Assembly (NCBI RefSeq): GCF_003001935.1
Contig: NZ_PVNG01000002.1
Coordinates: 186,001 to 250,000, forward strand
From: Nonomuraea fuscirosea
GTDB lineage: Bacteria > Actinomycetota > Actinomycetes > Streptosporangiales > Streptosporangiaceae
Direction of reading: 5' to 3'
Length of the DNA: 64,000 nt
Below the pieces are notes generated by a model, which saw nothing but the letters and a program-made list of their open reading frames with translations, had not been told where the DNA came from and ran no database searches. The first letter of the stretch is position 1. Every line of letters starts with the position of its first letter. A program made the position numbers and the translations under genes. Below are positions 1 to 64,000 of the stretch, piece by piece.

Positions 1-567
1 GCCGAGCAGCTCGTCTACCGGCTCGGCGGCCGCCTCGACCGTGACATCGCCACCTGCCTGTACGCGGGCCTGGTGACCGACACCGGTTCCTTCCGCTACT
101 CCTCGACCACGCCCGCCGTGCACCAGATGGCGGCCAGGCTCGTGGCGACCGGGCTGCGTACCGACGAGATCGCCCGCGAGCTGTGGGACCGCTCGCCGTT
201 CGGCTATCTCAAGGTGCTGGCCGGGGCGCTGGAGCGGGTCACGCTGGAGCACGGGCCGGCGGGTGGCCTGGTGTGGACGTACGTGACCCGGGTCGACCGG
301 GCCGCGCACGGGCTGCCGTACTCCGAACTGGAGGGGCTCATCGACATCGTCCGCCGCACCGACGAGGCCGAGGTCGCGGTCGTGCTCAAAGAGGACGACC
401 AGGGCGACTGGCAGGTGTCCACCCGATCCAAGGGCACCGTCGACGTGGCGGCCGTGTGCGCGGCGCTCGGCGGCGGCGGCCACCACAAGGCCGCCGGCTA
501 CACCTCCCACGACACCGTGGAGGAGACCATGGCCAAGTTCCGGCACGAGCTGAGGAAGGTCTCCTGA
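1..567 (+). CDS. nrnA: DHH/DHHA1 phosphoesterase, NrnA-type oligoribonuclease (C-terminal part)
   Basis: The frame is open from the first base, so the N-terminus with the DHH motif lies outside the window. What is visible is the end of the DHH domain (LVTDTGSFRYSSTTP) and a DHHA1 domain with the signature GGGGHHKAAGYT near the C-terminus. NrnA-type enzymes degrade nanoRNAs of a few nucleotides from the 3' or 5' end and can dephosphorylate pAp. The stop codon overlaps the truB start by one base (TGATG), so the two are translationally coupled. The nrnA-truB-ribF-rpsO-pnp order matches other actinomycetes. Family assignment is firm; nanoRNase versus pAp activity cannot be read from sequence. Confidence 0.9.
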   Translation, partial: AEQLVYRLGGRLDRDIATCLYAGLVTDTGSFRYSSTTPAVHQMAARLVATGLRTDEIARELWDRSPFGYLKVLAGALERVTLEHGPAGGLVWTYVTRVDRAAHGLPYSELEGLIDIVRRTDEAEVAVVLKEDDQGDWQVSTRSKGTVDVAAVCAALGGGGHHKAAGYTSHDTVEETMAKFRHELRKVS

Positions 568-1439
568 TGGCCGAGAGCGGTCTGATCATCGTCGACAAGC
601 CCGGCGAGTGGACCTCCCACGACGTGGTCGCCAAGATGCGGCGCCTGGCCGGCACCCGCAAGGTGGGGCACGCCGGCACGCTCGACCCCATGGCGACCGG
701 CGTGCTGGTCGTCGGCGTGGAGAAGGCGACCAGGCTGCTCGGGCACCTGACGCTGACCGAGAAGGTCTACGAGGCCACCATCAGGCTCGGCGTCGGCACC
801 AACACCGACGACGCCGAGGGCGAGGTCACCGCCACGGCCTCGGCGGCGGCGGTCACCCCCGGCGAGATCCACAAGGGCGTGGCCGCGCTGACCGGGGAGA
901 TCATGCAGATCCCGCCGCAGGTCAGCGCGATCAAGGTGAACGGCCAGCGGGCCTACAAGAAGGCGCGGGCGGGTGAGGAGGTCGAGCTGGCCGCCAGGCC
1001 CGTCACCGTGCGCGAGTTCGGCGTGCTCGACATCAGGGCCGAGGGCGACGTGGTGGACGTGGACGCGGTCGTGACCTGCTCCAGCGGCACCTACATCCGC
1101 GCCCTGGCCCGCGACCTGGGCGCCGGGCTCGGGGTCGGCGGTCACCTGACGCGGCTGCGCCGCACCCGCGTCGGACCGTACGACCTGTCCCTGGCCAGGA
1201 GCATCGACCAGCTGACCGAGGAGTGCGTGATCCTGCCGATCGGCGAGGCGGTGACGGCGGCGTTCCCGCGCAGGGACGTCACGGCCGAGGAGGCCCGCGT
1301 CATCGGGCACGGCGGCCGGCTGCCCGCCGCCGGGCTGGGCGCGGGGCCGATCGGGGTGTTCGGGCCCGAGGGCGAGCTGCTGGCGCTGGTGGAGGAGCAG
1401 GGCAGGACGGCCAGGCCGCTCGCCGTCTTCGTCGGCTGA
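567..1439 (+). CDS. truB: tRNA pseudouridine(55) synthase TruB
   Basis: TruB converts U55 of the tRNA T-loop to pseudouridine. The 290-residue protein starts SGLIIVDKPGEWTSHDVV and carries the TruB motif HAGTLDPMATGVL with catalytic Asp40, followed by the family motifs around residues 110-130 (IPPQVSAIKVNGQRAYK) and SSGTYIRALARDLG. The ATG start overlaps the nrnA stop; an in-frame extension upstream exists but would run inside nrnA and is not homologous. A C-terminal extension of about 60 residues is typical of actinobacterial TruB. The gene ends at a convergent terminator shared with the methyltransferase gene. Confidence 0.95.
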   Translation: MAESGLIIVDKPGEWTSHDVVAKMRRLAGTRKVGHAGTLDPMATGVLVVGVEKATRLLGHLTLTEKVYEATIRLGVGTNTDDAEGEVTATASAAAVTPGEIHKGVAALTGEIMQIPPQVSAIKVNGQRAYKKARAGEEVELAARPVTVREFGVLDIRAEGDVVDVDAVVTCSSGTYIRALARDLGAGLGVGGHLTRLRRTRVGPYDLSLARSIDQLTEECVILPIGEAVTAAFPRRDVTAEEARVIGHGGRLPAAGLGAGPIGVFGPEGELLALVEEQGRTARPLAVFVG

Positions 1440-1441
1440 CG

Positions 1442-1479
1442 CCCGCTGACGGACGTTCCGCCGCCCGGCGGTCAGCGGG
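1442..1479. terminator. Bidirectional hairpin between convergent truB and methyltransferase genes
   Basis: CCCGCTGAC (1442-1450) pairs with GTCAGCGGG (1471-1479) around a GC-rich 20-base loop. It lies between convergent stop codons and overlaps the last codons of the minus-strand gene. No U-tract is present, as is usual for actinomycete terminators. Confidence 0.5.
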
Positions 1480-2491
1480 ACTTGCGGGCCACGATGATGT
1501 CGCGGACGATCGCCTGGTCCACCCAGTGCTCGAAGTCGGGGTAGTCCATGACGTCGAGGCCCGCGTCGGTGAGGATCCTGGCCAGCTCGGAGCTCTTGCC
1601 GCCGTAGGTGTTCCAGGCGATGCCCATCGCGCCGCCGGGGCGCAGCAGCTCGGCCCAGACCGGCACGGCCCGGCCGAGCAGCTCCAGCGGGCTGCGTGAC
1701 AGCCCGCCCCCGCCCTTGCTGCCGTGCTGGACGCCGTACGGCGCGTCGGTCGCCACGATGTCGAACGAGCGCGGCCGGAAGAAGTCGCGGCTCTTCAGGG
1801 TGTCGGCGTTGACCACGGTCAGGCGCTGCGTGTCGCCGGCCTTGACCGCCTCCTTCGACAGCCCGAAGGTGACGTTGAACCGGCGGCCGACCAGGGCGCG
1901 CTCGCGCCGCACCGGCACGGTCTCCGCGGTGTGCTTGAGCCGCTTGTTGCGCAGCCAGGTCTTGACGAAGCCGGTGTAGGCCTCGAAGTCCTTGCCGTCC
2001 ACGTCGATGCCGTAGGCGTCGTAGCCGTACGTGAGAGCCTGGTTGAGGGTGGTGCCGCGCCCGCACATCGGGTCGAACACCGACAACCTCCCGCCCATCC
2101 CCTCGTCGCGGGCCAGCGCCGTGACGTTGAGCAGCAGCTTGGTGAAGTGCTCGTTGGTCTTGCCGGCGTATTTCTGGATCGTGATCAGGTCGCTGCTGAG
2201 CCGGTCGCGCGGACGCATCGCCAGCGGCCTGAGCAGCTCGCCCTCCAGCCCGAAGACGGCGTAGACGGAGGACAGGTCGGACAGCAGCGCCACGTCCGCC
2301 TCGTTCAGCGGGCTCTCCGTCTCGAACGTCACATAGGGGACGCCGCCGATCCGCGTCTCCTCGCTGCTCAGCACCTCGGCGGCGAGGGCCCGCGCGCTGA
2401 AGACGGCCAGCTCGTTACGGGTCAGCCGGACGGAGCTCTCTCCGTAGACCCGGTTGAAGGCAGGCAGGATCAGTAGCGCGTAACGAGGCAT
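1472..2491 (-). CDS. TRM11/THUMP-like SAM-dependent RNA methyltransferase
   Basis: The 339-residue protein has an N-terminal region of about 110 residues and a Rossmann methyltransferase domain. SAM motif I is DPMCGRGT (140-147), the acidic loop is GIDVDGKDF (161-169), and the catalytic motif is DAPYG (249-253), an N/D-PPY variant typical of enzymes that methylate exocyclic amines of tRNA guanosine. TRM11/Trm-G10-like tRNA m2G10 methylation is the best guess; it could also act on rRNA or DNA. It faces truB, and its start is only 95 bases from the likely ribF start, so divergent promoters must be compact. It breaks the usual truB-ribF adjacency. Confidence 0.7.
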   Translation of the reverse strand: MPRYALLILPAFNRVYGESSVRLTRNELAVFSARALAAEVLSSEETRIGGVPYVTFETESPLNEADVALLSDLSSVYAVFGLEGELLRPLAMRPRDRLSSDLITIQKYAGKTNEHFTKLLLNVTALARDEGMGGRLSVFDPMCGRGTTLNQALTYGYDAYGIDVDGKDFEAYTGFVKTWLRNKRLKHTAETVPVRRERALVGRRFNVTFGLSKEAVKAGDTQRLTVVNADTLKSRDFFRPRSFDIVATDAPYGVQHGSKGGGGLSRSPLELLGRAVPVWAELLRPGGAMGIAWNTYGGKSSELARILTDAGLDVMDYPDFEHWVDQAIVRDIIVARKSR

Positions 2492-2586
2492 GATGCCCGA
2501 TGATAGTCCCCTCGGTTGGAGGGAATGCCGACGCGCATGGCAGGCTTGTACGCGTTGATGCGGGAACGAGCGAATGGGGCCGGGGC

Positions 2587-3501
2587 GTGCAGGGTTCGGA
2601 GAGGTCTGTCGTCACCATCGGCGTGTTCGACGGGGTTCACCGCGGGCACCGTCGGGTGGCCGAGCGGGCCGTCGCCGTCGCCCGTGAGCGCGGGCTGCGC
2701 GCCGTGGCCGTCGTCTTCGAGCGTCCCGACGAGGCCGTACGGCCCGGGGCGCGACCGCAGGTGCTGACCGGCCCGCGGCGCAGGGCGGAGCTGCTCACCG
2801 GGCTGGGTTTCGACGAGGTCGACGTGGTGCCGTTCGGGGCCGGTCCGCCGGGCGCGGGTCCTGGCGAGTTCGCGCAGAGCGTTCTGGCCGAGCGGCTGCG
2901 GGCGGCGGTGGTCGTGGTGGGGGAGCGGTTCACGTTCGGCGGCCAGGACGCGAGCGGCGATGTCGAGATATTGAGGACGCTGGGCGACAAATACGACTTT
3001 GAGGTTGAGACCGTGCCCCACCTCGACGACGTCTCCGCCACCTCGATCCGCGAGCGGCTCGTCACCGGAGACGTCGAGGCCGCCGCGCGGCAGCTCGGCC
3101 GGCCGCACCGGGTGGAGGGCGTCGTCGTCCGCGGCTACCAGCGCGGGCGTCAGCTCGGCTTCCCCACCGCCAACGTCGAGACCCCGCAGCACACCGCGAT
3201 CCCGGCCGACGGGGTCTACGCGGGCTGGCTGGAGTGCGTCCCGGTGGCCAACCTGCCCGCCCTCTACGAGGGGGAGCGCTGGCCGGCGGCGATCTCGGTC
3301 GGCACCAACCCGACGTTCGAGGGCGTGCCGCGCACGGTGGAGGCGTACGCGCTCGACCGCGACGACCTGGAGCTCTACGGCGTGCACGTGGCCGTCGAGT
3401 TCGCCGCGCGGCTGCGCGGCAACACCCGCTTCGACTCGATCGAGGCGCTGATCGACCAGATCCACGCCGACGTGGAGGCCACCCGCCGCCTGACGAGCTG
3501 A
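2587..3501 (+). CDS. ribF: Bifunctional riboflavin kinase / FAD synthetase RibF
   Basis: RibF phosphorylates riboflavin to FMN and adenylylates FMN to FAD. The N-terminal nucleotidyltransferase domain begins RSVVTIGVFDGVHRGHR (HxGH-type motif), continues to TSIRERLVTGD, and is followed by the riboflavin kinase domain with GFPTANVETP and the catalytic region ISVGTNPTFEG near residues 240-250. I chose GTG 2587 (304 residues), which gives the usual length. An ATG at 2500 in the same frame would add 29 residues without homology and would nearly abut the divergent methyltransferase start. The start choice is uncertain; the function is not. Confidence 0.92.
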   Translation: MQGSERSVVTIGVFDGVHRGHRRVAERAVAVARERGLRAVAVVFERPDEAVRPGARPQVLTGPRRRAELLTGLGFDEVDVVPFGAGPPGAGPGEFAQSVLAERLRAAVVVVGERFTFGGQDASGDVEILRTLGDKYDFEVETVPHLDDVSATSIRERLVTGDVEAAARQLGRPHRVEGVVVRGYQRGRQLGFPTANVETPQHTAIPADGVYAGWLECVPVANLPALYEGERWPAAISVGTNPTFEGVPRTVEAYALDRDDLELYGVHVAVEFAARLRGNTRFDSIEALIDQIHADVEATRRLTS

Positions 3502-3729
3502 CCCGCGCCCCCATCCGAGCCGAGGCCCTGACCTGCGCCGGCCCTCCGTACGCGGGGCCGCGCCACGAGCTGCCCCGAGCACCGGACACTTGGTGGTAGC
3601 CTTGCATGTCGGCTCTGTAGCGGCGGTGCTGCGCGCTGCCCATGACGGCCTTCACGCGGCGACTGTAGGCACGCACGGTCGTTCGCGCTTCCATCACATT
3701 CGCGCGTGTCCGTAGATCGAAGGAGAGCC

Positions 3730-3999
3730 GTGTCCCTCGACACCGCTGCCAAGAAGACCATCATCGAGGAGTACGCGACGGCCGACGGCGACACCGGGTC
3801 GCCCGAGGTGCAGATCGCGCTGCTCAGCAAGCGCATCAGCGAGCTGACCGAGCACCTGAAGACGCACAAGCACGACCACCACAGCCGTCGTGGTCTGCTG
3901 CTGCTCGTCGGGCGCCGGCGCCGCCTGCTGAAGTACCTGCAGAAGGTCGACATCCAGCGCTACCGTACGCTCATCGAGCGGCTCGGCCTGCGCCGATAG
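3730..3999 (+). CDS. rpsO: 30S ribosomal protein S15
   Basis: S15 binds the central domain of 16S rRNA early in 30S assembly. The protein has exactly the family length of 89 residues and shows the conserved core ([36 protein letters not shown]). The GTG start is preceded by AGGAGAGCC, giving a proper Shine-Dalgarno spacing; an in-frame ATG 24 bases upstream has no ribosome-binding site. A 228-base leader after ribF leaves room for its own promoter. A strong hairpin follows, separating it from pnp as in other bacteria. Confidence 0.97.
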
Positions 4000-4003
4000 T
4001 CTG

Positions 4004-4034
4004 AAAGGGAGCGGCGTTCGCGCCGCTCCCTTCT
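4004..4034 (+). terminator. rpsO terminator / processing hairpin
   Basis: GGGAGCGGCG (4007-4016) pairs perfectly with CGCCGCTCCC (4021-4030) across a TTCG tetraloop, flanked by AAA and TT. It sits 7 bases after the rpsO stop. In Streptomyces and E. coli the rpsO-pnp spacer forms hairpins that terminate or are processed by RNase III, so partial readthrough into pnp is likely. Confidence 0.85.
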
Positions 4035-4298
4035 CATATGGGGTAAGACCCCATACGGTCAGGACGCGTGGCGAGATGAAAACCGCCCCGCGCTTGACGT
4101 ACAACTGAAGATCCGAGACACACAGCCCCCGCGTCCGCTCAGCACCATGCGACCCGCGACGCCTGCGGGCCGGTCCTCGGTAGTGGCTTCCGGTAACAAA
4201 CACACTTGACCGGGCGCTTCGATCGAAGACCGGCGCTGCACCTAACGAGGGTGCCGGTGAGAAAAGGGCGCGGGAGACCGACCACAAGGAGGTCCCCC
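4035..4298 (+). promoter_or_regulatory. pnp leader with second hairpin
   Basis: This spacer between rpsO and pnp begins with a small hairpin, TATGGGG (4037-4043) with CCCCATA (4049-4055). TTGACG at 4094-4099 and TTGACC near 4205 could be -35 elements, but no clear -10 was seen. The leader ends in the perfect ribosome-binding site AAGGAGGT. Autoregulation of pnp through leader cleavage is known in other bacteria; here it is inferred only. Confidence 0.4.
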
Positions 4299-6629
4299 GT
4301 GGAGGGTGTCCACACCGCTGAAGCCGTCATAGACAACGGCTCATTCGGCACGCGCACGATCCGGTTCGAGACCGGTCGCCTCGCGCGCCAGGCGGCCGGC
4401 TCCGCCGTCGCCTATCTCGACAGCGACACGATGGTGCTGTCCGCCACCACCGCGTCGAAGTCACCGAAGGAACAGTTCGACTTCTTCCCGCTCACGGTCG
4501 ACGTCGAAGAGCGCATGTACGCCGCGGGCCGCATCCCCGGCTCGTTCTTCCGCCGTGAGGGCCGTCCCTCCGAGGACGCCATCCTCACCTGCCGGCTGAT
4601 CGACCGGCCGCTGCGCCCGTCGTTCGTCAAGGGCCTGCGCAACGAGATCCAGGTCGTCGCCACGGTCATGGCGCTCAACCCCGACCACCTCTACGACGTG
4701 GTCGCGATCAACGCCGCGTCCCTGTCGACGCAGCTGGCCGGCCTGCCCTTCTCCGGCCCGATCGGCGGCGTGCGCGTCGCGCTGATCGACGGCCAGTGGG
4801 TGGCCTTCCCGACGCACCACGAGCTGGAGCGGGCCACGTTCGACATGGTCGTGGCGGGCCGCGTGCTCGACGACGGCGACGTCGCGATCATGATGGTCGA
4901 GGCCGAGTCCACCAAGGACACGCTCAAGCTGGTCGCCGAGGGCGCGGTCGCGCCCACCGAGGAGACCGTCGCGCAGGGCCTCGACGCCGCCAAGCCCTTC
5001 ATCAAGGTGCTCTGCGAGGCGCAGTCGCGCATCGCGCAGGTCGCGGCCAAGGAGACGGCCGAATACCCGGTCTTCCTGGAATACCAGGACGACGTGCTCA
5101 ACGCCGTCGAAGCCGCGATCAAGACCGAGCTGGCCGCCGCGCTGACCATCGCCGGCAAGCAGGAGCGCGAGAACGAGCTCGACAAGGTCAAGGCGCTGGC
5201 CGCCGAGAAGCTCCTGCCCGAGTTCGAGGGCCGCGAGAAGGAGATCTCCGGCGCCTTCCGCTCGGTGATGAAGAAGCTCATGCGCGAGCGGGTCGTCAAG
5301 GAGGGCATCCGCATCGACGGCCGCGGCACCAAGGACATCCGCGCCCTGTCGGCCGAGGTCCACGTGGTGCCCCGGGTGCACGGCTCGGCCCTGTTCGAGC
5401 GCGGTGAGACCCAGATCATGGGCATCACCACCCTCAACATGCTGCGCATGGAGCAGGTCATCGACACGCTCAACCCCGAGCGGACCAAGCGCTACATGCA
5501 CAACTACAACTTCCCGCCCTACTCCACCGGCGAGACCGGCCGGGTGGGCTCGCCCAAGCGCCGCGAGATCGGTCACGGCGCGCTGGCCGAGCGGGCGCTG
5601 ATCCCGGTGCTGCCCACGCGCGAGGAGTTCCCCTACGCCATCCGGCAGGTCTCCGAGGCGCTCGGCTCCAACGGCTCCACCTCGATGGGCTCGGTCTGCG
5701 CCTCCACCATGGCGCTGCTCGACGCCGGTGTGCCGCTCAAGGAGATGGTCGCGGGCATCGCGATGGGCCTGATCGGCGAGGGTGACGAGTACGTCACGCT
5801 GACCGACATCCTCGGCGCCGAGGACGCCATGGGCGACATGGACTTCAAGGTCGCCGGCACCAAGGACGTCATCACCGCCCTGCAGCTCGACACCAAGCTC
5901 GACGGCATCCCCGCCAGCGTGCTGGCCGGCGCGCTCAAGCAGGCCAAGGGCGCCCGCCTGGCGATCCTCGACGTGATGCAGGAGGCGATCGACTCCCCGG
6001 CGGAGATGAACCCGACCGCGCCGCGCATCATCACCATCAAGGTCCCGGTCGACAAGATCGGCGAGGTCATCGGCCCGAAGGGCAAGATGATCAACCAGAT
6101 CCAGGACGACACGGGCGCCGAGATCACCATCGAGGACGACGGCACGATCTACATCGGCGCCACCGACGGGCCCGCCGCCGAGGCCGCCCGTTCGGCGATC
6201 AACGCGATCGCCAACCCGCACATGCCGGAGGTCGGCGAGCGCTACCTGGGCACGGTCGTGAAGATCGCCGCGTTCGGCGCGTTCATCTCGCTCATGCCCG
6301 GCAAGGACGGCCTGCTGCACGTCTCGCAGATCCGCAAGCTGCACGGCGGCAAGCGGATCGAGAACGTCGAGGACGTCATGGGCGTCGGCGAGAAGATCCA
6401 GGTCGAGATCGCCGAGATCGACGGCCGGGGCAAGCTCTCCCTGGTGCCGGTCGAGGTCATCGAGAAGGAGGCCGCCGAGAAGGAGGCCAGGGGCGCCGAC
6501 GGCGACGCCTCCGACGCTCCGGCCCCGTCCGACGCGGCCCCGGCCGCCGAGGAGCGGTCCGAGCGGCCCCGGCGCACCCGCACCCGCGTGCGCAACACCC
6601 GCTCCGATGGAGACGACCGGAACTCGTGA
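4299..6629 (+). CDS. pnp: Polyribonucleotide nucleotidyltransferase (PNPase)
   Basis: PNPase degrades RNA 3' to 5' by phosphorolysis and, in actinomycetes, also polymerises 3' tails. The 776-residue protein has two RNase PH domains (about 15-140 and 345-560) joined by an alpha-helical linker, then a KH domain ([16 protein letters not shown] type motif, here [10 protein letters not shown]) and an S1 domain ([15 protein letters not shown]). The acidic and Arg-rich tail after residue 715 is typical of actinobacteria. The GTG start at 4299 lies 6 bases after AAGGAGGT; an in-frame ATG at 4206 adds 31 non-homologous residues. The stop overlaps the start of the M16 peptidase gene by 3 bases. Confidence 0.96.
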
Positions 6630-7936
6630 CGACGACCACGCTCCACCCCGGCAAGGACGGAGCCGGGGTGGTGAGGCGCACCGTCCTCCCGGGTGGGCTG
6701 CGCGTGGTGACCGAGACCATGCCGACCGTGCGCAGCGTCGCGGTCGGCATGTGGGTCGGCATCGGCTCGCGTGACGAGGCCCCCGAGCACATGGGGGCCA
6801 CGCACTTCCTCGAACACCTGCTGTTCAAGGGCACGCCGACGCGTGACGCGATGGAGATCTCGGCCAGCATCGAGGGCATCGGCGGTGAGATCAACGCCTT
6901 CACCGCGAAGGAGTACACCTGCTACTACGCGCGGGTCCTCGACGAGGACCTGCCGGTCGCGGTCGACGTGCTCGCCGACGTGGTGACCAGCTCGCTGGTG
7001 ACCGCCGAGGACGTCGAGTCCGAGCGGGGCGTGATCCTCGAAGAGATCGCCATGCACGACGACGATCCCTCCGACGTGGTGCACGAGCAGTTCGCCGCCG
7101 CGCTCTACGGCGACTCGCCGATCGGCCGGCCCATCCTGGGCACGGTCGACTCGATCAACGCCCTCGGCCGCGAGCGGATCTCCGAGTACTACCACCGCTA
7201 CTACCGGCCCCGTTGCACCGTGGTGTCCGTCGCGGGCAACATCCGGCACGAAGAGGTCGTCGAGCTGGTGGCCAGGGCCTACGAGCGGGCGGGGGCGCTG
7301 ACCGGCCCCGCCGAGTTCGCGCCGCCGCGCACCAGCGGGCCCGGCGCCGCGTCGGGCTCCGGCCTCGCGGTGCTCGACCGGCCCACCGAGCAGGCCAACC
7401 TGGTGCTCGGCACGACCGGCCTGTCCCGCACCGACGACCGCCGTTTCGCGCTGGGCGTGCTCAACGCGGCGCTCGGCGGCGGCATGTCGTCCCGGCTCTT
7501 CCAGGAGATCCGGGAGAAGCGCGGCCTGGCCTACTCGGCCTACAGCTACACCTCGGCCTACGCCGACACCGGCCAGTTCGGCATCTACGTGGGCTGCCTG
7601 CCGTCGAAGATCGACGACGTGCTCAAGATCTGCCGGGACGAGGTGTCCAGGGTGGTCACCGAGGGCATCACCGCCGACGAGATCATGCGCGGCAAGGGCC
7701 AGATGCGCGGCGGGCTCGTGCTCGGCCTCGAGGACACCGGCTCGCGCATGTCGCGCATCGGCAAGAACGAGCTGGTCTACGACGAGCTGATGTCGGTCGA
7801 CGAAGTGCTGGCCCGCATCGAGTCCGTCACCCCGGAGGAGATCTCCGAGGTCGCCCGCGACGTGCTCAACCGGCCGCTCACGCTGGCCGTGATCGGCCCG
7901 TACGGCGACAAGGACTTCTCCGACGCCATCGCCTGA
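6626..7936 (+). CDS. M16 family zinc metallopeptidase
   Basis: This 436-residue single-chain pitrilysin-family protease carries the inverted zinc motif HFLEH (60-64) with the third ligand Glu140, 76 residues downstream as expected. The second half contains the conserved Arg-Tyr region ([13 protein letters not shown]) that completes the active site, so both halves of an M16B peptidase are present in one polypeptide. It overlaps the pnp stop, and the pnp-M16-dapB order is conserved in actinomycetes. It is probably cytoplasmic since no signal peptide is visible. The substrate is unknown. Confidence 0.9.
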
Positions 7937-7962
7937 TCGGGCGTTCGCGCCGATTGGGATAG

Positions 7963-8709
<747 letters not shown>

Positions 8710-8728
8710 CGGGTTCCATGGACGTACA

Positions 8729-8770
8729 CACGACGTGCCCACGACCGTACTCGGCCGTGGGCACGTCGTG
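8729..8770 (+). terminator. dapB operon terminator
   Basis: A perfect 15-bp stem: CACGACGTGCCCACG (8729-8743) pairs with CGTGGGCACGTCGTG (8756-8770) around a 12-base loop. It begins 20 bases after the dapB stop and marks the end of the conserved core block. There is no U-tract. Confidence 0.85.
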
Positions 8771-8862
8771 AGGAGAGGGTCCCGGCTCCGCACAGCCAGG
8801 CCTACGATCTTCAACCCTAATATGAGCGGCGAGCTCGGCCAGAACAATGAGATCGTGTCGCC

Positions 8863-9342
8863 ATGGTGCGATGGGCGCGAGCGGACGAACTTCCCGGGCT
8901 GGTCTCCATAGAGCTGGCCGCCGACCGGCTGTTCGAGCAGGTGGGCATCGTCTTCCCGCCCGGCACCACCATGATCGAGGAGGCCGCCGGCCCCGGCGCC
9001 GTCCTGGTCGAGGGGGAGCCGCCCGATGGGTTCGCGCTGGTCGGATGGGTCGACGGGAGTCTCCATCTCGATCAGCTCGCCGTGCGTCCCGAGCGCATGC
9101 GTCAGGGCATCGGCGGGCGGCTGGTGACGGCCGTCGTCGACCACGCGCGGGCGGCCGGCGCGCCCGGCGTGACGCTGACGACGTACCGGGACGTGCCGTG
9201 GAACGCGCCCTGGTACGCGCGCCACGGCTTCACCCCGGTGCCCGAGGCCGAGTGGGGGCCGCAACTGCGGGCGCTGGTCGAGCACGAACGGGAGCTCGGC
9301 ATCGAGATCGCGCCGCGCGTGGTGATGCGCCGTCGGCCTTAG
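8863..9342 (+). CDS. GNAT family N-acetyltransferase
   Basis: The 159-residue protein is a single GNAT domain. The acetyl-CoA binding motif A is visible as LDQLAVRPERMRQGIGGRLV (about residues 69-88), followed by the motif B region WYARHGFTPV. The N-terminus MVRWARADELPGLVSIE is the usual beta1-alpha1 start. The substrate cannot be inferred; relatives acetylate small amines or protein N-termini. It stands alone after the dapB terminator and converges with the ANTAR gene. Confidence 0.8.
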   Translation: MVRWARADELPGLVSIELAADRLFEQVGIVFPPGTTMIEEAAGPGAVLVEGEPPDGFALVGWVDGSLHLDQLAVRPERMRQGIGGRLVTAVVDHARAAGAPGVTLTTYRDVPWNAPWYARHGFTPVPEAEWGPQLRALVEHERELGIEIAPRVVMRRRP

Positions 9343-9403
9343 CCGCTCGGGCGGTTTGCACGGCGCATGGGCGCTCGCGTGATGCCGGTGCCCGGCGCCG
9401 GCC

Positions 9404-10252
9404 TCAGCGGCCGCGGACGGGGCGGCCGGTGACGTGCTGGGGCGGCTCCTCGAAGCGGGAACGCCGGGCCGGCTCGCCGCTCACCTGCTCCACGATGGAG
9501 GCGGCGAGCTGGTGCAGCTTGACGTTCCTGTCCTGCGAGACGTGACGCAGCAGCTCGAACGCGTGCTGCGCGGTGCACCGGCGCTGCGCCATGACGATGC
9601 CGAGGGCCTGGTCGATGATCGCGCGGGTGGTGAGCGCCTCCTTGAGCTGGTCGGCCACCTCGCGCATCCTGGCCGCTTCCAGCGCCGTACGGTATAGGAC
9701 GCCGACGTGGGCGGCGCTGACCCGCATGGCGAGCCTCGTGGCGGCGAACCCGGCGACGTCCGGTTCGGCGGCGGGTCCTCGGGCGTTCAGCTGGGTGACG
9801 GCATCGGGCGGGCCGTCGTCTCCTGAGTAGAGCGTGAACGCGCCGAGCAGCGCCCCCTCCGACTCCAGCGGCTCACAGTGCACCGTGCGGATCTCCGGCG
9901 CCTGCTGCGCGAACTTCGGCCAGCGCGAGTCGGCGGCCAGGTCGCGGGTCGTCACGGACCGCCCACTGTCGATCGTGTCGAGGACGGGCCCCTGCCCGAC
10001 GGCCGTCTGCAGGTCGTCGAACAGCCTGGCCCGCGCGTGGGAGGTGGCCGCGGTCCGCGGCCCGTCACCGGAGCACAGCACGATGCTCAGCATCGGTGCC
10101 CCGGGCATCGTCGAGCCGGCGCTCGCTGGGCCGGGCGTGGTGGAGGCGGGCGCGGTGGGGCCGGGCATCGCCCGTCCGGCGATGGCGACGCACTCAGCGA
10201 GTGCCCGCTCGAACTCCTCGATGTCCGTGGACACCCTGGGCCGATCTGCCAC
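9404..10252 (-). CDS. GAF-ANTAR RNA-binding antiterminator-type regulator
   Basis: ANTAR proteins bind paired RNA hairpins and prevent premature termination, usually under control of a sensor domain. Here a GAF-like sensor spans about residues 50-200 and the ANTAR three-helix domain lies near 215-270 (LTTRAIIDQALGIVMAQRRC, then AFELLRHVSQDRN), with the conserved Ala and aromatic pattern. Residues 28-52 are a low-complexity Pro/Ala/Thr insert with three degenerate copies of a MPGP-like unit splitting the first GAF helix, an example of the repeat insertion seen elsewhere in this region. The short Arg-rich tail is probably disordered. Target RNAs are unknown. Confidence 0.8.
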   Translation of the reverse strand: MADRPRVSTDIEEFERALAECVAIAGRAMPGPTAPASTTPGPASAGSTMPGAPMLSIVLCSGDGPRTAATSHARARLFDDLQTAVGQGPVLDTIDSGRSVTTRDLAADSRWPKFAQQAPEIRTVHCEPLESEGALLGAFTLYSGDDGPPDAVTQLNARGPAAEPDVAGFAATRLAMRVSAAHVGVLYRTALEAARMREVADQLKEALTTRAIIDQALGIVMAQRRCTAQHAFELLRHVSQDRNVKLHQLAASIVEQVSGEPARRSRFEEPPQHVTGRPVRGR

Positions 10253-10330
10253 GATCCCTCGCGATCGCTGCGTCGGAAGTCACTGGGGCCTTGCCTTCGA
10301 GACCTCCAGGCTAGCGGTTCGGCGGGACGC

Positions 10331-11329
10331 TCACGAGAGGTAGGCGTCGATCTCTGTCAGGTAGGCGTCCTTGACGTGGCGCGGCAGCCAGGTGATCTCG
10401 AAGGCGTTGCGCTGCAGTCGCGCCAGCTCCTCGCGGCTGAGCTGGAGGGCGTCGTGCAGGGCCTCGATGTTCTCCTGTACGTACGCGGCGAAGTAGGCCG
10501 GATCGTCGGAGTTGACCGTCACCCGCACGCCCAGGTCCATCAGCTTGCGGATGCCCTCGGCCTTCATCGAGTCGGTGACGTAGCCGTTGGACACCGGGCA
10601 GCAGGTCAGCCCTGTGCCGCGGGCCAGCACCACCTCCACCAGCCGCTGATCTTCGAGGATGTTGACGCCGTGGTCGATCCGGTCGACGCCGATCTCCTCG
10701 ACGGCCTGGCGGATGTGCTCGATCGCGTCGTCCTGGTCCACGTCGCAGTGCATGGTCAGCAGGTAACCCTCCTGCCTGGCCCGCTCGTAGACCGCCGCGA
10801 ACTTGGCCGGCGGGTTGCCCTTCTCGTCGGAGTCGAGCCCGACGCCGACGATCCACTCCTTGTACGGCAGCGACTCCAGCAGCGTCGCCATCGCGTACTC
10901 GGCCTGGAAGTCCCGCAGGAAGCACATGATGAGCTGGGCTCGCACGCCGAGCTGGGCGTGCGCGTCCAGCAGCGCCCGCCGCAGCCCTCTGATCACCACG
11001 TCGAACGGCACGCCGCGCGAGGTGTGCGCCTGAGGGTCGAAGAAGATCTCCGCATAGCGGACGTTCTGCTCGGCGGCCCTACGCAGGTAGGCCATCGCCA
11101 GGTCGTAGAAGTCGGGCTCGGTGCGCAGCACCCGCATGCCCTCGTAGTAGATCGTCAGGAAGGAGGACAGGCTGTCGAAGGTGTAGGCGGCCCGCATCTC
11201 CTCGACGGTCGCGTACGGCAGCTCCAGCCCGTTGCGGGCGGCCAGTTCGAACTTGAGCTCGGGCTCCAGCGTGCCCTCGATGTGCAGGTGCAGCTCGCAC
11301 TTGGGCAGACCGGCGATGAAATCCTTCAC
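10331..11329 (-). CDS. Adenosine/adenine deaminase-like metal-dependent hydrolase
   Basis: The 332-residue TIM-barrel protein belongs to the adenosine deaminase family (PF00962). Zinc ligands are recognisable: HLH (His14, His16) in CELHLHIEGT, His194, and Asp275 in VNSDDPAYF; IDHG (219-221) is also conserved. The canonical HAGE catalytic tetrad is replaced by HCDV (194-197, in HCDVDQ), so the usual general-acid Glu is Val197. Overall layout (HLHIEGTLEPEL, FFDPQAHTSRG) recalls adenine deaminases. The GTG start at 11329 lies 20 bases from the menA stop, making a likely operon. The substrate is uncertain: adenosine, adenine or another purine. Confidence 0.75.
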   Translation of the reverse strand: MKDFIAGLPKCELHLHIEGTLEPELKFELAARNGLELPYATVEEMRAAYTFDSLSSFLTIYYEGMRVLRTEPDFYDLAMAYLRRAAEQNVRYAEIFFDPQAHTSRGVPFDVVIRGLRRALLDAHAQLGVRAQLIMCFLRDFQAEYAMATLLESLPYKEWIVGVGLDSDEKGNPPAKFAAVYERARQEGYLLTMHCDVDQDDAIEHIRQAVEEIGVDRIDHGVNILEDQRLVEVVLARGTGLTCCPVSNGYVTDSMKAEGIRKLMDLGVRVTVNSDDPAYFAAYVQENIEALHDALQLSREELARLQRNAFEITWLPRHVKDAYLTEIDAYLS

Positions 11330-11349
11330 CGTCCCACTGTAGAAGACGG

Positions 11350-12225
11350 CTAGAAGATGATCGCCAGGCCCACGGCGAAGAGGAGCCCGTACGCCATCTG
11401 CAGTTTGCCCGTCTGCTGCAGCACCGCGATCAGGGCGGGACCCACCGCCTTGCTCAGCACCGCTCTGATGGGGGAGACCGCCAGTGGCGCCGCGAGCAGC
11501 ACCAGGGCCGCCCAGGGTGTGATGGGGATCATCGCCAGCGCCACGACGAACGGCACGACCTGGCAGGCCACGTAGAGCGTACGGGTGCGTTCGGCGCCCA
11601 GCAGCACCGCCAGCGTGCGCTTGCCCGCCTGCCCGTCGGTGCCGACGTCGCGCAGGTTGTTGACCACGAGCATCGAGCACGACAGCAGCCCCACCGGGAT
11701 CGAGGCGATCAGCGCCGCCCAGCTCAGGTGCTCCGTCTGCACGTAGGCCGTGCCCATCACGGGGACGATGCCGAAGAAGACGAACACGGCCACCTCGCCG
11801 AGGCCGCGGTAGCCGTACGGGTGCTTGCCGCCGGTGTAGAACCAGGCGGCGGCGATCGCCGCGGCGCCCACCAGCAGCACCCACCAAGCCTGCGTGACGA
11901 CGACCAGGACGAGCCCCAGCACCGCCGCGAGCGCGAAACAGCCCAGCGCTGCCGTCAGCACCTCGCGCGGGGTGGCCGCCCGCGAGCCCACCAGCCGCAT
12001 CGGCCCTACCCGCTGGTCGTCGGTGCCGCGCACGCCGTCGCTGTAGTCGTTGGCGTAGTTGACGCCGATCTGCAGCGACAGCGCCACGAACAGGGCCAGC
12101 ACCGCCCGCCACCACACGAAGCCGCCTTCGCCGATCGCGACGCCGGTGCCGACCATGACGGGCACGACGGCGTTGGGAAGGGTGCGTGGGCGGGCGCCGG
12201 CGATCCATTGGGAGGGCGTTGCCAT
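11350..12225 (-). CDS. menA: 1,4-dihydroxy-2-naphthoate polyprenyltransferase MenA
   Basis: MenA attaches the polyprenyl chain to dihydroxynaphthoate in menaquinone synthesis, in the membrane. The 291-residue protein has about nine hydrophobic segments and both UbiA Asp-rich motifs: NYANDYSDGVRGTD near residue 57 and NNLRDVGTDGQAGKRT near 188, the second typical of MenA rather than of futalosine-pathway prenyltransferases. The start MATPSQWIAGARPRTLPNAV is characteristic. It lies 15 bases downstream of the GNAT gene and 20 bases upstream of the deaminase-like gene on the same strand, so the three could be co-transcribed. Confidence 0.9.
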   Translation of the reverse strand: MATPSQWIAGARPRTLPNAVVPVMVGTGVAIGEGGFVWWRAVLALFVALSLQIGVNYANDYSDGVRGTDDQRVGPMRLVGSRAATPREVLTAALGCFALAAVLGLVLVVVTQAWWVLLVGAAAIAAAWFYTGGKHPYGYRGLGEVAVFVFFGIVPVMGTAYVQTEHLSWAALIASIPVGLLSCSMLVVNNLRDVGTDGQAGKRTLAVLLGAERTRTLYVACQVVPFVVALAMIPITPWAALVLLAAPLAVSPIRAVLSKAVGPALIAVLQQTGKLQMAYGLLFAVGLAIIF

Positions 12226-12240
12226 GTGCTGCTTCTACCT

Positions 12241-12852
12241 CTAGCTGATGTCGGTGGTGAGCCTGACCATCCGGATCGGACGGCCCATGTCGAGGACGCG
12301 CTCGGCCATGTCCTCACCCCAGCCGGCCGACTCCAGGAAGCCGAGCACCGCGTAGTTGTCGGCGAACACCCAGGTGACGATCTGCCGGAACCCGTCGTCA
12401 CGAAGATAGTCGACCGTGGCGTTGAGCAGCCGGCTGCCATGGCCCCTGCGGACGAAGTCCGGGTCGACCAGCAACGTCAGCATCTCGGCCGCCACCCCGG
12501 GGTCGAGGTCGGGGTCCTCCGCGGGGGCGTGGGAGGCCAGGCCCACCACGCGCTCACCGCCGCGCGGGGTCACGAGGGCGGCTCCCGCGCCGCCCGCGCC
12601 CAGCGCGGGAAAGCCCTCGGTGTCGAGGATCGTCTCCACCGCCACCAGCACCCGATGCATGGGGGAGGGCGGGGCGGCGATCGCCTCGTCCCACTGGCGC
12701 AGCCACATCTTCTCCGCCGCCGCGCCGGTCATCTGCTCGAGTGGGCCCTCCGGGAGGAAGTCCCGATAGCCGTAGCGCCAGGCGCGGATCTGAGTGTTCG
12801 CAACCTGGAGAACATCCTCGCGCCGGGCCGCCCGGACGCCTACGTCTGCCAT
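12241..12852 (-). CDS. GNAT family N-acetyltransferase
   Basis: The 203-residue GNAT protein begins MADVGVRAARREDVLQVANTQ. Motif A appears as LLVDPDFVRRGHGSRLLNATV (about residues 134-153), followed by a motif B region (DNYAVLGFLESAGW). A segment of about 25 residues (80-105) is longer than in minimal GNATs. The ATG at 12852 is preceded by GGAG at a good distance; an upstream in-frame extension overlaps the neighbouring CGNR gene and is not used. The substrate is unknown. Confidence 0.78.
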   Translation of the reverse strand: MADVGVRAARREDVLQVANTQIRAWRYGYRDFLPEGPLEQMTGAAAEKMWLRQWDEAIAAPPSPMHRVLVAVETILDTEGFPALGAGGAGAALVTPRGGERVVGLASHAPAEDPDLDPGVAAEMLTLLVDPDFVRRGHGSRLLNATVDYLRDDGFRQIVTWVFADNYAVLGFLESAGWGEDMAERVLDMGRPIRMVRLTTDIS

Positions 12853-12896
12853 CTCGGCCCGCTCCTTCGCCTGCCGTCCATGCCACAAGGCACGAG

Positions 12897-13538
12897 TTAC
12901 ACCGTATCGGTGTTTGAGCCTTGGAGACGACGCGAACCCCGCTTCCTCGCCCGGTAAGCCCGCGTCTTGGTGCGGTTGCCGCATACCCGCATCGAACACC
13001 ACGAGCGGGAACGGTTCTTCGACGAGTCGATGAACGCCCACTGACAGGTCTCCTCCGCGCACACCTTGAGCCGGTCCCACGACGCGGCCACGACCGCCGC
13101 GGCGATGCGTGCCAGCCCGCCTGCCACGCCGCCGTCCGCTGGGATCAGCCGCGCTCCTCCGTCGGGTCCGAGGGTGACGAGGAGGGGCAGCGGGGGCAGT
13201 TCGGCCAGTCGCTGTCGTTCGGCTGCCCGCCTTTGCTCGGCTGTCCGCCTTTGCTCGGTCGCTCGCCTTTGCTCGGCCGGGCGCTCTTGCTCGGCCGGGC
13301 GCTCTTGCTCGGTCGGGCGCTCGTGCTGGGCCGGGCCTCGTCCGAGCGCCGCTCTGAGGGCCTCACGCAGGGCGTGGGCGGTGTGCAGGTCGTCGTCGGA
13401 GGCGCGGTCACGCGGGCCCGTCAGGCCGCGCTCGCGCAGCCACAGGGCCAGGTCGGCGGGGGAGGACAGCTCGTCCGCCTGGGCTTCGACGTCGAAGGTG
13501 TTCACGAAGTCTCGTACGAGCTCCGTGGGCAACGGCAT
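12897..13538 (-). CDS. CGNR zinc-finger / ABATE-domain transcriptional regulator
   Basis: The C-terminal part carries the CGNR zinc finger: CAEETCQWAFIDSSKNRSR followed by WCSMRVCGNR, with two Cys pairs binding zinc and the name motif CGNR. The N-terminal part (DFVNTFDVEAQADEL, LALWLRERG) is the stress-linked ABATE domain. Between them, residues about 69-110 consist of seven 6-residue units like QERPAE and QRRATE, encoded by 18-bp tandem repeats, absent in typical members. The length of 213 residues is normal only because of this insert. Members are presumed DNA-binding; targets are unknown. Confidence 0.8.
   Translation of the reverse strand: MPLPTELVRDFVNTFDVEAQADELSSPADLALWLRERGLTGPRDRASDDDLHTAHALREALRAALGRGPAQHERPTEQERPAEQERPAEQRRATEQRRTAEQRRAAERQRLAELPPLPLLVTLGPDGGARLIPADGGVAGGLARIAAAVVAASWDRLKVCAEETCQWAFIDSSKNRSRSWCSMRVCGNRTKTRAYRARKRGSRRLQGSNTDTV
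13211..13336 (-). repeat. Seven 18-bp tandem repeats inside the CGNR gene
   Basis: Seven consecutive 18-bp units run from 13211 to 13336, for example GCCTTTGCTCGGCCGGGC and GCTCTTGCTCGGTCGGGC. The internal units differ from each other at one to four positions and the two ends are more degenerate. The period is a multiple of three, so the frame is preserved and the encoded peptide is charged and likely helical or disordered. Confidence 0.9.
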
Positions 13539-13681
13539 GCCGTCACTCTACTGGGCTGATCCACTGAGCCCGGACCCGTTCCTGAACCCGTACCTTGGCC
13601 TGCGCCCGCACTCGAACCCCGCACCCGGATCCTGGATCCCGGACCTCCGGATCCCCATCCGCACCTGGACCTGACCTGGAC

Positions 13682-15094
13682 CTATGGGGCGGCTCGCTCG
13701 CCGGTGATCATCAGGGCCTCGGCCAGCCGCCTGACCCCTTCGCGCAGCTCCGCGAGGTGGGCGGCGGCCATGTGCGTGACCCGGATGCGCGGCCCCGGCG
13801 GCTCCGACGGGTAGTACATCCTGCCGGGGCTCACCAGCACGCCGTTCTGCCTGGCCGTCTCCACCAGGGCGCCCTCGTCGACGTCGGCGGGCAGCCGTAC
13901 CCACAGATGCATGCCGCCGATCGGCAGCAGATGCGGCTCGGCGGTGGGCATGTGCTCGGCGAGCGCCGCCGCGAGCGCGTCCCGGCGGATCATGATCTCG
14001 GCGTGCACGGCCGCGAGGTGCCGCCGCCAGGCCGGCGACCCCACGAACTCCAGCGCCGTCTCCTGCAACGGCCGCGCCACGAAGAACGACTCCACGAGCT
14101 GAGCGGCGCGCAGCCGGTGCGCGGCGGGCCCCCGGGCGATCACGGCCGCCACCCGCAGGCTCGGCGCGAGGATCTTGGTCAGCGAGCCGATGTGCACCAC
14201 GGTGCCGTCGCGGTCCATCGACGCCAGCGACGGGGGCGCCTGCCCAGTCAGATAGCGGGCGTAGTCGTCCTCCACCACGAACGCGCCCGCCGCCCGCGCC
14301 ACCTGCAGCACCTGCTCGCGGCGTTCGACGGGCAGGGTGGCGCCGGTCGGGTTGTGCAGGGTGGGCTGGCAGAAGAACACCCGTGCCCCTGTCATGGCGA
14401 ACGCCTCGGCCAGCAGCTCGGGCCGCACGCCGTCCCGGTCCATCGGCACCGCCATGGCCCGCAGCCCCGCCGCCTTGGCCGCGGCCAGCGCCCCCGGATA
14501 GGTGGGCGTCTCGACGAGGATGGGCGTACCGGGAGCCGCCAGCGCCCTGAACGCGTTCGTGAGCGCCGCCTGCCCGCCGCTCACGATCAAGGCGTCGGCC
14601 GCCGTCACGTCGCCGCCCGCCTGCGTGGCGAACCAGCGCCGCAGCTCCGGCAGCCCCGTCAGCGGCGGTCTGGCCCAGGCGCCCGGCCTGCGTACGGCCC
14701 GCGCCGCCGCGGCCGCCAGTTGCTCGTCCGGCCTCAGCCCAGGGCGCAGATAGCCGCCCGTCAGCGGCACCACCCCCTCGGGGGCCGTCCCCAGCAGGGC
14801 CGTGATCGGCCCGTCGTCCACCACCCGATCGCCCAGCGCGACGGTCTGCCAGGACAGGTCGGCCGCGTCCCGTGTCGGATGCACAGGCTGAGCCACGAAG
14901 GCGCCGCTGCCCGGCCGCGTCACCACCCGCCCTTCGGCGGCGAGCTGCCCGATCGCCCTGGAGACGGTGACGGGGCTGACGTTGTGCCGGCGCATGATCT
15001 CCCGGCTGGACGGCAACCGCGCGCCCGGCCCGAGACGCTCGGCCTCTTCGCGCAGTATCGCGGCGATCTGGGCGATACTGCTATCGTTGTTCAT
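13682..15094 (-). CDS. MocR-type GntR regulator with PLP aminotransferase domain
   Basis: The 470-residue protein has an N-terminal GntR winged helix (about 5-70: LPSSREIMRRHNVSPVTVSRAI) and a fold-type I aminotransferase domain. The PLP-binding Lys is in HIGSLTKILAPSLRV, with the Asp in VVEDDYARYL and HNPTGATLP as further active-site marks. MocR proteins sense amino acids or PLP and often control an adjacent transporter. Here the gene is divergent from an EamA-type exporter, which is the likely target. ATG at 15094 gives the usual N-terminus; the upstream extension would run through the control region. An inverted-repeat pair flanks the start (see operator). Confidence 0.88.
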   Translation of the reverse strand: MNNDSSIAQIAAILREEAERLGPGARLPSSREIMRRHNVSPVTVSRAIGQLAAEGRVVTRPGSGAFVAQPVHPTRDAADLSWQTVALGDRVVDDGPITALLGTAPEGVVPLTGGYLRPGLRPDEQLAAAAARAVRRPGAWARPPLTGLPELRRWFATQAGGDVTAADALIVSGGQAALTNAFRALAAPGTPILVETPTYPGALAAAKAAGLRAMAVPMDRDGVRPELLAEAFAMTGARVFFCQPTLHNPTGATLPVERREQVLQVARAAGAFVVEDDYARYLTGQAPPSLASMDRDGTVVHIGSLTKILAPSLRVAAVIARGPAAHRLRAAQLVESFFVARPLQETALEFVGSPAWRRHLAAVHAEIMIRRDALAAALAEHMPTAEPHLLPIGGMHLWVRLPADVDEGALVETARQNGVLVSPGRMYYPSEPPGPRIRVTHMAAAHLAELREGVRRLAEALMITGERAAP

Positions 15095-15116
15095 GAGATC
15101 GGATGATAGCGCTATC
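15074..15116. promoter_or_regulatory. Probable MocR operator pair
   Basis: Two near-identical palindromes, GATACTGCTATC (15074-15085) and GATAGCGCTATC (15105-15116), have the form GATA-N4-TATC and centres 31 bp apart, about three helical turns. They bracket the MocR start codon. MocR regulators commonly bind paired sites between divergent genes; assignment to this regulator is inferred from position. Confidence 0.55.
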
Positions 15117-16406
15117 GACACCGGCGCAGTAGCGCTCCCCGGACCCGACTCCCACCACCAGCCCGACTCCCCGCCCGCCTCCCATCGCGACAGCGAATCC
15201 GAGCCCCAGCTCAAGCCGCACACCCGGCCGCAGCCCCAGCGCGAACCGCAGACGGAGCCCCGTCCTCAGCCGCAGGCGCAGCCCGGACCCCAGCCGGGCC
15301 CCCGTTCCCAGTCCCAACGCGAGCTCCGGCCGGAACCCCGTCCCCAGCCGGGACCCCGTTCCCAGCCCCAGCCTCAACGCATGCCCCAGCGGAAGCCTCG
15401 TTCCCAGCGCCACTCCCGTGACCGGGATCGTGACCATGAGCGGGACCAGGACCAGGACCAGGACCAGGGGCGGGACCGGGACCATGGGCGAAACCTGGAC
15501 CCGAACCATGGGCGGGACCACCGGGGCCATGACCGTGGGCGTGATCGTCGCCGGGGGACGGCCCTGGCCTTCCTGGGCGTGCTGGCGTTCTCCGGCTCCT
15601 TCCCCGCCACCGTCTACGCGATGCGAGGCTTCGACCCCTGGCTCGTCGCGGTGGGCCGGGCCGCTCTGGCAGGCGTGCTGGCCCTGGTCTGCCTGCGGGC
15701 CGGCGGCCGTCCACTCCTGCCACGCAGAGCCGACTGGCCCTCGTACGCGCTGATCTCCGGCGGCGTCGTCTTCGGCTTCCCCGTCTTCAGCGGCCTGGCC
15801 CTGGCTCTCGGCGCCGGCACCGCCCACTCCGCCGTCGTCATCGGCCTGCTCCCGGCCGCCACGGCCGCCTGCGCCGTACTGAGAGCCTCGGAACGTCCCC
15901 GCCCGCTGTTCTGGGCCGCCTGCGCGGCCGGCGCGGTCGCCATCACGGCCTTCACCCTCATCCAGGGTCAGGGCAGCGCGTCCTGGCCCGACCTGCTCCT
16001 GGTCGCGGCCCTGCTGTCAGCGGCCGTCGGCTACACCGAAGGCGCGCGCCTGACCAGGCAGACCCCTGGCTGGCAGGTCATCTCCCACGTCCTCGTGTTC
16101 TCTCTTCCGGTGACGGCTCCCGTGACGGCGGTCCTGGCTCTCACCACCCCGATCATGATCACCCCCGAGGCCGTCGCCGGGCTCGCGTACGTGGCGGCGA
16201 TCTCGATGTTCCTCGGCTTCATCCCCTGGTACGCCGGCCTGGCCAGAGGCGGCATCGCCAGAGCCGGCCAGACCCAGCTCACCCAGCCGCTCCTGACCCT
16301 CCTGTGGGCCTGGTTCCTGATGGGCGAGCGCTTCGGCCCGGCGACCGTGATCGCGGCCGTGGCCGTGCTGGTCTGCGTGGCCGTCACCCAGCGCGCCCGT
16401 ACTTGA
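15093..16406 (+). CDS. EamA/DMT-family transporter with long low-complexity N-terminus
   Basis: From about residue 153 onward the protein is a normal ten-helix DMT transporter (GTALAFLGVLAFSGSFPATV, LAGVLALVCLRAGGR, ending in ATVIAAVAVLVCVAVTQR), likely exporting an amino-acid-like compound under MocR control. Before it lies about 130 residues of Pro-Gln, Gln-Pro-Arg and Arg-Asp/Gln-Asp repeats, absent from the family. The in-frame ATG at 15093 overlaps the MocR start codon (CATG) and has no Shine-Dalgarno, so the true start may be further in, for example ATG 15380. The repeat segment may be partly untranslated. Function is likely; the N-terminus is unsure. Confidence 0.75.
   Translation: MRSDDSAIDTGAVALPGPDSHHQPDSPPASHRDSESEPQLKPHTRPQPQREPQTEPRPQPQAQPGPQPGPRSQSQRELRPEPRPQPGPRSQPQPQRMPQRKPRSQRHSRDRDRDHERDQDQDQDQGRDRDHGRNLDPNHGRDHRGHDRGRDRRRGTALAFLGVLAFSGSFPATVYAMRGFDPWLVAVGRAALAGVLALVCLRAGGRPLLPRRADWPSYALISGGVVFGFPVFSGLALALGAGTAHSAVVIGLLPAATAACAVLRASERPRPLFWAACAAGAVAITAFTLIQGQGSASWPDLLLVAALLSAAVGYTEGARLTRQTPGWQVISHVLVFSLPVTAPVTAVLALTTPIMITPEAVAGLAYVAAISMFLGFIPWYAGLARGGIARAGQTQLTQPLLTLLWAWFLMGERFGPATVIAAVAVLVCVAVTQRART
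15195..15545 (+). repeat. Low-complexity repeat block before the DMT transmembrane region
   Basis: Degenerate CCCCAGC-rich units (15195-15410) pass into GGGACC and CAGGAC hexamer runs (around 15421-15490). In the transporter frame these encode alternating PQ/PR and then RD/QD dipeptides. The flanking transmembrane coding sequence shows no such bias. Confidence 0.75.
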
Positions 16407-16452
16407 AAGCCGTGACGCCGCGCCGCAGGATGGGAGAGGAGGTGTCACACTC

Positions 16453-17475
16453 ATGGCTGACCTCACGATCCCGGAAGGCGGATTCTGGCCGGCGCCGGAA
16501 ATCCCGCAGCCGAATATCTATCCCATGGAATGGCGCGTGGAGACCGAGAAGCTCGCCGCCATATACGAGAAATCCAAGCGCGTGGTCTGGAACCCGGCCG
16601 ACCTGCCCTGGGACGGCCTCAATCCCGACGACTTCACGCGGGAGCAGCGCCTGGGCATCATGTACTGGTTCGCGGTCCTGGCGAACTTCGACGCCTCGGG
16701 GCCCGCGGTGTTCGCCCGCGCCACCATCCAGGCCTTCGAGAAACACGAAGAGGATCCGGTCAGGAAGTGCTTCTTCTCGATCACCCGCGACGAGATGAAC
16801 CACGAGGAATGCTGCCAGCGTACGATCGCCAAACTCTGGCCGGGCGGCCCGCTCGACTGGACACCGGCGGACGACCTCGAAGCGGCCGCGCACAACAACA
16901 TCGGCTGGCTCTACCACAACGGCGGCCGCTACTGGACCGGCTACACCTCGGCCGTGGGCAGGTATTCGCTGCCCGTTCTCTTCACCAGCTTCATGATGGG
17001 AGAGATGGCCGCCTCCACCCTGTTCAGAGGCATGGCGTCGGGCACCGGGCACCCCGTGTTCGGCGAGATGTTCCAGCGGATCGGCCGCGACGAGTCACGC
17101 CATCTGCAGATCTGCATGACCATTCTCGAAACCGAATGGCCCGGCCTCACCGACGCGACCCGTACGTTGATCACCCGGCAACTGCGGGCCGGTTTCGTCT
17201 TTCTCAGCATGATCCTTTGGGAGCCGCCGGAGGGCTTCTGGGAGCTTCCCCCTTACTTCCTGCCCAACCATCGCGTCCTCATGAATCATGCGCGGCAGGC
17301 GGGGCTGGGGGTGCTGTCGTACGAGGAGCAGGCGGAGAACTGGCGAGTGGCGATGGCCCGCGTCCGAGCCATCGTCGAACGGTGGGGAATCGCCTTTCCT
17401 GCCATTCCCGAGCTGGACCTGGAAGGAGTCCCCGTGGACTTCATCGACCCGGAGGACATCATCCCCGTCTTCTAG
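16453..17475 (+). CDS. R2-like ferritin-fold diiron protein of unknown function
   Basis: The 340-residue protein matches the ligand spacing of R2-type carboxylate diiron enzymes: Asp80 (NFDASG), Glu114-x-x-His117 (RDEMNHEE), Glu184 (MMGEMAAS), Glu214-x-x-His217 (RDESRHLQ). The segment SKRVVWNPADLPWD (41-54) resembles the N-terminal WNP motif of R2-like ligand-binding oxidases. Asp at the first position, as in class Ia R2, and the 34/70/30 spacing fit R2lox-like geometry. No nrdA, ferredoxin or monooxygenase partner is adjacent. It could be an oxidase, N-oxygenase or desaturase. ATG 16453 follows GGGAGAGGAGG, a strong ribosome-binding site. Confidence 0.65.
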   Translation: MADLTIPEGGFWPAPEIPQPNIYPMEWRVETEKLAAIYEKSKRVVWNPADLPWDGLNPDDFTREQRLGIMYWFAVLANFDASGPAVFARATIQAFEKHEEDPVRKCFFSITRDEMNHEECCQRTIAKLWPGGPLDWTPADDLEAAAHNNIGWLYHNGGRYWTGYTSAVGRYSLPVLFTSFMMGEMAASTLFRGMASGTGHPVFGEMFQRIGRDESRHLQICMTILETEWPGLTDATRTLITRQLRAGFVFLSMILWEPPEGFWELPPYFLPNHRVLMNHARQAGLGVLSYEEQAENWRVAMARVRAIVERWGIAFPAIPELDLEGVPVDFIDPEDIIPVF

Positions 17476-17884
17476 CGACCCTGTCGCCCGACGCCCACGG
17501 GAATCAGCTCAAGCGAGCCCACCGTCATCACGTGTCCGAGCACATCCAGGTCCGGCACGGCGACGTGACGACTGGCGCGAATGCGATCAGAGCGGCCAAA
17601 TGCTTTTGAAATCCCACCGGAACCCCTGACCTGATCGCCACCGGAACCCTCCGACCTGACCGATGCGCAGCGAGAGCCGATCGAACCCAAGAGAGCAGCC
17701 CTTCACGGCGTCCAGAAGTGACCACCTCCATGAGCTCAGCCGGCCCGCGGAAGTCCACTCGCGGCAGAGATCTGTGCTGGCTTCGGCGGCGGGAGTCGGG
17801 ACGACATCGAGCGGCGTTCCACGGACTGTCGGATGGCGCTCGCACGATGACATGCCATCATGTGGCGACTTCTAGGATGACCTC
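17476..17884. other. Spacer without recognisable gene
   Basis: About 400 bases between the diiron gene and the ASCH gene. No frame shows family motifs or strong GC3 bias. I see no terminator-quality hairpin and no repeat; it should contain the ASCH promoter. Confidence 0.5.
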
Positions 17885-18322
17885 ATGTGGCCGCGCATAG
17901 ACGGGCTCAGGGTCCTCGAACTGGGCACTCCAGGCAAACTCCGCACCTGGCTCACCGACCTGACCCTGTCAGGCGCCAAGACGGCCACAGCCGGCCTGCT
18001 GCCACTCGACTACGAGGCCGAGGGCGAGGACCTGGAGCAGGTCGGGGAAAGACTCGTCCTGGTGGACTCCTCCGGAAAACGCGCCGGGGAGATCGAGATC
18101 ACACGAGTGGAGCCGACGCCGTTCGCCGAAGTGACCTGGGAGTTCGCCCAGGCGGAGGGCGAGGGGTACAGCTCAACAGAGGACTGGCGAGAAACGCATC
18201 GCCGCTACTGGGCGGAGCAGGGGTACGAAGTAAGCCACGACACTACGGTTGTGTGCCTCTGGTACCGGGTCGTGTCGCGCGCGGACGAATCGCCGAACAG
18301 TGATCCAGCCCCACCTACATAA
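17885..18322 (+). CDS. ASCH domain protein
   Basis: The 145-residue protein is a PUA-like ASCH domain: LTLSGAKTATAGLLPLDYEAEGEDLEQ carries the GxKxxT-type signature, followed by the beta strands VGERLVLVDSSGKRAGEIEITRV and the C-terminal WYRVVS strand. ASCH proteins are thought to bind RNA or modified nucleosides; E. coli YqfB hydrolyses N4-acetylcytidine. The C-terminal 15 residues are polar and probably disordered. It is monocistronic. Family assignment is good, substrate unknown. Confidence 0.75.
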   Translation: MWPRIDGLRVLELGTPGKLRTWLTDLTLSGAKTATAGLLPLDYEAEGEDLEQVGERLVLVDSSGKRAGEIEITRVEPTPFAEVTWEFAQAEGEGYSSTEDWRETHRRYWAEQGYEVSHDTTVVCLWYRVVSRADESPNSDPAPPT

Positions 18323-19280
18323 CCCCGCTCTCGCTCGCTCCCCGACCCGCGACGCCGCACGCTCGTCGGAGAGGTCGACCACCGAGCAAACATGACGCCG
18401 CCCCGCTCACGGGCCCGAGACACCGCTCCGCCGGGATGGCAGTGTGAACCCAGCCTTGGGCCACCGTTCCTGAGAGACGCCCCGCCATGGAACAAGCCTG
18501 AGGCCGTTCCCTCTACTGTCTGCGGCCCCAGCCTCAGGGCCGCTGCGACGCCGTCTCGCGATTCGAGAGAGACGTCCCACCGTGGATCAGCCAGGCACAC
18601 GGTGCCCGACCGATACCCCTGTCACCTGCCGCGTCGACGCCACAGCCGCCCTGAGTGCTTCCTCCTCGGCGTGCACCCGTTGCCCTCCTCCGCCTCCATT
18701 CGCCGCCCTTCGGTGACCCGCTCGCCCGCCCTTTGATCACCCGTTCGCGCGCTCTTAGGCAGCCGTTCGCGGGCTCTTAGGCAGCCGCTCACGCGCTCTT
18801 CGGTCACCCGCTCGCGCGCCCGAATGTTCGCCTACCCGCCCGAAACGCCTGCTTGTCCGCTTGTCCATCCGCCGTGCCGATGGTGAGCCCTCCCGCCTGG
18901 CGGCAGGTGCGCCCACTCGGACATATACCCCGCCGTCCGCCCCCTCCGCCGTCCGCCCGCTCCACCACCCGAGCGATCAACCGTCCGGTCGGACAACGGG
19001 CAAGCGGAGTCCGCGACGCCGATGATGAGCCCGCCGGCGACCGCCCCGAGGGGGCTGTCGAACCCGCCGAGCGTGGCCGCCGGACGAACAGGCAGGCGGA
19101 CCGACGGACGCATGCGCAGGCGGACCGACGGACCGACGCGCAGGCGGAGAGACGTACCCACGCATAAGCACCAACAGGCCGACGGACGGGCTGGCTCGCA
19201 GGAGAACGAACGGGTCGGGCCAACCACATAAAAGGGACGGGCAGGCAGAAGAGCGCCTCACTCATGACGCCGTTACCGCG
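18323..19280. repeat. Non-coding spacer with degenerate short repeats
   Basis: About 960 bases without a supportable gene. Roughly 24-base units such as CCGTTCGCGCGCTCTTAGGC recur between 18739 and 18820, and units of GCAGGCGGACCGACGGAC recur between about 19080 and 19155. Open frames here translate only into repeated Arg/Ser/Ala or Pro strings and are rejected as genes. Composition is C-rich on the plus strand. Confidence 0.6.
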
Positions 19281-19763
19281 TCACTCCGATACCGGCCACT
19301 GCTCCACTGGGGCGACGAAACTGCCACGATGCGGAATCCTGTACACCCACCCCTCCTCCCGGAGCAACGTAAGAGCCCGCCGTACGGTCTCACGTGCCGC
19401 ACGGAATTCGCGCACCAGATCGACCTCGCTCGGAAGCGGCTTACTCGGCACCAGGTCGCCGCTTCTGATCCGCTTTCTCAGCTCATCGGCGATGTACCGA
19501 TAGAACGGCGTCTGCCTGCCTGATGGTCCGGTCTGGCCGGGAGCGTTGACAAATGTCCCCTCTCCTTGCCGCGTGTGCACCAGCCCTTGGTTGCGCAGAA
19601 CACGAATCGCCCTGCGCGCGGTCGTACGAGCGACCTTGAACTCCTGCTGGATCCCCGCCTCGCTGATCACAAGATCTCCAGGCGCAAGATCGGCAACGAT
19701 GCGTGCCTTGATGACCTCGCTGATCTGGAGATATAGGTACGTTTCGCCCTCGCGATTCGGCAC
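19281..19763 (-). CDS. Protein with two GntR winged-helix domains and no effector domain
   Basis: The 160-residue protein is two GntR-type winged helices in tandem. The first covers about residues 8-70 (SEAGIQQEFKVARTTARRAI, wing GEGTFVNAP) and the second about 83-152 (PLPSEVDLVREFRAARETVRRA, wing HRGSFVAP). There is no FCD, UTRA or MocR domain, so ligand sensing, if any, is elsewhere. It lies next to a paralogue with the same architecture, 40 bases away on the same strand. GTG start at 19763 with little leader. The double-HTH form could bind DNA as a monomer or bridge two half-sites. Confidence 0.8.
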   Translation of the reverse strand: MPNREGETYLYLQISEVIKARIVADLAPGDLVISEAGIQQEFKVARTTARRAIRVLRNQGLVHTRQGEGTFVNAPGQTGPSGRQTPFYRYIADELRKRIRSGDLVPSKPLPSEVDLVREFRAARETVRRALTLLREEGWVYRIPHRGSFVAPVEQWPVSE

Positions 19764-19803
19764 GCTACAAGGTTATCCAACGCCCCCGTCAAAGACAGGG
19801 CAA

Positions 19804-20292
19804 TCAAGAGCCCTGATTCCCGGGCCACTTTTCCGGTTCGGCCACAAATGTACCTCTATACGGCACGGTGAAGACCCACCCCTGCTCCCGCAGATGCGCG
19901 ACGGCCTGCCGCACCGTCACCTTCGCGACGCCATATTGCCGTATCATCACTTTCTCGCCGGGAATAGCGCAGTTGGGCGGGATCTCACCTCGCCGGATCC
20001 GTTCGACAACTTCTCCAGCGATACGCCGATATATAGGCACCTTCCTTGGTATGCGAGGAATGCCCGGCCGACCGACGTACGTACCCTCCCCCGGAACCGT
20101 GTACGCCAGCCCTCGCTCCCGCAACTCCCTGGCGACCCGACGGGCGGTTGTCCGAGCGATGCCATAGTGCTCCTCGAGCGCGGCCTCACTCGGAAGGGCA
20201 TCGCCCGGTCGAAGCACCCCACGTTCGATCTGACCACGGATCAGGCCGGCGACCTGCTGATAGAGCGGCACGGGATCCATACGATCGAGCAC
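19804..20292 (-). CDS. Paralogous double GntR winged-helix protein
   Basis: The 162-residue protein has the same two-domain plan: domain one at about 6-72 (DALPSEAALEEHYGIARTTA, wing GEGTYVGRP) and domain two at about 83-155 (AIPGEKVMIRQYGVAKVTVR, wing YRGTFVAEP). The second recognition helix of each protein differs, suggesting different sites. I use GTG 20292 because a TATAAT hexamer ends 6 bases upstream, the layout of a leaderless transcript; ATG 20280 (MDPVPLYQQV) is the alternative and has no Shine-Dalgarno. It is first in a likely two-gene operon with 19281-19763. Confidence 0.8.
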   Translation of the reverse strand: MLDRMDPVPLYQQVAGLIRGQIERGVLRPGDALPSEAALEEHYGIARTTARRVARELRERGLAYTVPGEGTYVGRPGIPRIPRKVPIYRRIAGEVVERIRRGEIPPNCAIPGEKVMIRQYGVAKVTVRQAVAHLREQGWVFTVPYRGTFVAEPEKWPGNQGS

Positions 20293-20298
20293 GCCCGG

Positions 20299-20304
20299 AT
20301 TATA
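20299..20304 (-). promoter_or_regulatory. -10 hexamer TATAAT for the double-GntR genes
   Basis: A perfect TATAAT on the minus strand ends 6 bases before the GTG at 20292, so transcription would begin at or within a base or two of the start codon. No convincing -35 was found; the surrounding sequence is AT-rich for this genome. Confidence 0.5.
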
Positions 20305-20599
20305 AACATTTCAACTGTCCATTTCACCGCCCCACCGCCGCCCCCGGCCCAGCCACACCAGCCGAGCTACATCGGCAAGAAGGAATGAGATCAAGCCCGA
20401 TGCCGGCCACAGCCAACACGACCGAGACCCAAGCCGAGGGCGAGGCTGCCTGGGGCCGTCCCGTGCGTCCACCCCAGAACAGCCCTAGCCAGCGATCCAC
20501 ACGCGCCCAAAGGTCCTCATGGGTCTCGCCGAACGACGGATCGGCGCACATAGCCGATCTGAGCAAGAGAGGCCGAGCGGAAAGAAGCCACACCCCTCT

Positions 20600-21322
20600 A
20601 CGGAAGATCATTAGAGGATGTCCTCCCAGACACCTCACCGCCTGCAGCACATCCTGCTGAGACAGGACGTTTCCGGGTGGAGATGGGTAGGTTCTGCGGC
20701 GCGTGGGTGCCGTGCACCAGGACGAGGGGCGGGCCAGCGAGGAGCTGCTTCGCCAGGCGGCCGGTCCAGCGGGTCAGCCAGCAGGCGGCCTCGGTGTCGG
20801 GCCGGTCGGCCGCGTCAAGGTCCTCGGTGAGGGCCCGCCCGTCTACGGCGCTGTCCTGCACGGGGACGGCCGTCAGCTCCGGCTCGGCGGTCCCGCGTGC
20901 GCGGTGCAGCCGGACCAGTTCTCGTCGCATCTGGTGCAGGACTCCGACGGCGCGGTCGACGGACAGGTCGAGGCGTGCGAGATCGTCGTCGTGCTCCTGG
21001 TCCAGCACCACGTACGGCAGGTCTCCGTACGGCAGGTCCCCGTACGGCACGTCCCCGTACGGCAGGTCCCCGTACGGCACGTCCACCACCGAGCATGTGT
21101 TGTCGAAGGCGACGAACCGCGGCGTCCGCACTCGCGCTCACGGCCACCGGGATGACCTCGGCCTCCTGGACAAGGTCCGCGAGGAAGCGCTCGGCCCGCG
21201 GGATGCGGACGACCAGATCCTCGCCCAGCAGGAAGGCGTGGTTAGCCACCCTGGCGGAAGGGCCCGCGCCTGTTGTGAAAGCGCCAACAACACCGAGCAT
21301 CCGCAGAACACCTGGCAGCACT
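20600..21322 (-). pseudogene. Decayed aminoglycoside-phosphotransferase-like kinase
   Basis: Fragments of an APH-family kinase lie in two frames. The first (from about 21260 downward) reads NHAFLLGEDLVVRIPRAERF, the N-lobe strand with the ATP-binding region. After a frame change near 21130 the second reads TPRFVAFDN, then YVVLDQEHDDDL. The catalytic loop near 20695-20730 is VLVHGTHAPQN where active kinases have HGDxxxxN, so the catalytic Asp is Thr. The sequence after this loses similarity. Five 15-bp repeats interrupt the hinge. Frameshift, missing Asp and lost C-terminus make it a pseudogene. Confidence 0.6.
21011..21085 (-). repeat. Five 15-bp tandem repeats in the kinase pseudogene
   Basis: Five units of CGTACGGCAGGTCCC (21011-21085) differ only at one or two positions each. 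In the kinase frame they encode repeats of PYGDL or PYGDV. They sit exactly where the N-lobe strand meets the hinge. Confidence 0.92.
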
Positions 21323-21454
21323 CACCTGCAGCACCCACGGCAGTGCCGGCAGCACCCGGAGCATTTCGCACCGCCCGGGCATCTACATCAGCTGCGGCGG
21401 CTGATCCTGGTGGGTGCCGGTGCGACGTAGCACGGCATGTGGCATGCACGCGCG

Positions 21455-21835
21455 GACGCCGCCCCATCAACCGCCGGACGCCAGCCCATGAACGGCCGGA
21501 CGCCAGCTCATGAACCATCGACATCAGCCCAGCAGCGTCGGGACCCCAGCCCATAGACCGCTGGACGCCAGCTCACGAACAGCCAGTACTCCAGCCTGTT
21601 GACCGCCGGACGCCGGCTCACGAACCGCTGGGGCCTTGGCCCGGGGACCACGGGGCGTCGGTTCATGAACGGCCGGAGGGCAGCTCACGAATAGCCAGGA
21701 CCCTAGCCTGTTGACCGCCGGACGCCGGCTCACGAACCGCTGGGGCCTCGGCCCGTGGACCACCGGGCGCCAGTCCATGAACAGCAGGACGCCAGCCCAT
21801 AGACCACCGGACACTGGCCCGTGGCCCGCGGCCCG
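21455..21835. repeat. Degenerate repeat array with a 112-bp higher-order period
   Basis: A core like CCGGACGCCAGCTCACGAAC recurs about ten times with spacings near 22-30 bases. A longer block at 21593-21643 recurs at 21705-21755 with one difference, and the similarity extends upstream, giving a 112-bp period. No gene overlaps convincingly. The spacers are also partly repeated, so this is not a CRISPR array. Confidence 0.8.
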
Positions 21836-21900
21836 CGAGCGATCCGATCACCCATCCCCCGCCGAGACGCCGCGCTGGAGCAGGGGGTGGAAATGGTGAC

Positions 21901-21952
21901 GGCCATCGCGGTCCCTTGAAGACGCAGTTCAAGGGACATCATCGCGATGGCC
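21901..21952. other. Long perfect stem-loop with 5-base bulge
   Basis: GGCCATCGCG and GTCCCTTGAA (21901-21920) pair with TTCAAGGGAC (21928-21937) and CGCGATGGCC (21943-21952); the 7-base loop is GACGCAG and the only interruption is the 5-base bulge ATCAT. The 20 base pairs are perfect. No gene ends here, and there is no U-tract. Confidence 0.7.
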
Positions 21953-22503
21953 GCAGACAACAGTGTGCCGCCTGAGGCACCGTTTAGTGAAGGGGCCCCT
22001 AACCGGTGACTCCGACTTTCTGTTGCGACCCTTGGTGAAGGCCACGGGTGCAACCTGACGAACACAACCTGCCGCCCCCACGCGCCACCGGACGGGAAAC
22101 ACGTCCCCGGCCGGTGGCGCAGGTACGGGCGAGCGCCCCATTCGCGCCATTGCCATCGCATAAAGCGAACCGGACACCGTTGGCAATGACCCGTTTCGGG
22201 ACGTCATCGCTGACGTACCGTGCGTCTTGCCTGATCCAGCCAAATGTGTCCACCCGTACCCTCCATATCCTCCAATATGGCGAGAATGGGTTTCAACGGA
22301 TCGTGCAAGACCATGGACGTGACCCCGTGCTTACCAGGAGCATGGTGCCACGCCATGGCGAGTTGTGGCCGGCTGACGTCCATAACGGCCTTCCCGCGCC
22401 ATTAGATTCTCATGGGCACCCCTTGGAAAACCACGGTTCGACGCTATATCCAGGATCATTCCCTTTGCAGCGCGCCGACCTCCTGATGTGCGCTGCCATT
22501 GAT
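21953..22503. other. Spacer upstream of the radC stop, no gene seen
   Basis: About 550 bases with lower GC than its neighbours, particularly 22240-22480. No frame shows family motifs. It may be decayed mobile DNA, but I recognise no transposase motif or terminal repeat. Confidence 0.4.
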
Positions 22504-23160
22504 TTAGGTGGGAATCCGCCTCCAGGCTCCATCCGTGATGATGAGGTGGTCGAGAAACCGCAGCCCGACGGTCTGTGCGGCTTCGATGAGCCTGGCCGTC
22601 GCCTCCAGGTCATCCAAGCTCGGCTCCAGCGACCCGCCGGGATGATTGTGGGCAAGCCCGAACATCGCCCCGCCGGTCGTGAGCACTTCTGTGATGACCT
22701 CACGTACGGGCATCACGGTGTGATCGCTCGAGCCCTCCGTCATCACCGCCCGCTTCAACACCCGTCCGCCGGTGTCGCACACGACCAGGACCAGCCTCTC
22801 CTGGGTGCAGTCACGCACCAGCGGCTCACACGCGTACGCCAGATCGGACGTGCTGGTGATCCGCGTACGCTCAGGACATGCTTCGGCCCGGCGCGCCAGC
22901 TGGAAGGCCGCCGTCACCCGCGCGGCTTTGGCCGGCCCGATGCCGTGCAGGGCCAGTAACCGGTGCGGGTCGGAACGGCCGAGCCCATCGAGATCTCCAC
23001 AGTGCTCGATCACTTGGCTGGCCAGGTCGAGGGCGCTCGCCCCGCGGAACCCCGAGCCGAGCAGGACGGCCAGCAGCTCTCGGTCCGCCAGTGCGGCGGG
23101 ACCAGAAGCCATCAGCCGTTCGCGCGGTCGGTCGCGCTCGGACAGGTCTTTGACTCGCAT
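22504..23160 (-). CDS. radC: RadC/JAB-domain protein
   Basis: The 218-residue protein has the N-terminal helix-hairpin-helix region (LLALHGIGPAKAARVTAAFQ, near residues 67-86) and a C-terminal JAB/MPN metalloprotease-like domain with the full JAMM signature: Glu in REVITEVL and AHNHPGGSLEPSLDD (HxH-x7-SxxD). RadC was named for DNA repair but its role is unsettled, and many copies ride on mobile elements. ATG at 23160 begins MRVKDLSERDRPRERL, the usual start; the longer frame upstream lacks homology. It stands alone amid repeat-rich, gene-poor DNA, which fits acquisition by transfer. Confidence 0.88.
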   Translation of the reverse strand: MRVKDLSERDRPRERLMASGPAALADRELLAVLLGSGFRGASALDLASQVIEHCGDLDGLGRSDPHRLLALHGIGPAKAARVTAAFQLARRAEACPERTRITSTSDLAYACEPLVRDCTQERLVLVVCDTGGRVLKRAVMTEGSSDHTVMPVREVITEVLTTGGAMFGLAHNHPGGSLEPSLDDLEATARLIEAAQTVGLRFLDHLIITDGAWRRIPT

Positions 23161-24502
23161 CGGCAACCTCCGCAACCGTTGTATCAACCCGCACCGACAA
23201 TCTCTGACCTGCGCATTCGCCGGGATCGATCGCACGATATGCGTGCAACGTCCCACCGTTAGGAGGGAGCGGGCGCGTGGGTTGTCGCCCTCATGCACGT
23301 GCGGAATCAGGCAGGCACGTGGCGCGTTCGGCGGACGGCGTGGTGATGTCGTCCGTCGCTGACGCGGCCCGGCTTGCGGCGAGCCATGGCCGCCGCGAGC
23401 GGCGGCCGACCCTCCCTCTGGTGAAGGGGCGGCCCGTGGCGGCTGTGTCTCGCCGCACGTCGTCCCCCTGGGGGAACGAGGCTGAGCCGGGACACTGCAT
23501 GGCCTCGCCGAGTGGCGCCAATGATCTCGTTCTGCGTCGTCTACCTGGGGGACGAGGCTCAGCCGGGATGCTGCACGGCTTCGAGGTACGTCACGCTCCA
23601 GGAGGACGGCACTCGATTCGTGAATTCCGGAAATATCCGGACAGGCTCACGGGGGAGGGGCTGAGCCGCTGCTCACAAAAGCGTCGATACGTTTCGTGTT
23701 CGGATAGCCGTTCCGGACAGCCAGAGACCGCGGCGAATTCGGGATGCGCGAACACATGGAGGCAGGAGCGGCCAATTGAAGGGGGTGGATCTCTGCATGG
23801 CGCCCCTGCCCGACAGAAGCGTAATCCGTAACTAGCAGCGGGGTACTGCTTTTCGCTTCTCCGTCTACTCCGTGAACGGGACTGCGGTCGCATTTCCCGC
23901 TGATCAGCGCAATGTACGGGAAATCCCGACGTGATGACGTACCACCGAGTGACGGACCAAGGATCTCGGCGTGTGTTCCTGGCCGAACAGAATCGAACGG
24001 GGGTGAGAAACTATCCCATTCGCGAGAATTCGCCTGCCGACTTCCGCGTCCGGCGGCCGACGGAGAAGACGCAGAGGCAAAGCGTCCTCAGAGGGAAGGC
24101 CGTTCTGTGTGACGTGCTGGCCATCGGTCGACACTCATGCCGGCGCCGCTCCGGAGATCAGGTCAGCCGAATCGTCGAGAAGACACCCGGCACGGGCCCG
24201 GCTCAAGGACGAAGCAGCCGCGCCGATCTTCGTGGTGAGCGCGTACAGCACGTTTCGGGTGACACGTCCCGGCCTGACCCAACGCCCTGTCGCGATCGTG
24301 TTCCGGGAGGTCGTAGCCTCTGCTCCTCGGTCGCGGTCGGGCCACACAGCTCCGCACGCGTACCTGTATGGCGATGTCGAGAGGCGGTGCGAGTCCCGCC
24401 GAATCGGCCCAACGTCCAGCGTACGGGCCGTCGGCGGCTCAAACACCTCGTCAAAACGGATGCTCCGGGCGAGAAGGGGCCACCCGCCCGGAGCATCCCG
24501 CC
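23161..24502. other. Gene-poor spacer with a 46-bp duplication
   Basis: About 1.3 kb with no gene I can support. An imperfect duplication, 23458-23503 and 23535-23579, shares CCTGGGGGACGAGGCTCAGCC-like sequence. GC drops in 23600-23960. On the minus strand near 24290-24222 a stretch reads GRWVRPGRVTRNVLYAL, reminiscent of the start of actinobacterial F420-dependent nitroreductases, but the frame then loses similarity; it may be a remnant. Confidence 0.4.
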
Positions 24503-25219
24503 CTAAACGGGCATGCTGTACATCACCCGGAACCGATCTCCCGGGATGACGATGTCGCTCGTCTCCACCGGACGGTCGCCCGCCCAGTGCGTACGTTCGA
24601 CATGCAAGACGTGCACCCCCGCCGCCAGATCGAGCGCGTCGCTCTCCACGGGGCGAGGAATGCGGGTATGCACGCTTTCGACGATCTCGGTGATCTTTAT
24701 CCCATGCCCGTACATCCGCGCGACCAGGCTCCGCCGCTCCTCGTCCGAATGAGCGGCGAACTCCCGCAGCTCGTAGGACGTGGCCAGTTGGAGCGGTTTG
24801 CCGTCCCCGCGGAAGACGTAGTGCGTTTTGGTCAGCGTGGCCGACTCGGGCAGGCGGAGCCGCCTGGCGATGTCGGGGCCTGCTTCGGCCGGCTCGCTGT
24901 GCCAGTCCCAGGTCACGCGCCGGCCCTGGGACTGCAGGTCGGCGGCGAACGGGGCAGGATGATCGAGAAAGCGCCATCGGTAGAGCGGGGTTAGATCGGG
25001 GCGTTCCCTGACGTAATGCCCCGAGCCCACTCGGCCGATGATGAGGCCTTCGCCCGCGAGCACACGTAGCGCGTGACGGGCGGCGGTCTCGCCGACCTGG
25101 TATTTGCGGGTCAGCTGCGCCCGCGAAGGAATGGGCGCGCCGGGGGGAAGGGTGCCGTCGGTGATCTGTCGCCGGATGTCTTCGACGACGCGCAGGTAGA
25201 CCGGATCTGAGGTGGCCAC
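24503..25219 (-). CDS. GntR/HutC-type regulator with UTRA domain
   Basis: The 238-residue protein has an N-terminal GntR winged helix (about 1-70: PIPSRAQLTRKYQVGETAARHAL, wing RVGSGHYVRE) and a UTRA ligand-binding domain (about 90-235: RRLRLPESATLTKTHYVFRG, ending in DRFRVMYSMPV). GTG at 25219 has AGGGA 8-9 bases upstream and gives the normal length; ATG 25258 would add 13 residues. No obvious target gene is adjacent, as the nearest genes are a GNAT and radC. The ligand is unknown. Confidence 0.85.
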   Translation of the reverse strand: MATSDPVYLRVVEDIRRQITDGTLPPGAPIPSRAQLTRKYQVGETAARHALRVLAGEGLIIGRVGSGHYVRERPDLTPLYRWRFLDHPAPFAADLQSQGRRVTWDWHSEPAEAGPDIARRLRLPESATLTKTHYVFRGDGKPLQLATSYELREFAAHSDEERRSLVARMYGHGIKITEIVESVHTRIPRPVESDALDLAAGVHVLHVERTHWAGDRPVETSDIVIPGDRFRVMYSMPV

Positions 25220-25886
25220 TAGTGCATCCCTGGGGGTTCGTGTGAGGCGTTGCCCCATGTTGCCGTATTCGGCAGGTAACCGACCGTCATCGATGACCGC
25301 TGGAGCCCCAACTTTGCGATGCCGGAAAATTATCCGAGAAACCCTGTAACGCCGATGTAAGGGGTGCCGATTCTCCGATAGAGGTCGTCGATGTGTGTAC
25401 CCCCGAGCACATATCGGCGACCTCTTCCATGTACGTCTCCGGGCCCGTGTCACCCGGCGAGCGCAAAACTCCTGGTCGACCCTGGTTTTGGGGCTTGGCA
25501 AGACGTGCTCGAACGCCGGTTCGGCGGCCTCTCCGCTTCCGCCGGCCCAGAGCTCCGCCGGCTGCTTCGCTCCTCGTCCGCGAAGTCGGTTTGCTGGGAC
25601 GCGCTGCTCTCTTCAGCCGTGGCCCTCACGCTTCGTGAACGCAGGGCGCTCTTGTCCGCGCCTCTTGAGCTCCGTCTGGCGGTACGTCCCCTGCCTTCTT
25701 GGACGGAACGCCGAGCGAGGGAGTACAAGTGGTCCTCAGGTACCGCCGTTGAGTGGCCGTACGTGAAAGGCGGCCTTTCTCCTAAGTTGCGACCTCGAAG
25801 GCGTTCCCAGCCTCCGTGCGAGGCTCGCCCCGTCGCACAGGGTTTGACGGGGTTACGTGCGCCCCAACGCGCCCGGAAGGTGCATC
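25220..25886. other. Spacer with one hairpin, no gene seen
   Basis: About 670 bases. An imperfect hairpin has the outer stem AGAGGTCG (25380-25387) with CGACCTCT (25418-25425) and further inner pairs. Several frames are open across 25391-25860 but they show no motif or sustained GC3 bias. Promoters of the flanking divergent genes should lie here. Confidence 0.4.
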
Positions 25887-26333
25887 ATGATCGATATCGG
25901 CAGGCTGCTCCCGTCTGACCGGGATGTGTGGGAAGGCTTGTTCCGTTCGTACATCGACTTCTACGAGCGGGTCGAGCCAGATGAGGTGTACGACCGTGCC
26001 TGGAGTGCGTTCCAAGCCGATGCCACGCTGCACGCGCTCGGGGCGAGGATCGACGGGCGGTTGGTCGGCATCACACACTTCCTCACCCATGGAAACACCT
26101 CGGCGCCCGGTACGGACGTCTGCTACCTGCAAGACCTGTTCACGGCTCCAGATGTCCGTGGTAAGGGGGTGGGCCGCGCACTGATCGAAGCCGTGGCGGA
26201 TTGGGCTCGGAGCCGCGGCTGCTCGCGGGTGTACTGGAACACGCATGAGTCGAACAGTGCGGCACGGCACTTGTACGACAAGGTCGCCGAGAACCGGGGT
26301 TTCATCCGCTACCAGATCGAACTGTCGTCGTAG
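25887..26333 (+). CDS. GNAT family N-acetyltransferase
   Basis: The 148-residue GNAT domain shows motif A as LQDLFTAPDVRGKGVGRALI (about residues 78-97) and motif B around CSRVYWNTHESNSAARHLYD. These are the signatures of small-molecule GNATs. ATG 25887 is preceded by GGAAGG at 7 bases; the upstream ATG-like extension adds 10 residues without need. Its codon usage is slightly less GC-rich than the core genes. Confidence 0.85.
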   Translation: MIDIGRLLPSDRDVWEGLFRSYIDFYERVEPDEVYDRAWSAFQADATLHALGARIDGRLVGITHFLTHGNTSAPGTDVCYLQDLFTAPDVRGKGVGRALIEAVADWARSRGCSRVYWNTHESNSAARHLYDKVAENRGFIRYQIELSS

Positions 26334-27179
26334 GTGACGAAAGGGTCGCTGTCGGAGGATGTCGCTCAGGTCCCGAATAGCCGAAGCTGTCGTGGCCCTT
26401 CAGGTTGTAGCTCCAGTGCGTTCACTCGGTGACACTTTCGTAGCTGAGCGTCGCGTCGGTTGGGAGATTCGAGGCAGGCACCGCCGTATGCCACATCGGC
26501 GGCCGCGACCTGGCGAACTGCTCCTGACTGGAGATCGGAGCATCCTTCGGCCGGGGCGCCCCGGATCTTTCGGGCTGCGCAGGTGAGGTGGGTCATGGTG
26601 TCCGGTTCTAGGGTGCGATCGGTCCTGGACTGCTTGAGGTTCGGTGGCAGTGAGCTCAAGGGCTGCGACGCCTGATGTCTCGTGGGGTGCAACGCCATGG
26701 CGTATCGGGTTGTGGTGTCGGTGTTCCAGTCGCGTAGTCGGCTCCGGTCGGCGCGCCGGTTCGTGCCGCCGAGACTCCGGGGGATAGGGCACTTCGGCTG
26801 GTGGCGAACAGGTCGTGAGCTGCATCGCCGACGCGACTCGGTCCGCTGCCGGCTCGACGACTCTCACGTGTTGCCTCGTCAGGGCGCCCTGCCCATGAGC
26901 AGCGGAGATTGCGTCTCCGGCTGGGATGGCTGACGCGGGCGAATGATCCAGAGGACCTGGTGCTTGAACGCGTACCTCTCCTGACGCGCCCTCGCCTCGA
27001 ATACGCCGCCGATCCACATCGCCTGCCTCAACGGCGATGGTCGGGGGAGTCGGTTCCATCGCTTACCGTTGAGGTGCTGGGCGGAGACGTCCGGCGAAAG
27101 GGGGCAAAAGGCGGCTCCAGGCAGGCAAAGCGGGGTGGCGACGTCCAATGGTTTTCTGAATCCAGGTAGCGTTCGCACT
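26334..27179. other. Spacer upstream of dapA, no gene seen
   Basis: About 850 bases where relatives usually carry thyX or other core genes. No thyX motif was seen in any frame. Open frames on both strands lack motifs and their third-position GC is low for this genome. The dapA promoter should lie at its right end. Confidence 0.45.
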
Positions 27180-28097
27180 ATGGCATCGCCAACTGGAACC
27201 ACCGACGCGCCCTTCGGCCGTATGCTGACCGCGATGGTCACGCCGTTCACCTCCGACGGCGAGGTCGATTATGTGGCTGTGCGACGTCTTGCCGCTTATC
27301 TGGTGGATGAGCAGCGCAACGACGGTTTGATCGTCAACGGGACGACCGGTGAGTCGCCCACCACCTCGGATGAGGAAAAGCAGCGCATCGTCAGCGCCGT
27401 CCGCGAGGCGGTAGGTGATCGTGCGACCGTGGTGGCGGGGGCCGGCACCAACGACACGCGCCACAGCGTCGAACTCGCGAAGCAGGCAGCCCGCGCAGGT
27501 GCGCACGGTCTGCTGGTGGTGACGCCTTACTACAACAAGCCTCCGCAAGAGGGGCTGTACCGGCATTTCACCGCCGTCGCCGACGCGACCGACCTGCCGG
27601 TGATGCTGTACGACATTCCCGGTCGGAGTGGCGTACCGATCAAAACCGAGACTTTGATCCGGTTGGCGCAGCACGACCGTATCGTGGCAGTGAAGGACGC
27701 CAAGGGTGACCTCTTCGCCGCGAGCCAGGTGATGACCTCGACCGATCTCGCCTTCTACTCCGGCGACGACCTGCTCAACCTGGCCTGGCTGTCCCTCGGC
27801 GCGGCCGGGTTCGTTAGCGTTGTCGGGCATGTGGTGGGCGCGGAACTGGCGCGCATGATCCACCTGCACAAGAACGGTGACGTCGAGCAGGCGATGGCCA
27901 TACACGGCCAGGTGGCGCCCGTGGTGGACGGGATCATGCTGCGCGCCGGCGGCGCGATCATGGCAAAGGCGGCACTGGGCATGGTGGGGGTGCCGGCCGG
28001 TCCGGTACGACTGCCGCTCGTGGACGCGACAGAGAAGCAAATCGCCGAGCTGCGTGCTTGCCTGGTAGCCGGCGGGGTGAAGTTGACAGACGCATAG
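27180..28097 (+). CDS. dapA: 4-hydroxy-tetrahydrodipicolinate synthase
   Basis: DapA condenses pyruvate with aspartate semialdehyde, the first step of lysine/diaminopimelate synthesis. The 305-residue TIM barrel shows Schiff-base Lys172 (VAVKDAKGD), Tyr144 (MLYDIPGRSG), and the Thr55-Thr56 pair in NGTTGES. ATG 27180 gives the normal length; a longer in-frame start upstream would add 37 non-homologous residues. rnj follows 54 bases downstream, as in other actinomycetes. The lysine genes are here split across 18 kb. Confidence 0.95.
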   Translation: MASPTGTTDAPFGRMLTAMVTPFTSDGEVDYVAVRRLAAYLVDEQRNDGLIVNGTTGESPTTSDEEKQRIVSAVREAVGDRATVVAGAGTNDTRHSVELAKQAARAGAHGLLVVTPYYNKPPQEGLYRHFTAVADATDLPVMLYDIPGRSGVPIKTETLIRLAQHDRIVAVKDAKGDLFAASQVMTSTDLAFYSGDDLLNLAWLSLGAAGFVSVVGHVVGAELARMIHLHKNGDVEQAMAIHGQVAPVVDGIMLRAGGAIMAKAALGMVGVPAGPVRLPLVDATEKQIAELRACLVAGGVKLTDA

Positions 28098-28151
28098 GAA
28101 CGGGGAGGAACCGGGAGTTTTGAGAACAAGATCTGACCGTGGGGGCCAGGC

Positions 28152-29837
28152 ATGAGCCATCCGCATCCTGAGCTTGGCCCCCCGCCGATGCTGCCCGAAG
28201 GCGGCTTGCGCATCGTTGCGCTCGGTGGGTTGGGGGAAATCGGCAGAAACATGGCCGTCTTTGAATATGACGGTCGCCTGCTGGTCGTTGACTGCGGGGT
28301 GCTGTTCCCCGAGCCCGACCAGCCGGGTGTCGATCTGATCCTGCCCGACTTCGAGTACATCAGGGACCGGCTCGACGACGTCGAAGCCGTGGTGCTGACG
28401 CACGCCCACGAGGACCATATCGGGGCGGTGCCGTACCTCCTGCGCGAGCGACGCAATATCCCGCTCATCGGCTCCAGACTCACGCTTGCCCTGATCGAGG
28501 CCAAGCTGACCGAACACAGGATCCAGCCGACCAAGGTCGAGGTCGTCGAGGGCGAGCGGCACACGTTCGGGCCGTTCGACTGCGAGTTCCTCGCGGTCAA
28601 CCATTCGATCCCCGACGCGCTGGCCGTCGCCATCAGGACCCCCGCAGGCATCGTCCTGCACACCGGCGACTTCCGCATGGACCAGTTGCCCAGCGACGGC
28701 CGCCTCACCGACCTCGGCGGTTTCGCCAGGCTCGGTACCGAGGGCGTCGACCTGCTGATGTCCGACTCCACCAACGCCGAGGTGCCGGGATTCGTCACCA
28801 GCGAACGGGAGATCGGGCCGGTCATCGACGAGGTGATCCGGACATCCGAGCAGCGGGTCATCGTGGCCAGCTTCGCCTCGCACGTTCACCGCATCCAGCA
28901 GGTGATGGACGCGGCCGCCAAGCACCGCCGCAAGGTGGCCCTGGTCGGCCGGTCGATGGTGCGCAACATGGGCGTGGCCCGCGACCTCGGGTACCTCAAG
29001 GTGCCGCCGGAGCTGATCGTCGACTCGCGCGACATCGAGGAGTGGCCGCCCAAGGACGTGGTGCTCATCTGCACCGGATCCCAGGGCGAGCCGATGGCAG
29101 CGCTGTCTCGGATGGCCAACCGCGACCATCCGATCCGGATCGCCGAAGGCGACACCGTGCTGCTGGCGTCCTCGCTGGTGCCGGGGAACGAGACGGCCGT
29201 CAACAAGGTCATCAACGGGCTGACCCGATGGGGCGCCCGGGTGGTGCACAAGGGCAACGCCAAGGTGCACGTCTCCGGCCACGCGGCCGCGGGCGAGCTC
29301 CTGTACGTGCTCAACCTGACGCGTCCTTCGAACTTCATGCCGGTGCACGGTGAGTGGCGCCACCTGCGCGCCCACGCCAAGCTGGCCGCTCTCACCGGCG
29401 TGCCCGACGACCACATCGTCATCGCCGAGGACGGCGTCGTGGTCGACCTGGTCGACGGCCGCGCCAAGATCGTTGGCGCGGTTCACGCCGGATACGTCTA
29501 CGTGGACGGCTCGTCGGTGGGTGAGATCACCGACACATCGCTGAAGGACCGCCGGATCCTCGGTGACGAGGGGTTCATCTCCGTCGTCGTGGTCGTGGAC
29601 TCCAACACGGGCAAGCTCACCGCCGGCCCGGAGATCCACGCGCGAGGATCGGGCATCGATCCGCTGCAGTTCGACGAGTTCATTCCGCAGATACAAAGGG
29701 CCCTCGAGGAGAAGGCCGCGGATGGCGTGGTCGACATGCAGGAGATCCGCCGGGTCGTACGTCGAACGGTGGGACGCTGGGTCAGCGACACCTATCGCCG
29801 CAGGCCCATGATCATCCCCGTGGTGCTCGAAGTCTGA
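28152..29837 (+). CDS. rnj: Ribonuclease J
   Basis: RNase J is a metallo-beta-lactamase/beta-CASP nuclease with endo- and 5'-exonuclease activity in mRNA decay and rRNA maturation. The 561-residue protein has the HAHEDH metal motif (84-89), SDSTNAE in the middle, the beta-CASP signature CTGSQGEP, and GHAAAGEL and MPVHGEWRHL as later ligand motifs. A C-terminal domain completes it. ATG 28152 begins MSHPHPELGPPPMLPEGGLRI, typical. It is followed by a strong terminator. Confidence 0.95.
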   Translation: MSHPHPELGPPPMLPEGGLRIVALGGLGEIGRNMAVFEYDGRLLVVDCGVLFPEPDQPGVDLILPDFEYIRDRLDDVEAVVLTHAHEDHIGAVPYLLRERRNIPLIGSRLTLALIEAKLTEHRIQPTKVEVVEGERHTFGPFDCEFLAVNHSIPDALAVAIRTPAGIVLHTGDFRMDQLPSDGRLTDLGGFARLGTEGVDLLMSDSTNAEVPGFVTSEREIGPVIDEVIRTSEQRVIVASFASHVHRIQQVMDAAAKHRRKVALVGRSMVRNMGVARDLGYLKVPPELIVDSRDIEEWPPKDVVLICTGSQGEPMAALSRMANRDHPIRIAEGDTVLLASSLVPGNETAVNKVINGLTRWGARVVHKGNAKVHVSGHAAAGELLYVLNLTRPSNFMPVHGEWRHLRAHAKLAALTGVPDDHIVIAEDGVVVDLVDGRAKIVGAVHAGYVYVDGSSVGEITDTSLKDRRILGDEGFISVVVVVDSNTGKLTAGPEIHARGSGIDPLQFDEFIPQIQRALEEKAADGVVDMQEIRRVVRRTVGRWVSDTYRRRPMIIPVVLEV

Positions 29838-29846
29838 GTTTGGTGA

Positions 29847-29878
29847 GGGTACGGCAGGTGTCACTGCCTGCCGTACCC
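29847..29878 (+). terminator. rnj terminator
   Basis: GGGTACGGCAGG (29847-29858) pairs perfectly with CCTGCCGTACCC (29867-29878) around an 8-base loop. It starts 10 bases after the rnj stop. Confidence 0.85.
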
Positions 29879-31116
29879 GCGGACGTACGCGTACGAGGTC
29901 GTCCTCCGGCTGCGGCGTACCACTCGCAGTCGTGAGCAGCTGCGCTGCGGCGGCTGGCTCGCACTGTGGCAGCGCGCCGCACGCTGAGCCCACCGGAGCT
30001 AGAGATGCGGCATGATCCGCACGGTGACGTCCCTCGGCCTGGCGTACTTTCCCCGCCTGCTCAGCCTGGTTCGCCCAGGTTGGCGATGTTCGACCAGATG
30101 GTTGCCCCACCACTTGGCAGGCACCACTTCTGGATGAAAGCCAGCATGCTTGGCTTCTTGCGTGTAGGGCTCGCCCTGCCATCTGCGCGGCTCGGTGAAG
30201 ATGGTCGTTCCCCGACAACGTGGCCTTCTTGGATCGGTGGGGTTTTCGGTCCCCAGGGGGCGGTTGATTAGGTAGAGGCCAGAGGTCGTCTCCGACGTGC
30301 AGTCGCTTGGAGACGGCGGATTCGTTTCCGACGTGCGATCACTTAGGAGACGGCGGGGTCGTCCTTTGCAGGAGTAATGCTGTGGGCGGGGCCCTGTCCG
30401 GTGTTGGTGGGTGTGGCCGTCTCCTGCGGAGGTCTTTCTGCCGCGTAGACGCGTAGGTTGCCTGTTGGGTGCGACGTTGGCGAGTTGCTGTGTGGGTTGT
30501 CTGCTGGGAGCGACGTTGTCGGGTGTGGCGTGGATTGTCTGCTGAGTGTCGACGACGCGTGAATACTGACCCCCAGGCGAGCGTCGTCAGAGGGTCAGGA
30601 TTCGGCCGTCGTTGACACTGAGGGGGCGACGCTGCCGGAGCGGTGCGGCTGTCTACAACGGAAGCGATCCTGTCGGGGCCGATGGACATGGTCGTCTTCC
30701 GCGAGAGCAACGACTTCTTCGCCGAGGGCGCTGTTCCTTCGAGCGGCGGATCAACGATTTGCTGCGCATCACCGGCCTGGGCGGATATGGCCGAGTGAGG
30801 AGGACCGGACCTTGTGCGGGACGCCATCCTCCACTCTCCGAGATGTCACCCTCCGCTCTTCCGGGACGTCATCGGCCACTTTCCCGAGATGTCATGCTCT
30901 GCTCTTCCGGGACGTCATCGGCCGCTCTGCGGGACGTCGGTCACCTTCTTCGTAACCGCATGCCCTTGCTCGAACATCGGCTGATGGGCGGCAAATGGTT
31001 GAAGGCGGATCCCATGTAGGAGCGCTGATGCGCCATCCCAGCGGAGAGGTCAGGTCTCAGGCCGGTGGCGATGTCGAGGAAATCGGAACGGGGCCAGATC
31101 CCGGGAAGGTTCATGG
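29879..31116. other. Gene-poor spacer with several short repeat arrays
   Basis: About 1.2 kb. Two adjacent 35-base units (30285-30319 and 30321-30356) each have GTCTCC/GTTTCC and GGAGAC ends that can form hairpins. Units like CTTCCGGGACGTCATCGGCC recur between about 30850 and 30925. A short coding-like stretch near 30640-30790 (plus strand) reads RRINDLLRITGLGGYGR in one frame, weakly like the end of a STAS domain, and may be a gene remnant. Confidence 0.4.
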
Positions 31117-31893
31117 TCAGGCGTCCCTTCGGCGGACCAGCCATGTGGCGGCGATCAAGGGAAGGGTCGCGTACGCGACCATGACCATGGCGGCAGCGGC
31201 AGGGGACAGGAGAGAGCCGTACACCGAGGTGGTGATGGTGTCTCCGGTGATCTCTCGGGGCAACGCGCCGATCATCAGTGATCCGAGGCGTTCACTCCAC
31301 GGCTCAGGGATCTTGCCGATGATCATAGGGATCACGTAGACGAGCCCCACGATGACGGCTATCGCGCCCGCGGCGGAGCGGATCAGGGCTCCGAATGCCG
31401 TCCCGAGTAGTGCGAAAACCGGCACCGTGAGACTGAGCGCGAGCAGAAGCGGCAGACGGTCCTGGAAGGGAGTGGTGTACGCGCCCGCGAAACGGTCGCC
31501 CAGCACCTCCCGGGACAGAAAGTAGGTGCCGAAGACCGTCAGCGCTCCGACGATCAGGCCCAGCGCGCCGACGATGAGGGACTTGGCGGCGAGGACCGGC
31601 CATCGCCCCGGAACGAGGGTCAGGCTGGTTCTGATCAAGCCGGTCGTGTACTCGGAGGTGATGGTGAGTGCGCCCAGAATCCCCATGCAGAGCTGGGGAA
31701 CCATGACGAGCACCTCCTCCAGGTCGGCGATCCTGGCGCGCGACCGTTGGGCGAGAGACGCCGTGTCGTACATGCCGGCGGCCATCACGGCGAGTGCGAG
31801 GCCCATGAGAATGGCGCTGAGTGCGAGCCCCAACACTAGATAAGTCGAGCGCAGCGAGCGGACCTTCAGCCACTCGGAAGTGAGGACACTCAT
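31117..31893 (-). CDS. ABC-2 type transporter permease
   Basis: The 258-residue protein has six predicted membrane segments and begins SVLTSEWLKVRSLRSTYLVLGL, the N-terminal signature of ABC-2 permeases that partner with a two-gene or three-gene exporter. SEYTTGLIRTSLTLVPGR is the conserved loop motif. It is the last gene of a four-gene operon; its ATG overlaps the stop of the preceding Gly-Ser-rich ORF (ATGA). With the other permease it probably forms a heterodimeric exporter of a peptide, antibiotic or lipid. Confidence 0.85.
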   Translation of the reverse strand: MSVLTSEWLKVRSLRSTYLVLGLALSAILMGLALAVMAAGMYDTASLAQRSRARIADLEEVLVMVPQLCMGILGALTITSEYTTGLIRTSLTLVPGRWPVLAAKSLIVGALGLIVGALTVFGTYFLSREVLGDRFAGAYTTPFQDRLPLLLALSLTVPVFALLGTAFGALIRSAAGAIAVIVGLVYVIPMIIGKIPEPWSERLGSLMIGALPREITGDTITTSVYGSLLSPAAAAMVMVAYATLPLIAATWLVRRRDA

Positions 31894-32405
31894 GCGCTCC
31901 TCCGTCGGCGGTCGTGCCAGTTCTTCGCGTTGTCGTTGGTGTTCTTGGGCCTGTTGGAGTTAGATCTGCCGCTGCCGCTGCCGCTGCCGCTGCCGCTGCC
32001 GCTGCCGCTGCCGCTGCCGCTGCCGCTGCCGCTGCCGCTGCCGCTGCCGGTTCGGGTTCCGGAACTATCGTTGGTGCTGTCGTCGGTGCCGTTGTTGTGG
32101 GTGTTTGTGCTGCTGCCGATGGCGTCCAGGCCCTCTGGCGAGAGCGGTTGGGCGTCGGCGCTCGTTCGGGGTGTGAAAGGGCGTGCGGCGGCTTTCGTAC
32201 TCGAGGCCGTGTCGTTGGTCGAGCTGGCGCTATGCATATCCGTTGAGCGGCTGAGAAGCGCGCGTCCGAGTTGCGTACAGGCAGCGAGGACGATTGTTCT
32301 GGTCAGGTGAGAGGTGATGGTCGGTGCGGAGGGACTGACGAGGCGGGGGAACGACGGCCAATAGCGGTCGCGGCCGTGTTCGGTGACAGAAGTGCGGGTG
32401 GTCAT
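31890..32405 (-). CDS. Gly-Ser repeat protein coupled to ABC permeases, unknown function
   Basis: A 171-residue ORF whose start overlaps the upstream permease stop (ATGA) and whose stop overlaps the downstream permease start (ATGA). The double overlap and GC-rich third positions support real translation. It begins MTTRTSVTEHGRDRYWPSFP, includes a modestly hydrophobic stretch around 30-50, then is Ser/Thr/Asn-rich, followed by about 14 Gly-Ser dipeptides from a CTGCCG hexamer array and a basic tail (KNWHDRRRRSA). No signal peptide, Cys or family motif is visible. It may be a disordered accessory subunit, a linker left by a gene fusion, or only a coupling device. Confidence 0.6.
   Translation of the reverse strand: MTTRTSVTEHGRDRYWPSFPRLVSPSAPTITSHLTRTIVLAACTQLGRALLSRSTDMHSASSTNDTASSTKAAARPFTPRTSADAQPLSPEGLDAIGSSTNTHNNGTDDSTNDSSGTRTGSGSGSGSGSGSGSGSGSGSGSGSGSGRSNSNRPKNTNDNAKNWHDRRRRSA
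31966..32049 (-). repeat. Fourteen perfect CTGCCG hexamers
   Basis: The plus-strand hexamer CTGCCG is repeated 14 times without a single variation from 31966 to 32049. In the minus-strand gene it reads Gly-Ser. Such perfection implies a recent slippage expansion or selection for length. Confidence 0.95.
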
Positions 32406-33166
32406 GCGTCTTTCCGCTTGAGTGCGTAATAGCCGATGGTGAGGGTGATGAGCGGATAGGCGAAGAGCACGGCCAGTGCGGCCCAAGGCGGTAGGTAACC
32501 GTCGCCGAGACGGGACGACATGCGCTCGCTTGCTATCTGCGGAACGAGATTCGGTAGGAGGAGTGCGGCGATACGCGTGTTCCACGGAGGTGGTAGGTAG
32601 TTGATCACGCCGGGCAGCACGAACAGCAAGGAGACGACCGACACGAGCGCTCCCGCTGTCGATCGCATGGCGGCGCCCAGGCCGAGCCCTACGAGCGCCA
32701 GTGCGGTCACCGACAGACCAGAGGCGAGGAGCATGGGCAGGTCGTTGGTGAAGGCGGACTCGTTGAAGCCGAGGTGGCGTTCGCCGGCGATGAGGCGGCT
32801 CGTCACGTAGGTCAGCAGGAGAACCGACATGGCGGTCGCCAACGTGGCCAGCGCGACGATGCCGGCCTTGGCCAGGAACAAGGTGCTGCGTCGGGGGACG
32901 GTGACGAGACTGGTGCGGATCATGCCGGTGGCGTGCTCGGAGGTGATCGTGAGCACGCCGAGCACCGCGAGGCTCATCTGGACGAGCGGCAGAAAGCCCT
33001 CCTCCGGAGCCGCAGCACGGAGCATGCCCCTTTCGTCGGCGAGGGCGCCCACGTAGACGGTCCAGGCGATGCCGAGGACCACCATCGCGGCGGCGGCGCC
33101 GATCGTGTGGAAGGTCGAGGCCACCGAGCGGAGCTTGACCCATTCGGAGGAGAGGACCGCCTTCAT
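32402..33166 (-). CDS. ABC-2 type transporter permease
   Basis: The 254-residue protein starts MKAVLSSEWVKLRSVASTFH and contains SEHATGMIRTSLVTVPRR, both matching the downstream permease, so the two are paralogues of about the same size. Six membrane segments are expected. Its ATG overlaps the stop of the ATPase gene by 4 bases, and its stop overlaps the Gly-Ser ORF. The operon order is ATPase, permease, Gly-Ser ORF, permease. Confidence 0.87.
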   Translation of the reverse strand: MKAVLSSEWVKLRSVASTFHTIGAAAAMVVLGIAWTVYVGALADERGMLRAAAPEEGFLPLVQMSLAVLGVLTITSEHATGMIRTSLVTVPRRSTLFLAKAGIVALATLATAMSVLLLTYVTSRLIAGERHLGFNESAFTNDLPMLLASGLSVTALALVGLGLGAAMRSTAGALVSVVSLLFVLPGVINYLPPPWNTRIAALLLPNLVPQIASERMSSRLGDGYLPPWAALAVLFAYPLITLTIGYYALKRKDA

Positions 33167-33882
33167 CGGGCCGCTCCGAATTGAACGCTGTCGGAGGTCA
33201 AGGCCATGTAGGCGTCTTCGAGCGAAGGGTAGCGCGCCGTCAGCTCGGCGACCGTGGCCTCGATGATGAGCTTGCCGCGGCCGACGATGACGATGCGCTC
33301 CGCGGTGAGCGCCATTTCGCTCATGAGATGGCTGGAGAGCAGGATCGTCCTGCCCTCGGCGGCCAGCGAGCGCATCAGGTCGCGGATCCAGCGCACCCCG
33401 TCGGGATCGAGGCCGTTGACCGGTTCGTCGAACATCAATATCCCTGGGTCTCCGAGTAACGCGACCGCGATGCCGAGGCGCTGCTTCATTCCCAGGGAGA
33501 ACCCGCCGACCCGTTTGCGGGCCACGCCCGCGAGCCCGACCTGCTCCAGCACCTCCACCACCCGCTTCGGGCCGATGTCGTTGGTGCGCGCCAGGCACAG
33601 CAGATGGTTGTAGGCGCTGCGCCCGCCATGGACGGCGCCGGCGTCGAGGAGGGCGCCGACCTCGCGCATCGGCTTGCGGAGAGAGGTGTAGCCGCGTCCG
33701 TTGACCAGGGCCTGGCCGGAGGTCGGTGCGTCCAGCCCGAGGATCAGACGCATCGTGGTCGATTTTCCCGCGCCGTTGGGACCGAGGAACCCGGTCACAT
33801 GGCCGGGCTCGACGGTGAAGGACAGATCGTCCACGGCGAGGGTGCCGCCGTAGCGCTTGGTGAGGTGTTGGAGTTCGATCAC
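33163..33882 (-). CDS. ABC transporter ATP-binding protein
   Basis: The 239-residue nucleotide-binding subunit has Walker A GPNGAGKST, the Q-loop region, signature FSLGMKQRLG (a variant of LSGGQ, as in many bacitracin/antibiotic exporters), Walker B ILMFDEPVNGLDPDG, and switch His in LLSSHLMSEM. It likely powers the two downstream permeases. GTG 33882 is the likely start (VIELQHLTKRYGG), as the ATG 32 codons upstream extends into the divergent promoter region. It is first in the operon, opposite the histidine kinase. Confidence 0.92.
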   Translation of the reverse strand: MIELQHLTKRYGGTLAVDDLSFTVEPGHVTGFLGPNGAGKSTTMRLILGLDAPTSGQALVNGRGYTSLRKPMREVGALLDAGAVHGGRSAYNHLLCLARTNDIGPKRVVEVLEQVGLAGVARKRVGGFSLGMKQRLGIAVALLGDPGILMFDEPVNGLDPDGVRWIRDLMRSLAAEGRTILLSSHLMSEMALTAERIVIVGRGKLIIEATVAELTARYPSLEDAYMALTSDSVQFGAAR

Positions 33883-33942
33883 GCCGTAAAGGATGCGGGA
33901 CGGCGGGCCGCCGGCGCGTCGGACCACGGTTCGAACTTCAAG

Positions 33943-33960
33943 GTCAACCCCTGGGTTGAC
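33943..33960. promoter_or_regulatory. Palindromic operator between ABC operon and two-component genes
   Basis: GTCAACCC (33943-33950) and GGGTTGAC (33953-33960) form a perfect inverted repeat separated by CT. It lies in the 113-base divergent region, 36 bases before the kinase start and 61 before the ATPase start. It is a good candidate site for the adjacent response regulator, inferred from position only. Confidence 0.5.
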
Positions 33961-33995
33961 GTGCGCGCACCGCTTCACCGGCTACGTTTCAACGC

Positions 33996-35189
33996 GTGGA
34001 CGACACGCACCCCTTCTTCGCCCGACGCAGGAGCCGTCGCGAGCTGATCGTGCTCGACGCGGTGGCGGCGCTGTGCTTCGCGTTCGTTGCTCTGACGGTG
34101 ACGGTTCATGCCACGGCGATACCCCCGTGGATGCGGATCGCCCTTCCTCTCGGCCTGGGGCTGCCACTGGCCCTGCGCAGACTGTGGCCGCTGACGGTCT
34201 TCTGCCTCACGCTCGCTCTCGCGGTCTTCGCCGCGCTCGCCGACGCCATGAGTTTCGCGTACCTGGCGCCGGCGTATGCTCTCTACGTCGTCGCCCTGTC
34301 CGACAGACGTGGGACGGTGGTTCCGACGACGGCCATCGGGGTGATCAGCCTGGTCACGGTGCTGGGCTTGGTGATGGCCGGCGCGCCGCGCGACCAGGCA
34401 CCCGACTGGCTGTTGCACCTCGACCAGCCGCTTCTCGGTATCGGCGCCCTCGGGGCGGCGTGGACCGTCGGCCGGGCCGTGCAGGAGCGCAGGTCCTTCG
34501 CCACCCGCGATGCGGAGCGGCTGGCGGCGCAGGCGGTGACAGAGGAACGGTTAAGGATCGCGCGTGAGCTGCACGACGTGGTCACGCACAGCGTGGGGCT
34601 GATCGCGGTCAAGGCGGGGGTCGCCAACCATGTCATGGCGACCAAACCGGAGGAGGCGCACGACGCGCTGCGTGTGATCGAGACGGCCAGCAGGAGCGCG
34701 CTGGTCGAGATGCGTCACCTGCTCGGCGTGCTGAGATCGACGGAGGTGCCCGAGCGGGTGCCCGCGCCTGGTCCGGCAGGCATTCGGGGGTTGGTGGGGC
34801 AGGCTCGGCTGGCCGGAGTCGAGGTTGATCTCGAGCTCGGCCCGTCGGAGGGCGATGACGTGCATGAGCGAGCAGCGGAGTGGGAGCGGTTGCCCGACGG
34901 TGTGGGGCTGTCGGTCTACCGCATCGTGCAGGAGGCCCTCACCAACGTCGTCAAGCACGCCGCGCCCACGCGTTGCCGTGTGTCGGTGGTCGCGGATGGC
35001 GAGGATGTCCGGATCGAGGTTGTGGATGACGGCCCGGGGAGGCGTGACTTGCCGTCTGACGGTGCTGGCCACGGTCTGATCGGGATGCGGGAGCGGGTCA
35101 CGCTGTACGGTGGCGCGTTCGAGGCCGGAAACGTAGCCGGACGGGGATTTCGGGTGTTCGCGAGACTGCCCTACCGGGAGGTCGCATGA
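33996..35189 (+). CDS. NarL-type sensor histidine kinase
   Basis: The 397-residue kinase has four or five membrane segments in residues 18-160 with almost no extracellular loop, then a HisKA_3 dimerisation helix with His193 in RIARELHDVVTHSV and an HATPase_c domain (EALTNVVKHA N-box, DDGPG, GHGLIGMRERV). Short-loop kinases of this type usually sense within the membrane and control an adjacent ABC exporter. GTG start at 33996. Its stop overlaps the response regulator start by 4 bases. Confidence 0.9.
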   Translation: MDDTHPFFARRRSRRELIVLDAVAALCFAFVALTVTVHATAIPPWMRIALPLGLGLPLALRRLWPLTVFCLTLALAVFAALADAMSFAYLAPAYALYVVALSDRRGTVVPTTAIGVISLVTVLGLVMAGAPRDQAPDWLLHLDQPLLGIGALGAAWTVGRAVQERRSFATRDAERLAAQAVTEERLRIARELHDVVTHSVGLIAVKAGVANHVMATKPEEAHDALRVIETASRSALVEMRHLLGVLRSTEVPERVPAPGPAGIRGLVGQARLAGVEVDLELGPSEGDDVHERAAEWERLPDGVGLSVYRIVQEALTNVVKHAAPTRCRVSVVADGEDVRIEVVDDGPGRRDLPSDGAGHGLIGMRERVTLYGGAFEAGNVAGRGFRVFARLPYREVA

Positions 35190-35827
35190 TTCGCGTAGTC
35201 GTGGCTGATGATCAGGCACTGCTCAGAGGCAGTTTCAGGGTGCTGGTCGACTCTGAGCCTGATCTGGAGGTCGTGGGAGAGGCGGCGACGGGAAGCGAGG
35301 CCGTCGCCCTCGCGATGAACGCGCGTCCGGACGTGGTCCTCATGGACGTACGCATGCCGGAGATGGATGGGATCGAGGCCACCCGTCGAATTAGAGATGT
35401 CTGCCGGGTGCTGGTAGTGACGATGTTCGACCTGGACTCTTATGTTTATGATGCACTGCGGGCGGGCGCGAGCGGATTTTTGTTGAAGGATACGCCGCCG
35501 GTGGATCTGCTTGCTGCTATCCGGGTGGTGGCGAGTGGAGAGGCGTTGCTGGCTCCGAAGGTGACAAGGCGGCTGATCGAGGAGTTCACGCGTACTCCCG
35601 CGGTGCCTCGGGTCAAGGGCCTGGACGGGGTCACCGAGCGAGAGCGTGAAGTGCTGACCCTGATCGCGCGGGGGCTGTCGAACAATGAGATCGCTGCGCA
35701 TCTGCAGGTGAGCCTGGCTACGGTGAAGACGCACATCACTCGGCTGCTGGCCAAGGTGGAGGCCCGAGATCGGGCACAACTCGTCATCGCAGCCTACGAA
35801 AGCGGTTTGGTCTCGACCGCAGGGTGA
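35186..35827 (+). CDS. LuxR/NarL-family response regulator
   Basis: The 213-residue regulator has a receiver domain with the acidic pair DD (8-9), phosphoacceptor Asp54 (VVLMDVRMPEMDG) and Lys in LLKDTPP, then a LuxR-type HTH (LTLIARGLSNNEIAAHLQVS, TVKTHITRLL). It is coupled to the kinase and probably regulates the divergent ABC exporter operon. Confidence 0.92.
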   Translation: MIRVVVADDQALLRGSFRVLVDSEPDLEVVGEAATGSEAVALAMNARPDVVLMDVRMPEMDGIEATRRIRDVCRVLVVTMFDLDSYVYDALRAGASGFLLKDTPPVDLLAAIRVVASGEALLAPKVTRRLIEEFTRTPAVPRVKGLDGVTEREREVLTLIARGLSNNEIAAHLQVSLATVKTHITRLLAKVEARDRAQLVIAAYESGLVSTAG

Positions 35828-35901
35828 TCGAGAACAAGGACGCTCTTCCGCCGAATATCACGTCTATGGGGATGGCCCTGAGCATTTGTGATTTCTTGGG
35901 T

Positions 35902-36399
35902 TCATTCAGCTTTTGACAGCCAGTCCAGATGGGCGCCGCCGAACGGGCCTTTTCGCTCACCTACGGCGTCGAGCAGCCAGCGTGCAGTTCGTTCAGCCTG
36001 TGTGATCAGATCGGTTGGGTAGTTCAGCAAGAGCTGATGTTCGGCGAATTCGTCTTCGTCGTCGAGGATCAGCCGGCCGTCTCGCAGACGGATCACGTCC
36101 AGGTCCAGGTCGAGCATGGTGACTTCGTCGTCCCTCCACTCGGGGACGGTGGTGACGTCGACGTAGACCTCGGACCTGTGGGGCGGGGTGTTGAAGGAGG
36201 CCGTCCACCAGGCGTCTCGGGGGAACAGCATGATCGCGGTTGTCTCCCAGGTGACAGGTGGTCCGTCGCCCTTGCGAGCGACCGTTCCGCCTGGGACTGT
36301 CGCCCAGATGCCGTACTCATCCTCGCCGAGCACACGACCGGGGTGGTTCCAGTGCAATGCGCCGCCGTACTTTCGATAGACGATTCGCACAATAGTCAT
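35902..36399 (-). CDS. DUF402 domain protein
   Basis: The 165-residue protein contains the DUF402/FomD-like fold: FPRDAWWTASFNTPPHRSEVYVDVTT followed by DEVTMLDLDLDVIRLRDGRLILDDEDEF, with the acidic residues that bind metal in the family. Characterised relatives hydrolyse nucleoside di- or triphosphates or nucleotidyl-phosphonate intermediates (FomD). The substrate here is unknown. It is monocistronic, 75 bases from the convergent response regulator gene. Confidence 0.75.
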   Translation of the reverse strand: MTIVRIVYRKYGGALHWNHPGRVLGEDEYGIWATVPGGTVARKGDGPPVTWETTAIMLFPRDAWWTASFNTPPHRSEVYVDVTTVPEWRDDEVTMLDLDLDVIRLRDGRLILDDEDEFAEHQLLLNYPTDLITQAERTARWLLDAVGERKGPFGGAHLDWLSKAE

Positions 36400-37108
36400 A
36401 GGGAGTGTTTTATCCGGGCTGCATAAGGCTCACACGAGGCGCTCTCTGCGAGATCAGGTTGGGTGCCGCGCTTGAGGAGCCCTCTCCGAGCTGCATGTCA
36501 CGATCGCCGATCTCCACGTCAGAAGGTGTGCTCCCTACAAGCTGCGCTCCCTGAGTCGGCCGTTCCTTGCGTCGGCCGCTTCCTACAAGTGGCGCTCCTT
36601 GTGCCGGCCGTTCCTTGCGTGGGCCGCTCCGTGTGCCGCTCCGTGTGCCGGTCGCTCCCTGCACGGGCTGCCCCCTGGCAGGTGCTGTTCCGCCGAGTGG
36701 AAGATGAACGATGGCGGTGCCGGCCACTTGAGCGACGGATGCCGTCAGCGGGATCTCCTGCGGCCGTCCGCCTGGTGACCGACTACGGGCGTGGGCCCTG
36801 GCAGCCGGCCGGGGTCTTCTGATGGCTGCGCGGGCGTGGCTCGTGGTGGCTGGAACTGGCCCTCGTCCCCAGCGAGTGTGTCCTGTCATAGGTGTCACGG
36901 TTGCGGGCGCGACAACTCGTCGCGAGAGGTTGGTCGGCGCAGACACCCAGATGTTCCGGGTGGGGGTGGGGAGGGATGATCCGGCGCGTGGTGGGGTGGT
37001 GGCTTGTTCGTAAGAGTTGGTGCAGTTACTCGTGAGTTTGGTCGCAGTTGGCGGGCTAGACCGTGATGTTCGTTCGCGGGAAACACCGCGTCGTGGGGGC
37101 CGGTGGGT
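36400..37108. repeat. Repeat-bearing spacer, no gene seen
   Basis: About 700 bases. Units such as GGCCGTTCCTTGCGT and CGCTCCGTGTGCCG recur between about 36555 and 36660. Open frames on the minus strand translate into repeated RKERPAQGAPLVGS-like strings and are not supported as genes. Confidence 0.5.
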
Positions 37109-37717
37109 TCAGGGATTCGGGGTTTGTGGTGGTTGGGACAGGAATTCGGTTCTTAGGCGGTCGAAGGCTCGGGGGGTGGGGAGTTGGGCGAGGGACTGTT
37201 TGATGGTCCAGGCGCAGTCGCGGGGGCTGTTCGTGGTGGTGTCGCATTCGATGTCGTAGGTGCCGTAGGAGTGGACCTGCCGGAGTTGAGTGGCTGCTTG
37301 TCCGGGTTGCCGGTCGCCGCGTGCCCTTTCCCGGCGGGTCAGTTCCTGTTCCGAGCAGTGGACGCCGATGAAGACGACGTCCAGGCCGTTGAGGACGGTG
37401 AGGCAGTCCAGCAGGCGCCACTGCTCGCTGAGGACGTAATCGACCACGAGGTCGTTGCCTGCCTGGGCCATGCCCGCGACTGCGCGGTGGAAGCCGGCGC
37501 GGGTCCGGGCCAGTGTGGCGGCCAGTTCGTCAGGGGCCAGCTCCAGAGTGCGCCGGCGGGCGCGCATCGCGTTGATGGCATCGACGGGCATGTGGAAGAA
37601 GGGGCGATCCAGGACGAGCAGGAGTTGCTCGGCGATGCTCGATTTGCCTGAGCTGGACGTCCCGTTGAGGAGGAGGACCTGCCCGGTCCGGGGTGTCGTG
37701 AAGCTCATGGACTTCAT
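37109..37717 (-). CDS. Chloramphenicol phosphotransferase-like P-loop kinase
   Basis: The 202-residue protein starts with GQVLLLNGTSSSGKSSIAEQL, the Walker A and N-terminal signature of the CPT family (Streptomyces venezuelae chloramphenicol 3-O-phosphotransferase). Further family-like positions are the Asp in FFHMPVDAINAM and DLVVDYVLSEQWRLLDC. The region after 150 (HSYGTYDIECDTT) also fits. It may phosphorylate a small hydroxylated compound; resistance is not implied. An ATG three codons downstream (MSFTTP) is an alternative start. Confidence 0.7.
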   Translation of the reverse strand: MKSMSFTTPRTGQVLLLNGTSSSGKSSIAEQLLLVLDRPFFHMPVDAINAMRARRRTLELAPDELAATLARTRAGFHRAVAGMAQAGNDLVVDYVLSEQWRLLDCLTVLNGLDVVFIGVHCSEQELTRRERARGDRQPGQAATQLRQVHSYGTYDIECDTTTNSPRDCAWTIKQSLAQLPTPRAFDRLRTEFLSQPPQTPNP

Positions 37718-37739
37718 TCTGGCCTGGGCTTGAAGGGGT

Positions 37740-37890
37740 ACTCGCGTCCCCAGCCTCGTCTCCGGCTTCGACTTTGTCTCCGTCTCCGGCTTGGTTTCCG
37801 GTTTCGGCTTCGTGTCTGGCTTGGGCTTCGTCTTCGTGCCCGGCTTCGTGTCTGGCTTGGGCTTCGTCTTCGTGCCCGGCTTCGGCTGAT
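37740..37890. repeat. Short repeats including a perfect 36-bp duplication
   Basis: The spacer between 37718 and 37999 is made of GGCTTCG-like units. One 36-base unit beginning TTCGTGTCTGGCTTGGGCTT is present twice back to back (about 37809-37880). No gene overlaps it. Confidence 0.75.
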
Positions 37891-37999
37891 GTTTGAGCCA
37901 AGGCGAATGAGGGGGCGGATGTCGCTGGGGGTGGGCCGGTTGCCGTGAGCGACGGTGCGGTGCTGGTGGCAGCGGTTGGGGTGTTCACTGCCGGACCTG

Positions 38000-39190
38000 T
38001 TAGGTGTGGAGGTGCAGGGCTTGGGTGAGGGTGGTCAGGCGTTGGGGGGAGGCCAGACCTGCGTGGTAGAGGTGGAACTCTGAGGCTCCTGCTTTGGCGT
38101 ACGTTCTGAGGTGGTCGAGCAGGACGTTCGGGTCGGCGGGGCGGGGTGGGAGGGCCAGGACGTAGGCGCCCACTCGCTGGCCTGGTGTGGTGAGTTCCTT
38201 CAGGCGGGCCAGGCGGATGGCGTCTGTGGCCGGGTCGCCCCAGCAATTGGCCACCAGGACGTCGGCGTTCGGTTCGCCTGCGGGGAGGGGGGCGAAGGCG
38301 CCGGTGGCCCAGGGGTCTGGATTGGCGTGCAGGGTTATGGGGGTGTTCGGGGCGACGGTGCGGGTGAGGGCCACCAGGCGTTGGCGGAGAGTGGTGGAGA
38401 GGCCGACGCGGATGGCGCGTACTTCGTCGGTCAGGCTGCCGAGGGCCGACTCGATGGTGTTCGGGGTGGATGAAGTGGTGGTGGTGCTCTCTCCAGCTGT
38501 GGTGTTTGTGGCGGTGGTTTCTGTGGCGGGGTTCTCTGGGGTGGTGCGGTCTATGGCGGCGCGTACGGCTGCTGCGGTTGCTTCGGGGTAGCGGGGGGCG
38601 CAATTGGTGCAGAAGCAGAGTGACAGGAGGTCTACGTCTGCTGGGGTCCAGTCTGCGCCGGACGTCTTCTCGTGGACGCTCTGGTGGCCGAAACCCATCG
38701 GGCCGCAGGCCTCCAGGATCAGGCCGTCGGGCTCGCCTACCTCGAGGATTTCCCGGACCATCCGTTCGCAGTACTCGATGACGTCCTCGTGGGCCGGGCA
38801 CAGGGCATAGGGGTACGGGTCGCCGAAGGCGTTGCGTACGACCAGGTCGGGGTTGGCCGTGCCGAGGTGTGAGTTGTGGGTGAGGACGGTCCAGGCGTGA
38901 ACTTGGAGACCGGCGGCCTTCAAGGCGTCTCTTGCCTGGAGGTAGGCGTCGGCGGGGGTCCACGTCGGGACGGCGGGGACGAGGCGGGCCCAGGACGAGC
39001 GGCGGATCGGGAGGTAGAAGGCGGGGCGCGGTACGTCGAGCACCCGGTGGGCGGGGTGGTACGGCGTGGCTGCCCTCGTCGAGTGATAGCTGGCTGCCAG
39101 GGCGACCGCTTGTACGCCGAGGTCCGCCAGGCGGCCTGGAGCCGACGGGTCCCCGACCACGTCCCATGGGTAGAGGTAGGCGAGGTTCAT
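38000..39190 (-). CDS. Uncharacterised TIM-barrel, glycoside-hydrolase-like protein
   Basis: The 396-residue protein begins NLAYLYPWDVVGDPSAPGRLADLGVQ and has alternating strands and helices with YHSTRAATPYHPAHR, LTHNSHLGTANPD, LCPAHEDVIEY and LLSLCFCTNCAP, a pattern of hypothetical sugar-active barrels without assigned activity. Cys-Phe-Cys-x-x-Cys at 192-197 could bind metal. Residues about 215-245 are a Thr-rich low-complexity insert (for example ATETTATNTTAGESTTTT). It is 153 bases after gudD-like on the same strand, so it may hydrolyse or isomerise a uronate-containing substrate; this is inference from context. Confidence 0.6.
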   Translation of the reverse strand: MNLAYLYPWDVVGDPSAPGRLADLGVQAVALAASYHSTRAATPYHPAHRVLDVPRPAFYLPIRRSSWARLVPAVPTWTPADAYLQARDALKAAGLQVHAWTVLTHNSHLGTANPDLVVRNAFGDPYPYALCPAHEDVIEYCERMVREILEVGEPDGLILEACGPMGFGHQSVHEKTSGADWTPADVDLLSLCFCTNCAPRYPEATAAAVRAAIDRTTPENPATETTATNTTAGESTTTTSSTPNTIESALGSLTDEVRAIRVGLSTTLRQRLVALTRTVAPNTPITLHANPDPWATGAFAPLPAGEPNADVLVANCWGDPATDAIRLARLKELTTPGQRVGAYVLALPPRPADPNVLLDHLRTYAKAGASEFHLYHAGLASPQRLTTLTQALHLHT

Positions 39191-39343
39191 CAGGCATCTC
39201 CTTGCCGCCGTTGATCGGCGGGTCTTCTTTGGCGGTGGTCTTGGGTGTGGATGGCCGTCAGCTCAGTCTTGCTGCAAGCCGTCGGGGTGGTCGGCAGCCT
39301 GGGCTGGATGTGGTGAATGTGGCTGGTCCACAGGTGGTGGTGG

Positions 39344-40879
39344 TTACCAGCGGGGTCTTCCTGCGGTGAAGGTGGGGGTGAAGCGTTGCATGTATGAGGT
39401 GTCGTTGCGGGCGACGATGCCGCACTTCTCGTACTGCTCGTTCATCACCGCCAGCGCGTCTCGGTCGAGGTCTACGCCCAGGCCTGGGGCGGTGGGGACG
39501 GGGACGGCGCCGTTCGTGAACTCGAGTGCGCCGGGCTGGATCACGTCCTGGCCGTTCTGCCAGGGGGTGTGGGTGTCGCTGGCGAAGGTGAGGTTCGGCG
39601 TGGCGGCGGCCAGATGGGTCATGGCGGCCAGGCTGATGCCGAGGTGGGAGTTGGAGTGCATGGACATGGCCAGGCCGAAGGCGTCGCACATGGCGGCGAT
39701 GTGCGAGGAGCGGACGAGTCCGCCCCAATAGTGGTGGTCCAGGAGGAGGACGCCGATGGCGCGGGCGGCCATCGCGGGTGGGAAGTGTTCGGGGGTGACC
39801 ACGCACATGTTGGTAGCCAGGGGCATCGGGACTTTGGCGGCTACTTCGGACATGCCGGGGATGCCGGGCGTGGGGTCCTCCAGGTATTGGAGGACGCCGT
39901 CGAGTTCGCGGCCGACGCGGATCGAGGTCTCCACCGTCCAGGCGGCGTTCGGGTCGAGGCGGAGCGGTAGGCCGGGGAACGCCTCATGCAGGGCGCGGAT
40001 CGCGGCGATCTCCTCGTCGGGAGGGTAGACGCCGCCCTTGAGCTTGATGGACTCGAAGCCGTACTCGTCGATGAGCAGCCCCGCCTGCTCGACGATGCCG
40101 GCCGGGTCCAGTGCGGCGCCGAACCTGTCGGGCTCGTCGTCCGGGTGGCCGGCCCACTTGTAGAAGAGATACGCGCTGTACGGCACGGCGTCCCTGACCC
40201 TGCCCCCGAGCAGGTCCGAGACCGGTACGCCGGCGGCTTTGCCGCGAATGTCCAGGCAGGCGACGTCGAAGGGGGAGAAGACTCGGTCGACGGTCCTCTC
40301 CTTGGGGTTGGTGGTGAGAGGCCCGGGTGTGGTGGCACCGGTCGCGGTTACCTTAGTGACAGGTCTGGGTGCGGGAGCGCCGGTCGCGGTTGCCTCGGTG
40401 ACAGGTCCGGGTGTGGGGGCGCCGGTCTCGGTTGTCTTGGTGCGGGTCCCGGTTGGAGTGGTGCTGGTCTCGGTTGATTCGAGGCGGGTTCCGGTCGGGG
40501 TGGTGGCGGTCTCGGTTGTGGTGGTGCGGGTCCCGGTCGGAGTGGTGCCGGTCCCGGTTGCCTCGGTGCGGGTACCGGTTGGGTTGGTGGCAGTTCTGGT
40601 CGCGCTGGGGCCGGTGCCTGGTGCGCCGAGGAGTGCGGAGATGCGGGCGTACATGGTGTTCGTGGCGTGGACGTCGAGGCCGATCAGGGCCTGCGCGCAT
40701 TCGCGTACTTTGCGGAGATGGTCGAGGTCTCCGTAGGTCTCGCCCAACCCGGTCAGACCTTGATCGGTGACGACCTCGACAATGGTACGGAGGGCCCACG
40801 GCTCGTGGACTCCGGCGGCGTTGAGAAGAGGCGGATCCCGGAAAGCGACGGGGGTGACATGGATCTGCCTAATGATCAT
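39344..40879 (-). CDS. Glucarate dehydratase-type enolase-superfamily enzyme with repeat insert
   Basis: Dehydrates D-glucarate (or galactarate) to 5-dehydro-4-deoxyglucarate. Catalytic and metal residues are all present: Lys279-x-Lys281 (SIKLKGG), Asp309 (LRLDPNAAW), Glu334 (QYLEDPTPG), Asn357 (ATNMCV), Asp381 and His408 (SMHSNSHLG). The 511-residue length exceeds the usual 440-450 because residues 99-192 are almost seven copies of a 14-residue Thr-rich unit (like TPTGTRTTTTETAT). The insert lies where the capping domain joins the barrel. ATG 40879 gives the standard start MIIRQIHVTPVAF. An operator-like site is 10 bases upstream. Confidence 0.85.
   Translation of the reverse strand: MIIRQIHVTPVAFRDPPLLNAAGVHEPWALRTIVEVVTDQGLTGLGETYGDLDHLRKVRECAQALIGLDVHATNTMYARISALLGAPGTGPSATRTATNPTGTRTEATGTGTTPTGTRTTTTETATTPTGTRLESTETSTTPTGTRTKTTETGAPTPGPVTEATATGAPAPRPVTKVTATGATTPGPLTTNPKERTVDRVFSPFDVACLDIRGKAAGVPVSDLLGGRVRDAVPYSAYLFYKWAGHPDDEPDRFGAALDPAGIVEQAGLLIDEYGFESIKLKGGVYPPDEEIAAIRALHEAFPGLPLRLDPNAAWTVETSIRVGRELDGVLQYLEDPTPGIPGMSEVAAKVPMPLATNMCVVTPEHFPPAMAARAIGVLLLDHHYWGGLVRSSHIAAMCDAFGLAMSMHSNSHLGISLAAMTHLAAATPNLTFASDTHTPWQNGQDVIQPGALEFTNGAVPVPTAPGLGVDLDRDALAVMNEQYEKCGIVARNDTSYMQRFTPTFTAGRPRW
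40304..40585 (-). repeat. 42-bp tandem repeat (6.7 copies) in the glucarate dehydratase gene
   Basis: Encodes consecutive 14-residue units, for example TPTGTRTTTTETAT, TPTGTRLESTETST, TPTGTRTKTTETGA, PTPGPVTEATATGA. DNA units diverge by about a quarter, so the array is older than the CTGCCG array. Frame is preserved throughout. Confidence 0.9.
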
Positions 40880-40888
40880 TTCGTACGC

Positions 40889-40925
40889 CGTCCATATATG
40901 TGAACAATAGCCAGATTTGTGGACA
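40889..40925. promoter_or_regulatory. Uronate-regulon operator candidates between gudD-like and dioxovalerate dehydrogenase genes
   Basis: CGTCCATATATGTGAACA (40889-40906) is 16/18 identical to the complement of the site before the importer operon (47869-47886). A weaker second copy, TAGCCAGATTTGTGGACA, follows at 40908-40925. They lie 10 bases before gudD-like and 59 bases before the divergent dehydrogenase gene. Confidence 0.6.
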
Positions 40926-40984
40926 AGTTGCCGCAACTGTAAGAATTAGGCTGAAGAAGTGTCAAGACTCCGAAGGGCCATTCG

Positions 40985-42454
40985 ATGATCTACGGACACG
41001 ACCCCAGGACCGGCGAGACCGTGGGCGCCGCGCTGCCCGAGACCGACAGCGCCGGGGTCGACTTGATCGTCTCTGCCGCGGCGGCGGCCGGCGCGGCCTG
41101 GCGCGCGACTCCGGCGGCCGAGCGGGCCGTCGCGCTGGAGGCCGTCGCCGACGCGCTCACCGCCCACGTGGACGAACTGTGGCAGCTCGCCGACCAGGAG
41201 ACCGCGCTCGGCGAGGTACGGCTGCGCGGCGAGGTGGCGCGGACGGCGGGGCAGTTCAGGCTCTTCGCCGAGGTGATCAGGGATGGCGGCTACCTGGAGG
41301 CCATCATCGATCACGCCGACTCATCGCTCGCGCCGCCCAGGCCGGACGTGCGGCGGATGAAGAACGCGCTGCAGGGCGTCGTGGCCGTGTTCGCGGCCAG
41401 CAACTTCCCGTTCGCGTTCTCGGTGGCGGGCGGCGACACCGCCTCCGCGCTGGCCGCCGGCTGCCCCGTCGTCGTCAAGGCGCATCCCGGGCACCCCAAC
41501 ACCTCCGAGCGGGTGGCCAAGATCGTCGGTGCGGCGCTGCCGAACCCGGACCTGCTGGGGCTGGTCCAGGGCATGCAGGCCGGCGCCGACCTCGTCCAGC
41601 ATCCCAGTGTGGTCGCGGCCGGGTTCACCGGGTCGGTGGCCGGGGGCAAGGCCATCCAGAAGCTGATCGACGAGCGCGAGACGCCGATCCCGTTCTTCGG
41701 CGAGCTCGGCAGCGTCAACCCGGTGGTCGTGCTTCCTTCCGCGCCCGTCAAGGAGGTGGCCACGGGGTTCGCCGGGTCGCTGACGCTGGGGGTGGGGCAG
41801 TTCTGCACGAATCCCGGGCTGCTGTTCGTGCCCGAGAACGACGAGCTGCGCCAGGCGATCGTCGAGGCCGTCGAGGGGACCAGCGGCGGGCCGATGCTGG
41901 CCGAGCGGATCAGGGACGGCTACCTCGGCGGCGTCGAACGCCTGGGTGAGCTGCGGCTGCTGGCTGAGGGCAAGCCGGGGGAGGGCAGCCTGGCCGTCAC
42001 GCCCAAGGTCTTCACGGCCGATCTCGACACGTTCGCCGGCAAGCTGCCGAACATCGGCGAGGAGTGCTTCGGGCCGGCGTCGATCGTGGTGACGTACCGG
42101 GACGTCTCCGACCTCCCGGCGGTGCTGGAGCGGCTCGAAGGGTCGCTGACCGCGACCGTGCACGGCACCGAGGCCGAGGAGGCCGCGGAGGTCGCCGGCG
42201 TGCTGGGCCGCAAGGCCGGGCGGCTCATCTGGAACGGCTGGCCGACCGGGGTCGCCGTGTGCTGGGCCATGCATCACGGTGGGCCCTGGCCGGCCGCGAC
42301 GACCACGTCCACGTCCGTGGGGGCCACGGCGATCGAGCGGTGGCTCGCGCCCACCGCCTACCAGGACTGGCCGGAGGCGCTGCTGCCGGACGAGCTCAAG
42401 GAGGCCAACCCGCTGTCCATCCCGCGCAGGGTGGATGGACGCATGCAGGGTTAG
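40985..42454 (+). CDS. 2,5-dioxovalerate (2-oxoglutarate semialdehyde) dehydrogenase
   Basis: This 489-residue aldehyde dehydrogenase carries catalytic Cys274 (GQFCTNPGL) and Glu240 (FFGELGSVNP), and the NADP-binding FAASNFPFAFSVAGGDTASA signature typical of the 2-oxoglutarate semialdehyde dehydrogenases of aldarate and pentose oxidation. It oxidises the kdgD product to 2-oxoglutarate, the last step of the pathway. ATG 40985 begins MIYGHDPRTGETVGAAL. Divergent from gudD-like and likely co-regulated with it. Confidence 0.88.
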   Translation: MIYGHDPRTGETVGAALPETDSAGVDLIVSAAAAAGAAWRATPAAERAVALEAVADALTAHVDELWQLADQETALGEVRLRGEVARTAGQFRLFAEVIRDGGYLEAIIDHADSSLAPPRPDVRRMKNALQGVVAVFAASNFPFAFSVAGGDTASALAAGCPVVVKAHPGHPNTSERVAKIVGAALPNPDLLGLVQGMQAGADLVQHPSVVAAGFTGSVAGGKAIQKLIDERETPIPFFGELGSVNPVVVLPSAPVKEVATGFAGSLTLGVGQFCTNPGLLFVPENDELRQAIVEAVEGTSGGPMLAERIRDGYLGGVERLGELRLLAEGKPGEGSLAVTPKVFTADLDTFAGKLPNIGEECFGPASIVVTYRDVSDLPAVLERLEGSLTATVHGTEAEEAAEVAGVLGRKAGRLIWNGWPTGVAVCWAMHHGGPWPAATTTSTSVGATAIERWLAPTAYQDWPEALLPDELKEANPLSIPRRVDGRMQG

Positions 42455-43001
42455 GAGTACCCCTCGTCTGGAGCGAGTCCAGGCTGAGTCGTCCCTGCGC
42501 GGCGGGTGGCGGCAGGCCTCGCGACCTCTGGCGACAGGGCCCGTGATTTGTGGCGACGGGTCTGTGGCGAGCGGTCCGTGATCCGTGGTGACGGGGGCTG
42601 CGACTGGTGACGATGGGCCACGGGGCCTGCGCCTCGTGGCTTGGTGGCGGGGGCCCGTGGTCCGTGGTGGTAGGTCGAGTGGCCTGTGGTGATGGGTCCC
42701 GTGATTCGTGATGGCGGGGGCCTGTGATCCGTGGTGGTAGGTCGAGTGGGCTGTGGTGACGGGTCCCGCGATCCGTGGTGGCGGGGCCCGAGATCCGGTG
42801 ACGGCAGGCCGAGTGCCCAGCGGTGATGAGTCGCGTAACCGGTAGGCCGAGGGCCCCATGGTGACGGGTCCCGTGACCGGTAGGCCGTGGTGACGGGCCT
42901 GCGACCCTGCCCCCCCGTGGTCATGAACCCCCGTCCCCCACGGTCGGTGCCGTCGTCTGATTGGGCGGAACGAGGGGTGACCAGCGCAGTACGACCCCGG
43001 C
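42455..43001. repeat. Repeat-filled spacer between convergent pathway genes
   Basis: About 550 bases. Degenerate GTGGTGACGGGTCCCGTGATCC units fill 42530-42900. TCCGTGGTGGTAGGTCGAGT occurs at 42661 and 42728, giving a 67-bp higher-order period. No gene is supportable and no perfect terminator hairpin is evident, although the array itself may terminate transcription from both sides. Confidence 0.7.
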
Positions 43002-43907
43002 TCAGCCGCCCACGAGCCCCATTCCAGCGTCGATGAGCCGTTCCAGGACACGCAGATGCTCGGGAGCCGGGTCCGTCAACGGCGCCCGTACCCCGCCCAC
43101 CTCCAGCCCCCGCATCCGCACCCCCGCCTTGACCAGCGACACCGCGTACCCGGGGACGAGATCGCGCAACTCCACCAGCGGCAGGTAGAAGTCGGTGAGC
43201 AGCCGCCGCGCCATGACCTCGTCGCCCACGGTCACGGCCTTGTGGAAGGCGACGGCGATCTCGGGGGCGAAAGCGAAGACGGCGCTGGAGTAGAGGTTGA
43301 CGCCGATCCCCCGGTAGGCGGGCACGGTCAGCTCGGCCGTCGGCAGGCCGTTGAAGAAGGTGAAGTCCTCGCCGCCGCTGGCGCGGACGGTCAGGATGAT
43401 GCGTTGCAGCAGGTCGAAGTCGCCCAGGCCGTCCTTGAAGCCGATCACGTGCGGGTGGCGGGCCAGTTCGGCCACGGCGGCGGGGGTGAAGCGGGCGTTG
43501 CCGCGCTGGTAGATGACGCACGGCAGGCCGCCGGCCTCGGCCACGTCGCGGACGTAACGGGTCAGGCCGGCGGCAGGGCCGGTGACCAGGTACGGGGGCA
43601 TGAGCAGCAGGCCGTCGGCGCCCTGGGCGGCGGCCGCGCGGGCGAGGGCGCGGGCGGAGGGGAGGGGGCCGCCGGCGCCGGCGAACACGGGTGCGCGGCC
43701 GGCGGTGGCGGTGACCGCGGTGGCCACGACGCGGGTGTACTCGTCGAGGTCGAGGGCGTTGAACTCGCCGGTGCCGCACGCCGTGAACACGCCGCCGGCC
43801 CCGGCCGCGACCCCGTCGGACACGTGCCGGGCGAGGACGGGTTCGGCGAGGCGGCCGTCGGGGCCGAACGGGGTGACCGGGAAGAACAGAACGCCGTCGA
43901 GCCGCAT
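43002..43907 (-). CDS. kdgD: 5-dehydro-4-deoxyglucarate dehydratase
   Basis: KdgD dehydrates and decarboxylates 5-dehydro-4-deoxyglucarate to 2,5-dioxovalerate. The 301-residue DHDPS-family barrel has Schiff-base Lys158 (IGFKDGLGD), Tyr133 (VIYQRGNARF) and the TACGTGEFNALD loop diagnostic of KdgD rather than DapA. It follows iclR by 14 bases on the same strand, forming a two-gene operon. ATG 43907. Confidence 0.9.
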   Translation of the reverse strand: MRLDGVLFFPVTPFGPDGRLAEPVLARHVSDGVAAGAGGVFTACGTGEFNALDLDEYTRVVATAVTATAGRAPVFAGAGGPLPSARALARAAAAQGADGLLLMPPYLVTGPAAGLTRYVRDVAEAGGLPCVIYQRGNARFTPAAVAELARHPHVIGFKDGLGDFDLLQRIILTVRASGGEDFTFFNGLPTAELTVPAYRGIGVNLYSSAVFAFAPEIAVAFHKAVTVGDEVMARRLLTDFYLPLVELRDLVPGYAVSLVKAGVRMRGLEVGGVRAPLTDPAPEHLRVLERLIDAGMGLVGG

Positions 43908-43921
43908 AGAACATCTCCTGT

Positions 43922-44689
43922 CTAGCGGATGCCCTCCCTGCGGAGAGTGGCAGCCAGCTTCCGGGTGTGTTTGATCACCGCTTCGATGATCTGCTCGACG
44001 TCGGTGGGCGGGAGCCCGGCGGGCATCGAGCAGCTGATCGCGTCCGTGGCCGGGATGCGGTAGTCGACGGCCACGGCCACGCAGGCCACGCCGGGCGTGC
44101 CCTGCTCGCGTTCGTAGGACCAGCCGCGGGTGCGGACCTGGTCGAGTTCGCCGGTGAGCTTGGTCAGATCGGTGATCGTGTGGTCGGTCAGCCCGGTCAG
44201 CGGCTCGGGCAGCAGCGCCTCGACCTCGTCATCGGTGAGCTGGGCGAGCAGCACCTGGCCGAGCGCGGTGACGTGGGCGGGCAGCCGCCGGCCGACGCGG
44301 GGGATGATGTGGTCGGCCTCGCGGGAGTCGCGGGTGGCGAGGTAGAGCACGTGGGCTCCGTCGCGGCGGGCGAAGTGCACGGTATGCCCGATCTCGTCGC
44401 GCAGGTCCTCCAGGCTCTCCTGGGCGAACGGGAGCGCGGGGTCCTTGTCGAGGTAGGCGGTGCCGGTCAGCAGCGCGTGGGGCCCGATCCCGAACGCCGA
44501 CCTGGCCGCGTCGGTCTCGACCCAGTTGAGCTCGACCAGGGTGCGCATGAGGGCGTGCAGGCTGCTGCGCGGGAATCCGGTCCGCTGCTGGAGCTCCGAC
44601 AGCGTCAGGTGGTCGTGTGAATCTGCGAGAGTTTCCAGGATGCGGACGGTCCGCTCGGCGGACTTGACCAGCTGGGGCTCCATGCTCAT
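43922..44689 (-). CDS. IclR-family transcriptional regulator
   Basis: The 255-residue regulator has the IclR winged helix (about 8-70: LTLSELQQRTGFPRSSLHALMRTL) and the IclR effector domain (DEIGHTVHFARRDGAHVLYLATR, then RGWSYEREQGTPGVACVAVAVD). IclR members often respond to sugar-acid intermediates (KdgR type). Co-transcribed with kdgD and flanked by operator-like sites also found before gudD-like and the importer, it is the best candidate regulator of the uronate cluster. The ATG two codons downstream (MEPQLVKSA) is an alternative start. Confidence 0.9.
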   Translation of the reverse strand: MSMEPQLVKSAERTVRILETLADSHDHLTLSELQQRTGFPRSSLHALMRTLVELNWVETDAARSAFGIGPHALLTGTAYLDKDPALPFAQESLEDLRDEIGHTVHFARRDGAHVLYLATRDSREADHIIPRVGRRLPAHVTALGQVLLAQLTDDEVEALLPEPLTGLTDHTITDLTKLTGELDQVRTRGWSYEREQGTPGVACVAVAVDYRIPATDAISCSMPAGLPPTDVEQIIEAVIKHTRKLAATLRREGIR

Positions 44690-44718
44690 CCCATCTCGTA
44701 TCCATCGGCGGGCTCGGG

Positions 44719-44755
44719 CATCCAGGATATGGGATGCCGTCCAGATACATGGACA
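44719..44755. promoter_or_regulatory. Operator candidates upstream of iclR-kdgD
   Basis: CGTCCAGATACATGGACA (44738-44755) is an imperfect palindrome related to the sites at 47869 and 40889 (about 13/18). CATCCAGGATATGGGATG (44719-44736) is a second palindrome of similar form just downstream. Both are within 70 bases of the iclR start, suggesting autoregulation. Confidence 0.45.
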
Positions 44756-44756
44756 G

Positions 44757-45617
44757 TCAGCCCTTGACCGCGCCGCTCGTCAGCCCGCGCATGAACTGCC
44801 GCTGGAACGCCAGGAACGCGATGATCGACGGCAGCAGCGCCAGCAGCGAGGCCGCCAGCAGCACGCCGATCCCGACCTCCTCGTCGGAGCGCAGCGAGCG
44901 CAGCGCGACGGGCAGCGTCCACATCTCCGACTGTGGCGCGACGATCAGGGGGAGCAGGTACTGGTCCCAGATCATCGTGAAGCCGAAGACGCCGATCACG
45001 CCGAGCGCGGGGCGGCACAGCGGCAGGATGATCGTGGCGAAGATGCGCAGCTCTCCCGCGCCGTCGATGCGCGCCGCCTCCTCCAGTTCGACCGGCACCT
45101 CCTTCATGAACTCGGTCATGACGAGGATGGAGAACCCCCAGGCCCCGACGGGCAGGATCATGCCGGCGTACGTGCCGATGAGGTTGACGTGCAGCAGCGG
45201 CATGTCGGCCAGGACGAGGGAGAGGGGGATCGCGATGATCTCCTCGGGGAGCATCATCGTGGCGAGCATGAGCAGCATCACGAACGTCATGCCGCGGAAC
45301 TTCTTGCGGGCCAGCGAGTACGCCGCGAAGACGCTCACCAGCACCTGCAGCAGCAGCCCGAAGCCCACGACGATGAAGGAGTTGAGCAGGTACAGGTAGA
45401 CGTTCTTGTCCTGGGCCTTGATGAAGTTCTCCAGGGTGAACTCGTCCGGCCACAGGGAGAAGGAGGTGGGGTCCAGGGTCTTGTTGAAGGCGCTCATGAG
45501 CAGCCCGATCAGCGGCCCGGTGAAAACGACCACCATAGCCCCATAAATCAGGACCTTCCCGGTGGTGGCCAACGGGCCACGCCGCGACTCCAGGCCCAGC
45601 GCGCTGTCGAACCTCAT
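44757..45617 (-). CDS. Carbohydrate ABC transporter permease (MalG type)
   Basis: The 286-residue permease has six membrane segments and the EAA loop EEAARIDGAGELRIFATIILPLCRPALG that contacts the ATPase. It ends with FQRQFMRGLTSGAVKG, the typical CUT1 C-terminus. ATG 45617 overlaps the stop of the upstream permease by 4 bases. No ATPase is in the operon; CUT1 importers often share a genome-encoded MsiK-type ATPase. Confidence 0.92.
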   Translation of the reverse strand: MRFDSALGLESRRGPLATTGKVLIYGAMVVVFTGPLIGLLMSAFNKTLDPTSFSLWPDEFTLENFIKAQDKNVYLYLLNSFIVVGFGLLLQVLVSVFAAYSLARKKFRGMTFVMLLMLATMMLPEEIIAIPLSLVLADMPLLHVNLIGTYAGMILPVGAWGFSILVMTEFMKEVPVELEEAARIDGAGELRIFATIILPLCRPALGVIGVFGFTMIWDQYLLPLIVAPQSEMWTLPVALRSLRSDEEVGIGVLLAASLLALLPSIIAFLAFQRQFMRGLTSGAVKG

Positions 45618-46543
45618 GCCGCCTGCCTCCTGCGCAACATCTGCACGATCACGGTGAGCGCCAGCGTGGCCAGGAACAGCACGATCCCGCCCGCCGAGGC
45701 GACCCCCAGCTCGTTCTTCTGGAACCCGAGCTTGTAGATCAAGGTCATCAGCACTTCGGACGAGCCGTTCGGACCGCCGTTCGTCAGGACGTAGACCTCG
45801 ACGAAGACCCGCAGGCCGCGGATGGCCGCCAGCGTGAACAGGATCCAGAACACCGGCCGCAGCGCGGGCAGCGTGATGTGCCGCAGCCGCCGCCAGGTGG
45901 AGGCGCCGTCCACGGCCGCGGCCTCGTACAGGCTGCGGTTCACGCCGACCAGACCGGCCAGGAAGATCATCATGTCGTACGGGGTGCCGCGCCAGATGCT
46001 CATCAGCATGATCGACATCAGCGAGGAGTCCTCGCTGGCCAGCCACGGCTGCGGATCGACGCCTGCCCAGCCGATCACGATGTTGAGCATCCCGCTGTCG
46101 GCCGGGTGGAACATGATCCGCCACACCTCGGCCACGGCCGCCATCGTGGTCACGACCGGCAGGAAGGCCGCGGTCCTGACGAACCACAGGTACCGCGCCG
46201 GCCCCTCGATGAGCAGCGCCAGCCCGAGGCCCAGCACGAGCGAGCCGAGCGTGGTGCCGAAGGCCAGCACGACGCTGTGCCAGATCGCCGCGCCGAACTC
46301 GTCGTCGGTGATGATCGTCTGGTAGTTCTGAAACCCGACCCACTCGTCACCGAGGAACGTCTGGACCTTGAACAGGCTCTTCCACAGGCCCACGAACATC
46401 GGGATGAACTTGAAGTACAGGAAGAGCAGCAGCGCGGGCGCCAGGAACAGCCAGGCGATCAGCGGTCCCCGCCACCGCGCCGATTTCGGCGGGTGGCCGG
46501 GAGCCGCCGTCCGGCCGGACGCCGGGGCGAGTGTGGAGGTCAT
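45614..46543 (-). CDS. Carbohydrate ABC transporter permease (MalF type)
   Basis: The 309-residue permease has a short cytoplasmic N-terminus, six membrane segments and the EAA loop YEAAAVDGASTWRRLRHITLPALRP. Both ends overlap their neighbours by 4 bases, so binding protein, MalF-type and MalG-type genes are tightly coupled. Confidence 0.92.
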   Translation of the reverse strand: MTSTLAPASGRTAAPGHPPKSARWRGPLIAWLFLAPALLLFLYFKFIPMFVGLWKSLFKVQTFLGDEWVGFQNYQTIITDDEFGAAIWHSVVLAFGTTLGSLVLGLGLALLIEGPARYLWFVRTAAFLPVVTTMAAVAEVWRIMFHPADSGMLNIVIGWAGVDPQPWLASEDSSLMSIMLMSIWRGTPYDMMIFLAGLVGVNRSLYEAAAVDGASTWRRLRHITLPALRPVFWILFTLAAIRGLRVFVEVYVLTNGGPNGSSEVLMTLIYKLGFQKNELGVASAGGIVLFLATLALTVIVQMLRRRQAA

Positions 46544-47856
46544 GACGCTTTCTGGCTCTGCAGTTCCTGGGTGAGTTTCGTGTTGAGCTCATCCATCGCC
46601 GTCTTGACGTTGGCGGAGCAGTCGGCCCAGACCGCGTTGATGGTGTCGGCGGAGGTCTGGCGGATCGGCGCCCAGTTGGGCACCGGCGGCGCGTAGACGG
46701 CGTTCGCGTACGACTCCTGGAACACCTTCCAGCGCGGGTCCTGCCGCTCGGCGGCCATGTCGACCGTGGTGTTGACCGGCAGGCGGACGATGGCGCCGTT
46801 GGCGTCCTTGTTCATGCCGATCTTCTGGCCCTCGGGCGAGATGGCGAACTCGGCGAACTTCTTCTGGTTGTCCGGGTTCGGGGACCCGGCCATCATGTAG
46901 ACGTTCTCGCCCTCGCCGAGCGTGCCGGGACCGCCGGACGGGCCCTTGGGCACCGGCAGGACCTCGATCTTGTCGGTGCCGATGCTGTTGACGAACCTGG
47001 CCAGCACGTAGGGACCGACCAGGTAGATGCCGCCCTGGCCCTTCTCGAACACCTCGTGCGTGACGGTGGTGTCGTTGCTGACGGCGCCCGGGTTGACGGT
47101 CTTGGTCTTGCAGAACTGGTCCTGGAGGAACTGCACGGCCTCCACGGTCTTGGGATCGTTCACCGTGGCGGCGTACTTGCCCCCGCCGGTGGCCTTGATG
47201 AAGTCGCCGCCGTTGGCGTAGATGAGCGAGGAGGCGTACCAGGAGGCGTAGCCGCGCTTGGTGCCCGCGGGGGCCACGAAGCCGGCGGTGTCCTTCTGGC
47301 CGTTGCCGTCGGGGTCCTTCTCGGTGAACGCGACGGCCAGCTTGGCCAGGTCCTCCCAGGTCGCGGGAGGCTCCATGTCCACCTTCTCGCGCCAGTCCTT
47401 GCGTACGATCAGCGCGAACGACTGGGCCGAGAACGGGGCCGCGTAGAACTTGCCGTCGGCCCCGGTGGCGGCCGTCCAGGCGGTCTCCGCGAGCTGGTCG
47501 CCACCCTTGAGCGCGGCCTTGTCGACCGGCTGCAGCCACCCCTGCGACACCATGTTGCCGAGCTGGGCGGTGTCGTTGATGACGATGTCGGGCAGGTCCT
47601 TCTGCGCCGCCTGCTGGTTCAGTTTGGTCTCGAAGTCGTCGAAAAGGGCGACGACTTTCGTCTTCACGCCACTGGCCTTGGTAAAGGCGTCGGCCAGCTT
47701 CACGGCGGTCTTGGCGGACTCGGAATCGGGCGGCTGCCTGATCCAGATCTCCAAAGCGTTGTCGGAACTAGATGATGATGAGCCCCCGGAACCGCAGGCT
47801 GTCACTCCTAAGGCCAGAGCCGCGGTCATCGCGGCTCCCAGCAGACGATGTGACAT
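46540..47856 (-). CDS. Sugar ABC transporter substrate-binding lipoprotein
   Basis: The 438-residue protein has a lipoprotein signal (LGVTAC lipobox, Cys21) followed by a Ser linker and a family 1 sugar-binding fold (EIWIRQPPDSESAKTAVKLADAF, LPDIVINDTAQLGNMVSQGWLQPVD). Context suggests uptake of hexuronates or oligouronides. The gene is first in the importer operon; AGGAGG precedes ATG 47856 and the strong palindrome 47869-47886 lies just upstream, divergent from udh. Confidence 0.92.
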   Translation of the reverse strand: MSHRLLGAAMTAALALGVTACGSGGSSSSSSDNALEIWIRQPPDSESAKTAVKLADAFTKASGVKTKVVALFDDFETKLNQQAAQKDLPDIVINDTAQLGNMVSQGWLQPVDKAALKGGDQLAETAWTAATGADGKFYAAPFSAQSFALIVRKDWREKVDMEPPATWEDLAKLAVAFTEKDPDGNGQKDTAGFVAPAGTKRGYASWYASSLIYANGGDFIKATGGGKYAATVNDPKTVEAVQFLQDQFCKTKTVNPGAVSNDTTVTHEVFEKGQGGIYLVGPYVLARFVNSIGTDKIEVLPVPKGPSGGPGTLGEGENVYMMAGSPNPDNQKKFAEFAISPEGQKIGMNKDANGAIVRLPVNTTVDMAAERQDPRWKVFQESYANAVYAPPVPNWAPIRQTSADTINAVWADCSANVKTAMDELNTKLTQELQSQKAS

Positions 47857-47868
47857 CAGACCGCCTCC

Positions 47869-47886
47869 TGTTCACATATGTGGACA
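47869..47886. promoter_or_regulatory. Strongest uronate-regulon operator candidate
   Basis: TGTTCACATATGTGGACA is an 18-bp palindrome broken at only one base pair. It sits 13 bases before the binding-protein start and 106 bases before divergent udh. Its relatives lie before gudD-like and iclR. Confidence 0.6.
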
Positions 47887-47992
47887 TGAGTCGTGGACTT
47901 GGATGTGTGCCTGTGAACGTAACTAGTGGCACGGCTCACGGTCAATATTCAAGGATGTGAATTTCAGTCAGATTCATGTACATCATTGAGGC

Positions 47993-48787
47993 ATGCGCAT
48001 TCTCATGACAGGGGCCTCGGGAAAGGTCGGGACGCTGCTCCGGCCACGGCTCGCGCGTGCGGGCCGCACGCTGCGGCTTTCCGACATCCAGCCGGTCGAG
48101 CCCGGGCCCGGCGAGGAATGGGTGACGGCCGACCTGACCGACCCGGCCGCCGTGGCCGAGGCGATGAAGGGCGTGGACGCCGTGCTGCACCTCGGCGGCC
48201 AGAGCAGGGAACACCCCTGGGCCGACATCGTGCAGGCCAACATCAACGGCACCCAGGTGCTGCTGGAGGCGGCGCGGAAGGAGGGGGTCGAGCACCTCCT
48301 GCTCATGGGCAGCCACCACGCGGCCGGCTACCAGACCCGTTCCGAGTCCGGCGAGGACCTGCCCGACTACGCCTTCCCCAGGCCGGACACCTTCTACGGC
48401 GTGAGCAAGGTCGTCATGGAGGCCCTCGGCAGCCTCTACCACGACCGCTTCGGCATGAACGTCACCGTCGTCCGCCTCGGCACCTGCAACGAGGCCCCCG
48501 CCGACACGCGCGGGCTGGCCACCTGGATCTCGCCCGACGACCTGACCCGCCTGGTCGAGGCCGGGCTGAGCGCGACCGGCTACCACGTGGTCTGGGGCGT
48601 CTCCGACAGCCCGCGCCGCTGGTGGTCGCTGGAGGAGGCCGAGGCCATCGGCTTCGAGTCCAAGGACAGCTCCGAGCCGTTCGCCGCCGCCCTCATCGAG
48701 GCGCAGGGCGAGCCCGACCTGTCCGAGCCGCTGCACCACCGCGCGGGCGGCGTCTTCACGCTGAACGAGCTCGGCGGGAAGTGGTGA
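47993..48787 (+). CDS. udh: NAD-dependent uronate dehydrogenase
   Basis: Udh oxidises glucuronate or galacturonate to the aldaro-lactone, the entry step of the oxidative pathway. The 264-residue short-chain (extended-type) protein has TGASGKVG (6-13) for NAD binding and catalytic Tyr135-x3-Lys139 (FYGVSKVVMEA). The C-terminal WWSLEEAEAIGF is similar to Agrobacterium and Pseudomonas Udh. Start ATG 47993; the leader is short. Divergent from the importer operon. Confidence 0.88.
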   Translation: MRILMTGASGKVGTLLRPRLARAGRTLRLSDIQPVEPGPGEEWVTADLTDPAAVAEAMKGVDAVLHLGGQSREHPWADIVQANINGTQVLLEAARKEGVEHLLLMGSHHAAGYQTRSESGEDLPDYAFPRPDTFYGVSKVVMEALGSLYHDRFGMNVTVVRLGTCNEAPADTRGLATWISPDDLTRLVEAGLSATGYHVVWGVSDSPRRWWSLEEAEAIGFESKDSSEPFAAALIEAQGEPDLSEPLHHRAGGVFTLNELGGKW

Positions 48788-48803
48788 GCTGACACCGCTT
48801 TAA

Positions 48804-48871
48804 GCAACCGGTTGCAAGAACCTTGACGGCGTCAGCCGCGAACGCCAAGGTTTGATCTGGCAACCGTTTGC
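48804..48871. promoter_or_regulatory. Two LacI-type operators flanking a promoter
   Basis: GCAACCGGTTGC (48804-48815) is a perfect 12-bp palindrome, and GCAACCGTTTGC (48860-48871) is a near copy 56 bases downstream. A TTGACG (48823-48828) lies between. The layout is typical of LacI-family autoregulation with possible looping; the second site ends just before the lacI-type ribosome-binding site. Confidence 0.7.
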
Positions 48872-48885
48872 ATGGGAGGACGGCG

Positions 48886-49845
48886 ATGGCGGCGACGATC
48901 AAGGACGTGGCCCGCGCCTGCGGCGTCCACGTCTCCACCGTGTCCCGGACCTTCTCCGCGCCGCACCTGGTCAACCCGGCCACCAGGACCCGGGTGCTGG
49001 CCGCCGCCGACGACCTCGGCTACCGGCCCAACCGCGCCGCCAGGGCGCTCACCACGGGGCGCACGTTCAACATGGGCCTGATCGTGGCCGACATCGCCAA
49101 CCCGTTCTTCCCGCCGCTCATCAAGGCGGCCCAGTCGCAGGCCAGAGGCCGTGACTACCACGTCTTCGTGGCCGACACCGACGAGGACCCCGGGGTCGAG
49201 GAAGAGCTGATCAGGACCTTCGCCAAGCAGGTGGACGGCGTCCTGCTGTGCAGCCCCCGGCTGTCGAACAAGATGATCGAGCGGCTGGCGGAGGACGTGC
49301 CGTTCGTGGTGGTCAACCGGCGGATCAAGGGCATGCCCGCCGTGCTCATGAACGTCGCCCAGGGCGCCAAGCTCGCCCTCGACCACCTGGCCGCGCTCGG
49401 CCACCACAGGATCGCGCTCGTGTCCGGCCCGATCGGCTCGTGGACCAGCAACGAGATGCAGGGCGCGGCCGCCGAGGCGGTCGGGCTCGACCTGGTCTTC
49501 TTCGGCCCCAACCAGCCCACGGAGGGCGGCGGCCTGGCCGTGGCCCCCGAGGTGGCCGCCTGCGGGGCGACCGCGGTGCTGGCCTACAACGACCTCCTCG
49601 CACTCGGACTCATCGAGGGGCTGTCGGCGATGGAGATAGGGGTACCAGACCAGATAAGTGTGATCGGGTTCGACGACATCCTTCCGGGACGGCTCAACCG
49701 CCCCAAGCTGACCACGGTGGCCATGCCGGCCGCCGCGGCGGGAAGGATGGCCGTCGACCTGCTCCTGCAGTCGGGGGGCGAGGGCGCGACCGTGACCCTC
49801 GACACCGACCTCATAGTCCGCGAGTCCACGGGAAGGGCCCCATAA
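48886..49845 (+). CDS. LacI-family transcriptional regulator
   Basis: The 319-residue regulator has an N-terminal HTH (IKDVARACGVHVSTVSRTF) with the hinge (NRAARALTTGR) and a periplasmic-binding-protein-like effector domain (MGLIVADIANPFFPPLI, DQISVIGFDDI). ATG 48886 is preceded by GGAGGA. It is followed directly by galM (1-base gap), suggesting control of hexose or uronate epimerisation and its own gene through the GCAACCGGTTGC sites. Confidence 0.9.
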   Translation: MAATIKDVARACGVHVSTVSRTFSAPHLVNPATRTRVLAAADDLGYRPNRAARALTTGRTFNMGLIVADIANPFFPPLIKAAQSQARGRDYHVFVADTDEDPGVEEELIRTFAKQVDGVLLCSPRLSNKMIERLAEDVPFVVVNRRIKGMPAVLMNVAQGAKLALDHLAALGHHRIALVSGPIGSWTSNEMQGAAAEAVGLDLVFFGPNQPTEGGGLAVAPEVAACGATAVLAYNDLLALGLIEGLSAMEIGVPDQISVIGFDDILPGRLNRPKLTTVAMPAAAAGRMAVDLLLQSGGEGATVTLDTDLIVRESTGRAP

Positions 49846-50790
49846 ATGAGCGCCGTCATGAACTTCGGAACGCTGCCTTCGGGCGAGCAGGTCGAACAGG
49901 TGGAGCTGGTGTCGGGACGGCTGCGCGCCGAGGTGCTGACCTACGGCGCCGTCGTGCGCAGGCTGGAGGTCGACGGGGTCAACGTCGTGCTCGGGCTCGA
50001 CACGATCGAGGACTACCGGACGCGCAGCCGCTACTTCGGCGCCGTCGTCGGCCGCTACGGCAACCGCATCGCCCACGCCCGCTTCACCCTCGACGGCACC
50101 GAGCACCTGCTGCCCGCCAACAACGGCCCCAACTGCCTGCACGGCGGCACCGAGGGCTTCGACAGCAGGGTGTGGACGATCGCCGCGCAGAGCGAGTCGT
50201 CGGTGACCCTGACGCTGACCAGCCCAGACGGCGACCAGGGCTTCCCCGGCACGCTGACGGCCTCGGTCACGTACACGCTGGACGGCGACGCGCTGCGGAT
50301 CGACTACGCGGCCGAGAGCGACGCGCCCACCGTGGTCAACCTGACCAACCACTCCTACTTCAACCTCAAGGGCGAGGGCGACGTCCTCGACCACGTGATC
50401 AGGATGGACGCCACCCACTACCTGCCGGTGGACGACGACAAGATCCCCACGGGCGAGCTTGCGCCGGTCAAGGGCACGCCGTTCGACTTCACCGAGCCGC
50501 ACGCCGTGGGCGAGCGCTACGACGGCGGCTACGACCACTGCTTCGTGCTCGACGGCGGCATCGAGGTCAAGGGCGGCGGCCTCACCATGGAGGTCACCAC
50601 CACCGAGCCGGGCGTGCAGTTCTACGCCGGCGGCATGCTCGACGGGGTGCAGACGCCGTACGGGCCGTTCGCGGGGCTGTGCCTGGAGACGCAGCACTTC
50701 CCCGACTCGCCCAACCAGCCCCAGTTCCCCTCCACGGTGCTGCGCCCGGGCGAGCGGCGCACCTCGACCACGACGTACCGGTTCATCTGA
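49846..50790 (+). CDS. galM: Aldose 1-epimerase
   Basis: Interconverts alpha and beta anomers of aldoses, which may supply the anomer used by the uronate dehydrogenase. The 314-residue beta-sandwich protein shows GRYGNRIAHARF and NNGPNCLHGG (containing conserved His), VVNLTNHSYFNL (catalytic His) and YDGGYDHCFVLDGG. It starts immediately after the LacI stop. Its 3' end overlaps the convergent osaC stop by 8 bases. Confidence 0.9.
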   Translation: MSAVMNFGTLPSGEQVEQVELVSGRLRAEVLTYGAVVRRLEVDGVNVVLGLDTIEDYRTRSRYFGAVVGRYGNRIAHARFTLDGTEHLLPANNGPNCLHGGTEGFDSRVWTIAAQSESSVTLTLTSPDGDQGFPGTLTASVTYTLDGDALRIDYAAESDAPTVVNLTNHSYFNLKGEGDVLDHVIRMDATHYLPVDDDKIPTGELAPVKGTPFDFTEPHAVGERYDGGYDHCFVLDGGIEVKGGGLTMEVTTTEPGVQFYAGGMLDGVQTPYGPFAGLCLETQHFPDSPNQPQFPSTVLRPGERRTSTTTYRFI

Positions 50791-53251
50791 CCTGCCGCAG
50801 GGCGCCGGAGGCCTTGATCACCAGCAGCGCCATGTCGTCCTGCGACGGCTCGGCGGCGAACGTCTCGACGGCGTGCCGCACCCGCTCGGCCACGGCGTGG
50901 GCGCTGAGGCCCGTGCAGCCCGACAGCAGCTCGGACAGCCCGTCGCCGTCGTCGAGCAGCCGGCCGCCGGCGCGGCGCTCGGTCACGCCGTCGGTCACGC
51001 ACAGCAGCACCTCCTCCGGCGCCAGCTCGAACGTCTCCACGTAGAATCTGGCGCCGGACTCGATGCCGAGCAGCAGCTGCGGGGTCGCCATGGTCTCGAC
51101 CTCGCCGCTGGTGCGCAGCAGGAGAGGCGGAGGGTGGCCGGCCGAGGCGATCGTGCACAGTGCGCCGCCCTGCGGCAGCGGGGTCAGCTCGCCGCACAGC
51201 AGGCTGAGGAACCTGCCCTCGTCGCCCTCGTCGAGCAGCGCCTGGTTGAGCCGGTCGAAGATGTCGGCCACCGTGTAGTGCTCCTTGGCCAGCAGGCGTA
51301 CGGCGTGCCTGGCCAGGCCGGTGACCGCGGCCGCCTCCGGGCCGCTGCCGCACACGTCGCCGAGCGCGAAGCACCAGTGGTCGGCCACCGTGAACAGGTC
51401 GTAGAAGTCGCCCCCGACGTCGGCGCCCTCCTCGGCCGGCTCGTAGACCACCGCGGACTCCAGACCCGGCATGGGGGCCACCCGCATCGGCAGCAGGCTG
51501 CGCTGCAGCACGCGGGAGGTGGTCGCCTGCCTGGCGTACAGCATGGCCGTGTGCAGGTTGAGCGCCACCAGGCGGCACAGGTCCGCCAGCAGGTCGGCCA
51601 GCTCCAGCGGCAGCGTCGGGTCGGAGCGGCCGATCACCAGCGCGCCGTGCGACCGGCCCTGCGTCAGCAGCGGGAAGGCCAGCACCGTCTCGGGGCCCAC
51701 CGGCCAGGCCACCTCGTGCAGCGCCGTGCGGGGGATGGCGGGCAGCGACTTGCGCAGCGCGGAGTTGTGGCTCTCCTCGCTGTGCCAGACGTGGGCGAGC
51801 CTGGTCATGCCGGCCAGATCAGTCAGGTAGACCGCCGCCCACGTGGCGATCTTCGGCACCACGAGCTGCGCCGTCAGCGCCGCGATCAGCTCCTCGTCGT
51901 GCACGCCGGCCAGCAGCTCGCCCGCCTCGGCCAGGAACGACAGCCGCCCCCGGTGCGCCCGGTCGCGCTCGGCCAGCCGCTCCCGCTGCACCGGCACCGC
52001 CACCTGGTCGGCGATGTGCTGCAGGCTGACCGTCAGCTCCTGGTCGAAGCGCGACGGCTGCGCGGCCGTGACCACGAGATAGCCGATCACCTCGCCGGAC
52101 ACCAGCAGCGGCGCGCACGCCAGCGACCTGGCGCGCAGCTGCTCGGCCAGCTCCACGTCCGCGCCGAGCAGGTCGTCGATCAGCGTGGGCGCCTTGCGGT
52201 CGGCGCAGAACACGCCCGTGGCCAGCACCCCGACCAGCCCCGCCGTGGCGCCCGCGCCCGCGGCCACGCCGAACTGGCCGCCGGTGTCGGCGGCCAGCAG
52301 CACGTAGGAGGCGTCGCCCGCGCTGGACACCTGCACGATCTGGGCGATCGTGCTGAGCAGCTCGGCGAGCGGCATGTCGTGGTCGATCAGGTCCTTGATC
52401 CGCCGGCCCGCCTCCCTGCGCAGCGGCTGGGGCGGCGGCGTCAGGACGTGGCGGTGGTCGCAGGCCACGATCATCCAGATCGTCCTGCGCTCTCCGGCGT
52501 GGCCGCGGGTGCGCAGGTGGGAGACGTAGACGGGGACGAGCCTGCCGTCGCGGTGCCGCATCCGCGTCTCGCCCCGCCAGCGGCCGAGGCCGAGCGTGTC
52601 GGCCAGCGACAGCGCGTACGGGCCCGAGCCGCGCCAGGCCACCAGCTCCTTCAGCGACCGGCCCACCACCAGCTCCGCCGGCCAGCCGAGCAACTCGGCC
52701 GCCTCGGAGTTCCACGACTCCACCACCCCGTCGAGGTCGCAGACCACCACGCCGACGTGCAGGGTCTCCAGCGGCGCCACGACGGGGGCGGCGACCAGGC
52801 CCGTCGGGCCCGGCAGGATCTCCTGCTGCTCGCAGCCCTCGCCGATCTCCAGGCGCACCCAGACCCGCTTGGCCGTCCTCGTGTACGTCACCCCCCAGGC
52901 GTCGGCGAGCATCTGGGCCAGGGCCAGGCCGCGGCCGGAGGTGGCCGGCTGCCCGTCGTCGTCTTCGGCGGGGGCCGCGACGCCGGAGATGGTCCGGCTG
53001 GGGTGGTGGTCGTCGACCTCGATCTCCAGCCTGGCCGGGCTCGCGTCCACGTCGAGCCGGCAGGTCAGCTCCACACCGGTGCCGGCGTGCACCACCGCGT
53101 TCGTGACGAGCTCGCTGGTCAGCAGGACGGCGTCCTCGGCGAGGTGGCTCAGGCGCCACTCGCCGAGCACCTGGCGGACGAACTTGCGGGCGTGCGCCGG
53201 TGCGTGGGGAGTGCCGTCGAAGGCCGTGCTCGACACCTTGGTCGTGTCCAC
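50783..53251 (-). CDS. osaC: OsaC-like anti-sigma kinase / PAS / GAF / SpoIIE phosphatase
   Basis: In Streptomyces coelicolor OsaC returns SigB activity to baseline after osmotic stress and lies divergent from osaAB, the same layout as here. The 822-residue protein has an RsbW-like HATPase at the N-terminus (SELVTNAVVHAGTGVEL, SGRGLALAQML), a PAS domain (about 160-270), one or two GAF domains (about 300-600) and a PP2C/SpoIIE phosphatase (about 625-815: GGDFYDLFTV, GDVCGSGPEAA, VTDGVTERR, SQDDMALLV). GTG 53251 is the likely start. Gene symbol by synteny and domain order. Confidence 0.82.
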   Translation of the reverse strand: MDTTKVSSTAFDGTPHAPAHARKFVRQVLGEWRLSHLAEDAVLLTSELVTNAVVHAGTGVELTCRLDVDASPARLEIEVDDHHPSRTISGVAAPAEDDDGQPATSGRGLALAQMLADAWGVTYTRTAKRVWVRLEIGEGCEQQEILPGPTGLVAAPVVAPLETLHVGVVVCDLDGVVESWNSEAAELLGWPAELVVGRSLKELVAWRGSGPYALSLADTLGLGRWRGETRMRHRDGRLVPVYVSHLRTRGHAGERRTIWMIVACDHRHVLTPPPQPLRREAGRRIKDLIDHDMPLAELLSTIAQIVQVSSAGDASYVLLAADTGGQFGVAAGAGATAGLVGVLATGVFCADRKAPTLIDDLLGADVELAEQLRARSLACAPLLVSGEVIGYLVVTAAQPSRFDQELTVSLQHIADQVAVPVQRERLAERDRAHRGRLSFLAEAGELLAGVHDEELIAALTAQLVVPKIATWAAVYLTDLAGMTRLAHVWHSEESHNSALRKSLPAIPRTALHEVAWPVGPETVLAFPLLTQGRSHGALVIGRSDPTLPLELADLLADLCRLVALNLHTAMLYARQATTSRVLQRSLLPMRVAPMPGLESAVVYEPAEEGADVGGDFYDLFTVADHWCFALGDVCGSGPEAAAVTGLARHAVRLLAKEHYTVADIFDRLNQALLDEGDEGRFLSLLCGELTPLPQGGALCTIASAGHPPPLLLRTSGEVETMATPQLLLGIESGARFYVETFELAPEEVLLCVTDGVTERRAGGRLLDDGDGLSELLSGCTGLSAHAVAERVRHAVETFAAEPSQDDMALLVIKASGALRQVR

Positions 53252-53346
53252 TCTGCGTCCTAGAACATCACTCGATGTGGCAGTTCGGTCACTCTCAGAG
53301 TGGCAGACTGATGCCGTTGATGCCTCCAGTTGTGAAGAAGGCCGCC

Positions 53347-56300
53347 ATGGTCGCGCAGTTGGAATCCCCCTACGCACATGGACCGCTCCATCCGGCGGAT
53401 CTCCGCCCGCTGCTCGTGGCCCTGCGCGGGCTGCGTGACGGCAACTTCAAAGCCAGGCTCGAACTGCCCGGCGATCCCCTCCTGGCGGAGCTGGCGACGA
53501 CGCTCAACCAGGTCCTCGACCGCAACGAGCACCTCTCCGGCGAGCTGACCCGCCTGCGCACGGAGGTGGCCAGGCGCGGGCGGCTCGACGAGCGGCTCAG
53601 CCCCAGCCCGGGCACCGGCGGCTGGGCGGTCAACGTGGCCGCCGTCAACACCCTCATCGACGCGCTCGTCATCCCCGCCGCCAAGGCCACCAGGGTGCTC
53701 AACGCGGTCGCGGACGGCGACCTGTCCAAGCGGGTCGACCTCCAGGAGGACGACCGGCCGCTGCGCGGCGGGCTGCAGCTGATGGGCAAGGCGGTCAACC
53801 GCATGGTCGAGCAGCTCGCGCTGTTCTCCGGCGAGGTGACGCGGGTGGCCCGCGAGGTCGGCACCGAGGGCAGGCTCGGCGGCCGGGCCAAGGTGCAGGG
53901 CATGTCGGGCAGCTGGCGCGACGTGACCGAGGCCGTCAACGCCATGGCCGGGCGGCTGACGGCCCAGGTGCGCGACATCGCGGTGGTGACCACCGCCGTG
54001 GCCAGGGGCGACCTGACCAGGCAGGTGACCGTCGAGGCCACCGGTGAGCTGCTGGAGCTCAAGCTGACCGTCAACACGATGGTCGACCAGCTCTCGGCGT
54101 TCGCCAGCGAGGTGACCAGGGTGGCCCGCGAGGTCGGCACGGAGGGTCAGCTGGGCGGCCGGGCCGAGGTGAAGGGCGTGCTCGGCACCTGGAAGGACCT
54201 GACCGACAACGTCAACTTCATGGCCTCCAACCTGACCACGCAGGTGCGCTCGATCGCCCAGGTGACCACGGCGGTGGCCAACGGCGACCTGTCGAAGAAG
54301 ATCACCGTGGACGCGCGCGGGGAGATCCTCCAGCTCAAGGACACCATCAACACGATGGTGGGGCAGTTGTCGGCGTTCGCCGACGAGGTGACGCGGGTGG
54401 CCCGCGAGGTCGGCACGGAGGGCCGGCTGGGCGGTCAGGCGCAGGTGCGGGGTGTGAGCGGGGTCTGGAAGGACCTGACCGACAACGTCAACTTCATGGC
54501 CTCCAACCTCACCGAGCAGGTGCGCGACATCGCGCAGGTGGCCACCGCCGTCGCCCAGGGCGACCTCAGCCGCAAGATCAGTGTGGACGTCAAGGGCGAG
54601 ATCCTCCAGCTCAAGGACACCGTCAACACGATGGTGGGGCAGTTGTCGGCGTTCGCCGACGAGGTGACCAGGGTGGCCCGTGAGGTGGGCACGGAGGGCC
54701 GGCTGGGCGGTCAGGCGCAGGTGCGGGGTGTGTCGGGGGTGTGGAAGGACCTGACCGACAACGTGAACTTCATGGCCTCCAACCTGACCAGCCAGGTACG
54801 CAGCATCGCCATGGTCACCACCGCCATCGCCAACGGCGACCTGTCCAAGAAGATCACCGTGGACGCCCGGGGCGAGATCCTCCAGCTCAAGGACACCATC
54901 AACGCCACCGTGGACAAACTGTCGGCGTTCGCCGACGAGGTGACGCGGGTGGCGCGTGAGGTGGGCACGGAGGGGCGGCTGGGCGGTCAGGCGCAGGTGC
55001 GGGGTGTGAGCGGGGTCTGGAAGGACCTGACCGACAACGTCAACTTCATGGCCTCCAACCTCACCAGCCAGGTACGCAACATCGCCCAGGTCGCCACCGC
55101 CGTCGCCAACGGCGACCTGCTGAAGAAGATCGACGTGGACGCCCGGGGCGAGATCCTGGAGCTCAAGACCACGATCAACACCATGGTCGACACGCTGTCC
55201 TCGTTCTCGTCCGAGGTGACCAGGGTGGCCCGCGAGGTCGGCTCGGAGGGCAGGCTGGGCGGTCAGGCCGAGGTCGAGGGCGTCTACGGCACCTGGGAGC
55301 GCCTGACCAAGAACGTCAACCAGCTGGCCGGCAACCTCACCACCCAGGTCCGCGCCATCGCCGAGGTGGCCAGCGCCGTCGCCCAGGGCGACCTCAGCCG
55401 CTCGATCAGCGTCGAGGCCAAGGGCGAGGTCGCCGAGCTGAAGAACAACGTCAACCTCATGGTCGCCAACCTGCGCGAGACCACCCGCGCGAAGGACTGG
55501 CTGGAGAGCAACCTGGCTCGCATCGCGGGCCTCATGCAGGGGCACCGCGATCTGGTCGAGGTCGCCGACCTGATCCTGCGCGAGCTGACGCCGCTGGTCA
55601 GCGCCCAGTACGGCGCCTTCTTCCTGGCCGAGGCCGCCTCCTTCGACGGCTCGCTGGCCTTCATCGCCGGCTACGGCGCCGCCCACGACGTGCTGCCCGG
55701 CCAGGGCACCGCCGGGCCCGGGCTCATCAGGCAGGCGGCCCTGGAACGCAAGCGCATCCTGCTGGGCGACGTGCCGCCCGGCTACATCAAGGTCCACACG
55801 GGGCTCGGCGAGGCCGCTCCGGCCAGCGTGGTGGTGCTGCCCATCGTGTTCGAGGACAAGGTGCTCGGGGTGATCGAGCTGGCCTCGTTCAGCCGGTTCA
55901 GCGACGTGCACCTGGCCTTCTTCGACCAGTTCGTGGTCACCATCGGCGTGGCCATCAACACCATCATCGCCAACGCCCGCACCGAGGCGCTGCTGTCGGA
56001 GTCGCAGCGCCTGGCCCAGCAGCTCCAGGGCCGCTCGGACGAGCTGCAGCGCCAGCAGGCCGAGCTGCGCAGGTCGAACGCCGCGCTGGAGGAGAAGGCC
56101 CACCTGCTGGCCACCTCCTCCCGCTACAAGTCGGAGTTCCTGGCCAACATGTCCCACGAGCTGCGCACACCGCTCAACAGCCTGCTCATCCTGGCCAGGC
56201 TGCTGGCCGACAACCCCGGCGGCAACCTGTCGGAGCAGGAGGTCGAGTTCGCCACCACGATCCACAACGCCGGCAGCGACCTGCTCCAGCTCATCAACGA

Positions 56301-57372
56301 CATCCTCGACCTGTCCAAGATCGAGGCCGGGCGGATGGACGTGCGGCCTGAACGGCTGCCGCTGAGCAAGCTGCTCGACTACGTGGACGCCACCTTCCGC
56401 CCGCTGACCGTGGACCGGGGGCTCAAGCTGGAGATCGAGGTCACCCCCGGCACCCCCGTCCAGCTCTACAACGACGAGCGCCGGCTGCAGCAGATCCTGC
56501 GCAACCTGCTGTCGAACGCGGTCAAGTTCACCTCCGCCGGCGAGGTGCGCCTGGTCGTCTCCGTCGCCGGGGACCGGCCCGACCCCGAGGGCCGCCCGAT
56601 GATCGCGTTCGCGGTCAGCGACACCGGCATCGGCATCGCCGCCGACAAGCTGCCGGCCATTTTCGGCGCCTTCCAGCAGGCCGACGGCACCACCAGCCGC
56701 AAGTACGGGGGCACCGGCCTCGGCCTGTCGATCAGCAGCGAGATCGCCCGCCTGCTCGGCGGCGAGATCCACGCCGTCAGCGATCCCGGCCTGGGCAGCA
56801 CGTTCACCCTGTTCGTGCCGGCCGGCCGGGCGACGGCCACGCTCGCGGACGAGCTGGAGTGGGCGGAGGAGCCGATGCCGGAGACCCTCACGGCCCCGGC
56901 CGGGTGGCCGGCCGCCGACGGCGACGACCCGTGGCGCTCCACGCTCATCCGGTTGAAGGACAGCCCGGCCGGGGAGATCTTCGCGGGGCGGCGGGTGCTC
57001 ATCGTGGACGACGACATCCGCAACGTCTACGCCCTGACGCACGTGCTCGGCCGCCTCGGCATGGAGATCGTCTACGCGGAGAACGGCAGGGAGGGGCTGG
57101 AGGCCCTCGAACGCGAGAAGGACATCGCCCTCGTCCTCATGGACGTGATGATGCCCGAGATGGACGGCTACGAGACGCTCACCGCCGTACGCCAGACGCC
57201 CGCCTTCGCCGGCCTGCCCATCATCGCGCTCACCGCCAAGGCCATGCCGGGCGACAGGGAGAAGACGATCGCCTGCGGAGCCTCGGACTACGTGCCCAAA
57301 CCGGTGGACGTGGACCAGCTCCTGGAGGTGATGCGGGGGTGGCTCGCGGGTGAACGGGAGGCCGGCGGATGA
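53347..57372 (+). CDS. osaA: OsaA-like hybrid histidine kinase with HAMP repeat array
   Basis: The 1341-residue protein has no obvious membrane segment. An N-terminal HAMP-like region leads into six units of 92 residues beginning [13 protein letters not shown], a cytosolic HAMP array, then a GAF domain (about 745-900), HisKA with His937 ([11 protein letters not shown]), HATPase (NAVKFT, GTGLGLS) and a C-terminal receiver with Asp1266 ([12 protein letters not shown]). OsaA in Streptomyces is the osmotic-stress hybrid kinase beside osaB and ftsK. ATG 53347 follows AAGAAGG. The stop overlaps osaB by 4 bases. Confidence 0.85.
53833..55488 (+). repeat. Six exact-period 276-bp HAMP repeats in osaA
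   Basis: GAGGTGAC-type unit starts fall at 53833, 54109, 54385, 54661, 54937 and 55213, exactly 276 bases apart. Units 3-5 are nearly identical at DNA level, units 1, 2 and 6 more divergent. The period is 92 codons. Confidence 0.95.
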
Positions 57373-57983
57373 ACCGGCAGGTCAAGATCCTGGTGGTGGA
57401 CGACAACGAGGAGAGCCTGGTCGCGCTGGAGGCCGTGCTCAGGCCGTTGCAGCAGGTCCTGTTCAAGGCCAGGTCGGGGGCCGAGGCGATGAAGCTGATG
57501 CTGCGCCACGACTTCGCCGTCGTGCTGCTCGACGTGCTCATGCCGGGCATGGACGGGTTCGAGACCGCCACCCACATCAAGCGCCTCGACCAGACCCGCG
57601 ACGTGCCCATCATCTTCCTGACCGGCACCGAGCCGGGCGCGGGCTCGGCCTTCCGGGGGTACGCGGTGGGCGCGGTCGACTACCTCACCAAGCCCTTCGA
57701 CCCCTGGGTGCTGCGCTCCAAGGTGACGGTGTTCATGGAGCTGTTCCGCAAGTCCTCGGTGCTGAGGGAGCAGGCGGCGCTGCTGGCCCAGCTCGTCCGC
57801 GACCACGAGGCGCTGGCGGGTTTCGCGCGCCGGCTCGGGGCGGTGGAGTCGCGGCTCGCGGGGCTGTCGGAGGTGGAGGGGGAGGACGAGGGGCTGCGGG
57901 AGGCGGTCAAGGATCTGGCGGACCGGGTGGGGGCCATGCAGGCCGCGTTCGAGGCGGTGTCGTCCGTACGGGGGCGGGAATGA
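57369..57983 (+). CDS. osaB: OsaB-like response regulator
   Basis: The 204-residue regulator has a receiver domain with the acidic pair 11-12, phosphoacceptor Asp55 (VVLLDVLMPGMDG) and Lys in YLTKPFD, then an alpha-helical, coiled-coil-like C-terminus (EALAGFARRLGAVESRLAGL) without a DNA-binding domain. OsaB in Streptomyces is needed for growth and development at high osmolarity and has the same layout. Overlaps osaA by 4 bases. Confidence 0.85.
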   Translation: MNRQVKILVVDDNEESLVALEAVLRPLQQVLFKARSGAEAMKLMLRHDFAVVLLDVLMPGMDGFETATHIKRLDQTRDVPIIFLTGTEPGAGSAFRGYAVGAVDYLTKPFDPWVLRSKVTVFMELFRKSSVLREQAALLAQLVRDHEALAGFARRLGAVESRLAGLSEVEGEDEGLREAVKDLADRVGAMQAAFEAVSSVRGRE

Positions 57984-58075
57984 GCAGGGCGGACGAGCCC
58001 GCCGGGTGAGGTTCGTGTCAGGACATCGGCGTGGCTGCGCGCGTTCTGCGGTGTCTCCGTCGTACCTTTGGCATC

Positions 58076-60595
58076 ATGGCCACCCGTACGCCGAAAAGCG
58101 CATCGAAGGGGCCGGCGAAGCGGTCGGCCTCGTCTCGCTCGACCACCGCCAAGCGCGGGAGCACGCCGGCGGGGCGGCCCAGGGCCAAGACGGCCGCGTC
58201 CGGCCGCAAGTCCCCGGTGACCCATCAGGACCCGATCAGCTGGGTCTTCACCATGATCGGCAAGCTGATCGTCGGGCTGTGGATGCTGCTCGCCAACGGC
58301 ATCGGCAGCACGGCCAGGGCGCTGGGCAAGAACGCCAGGGAGCTCGATCCGGCGCACCGCCGCGACGGGATGGGCCTGACCGTGCTCGCGGGCGCGATCG
58401 TGCTCGCGGCCATGACCTGGCGCACCTCGGACGGCGCGGTGGCCGGAGTGGTCAACGCGACCGTGCACGGCGTGTTCGGCTCGCTGGCCTGGGCGCTGCC
58501 GCTGCTGCTCGGCCTGCTGGCCTGGCGCTATCTGCGCCACCCCGACCAGAACGCCGACACCGGCCGCATGGTGATCGGCTGGGCCGCGCTGATGGTCGGC
58601 GTGCTCGGCGTCATCCACGTGGCCAACGACACCCCCTACCCGGCCGGCGAGGGCCAGGGCATGGACAAGGTGGCGCAGGCCGGAGGCATGGTCGGCTTCA
58701 TCGTGTCGGCGCCGCCGATGAGCATCCTGCCCCCGTGGGTGACGATCCCGCTGCTGCTGCTCCTGTCCGGGTTCGGCGTGCTGGTGATCACCGCCACGCC
58801 GGTGCACCGCATCCCCGAGCGGCTGGCCGAGCTCAGGCACCTGCTGTTCGAGCGGCACGCCGAGCAGGAGACGCCGAAGCAGCCGGCCAGGAAGCGGACC
58901 AGGACCAAGAAGGGCGAAGGCGGCGAGGACGGCGAGGGCGGCGACATCGTCAAGCCGTACGACACCCCGGTGCTGGCCGAGAAGGACAAGCGGCCAGACC
59001 ACTCGCCCGAGATCGTGCCGGGGCTGACGGACGAGGAGGAAACGCCCGCTCCCGAGGCCGAGCGCAAGCCCGAGCCGCCGCAGCCGACGCCCGCGCCGCG
59101 CAAGGTCGAGCAGCTCGTGCTGTCGCCGCAGGCGGGCCCGTACGGGCTGCCCGACCTGCAGCACCTCAAGCAGGGCACGGCGCCCAAGCCGCAGACCAAG
59201 GCCAACACGACCGTGGTCAACGCGCTCACCAGCGTGCTGGAGCAGTTCGCCATCGACGCGCAGGTGATCGGCTTCACGCGGGGGCCGACCGTGACCCGCT
59301 ACGAGATCGAGCTCGGGCCCGCGGTCAAGGTCGAGAAGGTCACCGCGCTCACCAAGAACATCGCCTACGCCGTCAAGTCGGCGGACGTGCGCATCCTGTC
59401 GCCGATCCCGGGCAAGTCGGCTATCGGCGTCGAGATCCCCAACGCCGACAAGGACCTGGTCTCGCTCGGCGACGTGCTGCGTTCGCAGGTGGCGCAGGCC
59501 GACCACCATCCGATGATCGTCGGCCTGGGCAAGGACGTCGAGGGCCGCACCATCGTGGCCAACCTGGCCAAGATGCCCCACCTGCTCATCGCGGGCGCCA
59601 CCGGCGCGGGCAAGTCGGTCTGCGTCAACGGGCTGATCACCAGCATCCTCATGCGGGCCACCCCCGACGAGGTGCGCATGGTGCTGGTGGACCCCAAGCG
59701 GGTCGAGCTCAGCGTGTACGAGGGCATCCCCCACCTCATCACCCCCATCATCACGAACCCGAAGAAGGCCGCCGAGGCCCTGGAATGGGTCGTGGGCGAG
59801 ATGGACCGGCGCTACGACGACCTGGCCGCCTCGGGGTTCCGGCACGTCGACGAGTTCAACAAGGCCGTGCGGGCGGGCAAGCTGCAGCCGCCGCCCGGCA
59901 GCGAGCGGGTCTACCAGCCTTACCCGTACCTGCTGGTGATCGTGGACGAGCTGGCCGACCTGATGATGGTGGCCCCGCGTGACGTCGAGGACTCGATCGT
60001 GCGCATCACGCAGCTCGCCCGCGCGGCCGGCATCCACCTGGTGATCGCCACCCAGCGGCCGAGCGTGGACGTCGTCACCGGCCTGATCAAGGCCAACGTG
60101 CCGTCCAGGCTGGCGTTCGCGGTGTCCTCGCTCACCGACTCGCGGGTCATCCTCGACCAGCCCGGCGCCGACAAGCTGGTCGGCCAGGGTGACGCGCTGT
60201 TCCTGCCGATGGGCGCGAGCAAGCCGATCCGGATCCAGAACGCGTTCGTCTCGGAGAAGGAGATCGCCGGGATCGTCTCGCACTGCAAGGAGCAGATGCA
60301 GGTCGAATACCGCGACGACGTCGCGGCGGCGCCGGTCAAGCGGGAGATCGACGAGGAGATCGGCGACGACCTCGACGTGCTGATCCAGGCGGCGGAGCTG
60401 ATCGTGACCACGCAGTTCGGCTCGACCTCGATGTTGCAGCGCAAGCTGCGGGTCGGGTTCGCCAAGGCGGGGCGGCTGATGGACCTGCTGGAGAGCCGCA
60501 ACGTGGTCGGCCCGAGCGAGGGTTCCAAGGCTCGCGAAGTGCTGGTCAAGCCCGACGATCTGCCTGGTTTGCTGGCCGATCTGCGTGGCGAATGA
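58076..60595 (+). CDS. ftsK: DNA translocase FtsK
   Basis: FtsK pumps chromosomal DNA through closing septa, important for sporulation septation in actinomycetes. The 839-residue protein has four membrane segments (about 65-260), a charged linker (KKGEGGEDGEGG region), the motor with Walker A GATGAGKSV (Lys513) and Walker B LLVIVDELADLM, and a C-terminal gamma winged helix (FGSTSMLQRKLRVGFAKAGRLMDLLE) that reads KOPS-like sequences. ATG 58076 chosen; the longer in-frame start has no ribosome-binding site. Confidence 0.95.
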   Translation: MATRTPKSASKGPAKRSASSRSTTAKRGSTPAGRPRAKTAASGRKSPVTHQDPISWVFTMIGKLIVGLWMLLANGIGSTARALGKNARELDPAHRRDGMGLTVLAGAIVLAAMTWRTSDGAVAGVVNATVHGVFGSLAWALPLLLGLLAWRYLRHPDQNADTGRMVIGWAALMVGVLGVIHVANDTPYPAGEGQGMDKVAQAGGMVGFIVSAPPMSILPPWVTIPLLLLLSGFGVLVITATPVHRIPERLAELRHLLFERHAEQETPKQPARKRTRTKKGEGGEDGEGGDIVKPYDTPVLAEKDKRPDHSPEIVPGLTDEEETPAPEAERKPEPPQPTPAPRKVEQLVLSPQAGPYGLPDLQHLKQGTAPKPQTKANTTVVNALTSVLEQFAIDAQVIGFTRGPTVTRYEIELGPAVKVEKVTALTKNIAYAVKSADVRILSPIPGKSAIGVEIPNADKDLVSLGDVLRSQVAQADHHPMIVGLGKDVEGRTIVANLAKMPHLLIAGATGAGKSVCVNGLITSILMRATPDEVRMVLVDPKRVELSVYEGIPHLITPIITNPKKAAEALEWVVGEMDRRYDDLAASGFRHVDEFNKAVRAGKLQPPPGSERVYQPYPYLLVIVDELADLMMVAPRDVEDSIVRITQLARAAGIHLVIATQRPSVDVVTGLIKANVPSRLAFAVSSLTDSRVILDQPGADKLVGQGDALFLPMGASKPIRIQNAFVSEKEIAGIVSHCKEQMQVEYRDDVAAAPVKREIDEEIGDDLDVLIQAAELIVTTQFGSTSMLQRKLRVGFAKAGRLMDLLESRNVVGPSEGSKAREVLVKPDDLPGLLADLRGE

Positions 60596-60677
60596 CCCCA
60601 ATGCGCGCTTGCCTGGCGATAACTGATTGAATATGTACCACCACGAAGAGTAGTCGGTGTGGTGGGGGGCGTTCGCT

Positions 60678-61439
60678 GTGCAGGAGCAGAGCATCGGGGC
60701 CATGCTGGCAGCGGCCAGGCAGTCGGCCGGGCTAACGGTCGCGCAGGTCAGCGCGGCTACCAGGATTCGCGAGGCGATCATCCATGGCATGGAACAGGAT
60801 GAGTACGGCCAGTGCGGGGGTGACTTCTACGCCAGAGGGCATGTCAGGGCCGTGGCCGCCGCCGTGGGGCTCGACCCCGAGGCCACGGTCCATCTCTACG
60901 ACCAGAACCACGGAGGGGTGCCGCAACCGGTGCGGGCCTCGGCCGTGTTCCAGGCGGACCGGAAGATCAACGTGCCCGAGCGCCGGGGGCCCAACTGGAC
61001 GATGGCGCTGGGCGTGGCCCTGGCCATCGTCGTGGTCTTCGGCACCATGCGGGTGCTGGGCGGCGCGAGTGACCAGGTGCGGACGGGAGACGTGCGGGCG
61101 GCCTCGGCCCGGCCCAGCGTCCCGCCGAACACGCCGATCACCGAGGCGCCCAGGCCGGCGCCGTCCAAGGTGAGCGCCAAGGGCCTGGTGACGGTGCGTA
61201 TCAAGGCGAAGCGGTCGTCGTACGTGAACGTGCACGACGCCGAAGGGCAGAAGTTGTTCTCGGGCACGCTGAAGGCGGGCAAGACGTCCACCTGGAAGGC
61301 GCCGGAGAAGGTCAACGTGCTGCTTTCCGACGCCGGAGCCGTAACGCTGCACGTCAACGGCAAGAAGGTCAAGGGTCTCGGCGGCAGCGGGGACATGGTG
61401 CGGCGCTCGTTCGGGCCGCCGAAACCGCAGTCACGGTAG
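60678..61439 (+). CDS. RodZ-like helix-turn-helix membrane protein
   Basis: The 253-residue protein has an N-terminal XRE-type HTH ([33 protein letters not shown]), one membrane segment ([16 protein letters not shown] near 112-128) and an extracytoplasmic beta-rich DUF4115 domain ([24 protein letters not shown]). This is the RodZ architecture, linked to MreB and cell shape. GTG 60678 is the likely start. Position after ftsK matches other actinomycetes. Confidence 0.85.
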
Positions 61440-61509
61440 CAGCGGGCGGGTCGCGCGGGGGAGCCCGTGCAACAGGTGGTGGCCAACTCCCGATACCGTA
61501 GTGTTCACC

Positions 61510-62919
61510 ATGTCATCCCGCCGAACCGCATCGCTGATCACTCTGGGCTGCGCACGCAACGAGGTCGACTCCGAGGAGCTGGCCGCGCGACTCGAGGCTG
61601 CCGGTTGGCAGCTGGGCGACGACGACCCCGATGTCGTCGTCGTCAACACGTGTGGCTTCATCGACTCGGCCAAGAAGGACTCCATCGACACGCTGCTGGC
61701 CGCCGCCGACTCGGGCGTCAAGGTCGTCGCCGCGGGCTGCATGGCCGAGCGCTACGGCAACGAGCTGGCCGAGGCACTGCCCGAGGCCAGCGCGGTCATC
61801 TCCTTCGACGACTACGCCGAGATCGGCGGCCGCCTCGACGACGTGCTCGAAGGCCGGCCGCTGAAGCCGCACAGCCCACGCGACCGCCGCACCCTGCTAC
61901 CCATCTCGCCGGTGGACCGTGCCAGCGCGGCCAAGACGAGCATCCCCGGTCACGGTGACCTGCCGGCGGGCCTGGCGCCCGCCAGCGGGCCGCGCGTGCT
62001 GCGCAAACGGCTCGACGAGAGCCCGGTGGCCTCGCTCAAGCTGGCCTCGGGCTGCGACCGGCGCTGCACCTTCTGCGCCATTCCCGCCTTCCGCGGCTCC
62101 TACGTCTCCCGTAAGCCCGACGAGCTGCTGGCCGAGGCCGACTGGCTGGCTCACAGGGGGGTGCGCGAGCTGGTCCTGGTGAGCGAGAACTCCACCTCCT
62201 ACGGCAAGGACCTGGGCGACCTGCGGGCGCTGGAGAAGCTGCTGCCGGAGCTGGCCGCGGTCGAGGGCATCGAACGGGTGCGGGTCAGCTACCTCCAGCC
62301 GGCCGAGCTGCGTCCGGGCCTGATCGAGGTGCTCACCGCCACCGAGGGCGTCGTCCCCTACTTCGACCTGTCCTTCCAGCACGCCAGCGGCACGGTGCTG
62401 CGCCGGATGCGCCGCTTCGGCGACCCCGGGCGCTTCCTCGGGCTGCTGGAGTCGGTCCGCGAGCGCGCCCCCGAGGCGGGCGTGCGCTCCAACTTCATCG
62501 TGGGCTTCCCCGGCGAGACGGAGGAGGAGTTCGGCGAGCTGGTCGGCTTCCTGGAGCAGGCCAGGCTCGACGTGATCGGCGTGTTCGGCTACTCCGACGA
62601 GGACGGCACGGAGGCCGCGGGGCTGCCGGGCAAGCTGGAGCAGGAGGTCGTCGACGAGCGCGTGCGCGTGCTCACCGAACTGGCCGAGGAGCTGACCGCC
62701 CAGCGCGCGGAGGAGCGCATCGGCACCGAGGTCGACGTCCTGATCGACGACGACCTCGGCGACGGCGGCTACGAGGGCAGGGCGGCGCACCAGGGCCCGG
62801 AGGTGGACGGCTCGGTCACGGTGCAGGGCATCGGCCTGGTCAAGGGGCAGATCGTACGCGCGGTGGTGGTCGACGCCGAGGGGGTTGACCTGATCGCGCG
62901 CATCAAGGCCGGCCCATGA
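61510..62919 (+). CDS. rimO: Ribosomal protein S12 methylthiotransferase RimO
   Basis: RimO adds a methylthio group to the Asp of ribosomal protein S12. The 469-residue protein has the UPF0004 domain ([22 protein letters not shown], Cys13), the radical-SAM motif Cys182-x3-Cys186-x2-Cys189 ([15 protein letters not shown]), and a C-terminal TRAM domain. The [13 protein letters not shown] signature separates RimO from MiaB. ATG 61510 chosen; GTG 61501 is an alternative. Its stop overlaps pgsA by 4 bases. Confidence 0.93.
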
Positions 62920-63488
62920 AAAGGGACGAGCGCCGCGTGGTAAGCCCGTGGAACATCGCCAACGTCCTCACGGTCCTCCGGTTGGTGCTCGTCCCCTTCT
63001 TCGTCGTCTGTCTCTTCCTGCCGGGCACGGGCTGGCGCCTGGGCGCGCTGGCGCTGTTCGGGGTGGCCTCGCTGACCGATCACCTCGACGGCGAGCTGGC
63101 CCGGCGCTACGGCCTCATCACCGACTTCGGCAAGATCGCCGACCCGATCGCCGACAAGGCGCTCACCGGGGCGGCGCTGGTGAGCCTGTCGATCCTCGGC
63201 GAGCTGCCCTGGTGGGTCACGATCGTCATCGTCGGCCGGGAGGTGGCCATCACCGGGCTGCGGTTCGTGCTGCTGCGGCACGCGGTCATCCCGGCCAGCT
63301 ACGGCGGCAAGGTCAAGACCGTGCTGCAGATCGCCGCCATCGTGCTCTATCTCCTGCCCGGCATTCCCGACCCCGTCAAGTGGGTGGTGATGGGCGGAGC
63401 GGTCGTCGTGACCGTGGGCACGGGCGTCGACTACATCTTCAGGGCCGTGCGACTGCGTCAAGTGGCCAAACGGGCACGCGGGGAGTGA
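62916..63488 (+). CDS. pgsA: CDP-diacylglycerol--glycerol-3-phosphate phosphatidyltransferase
   Basis: PgsA makes phosphatidylglycerol phosphate, the precursor of PG and cardiolipin. The 190-residue integral membrane protein has the CDP-alcohol phosphatidyltransferase motif DG-x2-AR-x8-G-x3-D-x3-D, seen as [20 protein letters not shown] followed by [21 protein letters not shown] is the typical start. Coupled to rimO and followed by cinA. Confidence 0.92.
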
Positions 63489-63491
63489 TCG

Positions 63492-63983
63492 ATGGCGGAT
63501 GTGGCCGAGGTGCTGGCGACGCTGGTGGAGCGGCGGGCCACGGTGGCCGTGGCGGAGTCGCTGACCGGAGGGCTCATCGGGGCCGCGATCACCGCGGTGT
63601 CCGGCTCCTCCAAGGCGTTCAGGGGCGGGGTGATCTCCTACGCCACCGATCTCAAGCACGAGCTGCTGGGGGTGCCGGGTGAGCTGCTGGAGCGCGAGGG
63701 GGCCGTGCATCCGCAGGTGGCGGCCGGCATGGCGGCGGGGGTCGCGCGGGTGTGCGGGGCGACGTACGGGCTGGCGGTGACGGGGGTCGCGGGGCCCGAG
63801 CCGCAGGACGGCAAGGCGGTCGGCACCGTCTTCGTGGCCGTGGCGGGGCCCGGCGGGCAGATTTGGGCCCGGGAATTGAGACTTGAAGGGTCGCGTGAAC
63901 GTATCAGGGTAGAGACGGTGGACGAGGCAGTCGATCTACTGTCAGGTGTGCTGAAGGCGAACATAGGGGAACATTCCGGGTGA
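63492..63983 (+). CDS. cinA: Nicotinamide-nucleotide amidohydrolase PncC (CinA C-terminal domain)
   Basis: The 163-residue single-domain CinA protein deamidates NMN to NaMN. It has the signature AVAESLTGGLIGAAIT (19-34), SYATDLKHELLGVP and VTGVAGPEPQDGKAVGTVF. The N-terminal COG1058 domain of long CinA is absent, which is common in actinomycetes. ATG 63492, 3 bases after the pgsA stop. The window ends 17 bases downstream. Confidence 0.92.
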   Translation: MADVAEVLATLVERRATVAVAESLTGGLIGAAITAVSGSSKAFRGGVISYATDLKHELLGVPGELLEREGAVHPQVAAGMAAGVARVCGATYGLAVTGVAGPEPQDGKAVGTVFVAVAGPGGQIWARELRLEGSRERIRVETVDEAVDLLSGVLKANIGEHSG

Positions 63984-64000
63984 TTACCGTGTTACGTCCC

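Follow-up and report, generated by a model that had tools for sequence, protein, structure and literature searches.

A candidate translational relay: an open reading frame of shifting product between two ABC-2 permease genes in Nonomuraea

Known coupled junctions and the Nonomuraea fuscirosea locus

MIRUs are short, seemingly mobile repeats present in many mycobacteria, and a MIRU open reading frame (ORF) can be joined to its neighbour by a 4-nt overlap (available part of the review PMC12548453); the senX3-regX3 MIRU units measure 53 and 77 bp (available part of PMC4213456). In Salmonella, the ORF mgtQ, lying between mgtC and mgtB within an operon, favours translation of the transporter gene that follows it by making that gene's ribosome-binding site accessible; as described in the accessible text of PMC8092293, mgtQ has 8 aa, its start lies 51 nt downstream of mgtC within a gap of 219 nt, and the identity of its Asp and Glu codons is important. 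For stop-start coupled pairs, the accessible text of PMC10666635 reports that reinitiation almost vanishes with stop and start about 20-40 nt apart, and that in E. coli reporters a distance of 38 nt lowered reinitiation by 80-90% for two gene pairs and left none for another; a study cited in the available part of PMC12548453 found spacing of up to +25 nt to be without impact.

Here we describe an ORF of Nonomuraea fuscirosea located between two ABC-2 permease genes, P1 and P2, within a 64,000-nt stretch of DNA that we refer to as the window, and we argue that it is probably a translational relay, i.e., an ORF that selection does not keep for the protein it encodes. A MIRU is the nearest known kind of element, and the proposed relay is similar but lacks a dispersed repeat. 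Like a MIRU ORF, the window ORF is coupled to a neighbouring gene by a 4-nt overlap; unlike a MIRU, the window spacer has no dispersed copies (a DNA search of its own genome returned the spacer itself and two weak partial matches), the P1-P2 gap at this locus is 508 nt rather than 53-77 bp as for the senX3-regX3 units, and Nonomuraea spacers vary between species, reaching 755 nt. We rejected the assignment of the window spacer to the MIRUs because dispersed copies are absent and the length differs. With mgtQ, as far as the accessible text describes it, the locus shares an ORF in an intra-operon gap followed by a transporter gene, but the relay frame covers the whole spacer and its codons seem free. 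With stop-start (ATGA) coupled pairs of the kind covered in the accessible part of PMC10666635, it shares the junction type and the supposed restart, and differs in having two junctions and a filler frame instead of a single junction; judged by its sequence, the locus would fall among termination-reinitiation coupled pairs, which are recognised by overlapping stop and start codons. Among the titles listed by our literature search, none described relay ORFs that lack a repeat and sit at split overlaps, a weak negative since subscription journals were thinly covered.

The ORF, its junctions and its repeat array

The operon runs ATPase, P1, ORF, P2, with a histidine kinase and a response regulator encoded divergently (Table 1). 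This is the order of an ABC-2 exporter operon, an ATPase (PF00005, E = 5e-26) followed by ABC-2 membrane proteins; P1 scores above the cut-offs of PF12730 and PF12698, and P2 matches the same families below their cut-offs (best PF12679, 26.7 of 27.2 bits). The original prediction, a real ORF of 171 aa with ATGA overlaps at both ends, lying between two ABC-2 permease genes, is borne out. A terminator scan returned two terminator-like sites, both on the strand opposite the operon.

Table 1. Positions of the relay ORF, its junctions and the surrounding genes in the window
Feature	Position	Strand	Remark
P2, downstream ABC-2 type permease	31117..31893	-	
Second junction, ATGA: P2 start and relay ORF stop	31890..31893	-	
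Relay ORF, 171 aa	31890..32405	-	171 codons, from the ATG at 32405 to a stop that ends at 31890; no conserved product
GGAGG, P2 Shine-Dalgarno-like site within the relay ORF	31899..31903	-	read from sequence
Hexamer array free of mismatches, 14 copies (13 complete Gly-Ser pairs)	31966..32049	-	
First junction, ATGA: P1 stop and relay ORF start	32402..32405	-	
P1, upstream ABC-2 type permease	32402..33166	-	missing or cut short in at least 10 of the 54 Nonomuraea genomes
ABC transporter ATPase, same operon	33163..33882	-	
Divergent sensor histidine kinase (context)	33996..35189	+	
NarL-like response regulator (context)	35186..35827	+	

The 14 perfect Gly-Ser units first described for this ORF hold at the DNA level, where the unit GGCAGC is present in 14.0 copies with 100% matches; read in the ORF frame, the array gives 13 complete Gly-Ser pairs, then Gly-Arg. 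It is the sole site with at least five units in the window genome, and the word (GGCAGC)5 is present in 9 of 54 Nonomuraea genomes. The perfection of the array at the DNA level suggests recent slippage, and a hexamer unit would be incapable of breaking the frame. Other repeats are present in the window: several degenerate tandem arrays with units of 23-46 bp lie downstream of P2 (30286-30938), and further arrays lie near 21450, 36530, 40310 and 42640. At 53795-55465, a 276-bp tandem repeat of 6.1 copies, perhaps encoding repeated domains, lies inside a 1390-aa ORF (53200-57372) that is overlapped on the other strand by a 1260-aa ORF.

P1-P2 junctions across Nonomuraea and beyond

We sought P2 in 54 Nonomuraea genomes, one per species, and read the corresponding stretches for 51; in G009, G026 and G032 the matches included no full-length P2 orthologue, and these genomes were left out. 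The P1-P2 junction was measured in 39 genomes, with G040, a direct overlap, added later. Of these 39 pairs, 10 overlap directly by 4 nt, and in the other 29 a spacer of 19-755 nt separates the genes. Intact P1 is missing from 10 more genomes (absent in 9, a remnant in 1), in which the ATPase precedes P2, and a search of these 10 genomes and of G006, where P2 lies close to the contig start, found nothing matching P1 at E 1e-50 anywhere. The spacer count thus leaves aside the 10 junctions at -4, the 10 genomes without intact P1, and G006, G009, G026 and G032. Relatives in which the permease genes overlap with no ORF between them, a finding that the original prediction had set against itself, are accordingly present in 10 of 39 pairs, alongside the 10 genomes without intact P1. 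Since P1, one of two paralogous permeases, is absent from nine genomes and a remnant in another, P2 seems to suffice as the permease of the transporter in these species.

The link to P2 takes several forms. In the 10 genomes without intact P1, ATPase and P2 are joined by an overlap in 4, a relay ORF in 2 (71 aa in L074 and 93 aa in L076) and an in-frame extension in 2, with none of these in the remaining 2. Counted by hand, the 50 junctions that precede P2 (the 39, G040 and the 10 without intact P1) comprise 15 overlaps, 18 relays, 4 in-frame N-terminal P2 extensions and 13 that fit no such kind, among them L015, which falls short of P2 by 4 nt; with 13 of 50 junctions unlinked, coupling is dispensable. 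On a tree of P1 and P2 the relay label takes 8 changes, at least 5 of them forced, and the direct-overlap state takes 5, at least 3 forced, so that direct and spacer states interleave; direct overlap is likely the ancestral state. Outside the genus we read nine records with a P1 match, and in two of these a second permease adjoins P1, 42-43% identical to P2 and of unsure orthology, joined by a -4 overlap in one (L095) and by an in-frame extension in the other (L094).

Frame and product in the P1-P2 spacers

We defined a relay as a frame running from an NTG that overlaps the P1 stop to 4 nt into P2. Such a frame is present in 16 of the 29 spacers against 4.9 expected from dinucleotide-keeping shuffles with free phase (P = 9e-7, ignoring kinship), and the gap lengths fall into the three phases as 7, 18 and 4, the 18 being in the relay phase. 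With one spacer per clade (13 clades) the mean is 7.3 relays, with a median P of 0.0017 (5-95%: 2e-5 to 0.022), or 0.0098 once the window is removed. The clade groups, drawn from the tree of P1 and P2, and the criteria for inclusion (limits on the gap, NTGA at either end) were set in the course of the analysis. Among spacers of at least 100 nt with the right phase and the start kept, 12 of 12 are open against 5.5 expected (P = 2e-5); without the window this is 11 of 11 (P = 1.3e-4), and 7 of 7 with one per clade (P = 7e-4). Of the 9 spacers incapable of a relay, whether through a wrong phase or a lost start (L010 and L056), none is open against 2.2 expected, and by phase alone the frame is open in 12 of 14 versus 0 of 7. 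Five control frames of the relay-capable spacers are at expectation (P = 0.20-0.96); in the incapable set the control frame rev1 deviates (open in 4 of 9, P = 0.002), so single frames can stray that far. When phase is ignored, frame A does not stand out among the 21 spacers of at least 100 nt (open in 12, compared with 11 for frame A+2), i.e., the signal is visible only with phase considered.

The spacers, taken with 30-nt flanks, were also compared for indels. The relays of L028 and L029 differ by 54 substitutions and 0 indels, and those of L019, L023 and L026 by 22-40 substitutions and 0 indels; L022 differs from L026 by indels of 6, 9 and 3, and from L019 by indels placed by the aligner as 6, 5, 4 and 3 (5 + 4 = 9). 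Between the broken frames of L005 and L010, whose 78% identity is comparable to that of the relay pairs, there are 7 indels, and the lengths of 5 are indivisible by 3; between those of L012 and L017 there are 18. In one relay spacer (L007) a 29-nt unit is repeated about 5 times, as judged by eye, and the frame is open; since 29 is not a multiple of 3, the unit is read in three frames. The translational coupling through the ORF that was first proposed thus draws comparative support, through the 16 relays in 29 spacers and the 12 of 12 open frames, and probably holds as far as sequence comparison can speak to it.

After the relay, the next most likely reading, though we consider it unlikely, is that an ordinary T-poor spacer is open by chance, that the ATGA motifs are relics and that P2 uses its own Shine-Dalgarno site. 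For the window spacer alone, the chance of a frame that is both open and rightly phased is 0.1375 x 1/3, about 5%. The claim that ATGA overlaps at both ends make accidental openness unlikely stands in a weaker form than was made: since many relatives have a direct ATGA or GTGA overlap, both motifs would most simply be relics of one split junction, and what has to be explained is the length modulo 3 and the missing stops rather than the ATGA motifs. Relay and broken spacers alike are T-poor and C-rich, which lowers the frequency of stops, and the window's nearest clade of five holds 2 relays and 3 broken frames. The GC content by codon position in the ORF before the repeat (0.52/0.66/0.75) is unlike that of seven neighbouring genes (0.63-0.75/0.41-0.50/0.72-0.89). 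P2 has its own GGAGG 5 nt 5' of its start, and this site counts against the need for a relay; in one local RNA fold, a prediction run without a control, it is paired in a stem, and folding comes easily to GC-rich RNA. Against chance opening stand the excess of relays in the genus, the tie between openness and phase, and the contrast in indels between relay and broken spacers.

A third reading, which we regard as improbable, takes the ORF as a real small protein, an accessory or exported transporter peptide that is disordered and evolves fast; that the frame is retained in many species would fit it. The ORF has no recognisable family, as originally noted: Pfam gave nothing above cut-offs, NCBIfam gave 0 hits, and PHROGs gave three weak matches over the Ser/Gly-rich part (best 7.5e-6) to families of unknown function. 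A search with the ORF protein, scoring up to 66 candidates in each genome, found matches in at least 15 of 54 genomes (its own included), mostly over the Ser/Gly-rich part, and among the matches listed none lies at a P1-P2 junction except the window's; a search for relatives in plasmids gave no match. Relay products vary in length between 8 and 171 aa, spacer DNA aligns clearly only within small groups, and for the window's spacer the set compared contains no close homologue. The search for an equivalent ORF in related operons that was first suggested thus found the frame, in 16 of 29 spacers, and no product that they have in common. AlphaFold2, run without an alignment, gave the window ORF a mean pLDDT of 50 and a pTM of 0.21. 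A lipobox-like LAAC, read from the sequence at residues 40-43, would favour a small protein, but for a lipoprotein signal the hydrophobic stretch of the ORF presumably lacks the length and lies too deep in the protein.

The dN/dS ratios of seven pairs of relatives' spacers point both ways, five pairs at 0.52-0.69 (all from one homology group, the ratios being worked out by hand) favouring a small protein and two at 0.87 (L028/L029) and 0.90 (L023/L026) speaking against it; shifted control frames, available for the 4 of 7 pairs of equal length, gave 0.40-1.77, and the flanking P1 and P2 genes 0.04-0.32. With ratios of 0.52-0.90, weak protein constraint may act on the spacer product. The roles first suggested for the product fared less well. 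An accessory subunit is unlikely, given 29 spacers without a common product and the absence of the ORF in the 10 of 39 direct-overlap pairs; a substrate-like peptide is unsupported; and a linker that once fused the permeases is likewise unsupported, although some relatives do carry in-frame N-terminal extensions of P2.

Very improbable is a regulatory spacer with its own P2 promoter, as described for the MIRU-bearing senX3-regX3 of M. tuberculosis (available part of PMC4213456): several species have long spacers, but a promoter scan, ill suited to some actinomycete promoters, found no sigma-70-like site, Rfam gave zero matches in 31000-34100 at E 0.1, and the phase is left unexplained.

Split overlaps in other operons and the relay model

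Other 4-nt overlaps were followed through 400-kb syntenic blocks of six Nonomuraea genomes, a sample that is independent of the P1-P2 spacers, yet gives a weaker result. In 863 comparisons starting from a 4-nt overlap, 651 junctions were kept within 9 nt, 161 carried an insertion and 51 overlapped more deeply; the insertions trace to 68 distinct events in 38 gene-pair families. A strict set (n = 26) dropped cases with the start or TGA lost, a second junction without NTGA, gaps below 13 or above 600, and the P1/P2 pair. Relays, of 6 to 60 aa, make up 12 of its 26 events where 6.0 would be expected (P = 0.0066); taken by family, they make up 9.0 of 17 against 4.2. The gap phases are 13 (relay), 10 and 3, the last being depleted (P = 0.011), and given the phase 12 of 13 are open against about 10.6 expected, which is not above expectation; the deviation is thus limited to the phase and to the joint count. 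Two relays in the window genome (gaps of 58 and 64 nt) resemble tandem duplications across a GTGA junction, but as duplication was judged plain in about 3 of 12 relays, a general origin by duplication is not established.

The relay reading, which these comparisons lead us to prefer, would run as follows. In an ancestor, P1 and P2 would have overlapped by ATGA or GTGA, with ribosomes finishing P1 restarting at P2. Inserted or duplicated DNA may have split this junction in the present lineage, and tandem repeats, the GGCAGC array among them, would later have enlarged the insert. Growth could be tolerated while the spacer stayed open and its phase brought the ribosome from the P1 stop onto the P2 start, with two restarts, from P1 to the relay and from the relay to P2. 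Because reinitiation falls with distance, such a filler frame would avoid the loss, and a ribosome reading through the spacer may also open a base-paired ribosome-binding site of P2. The sequences themselves show the architecture, a product that shifts between species and more open frames in the right phase than expected; from these we infer that the relay is translated, that ribosomes restart at each junction and that there is a selective reason, which could be the dose of P2 or protection from Rho, a general idea taken from the available part of a review (PMC12548453).

More tentatively, we suggest that Nonomuraea, and perhaps other GC-rich actinomycetes, may contain a class of genes selected for the frame alone, in which stop-start overlaps split by duplication or repeat growth retain their inserts as relay ORFs (6 to 171 aa), at many operon junctions, wherever insert length and freedom from stops allow ribosomes to pass; these ORFs may also serve as seeds for new proteins. 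If true, these junctions would be a natural experiment on restart coupling under selection in operons, and would show that DNA can be added between coupled genes so long as the frame is kept. Such a class would also explain orphan small ORFs without a conserved product in actinomycete operons, and would offer both a direct test of the distance over which ribosomes can be relayed and a route to new genes.
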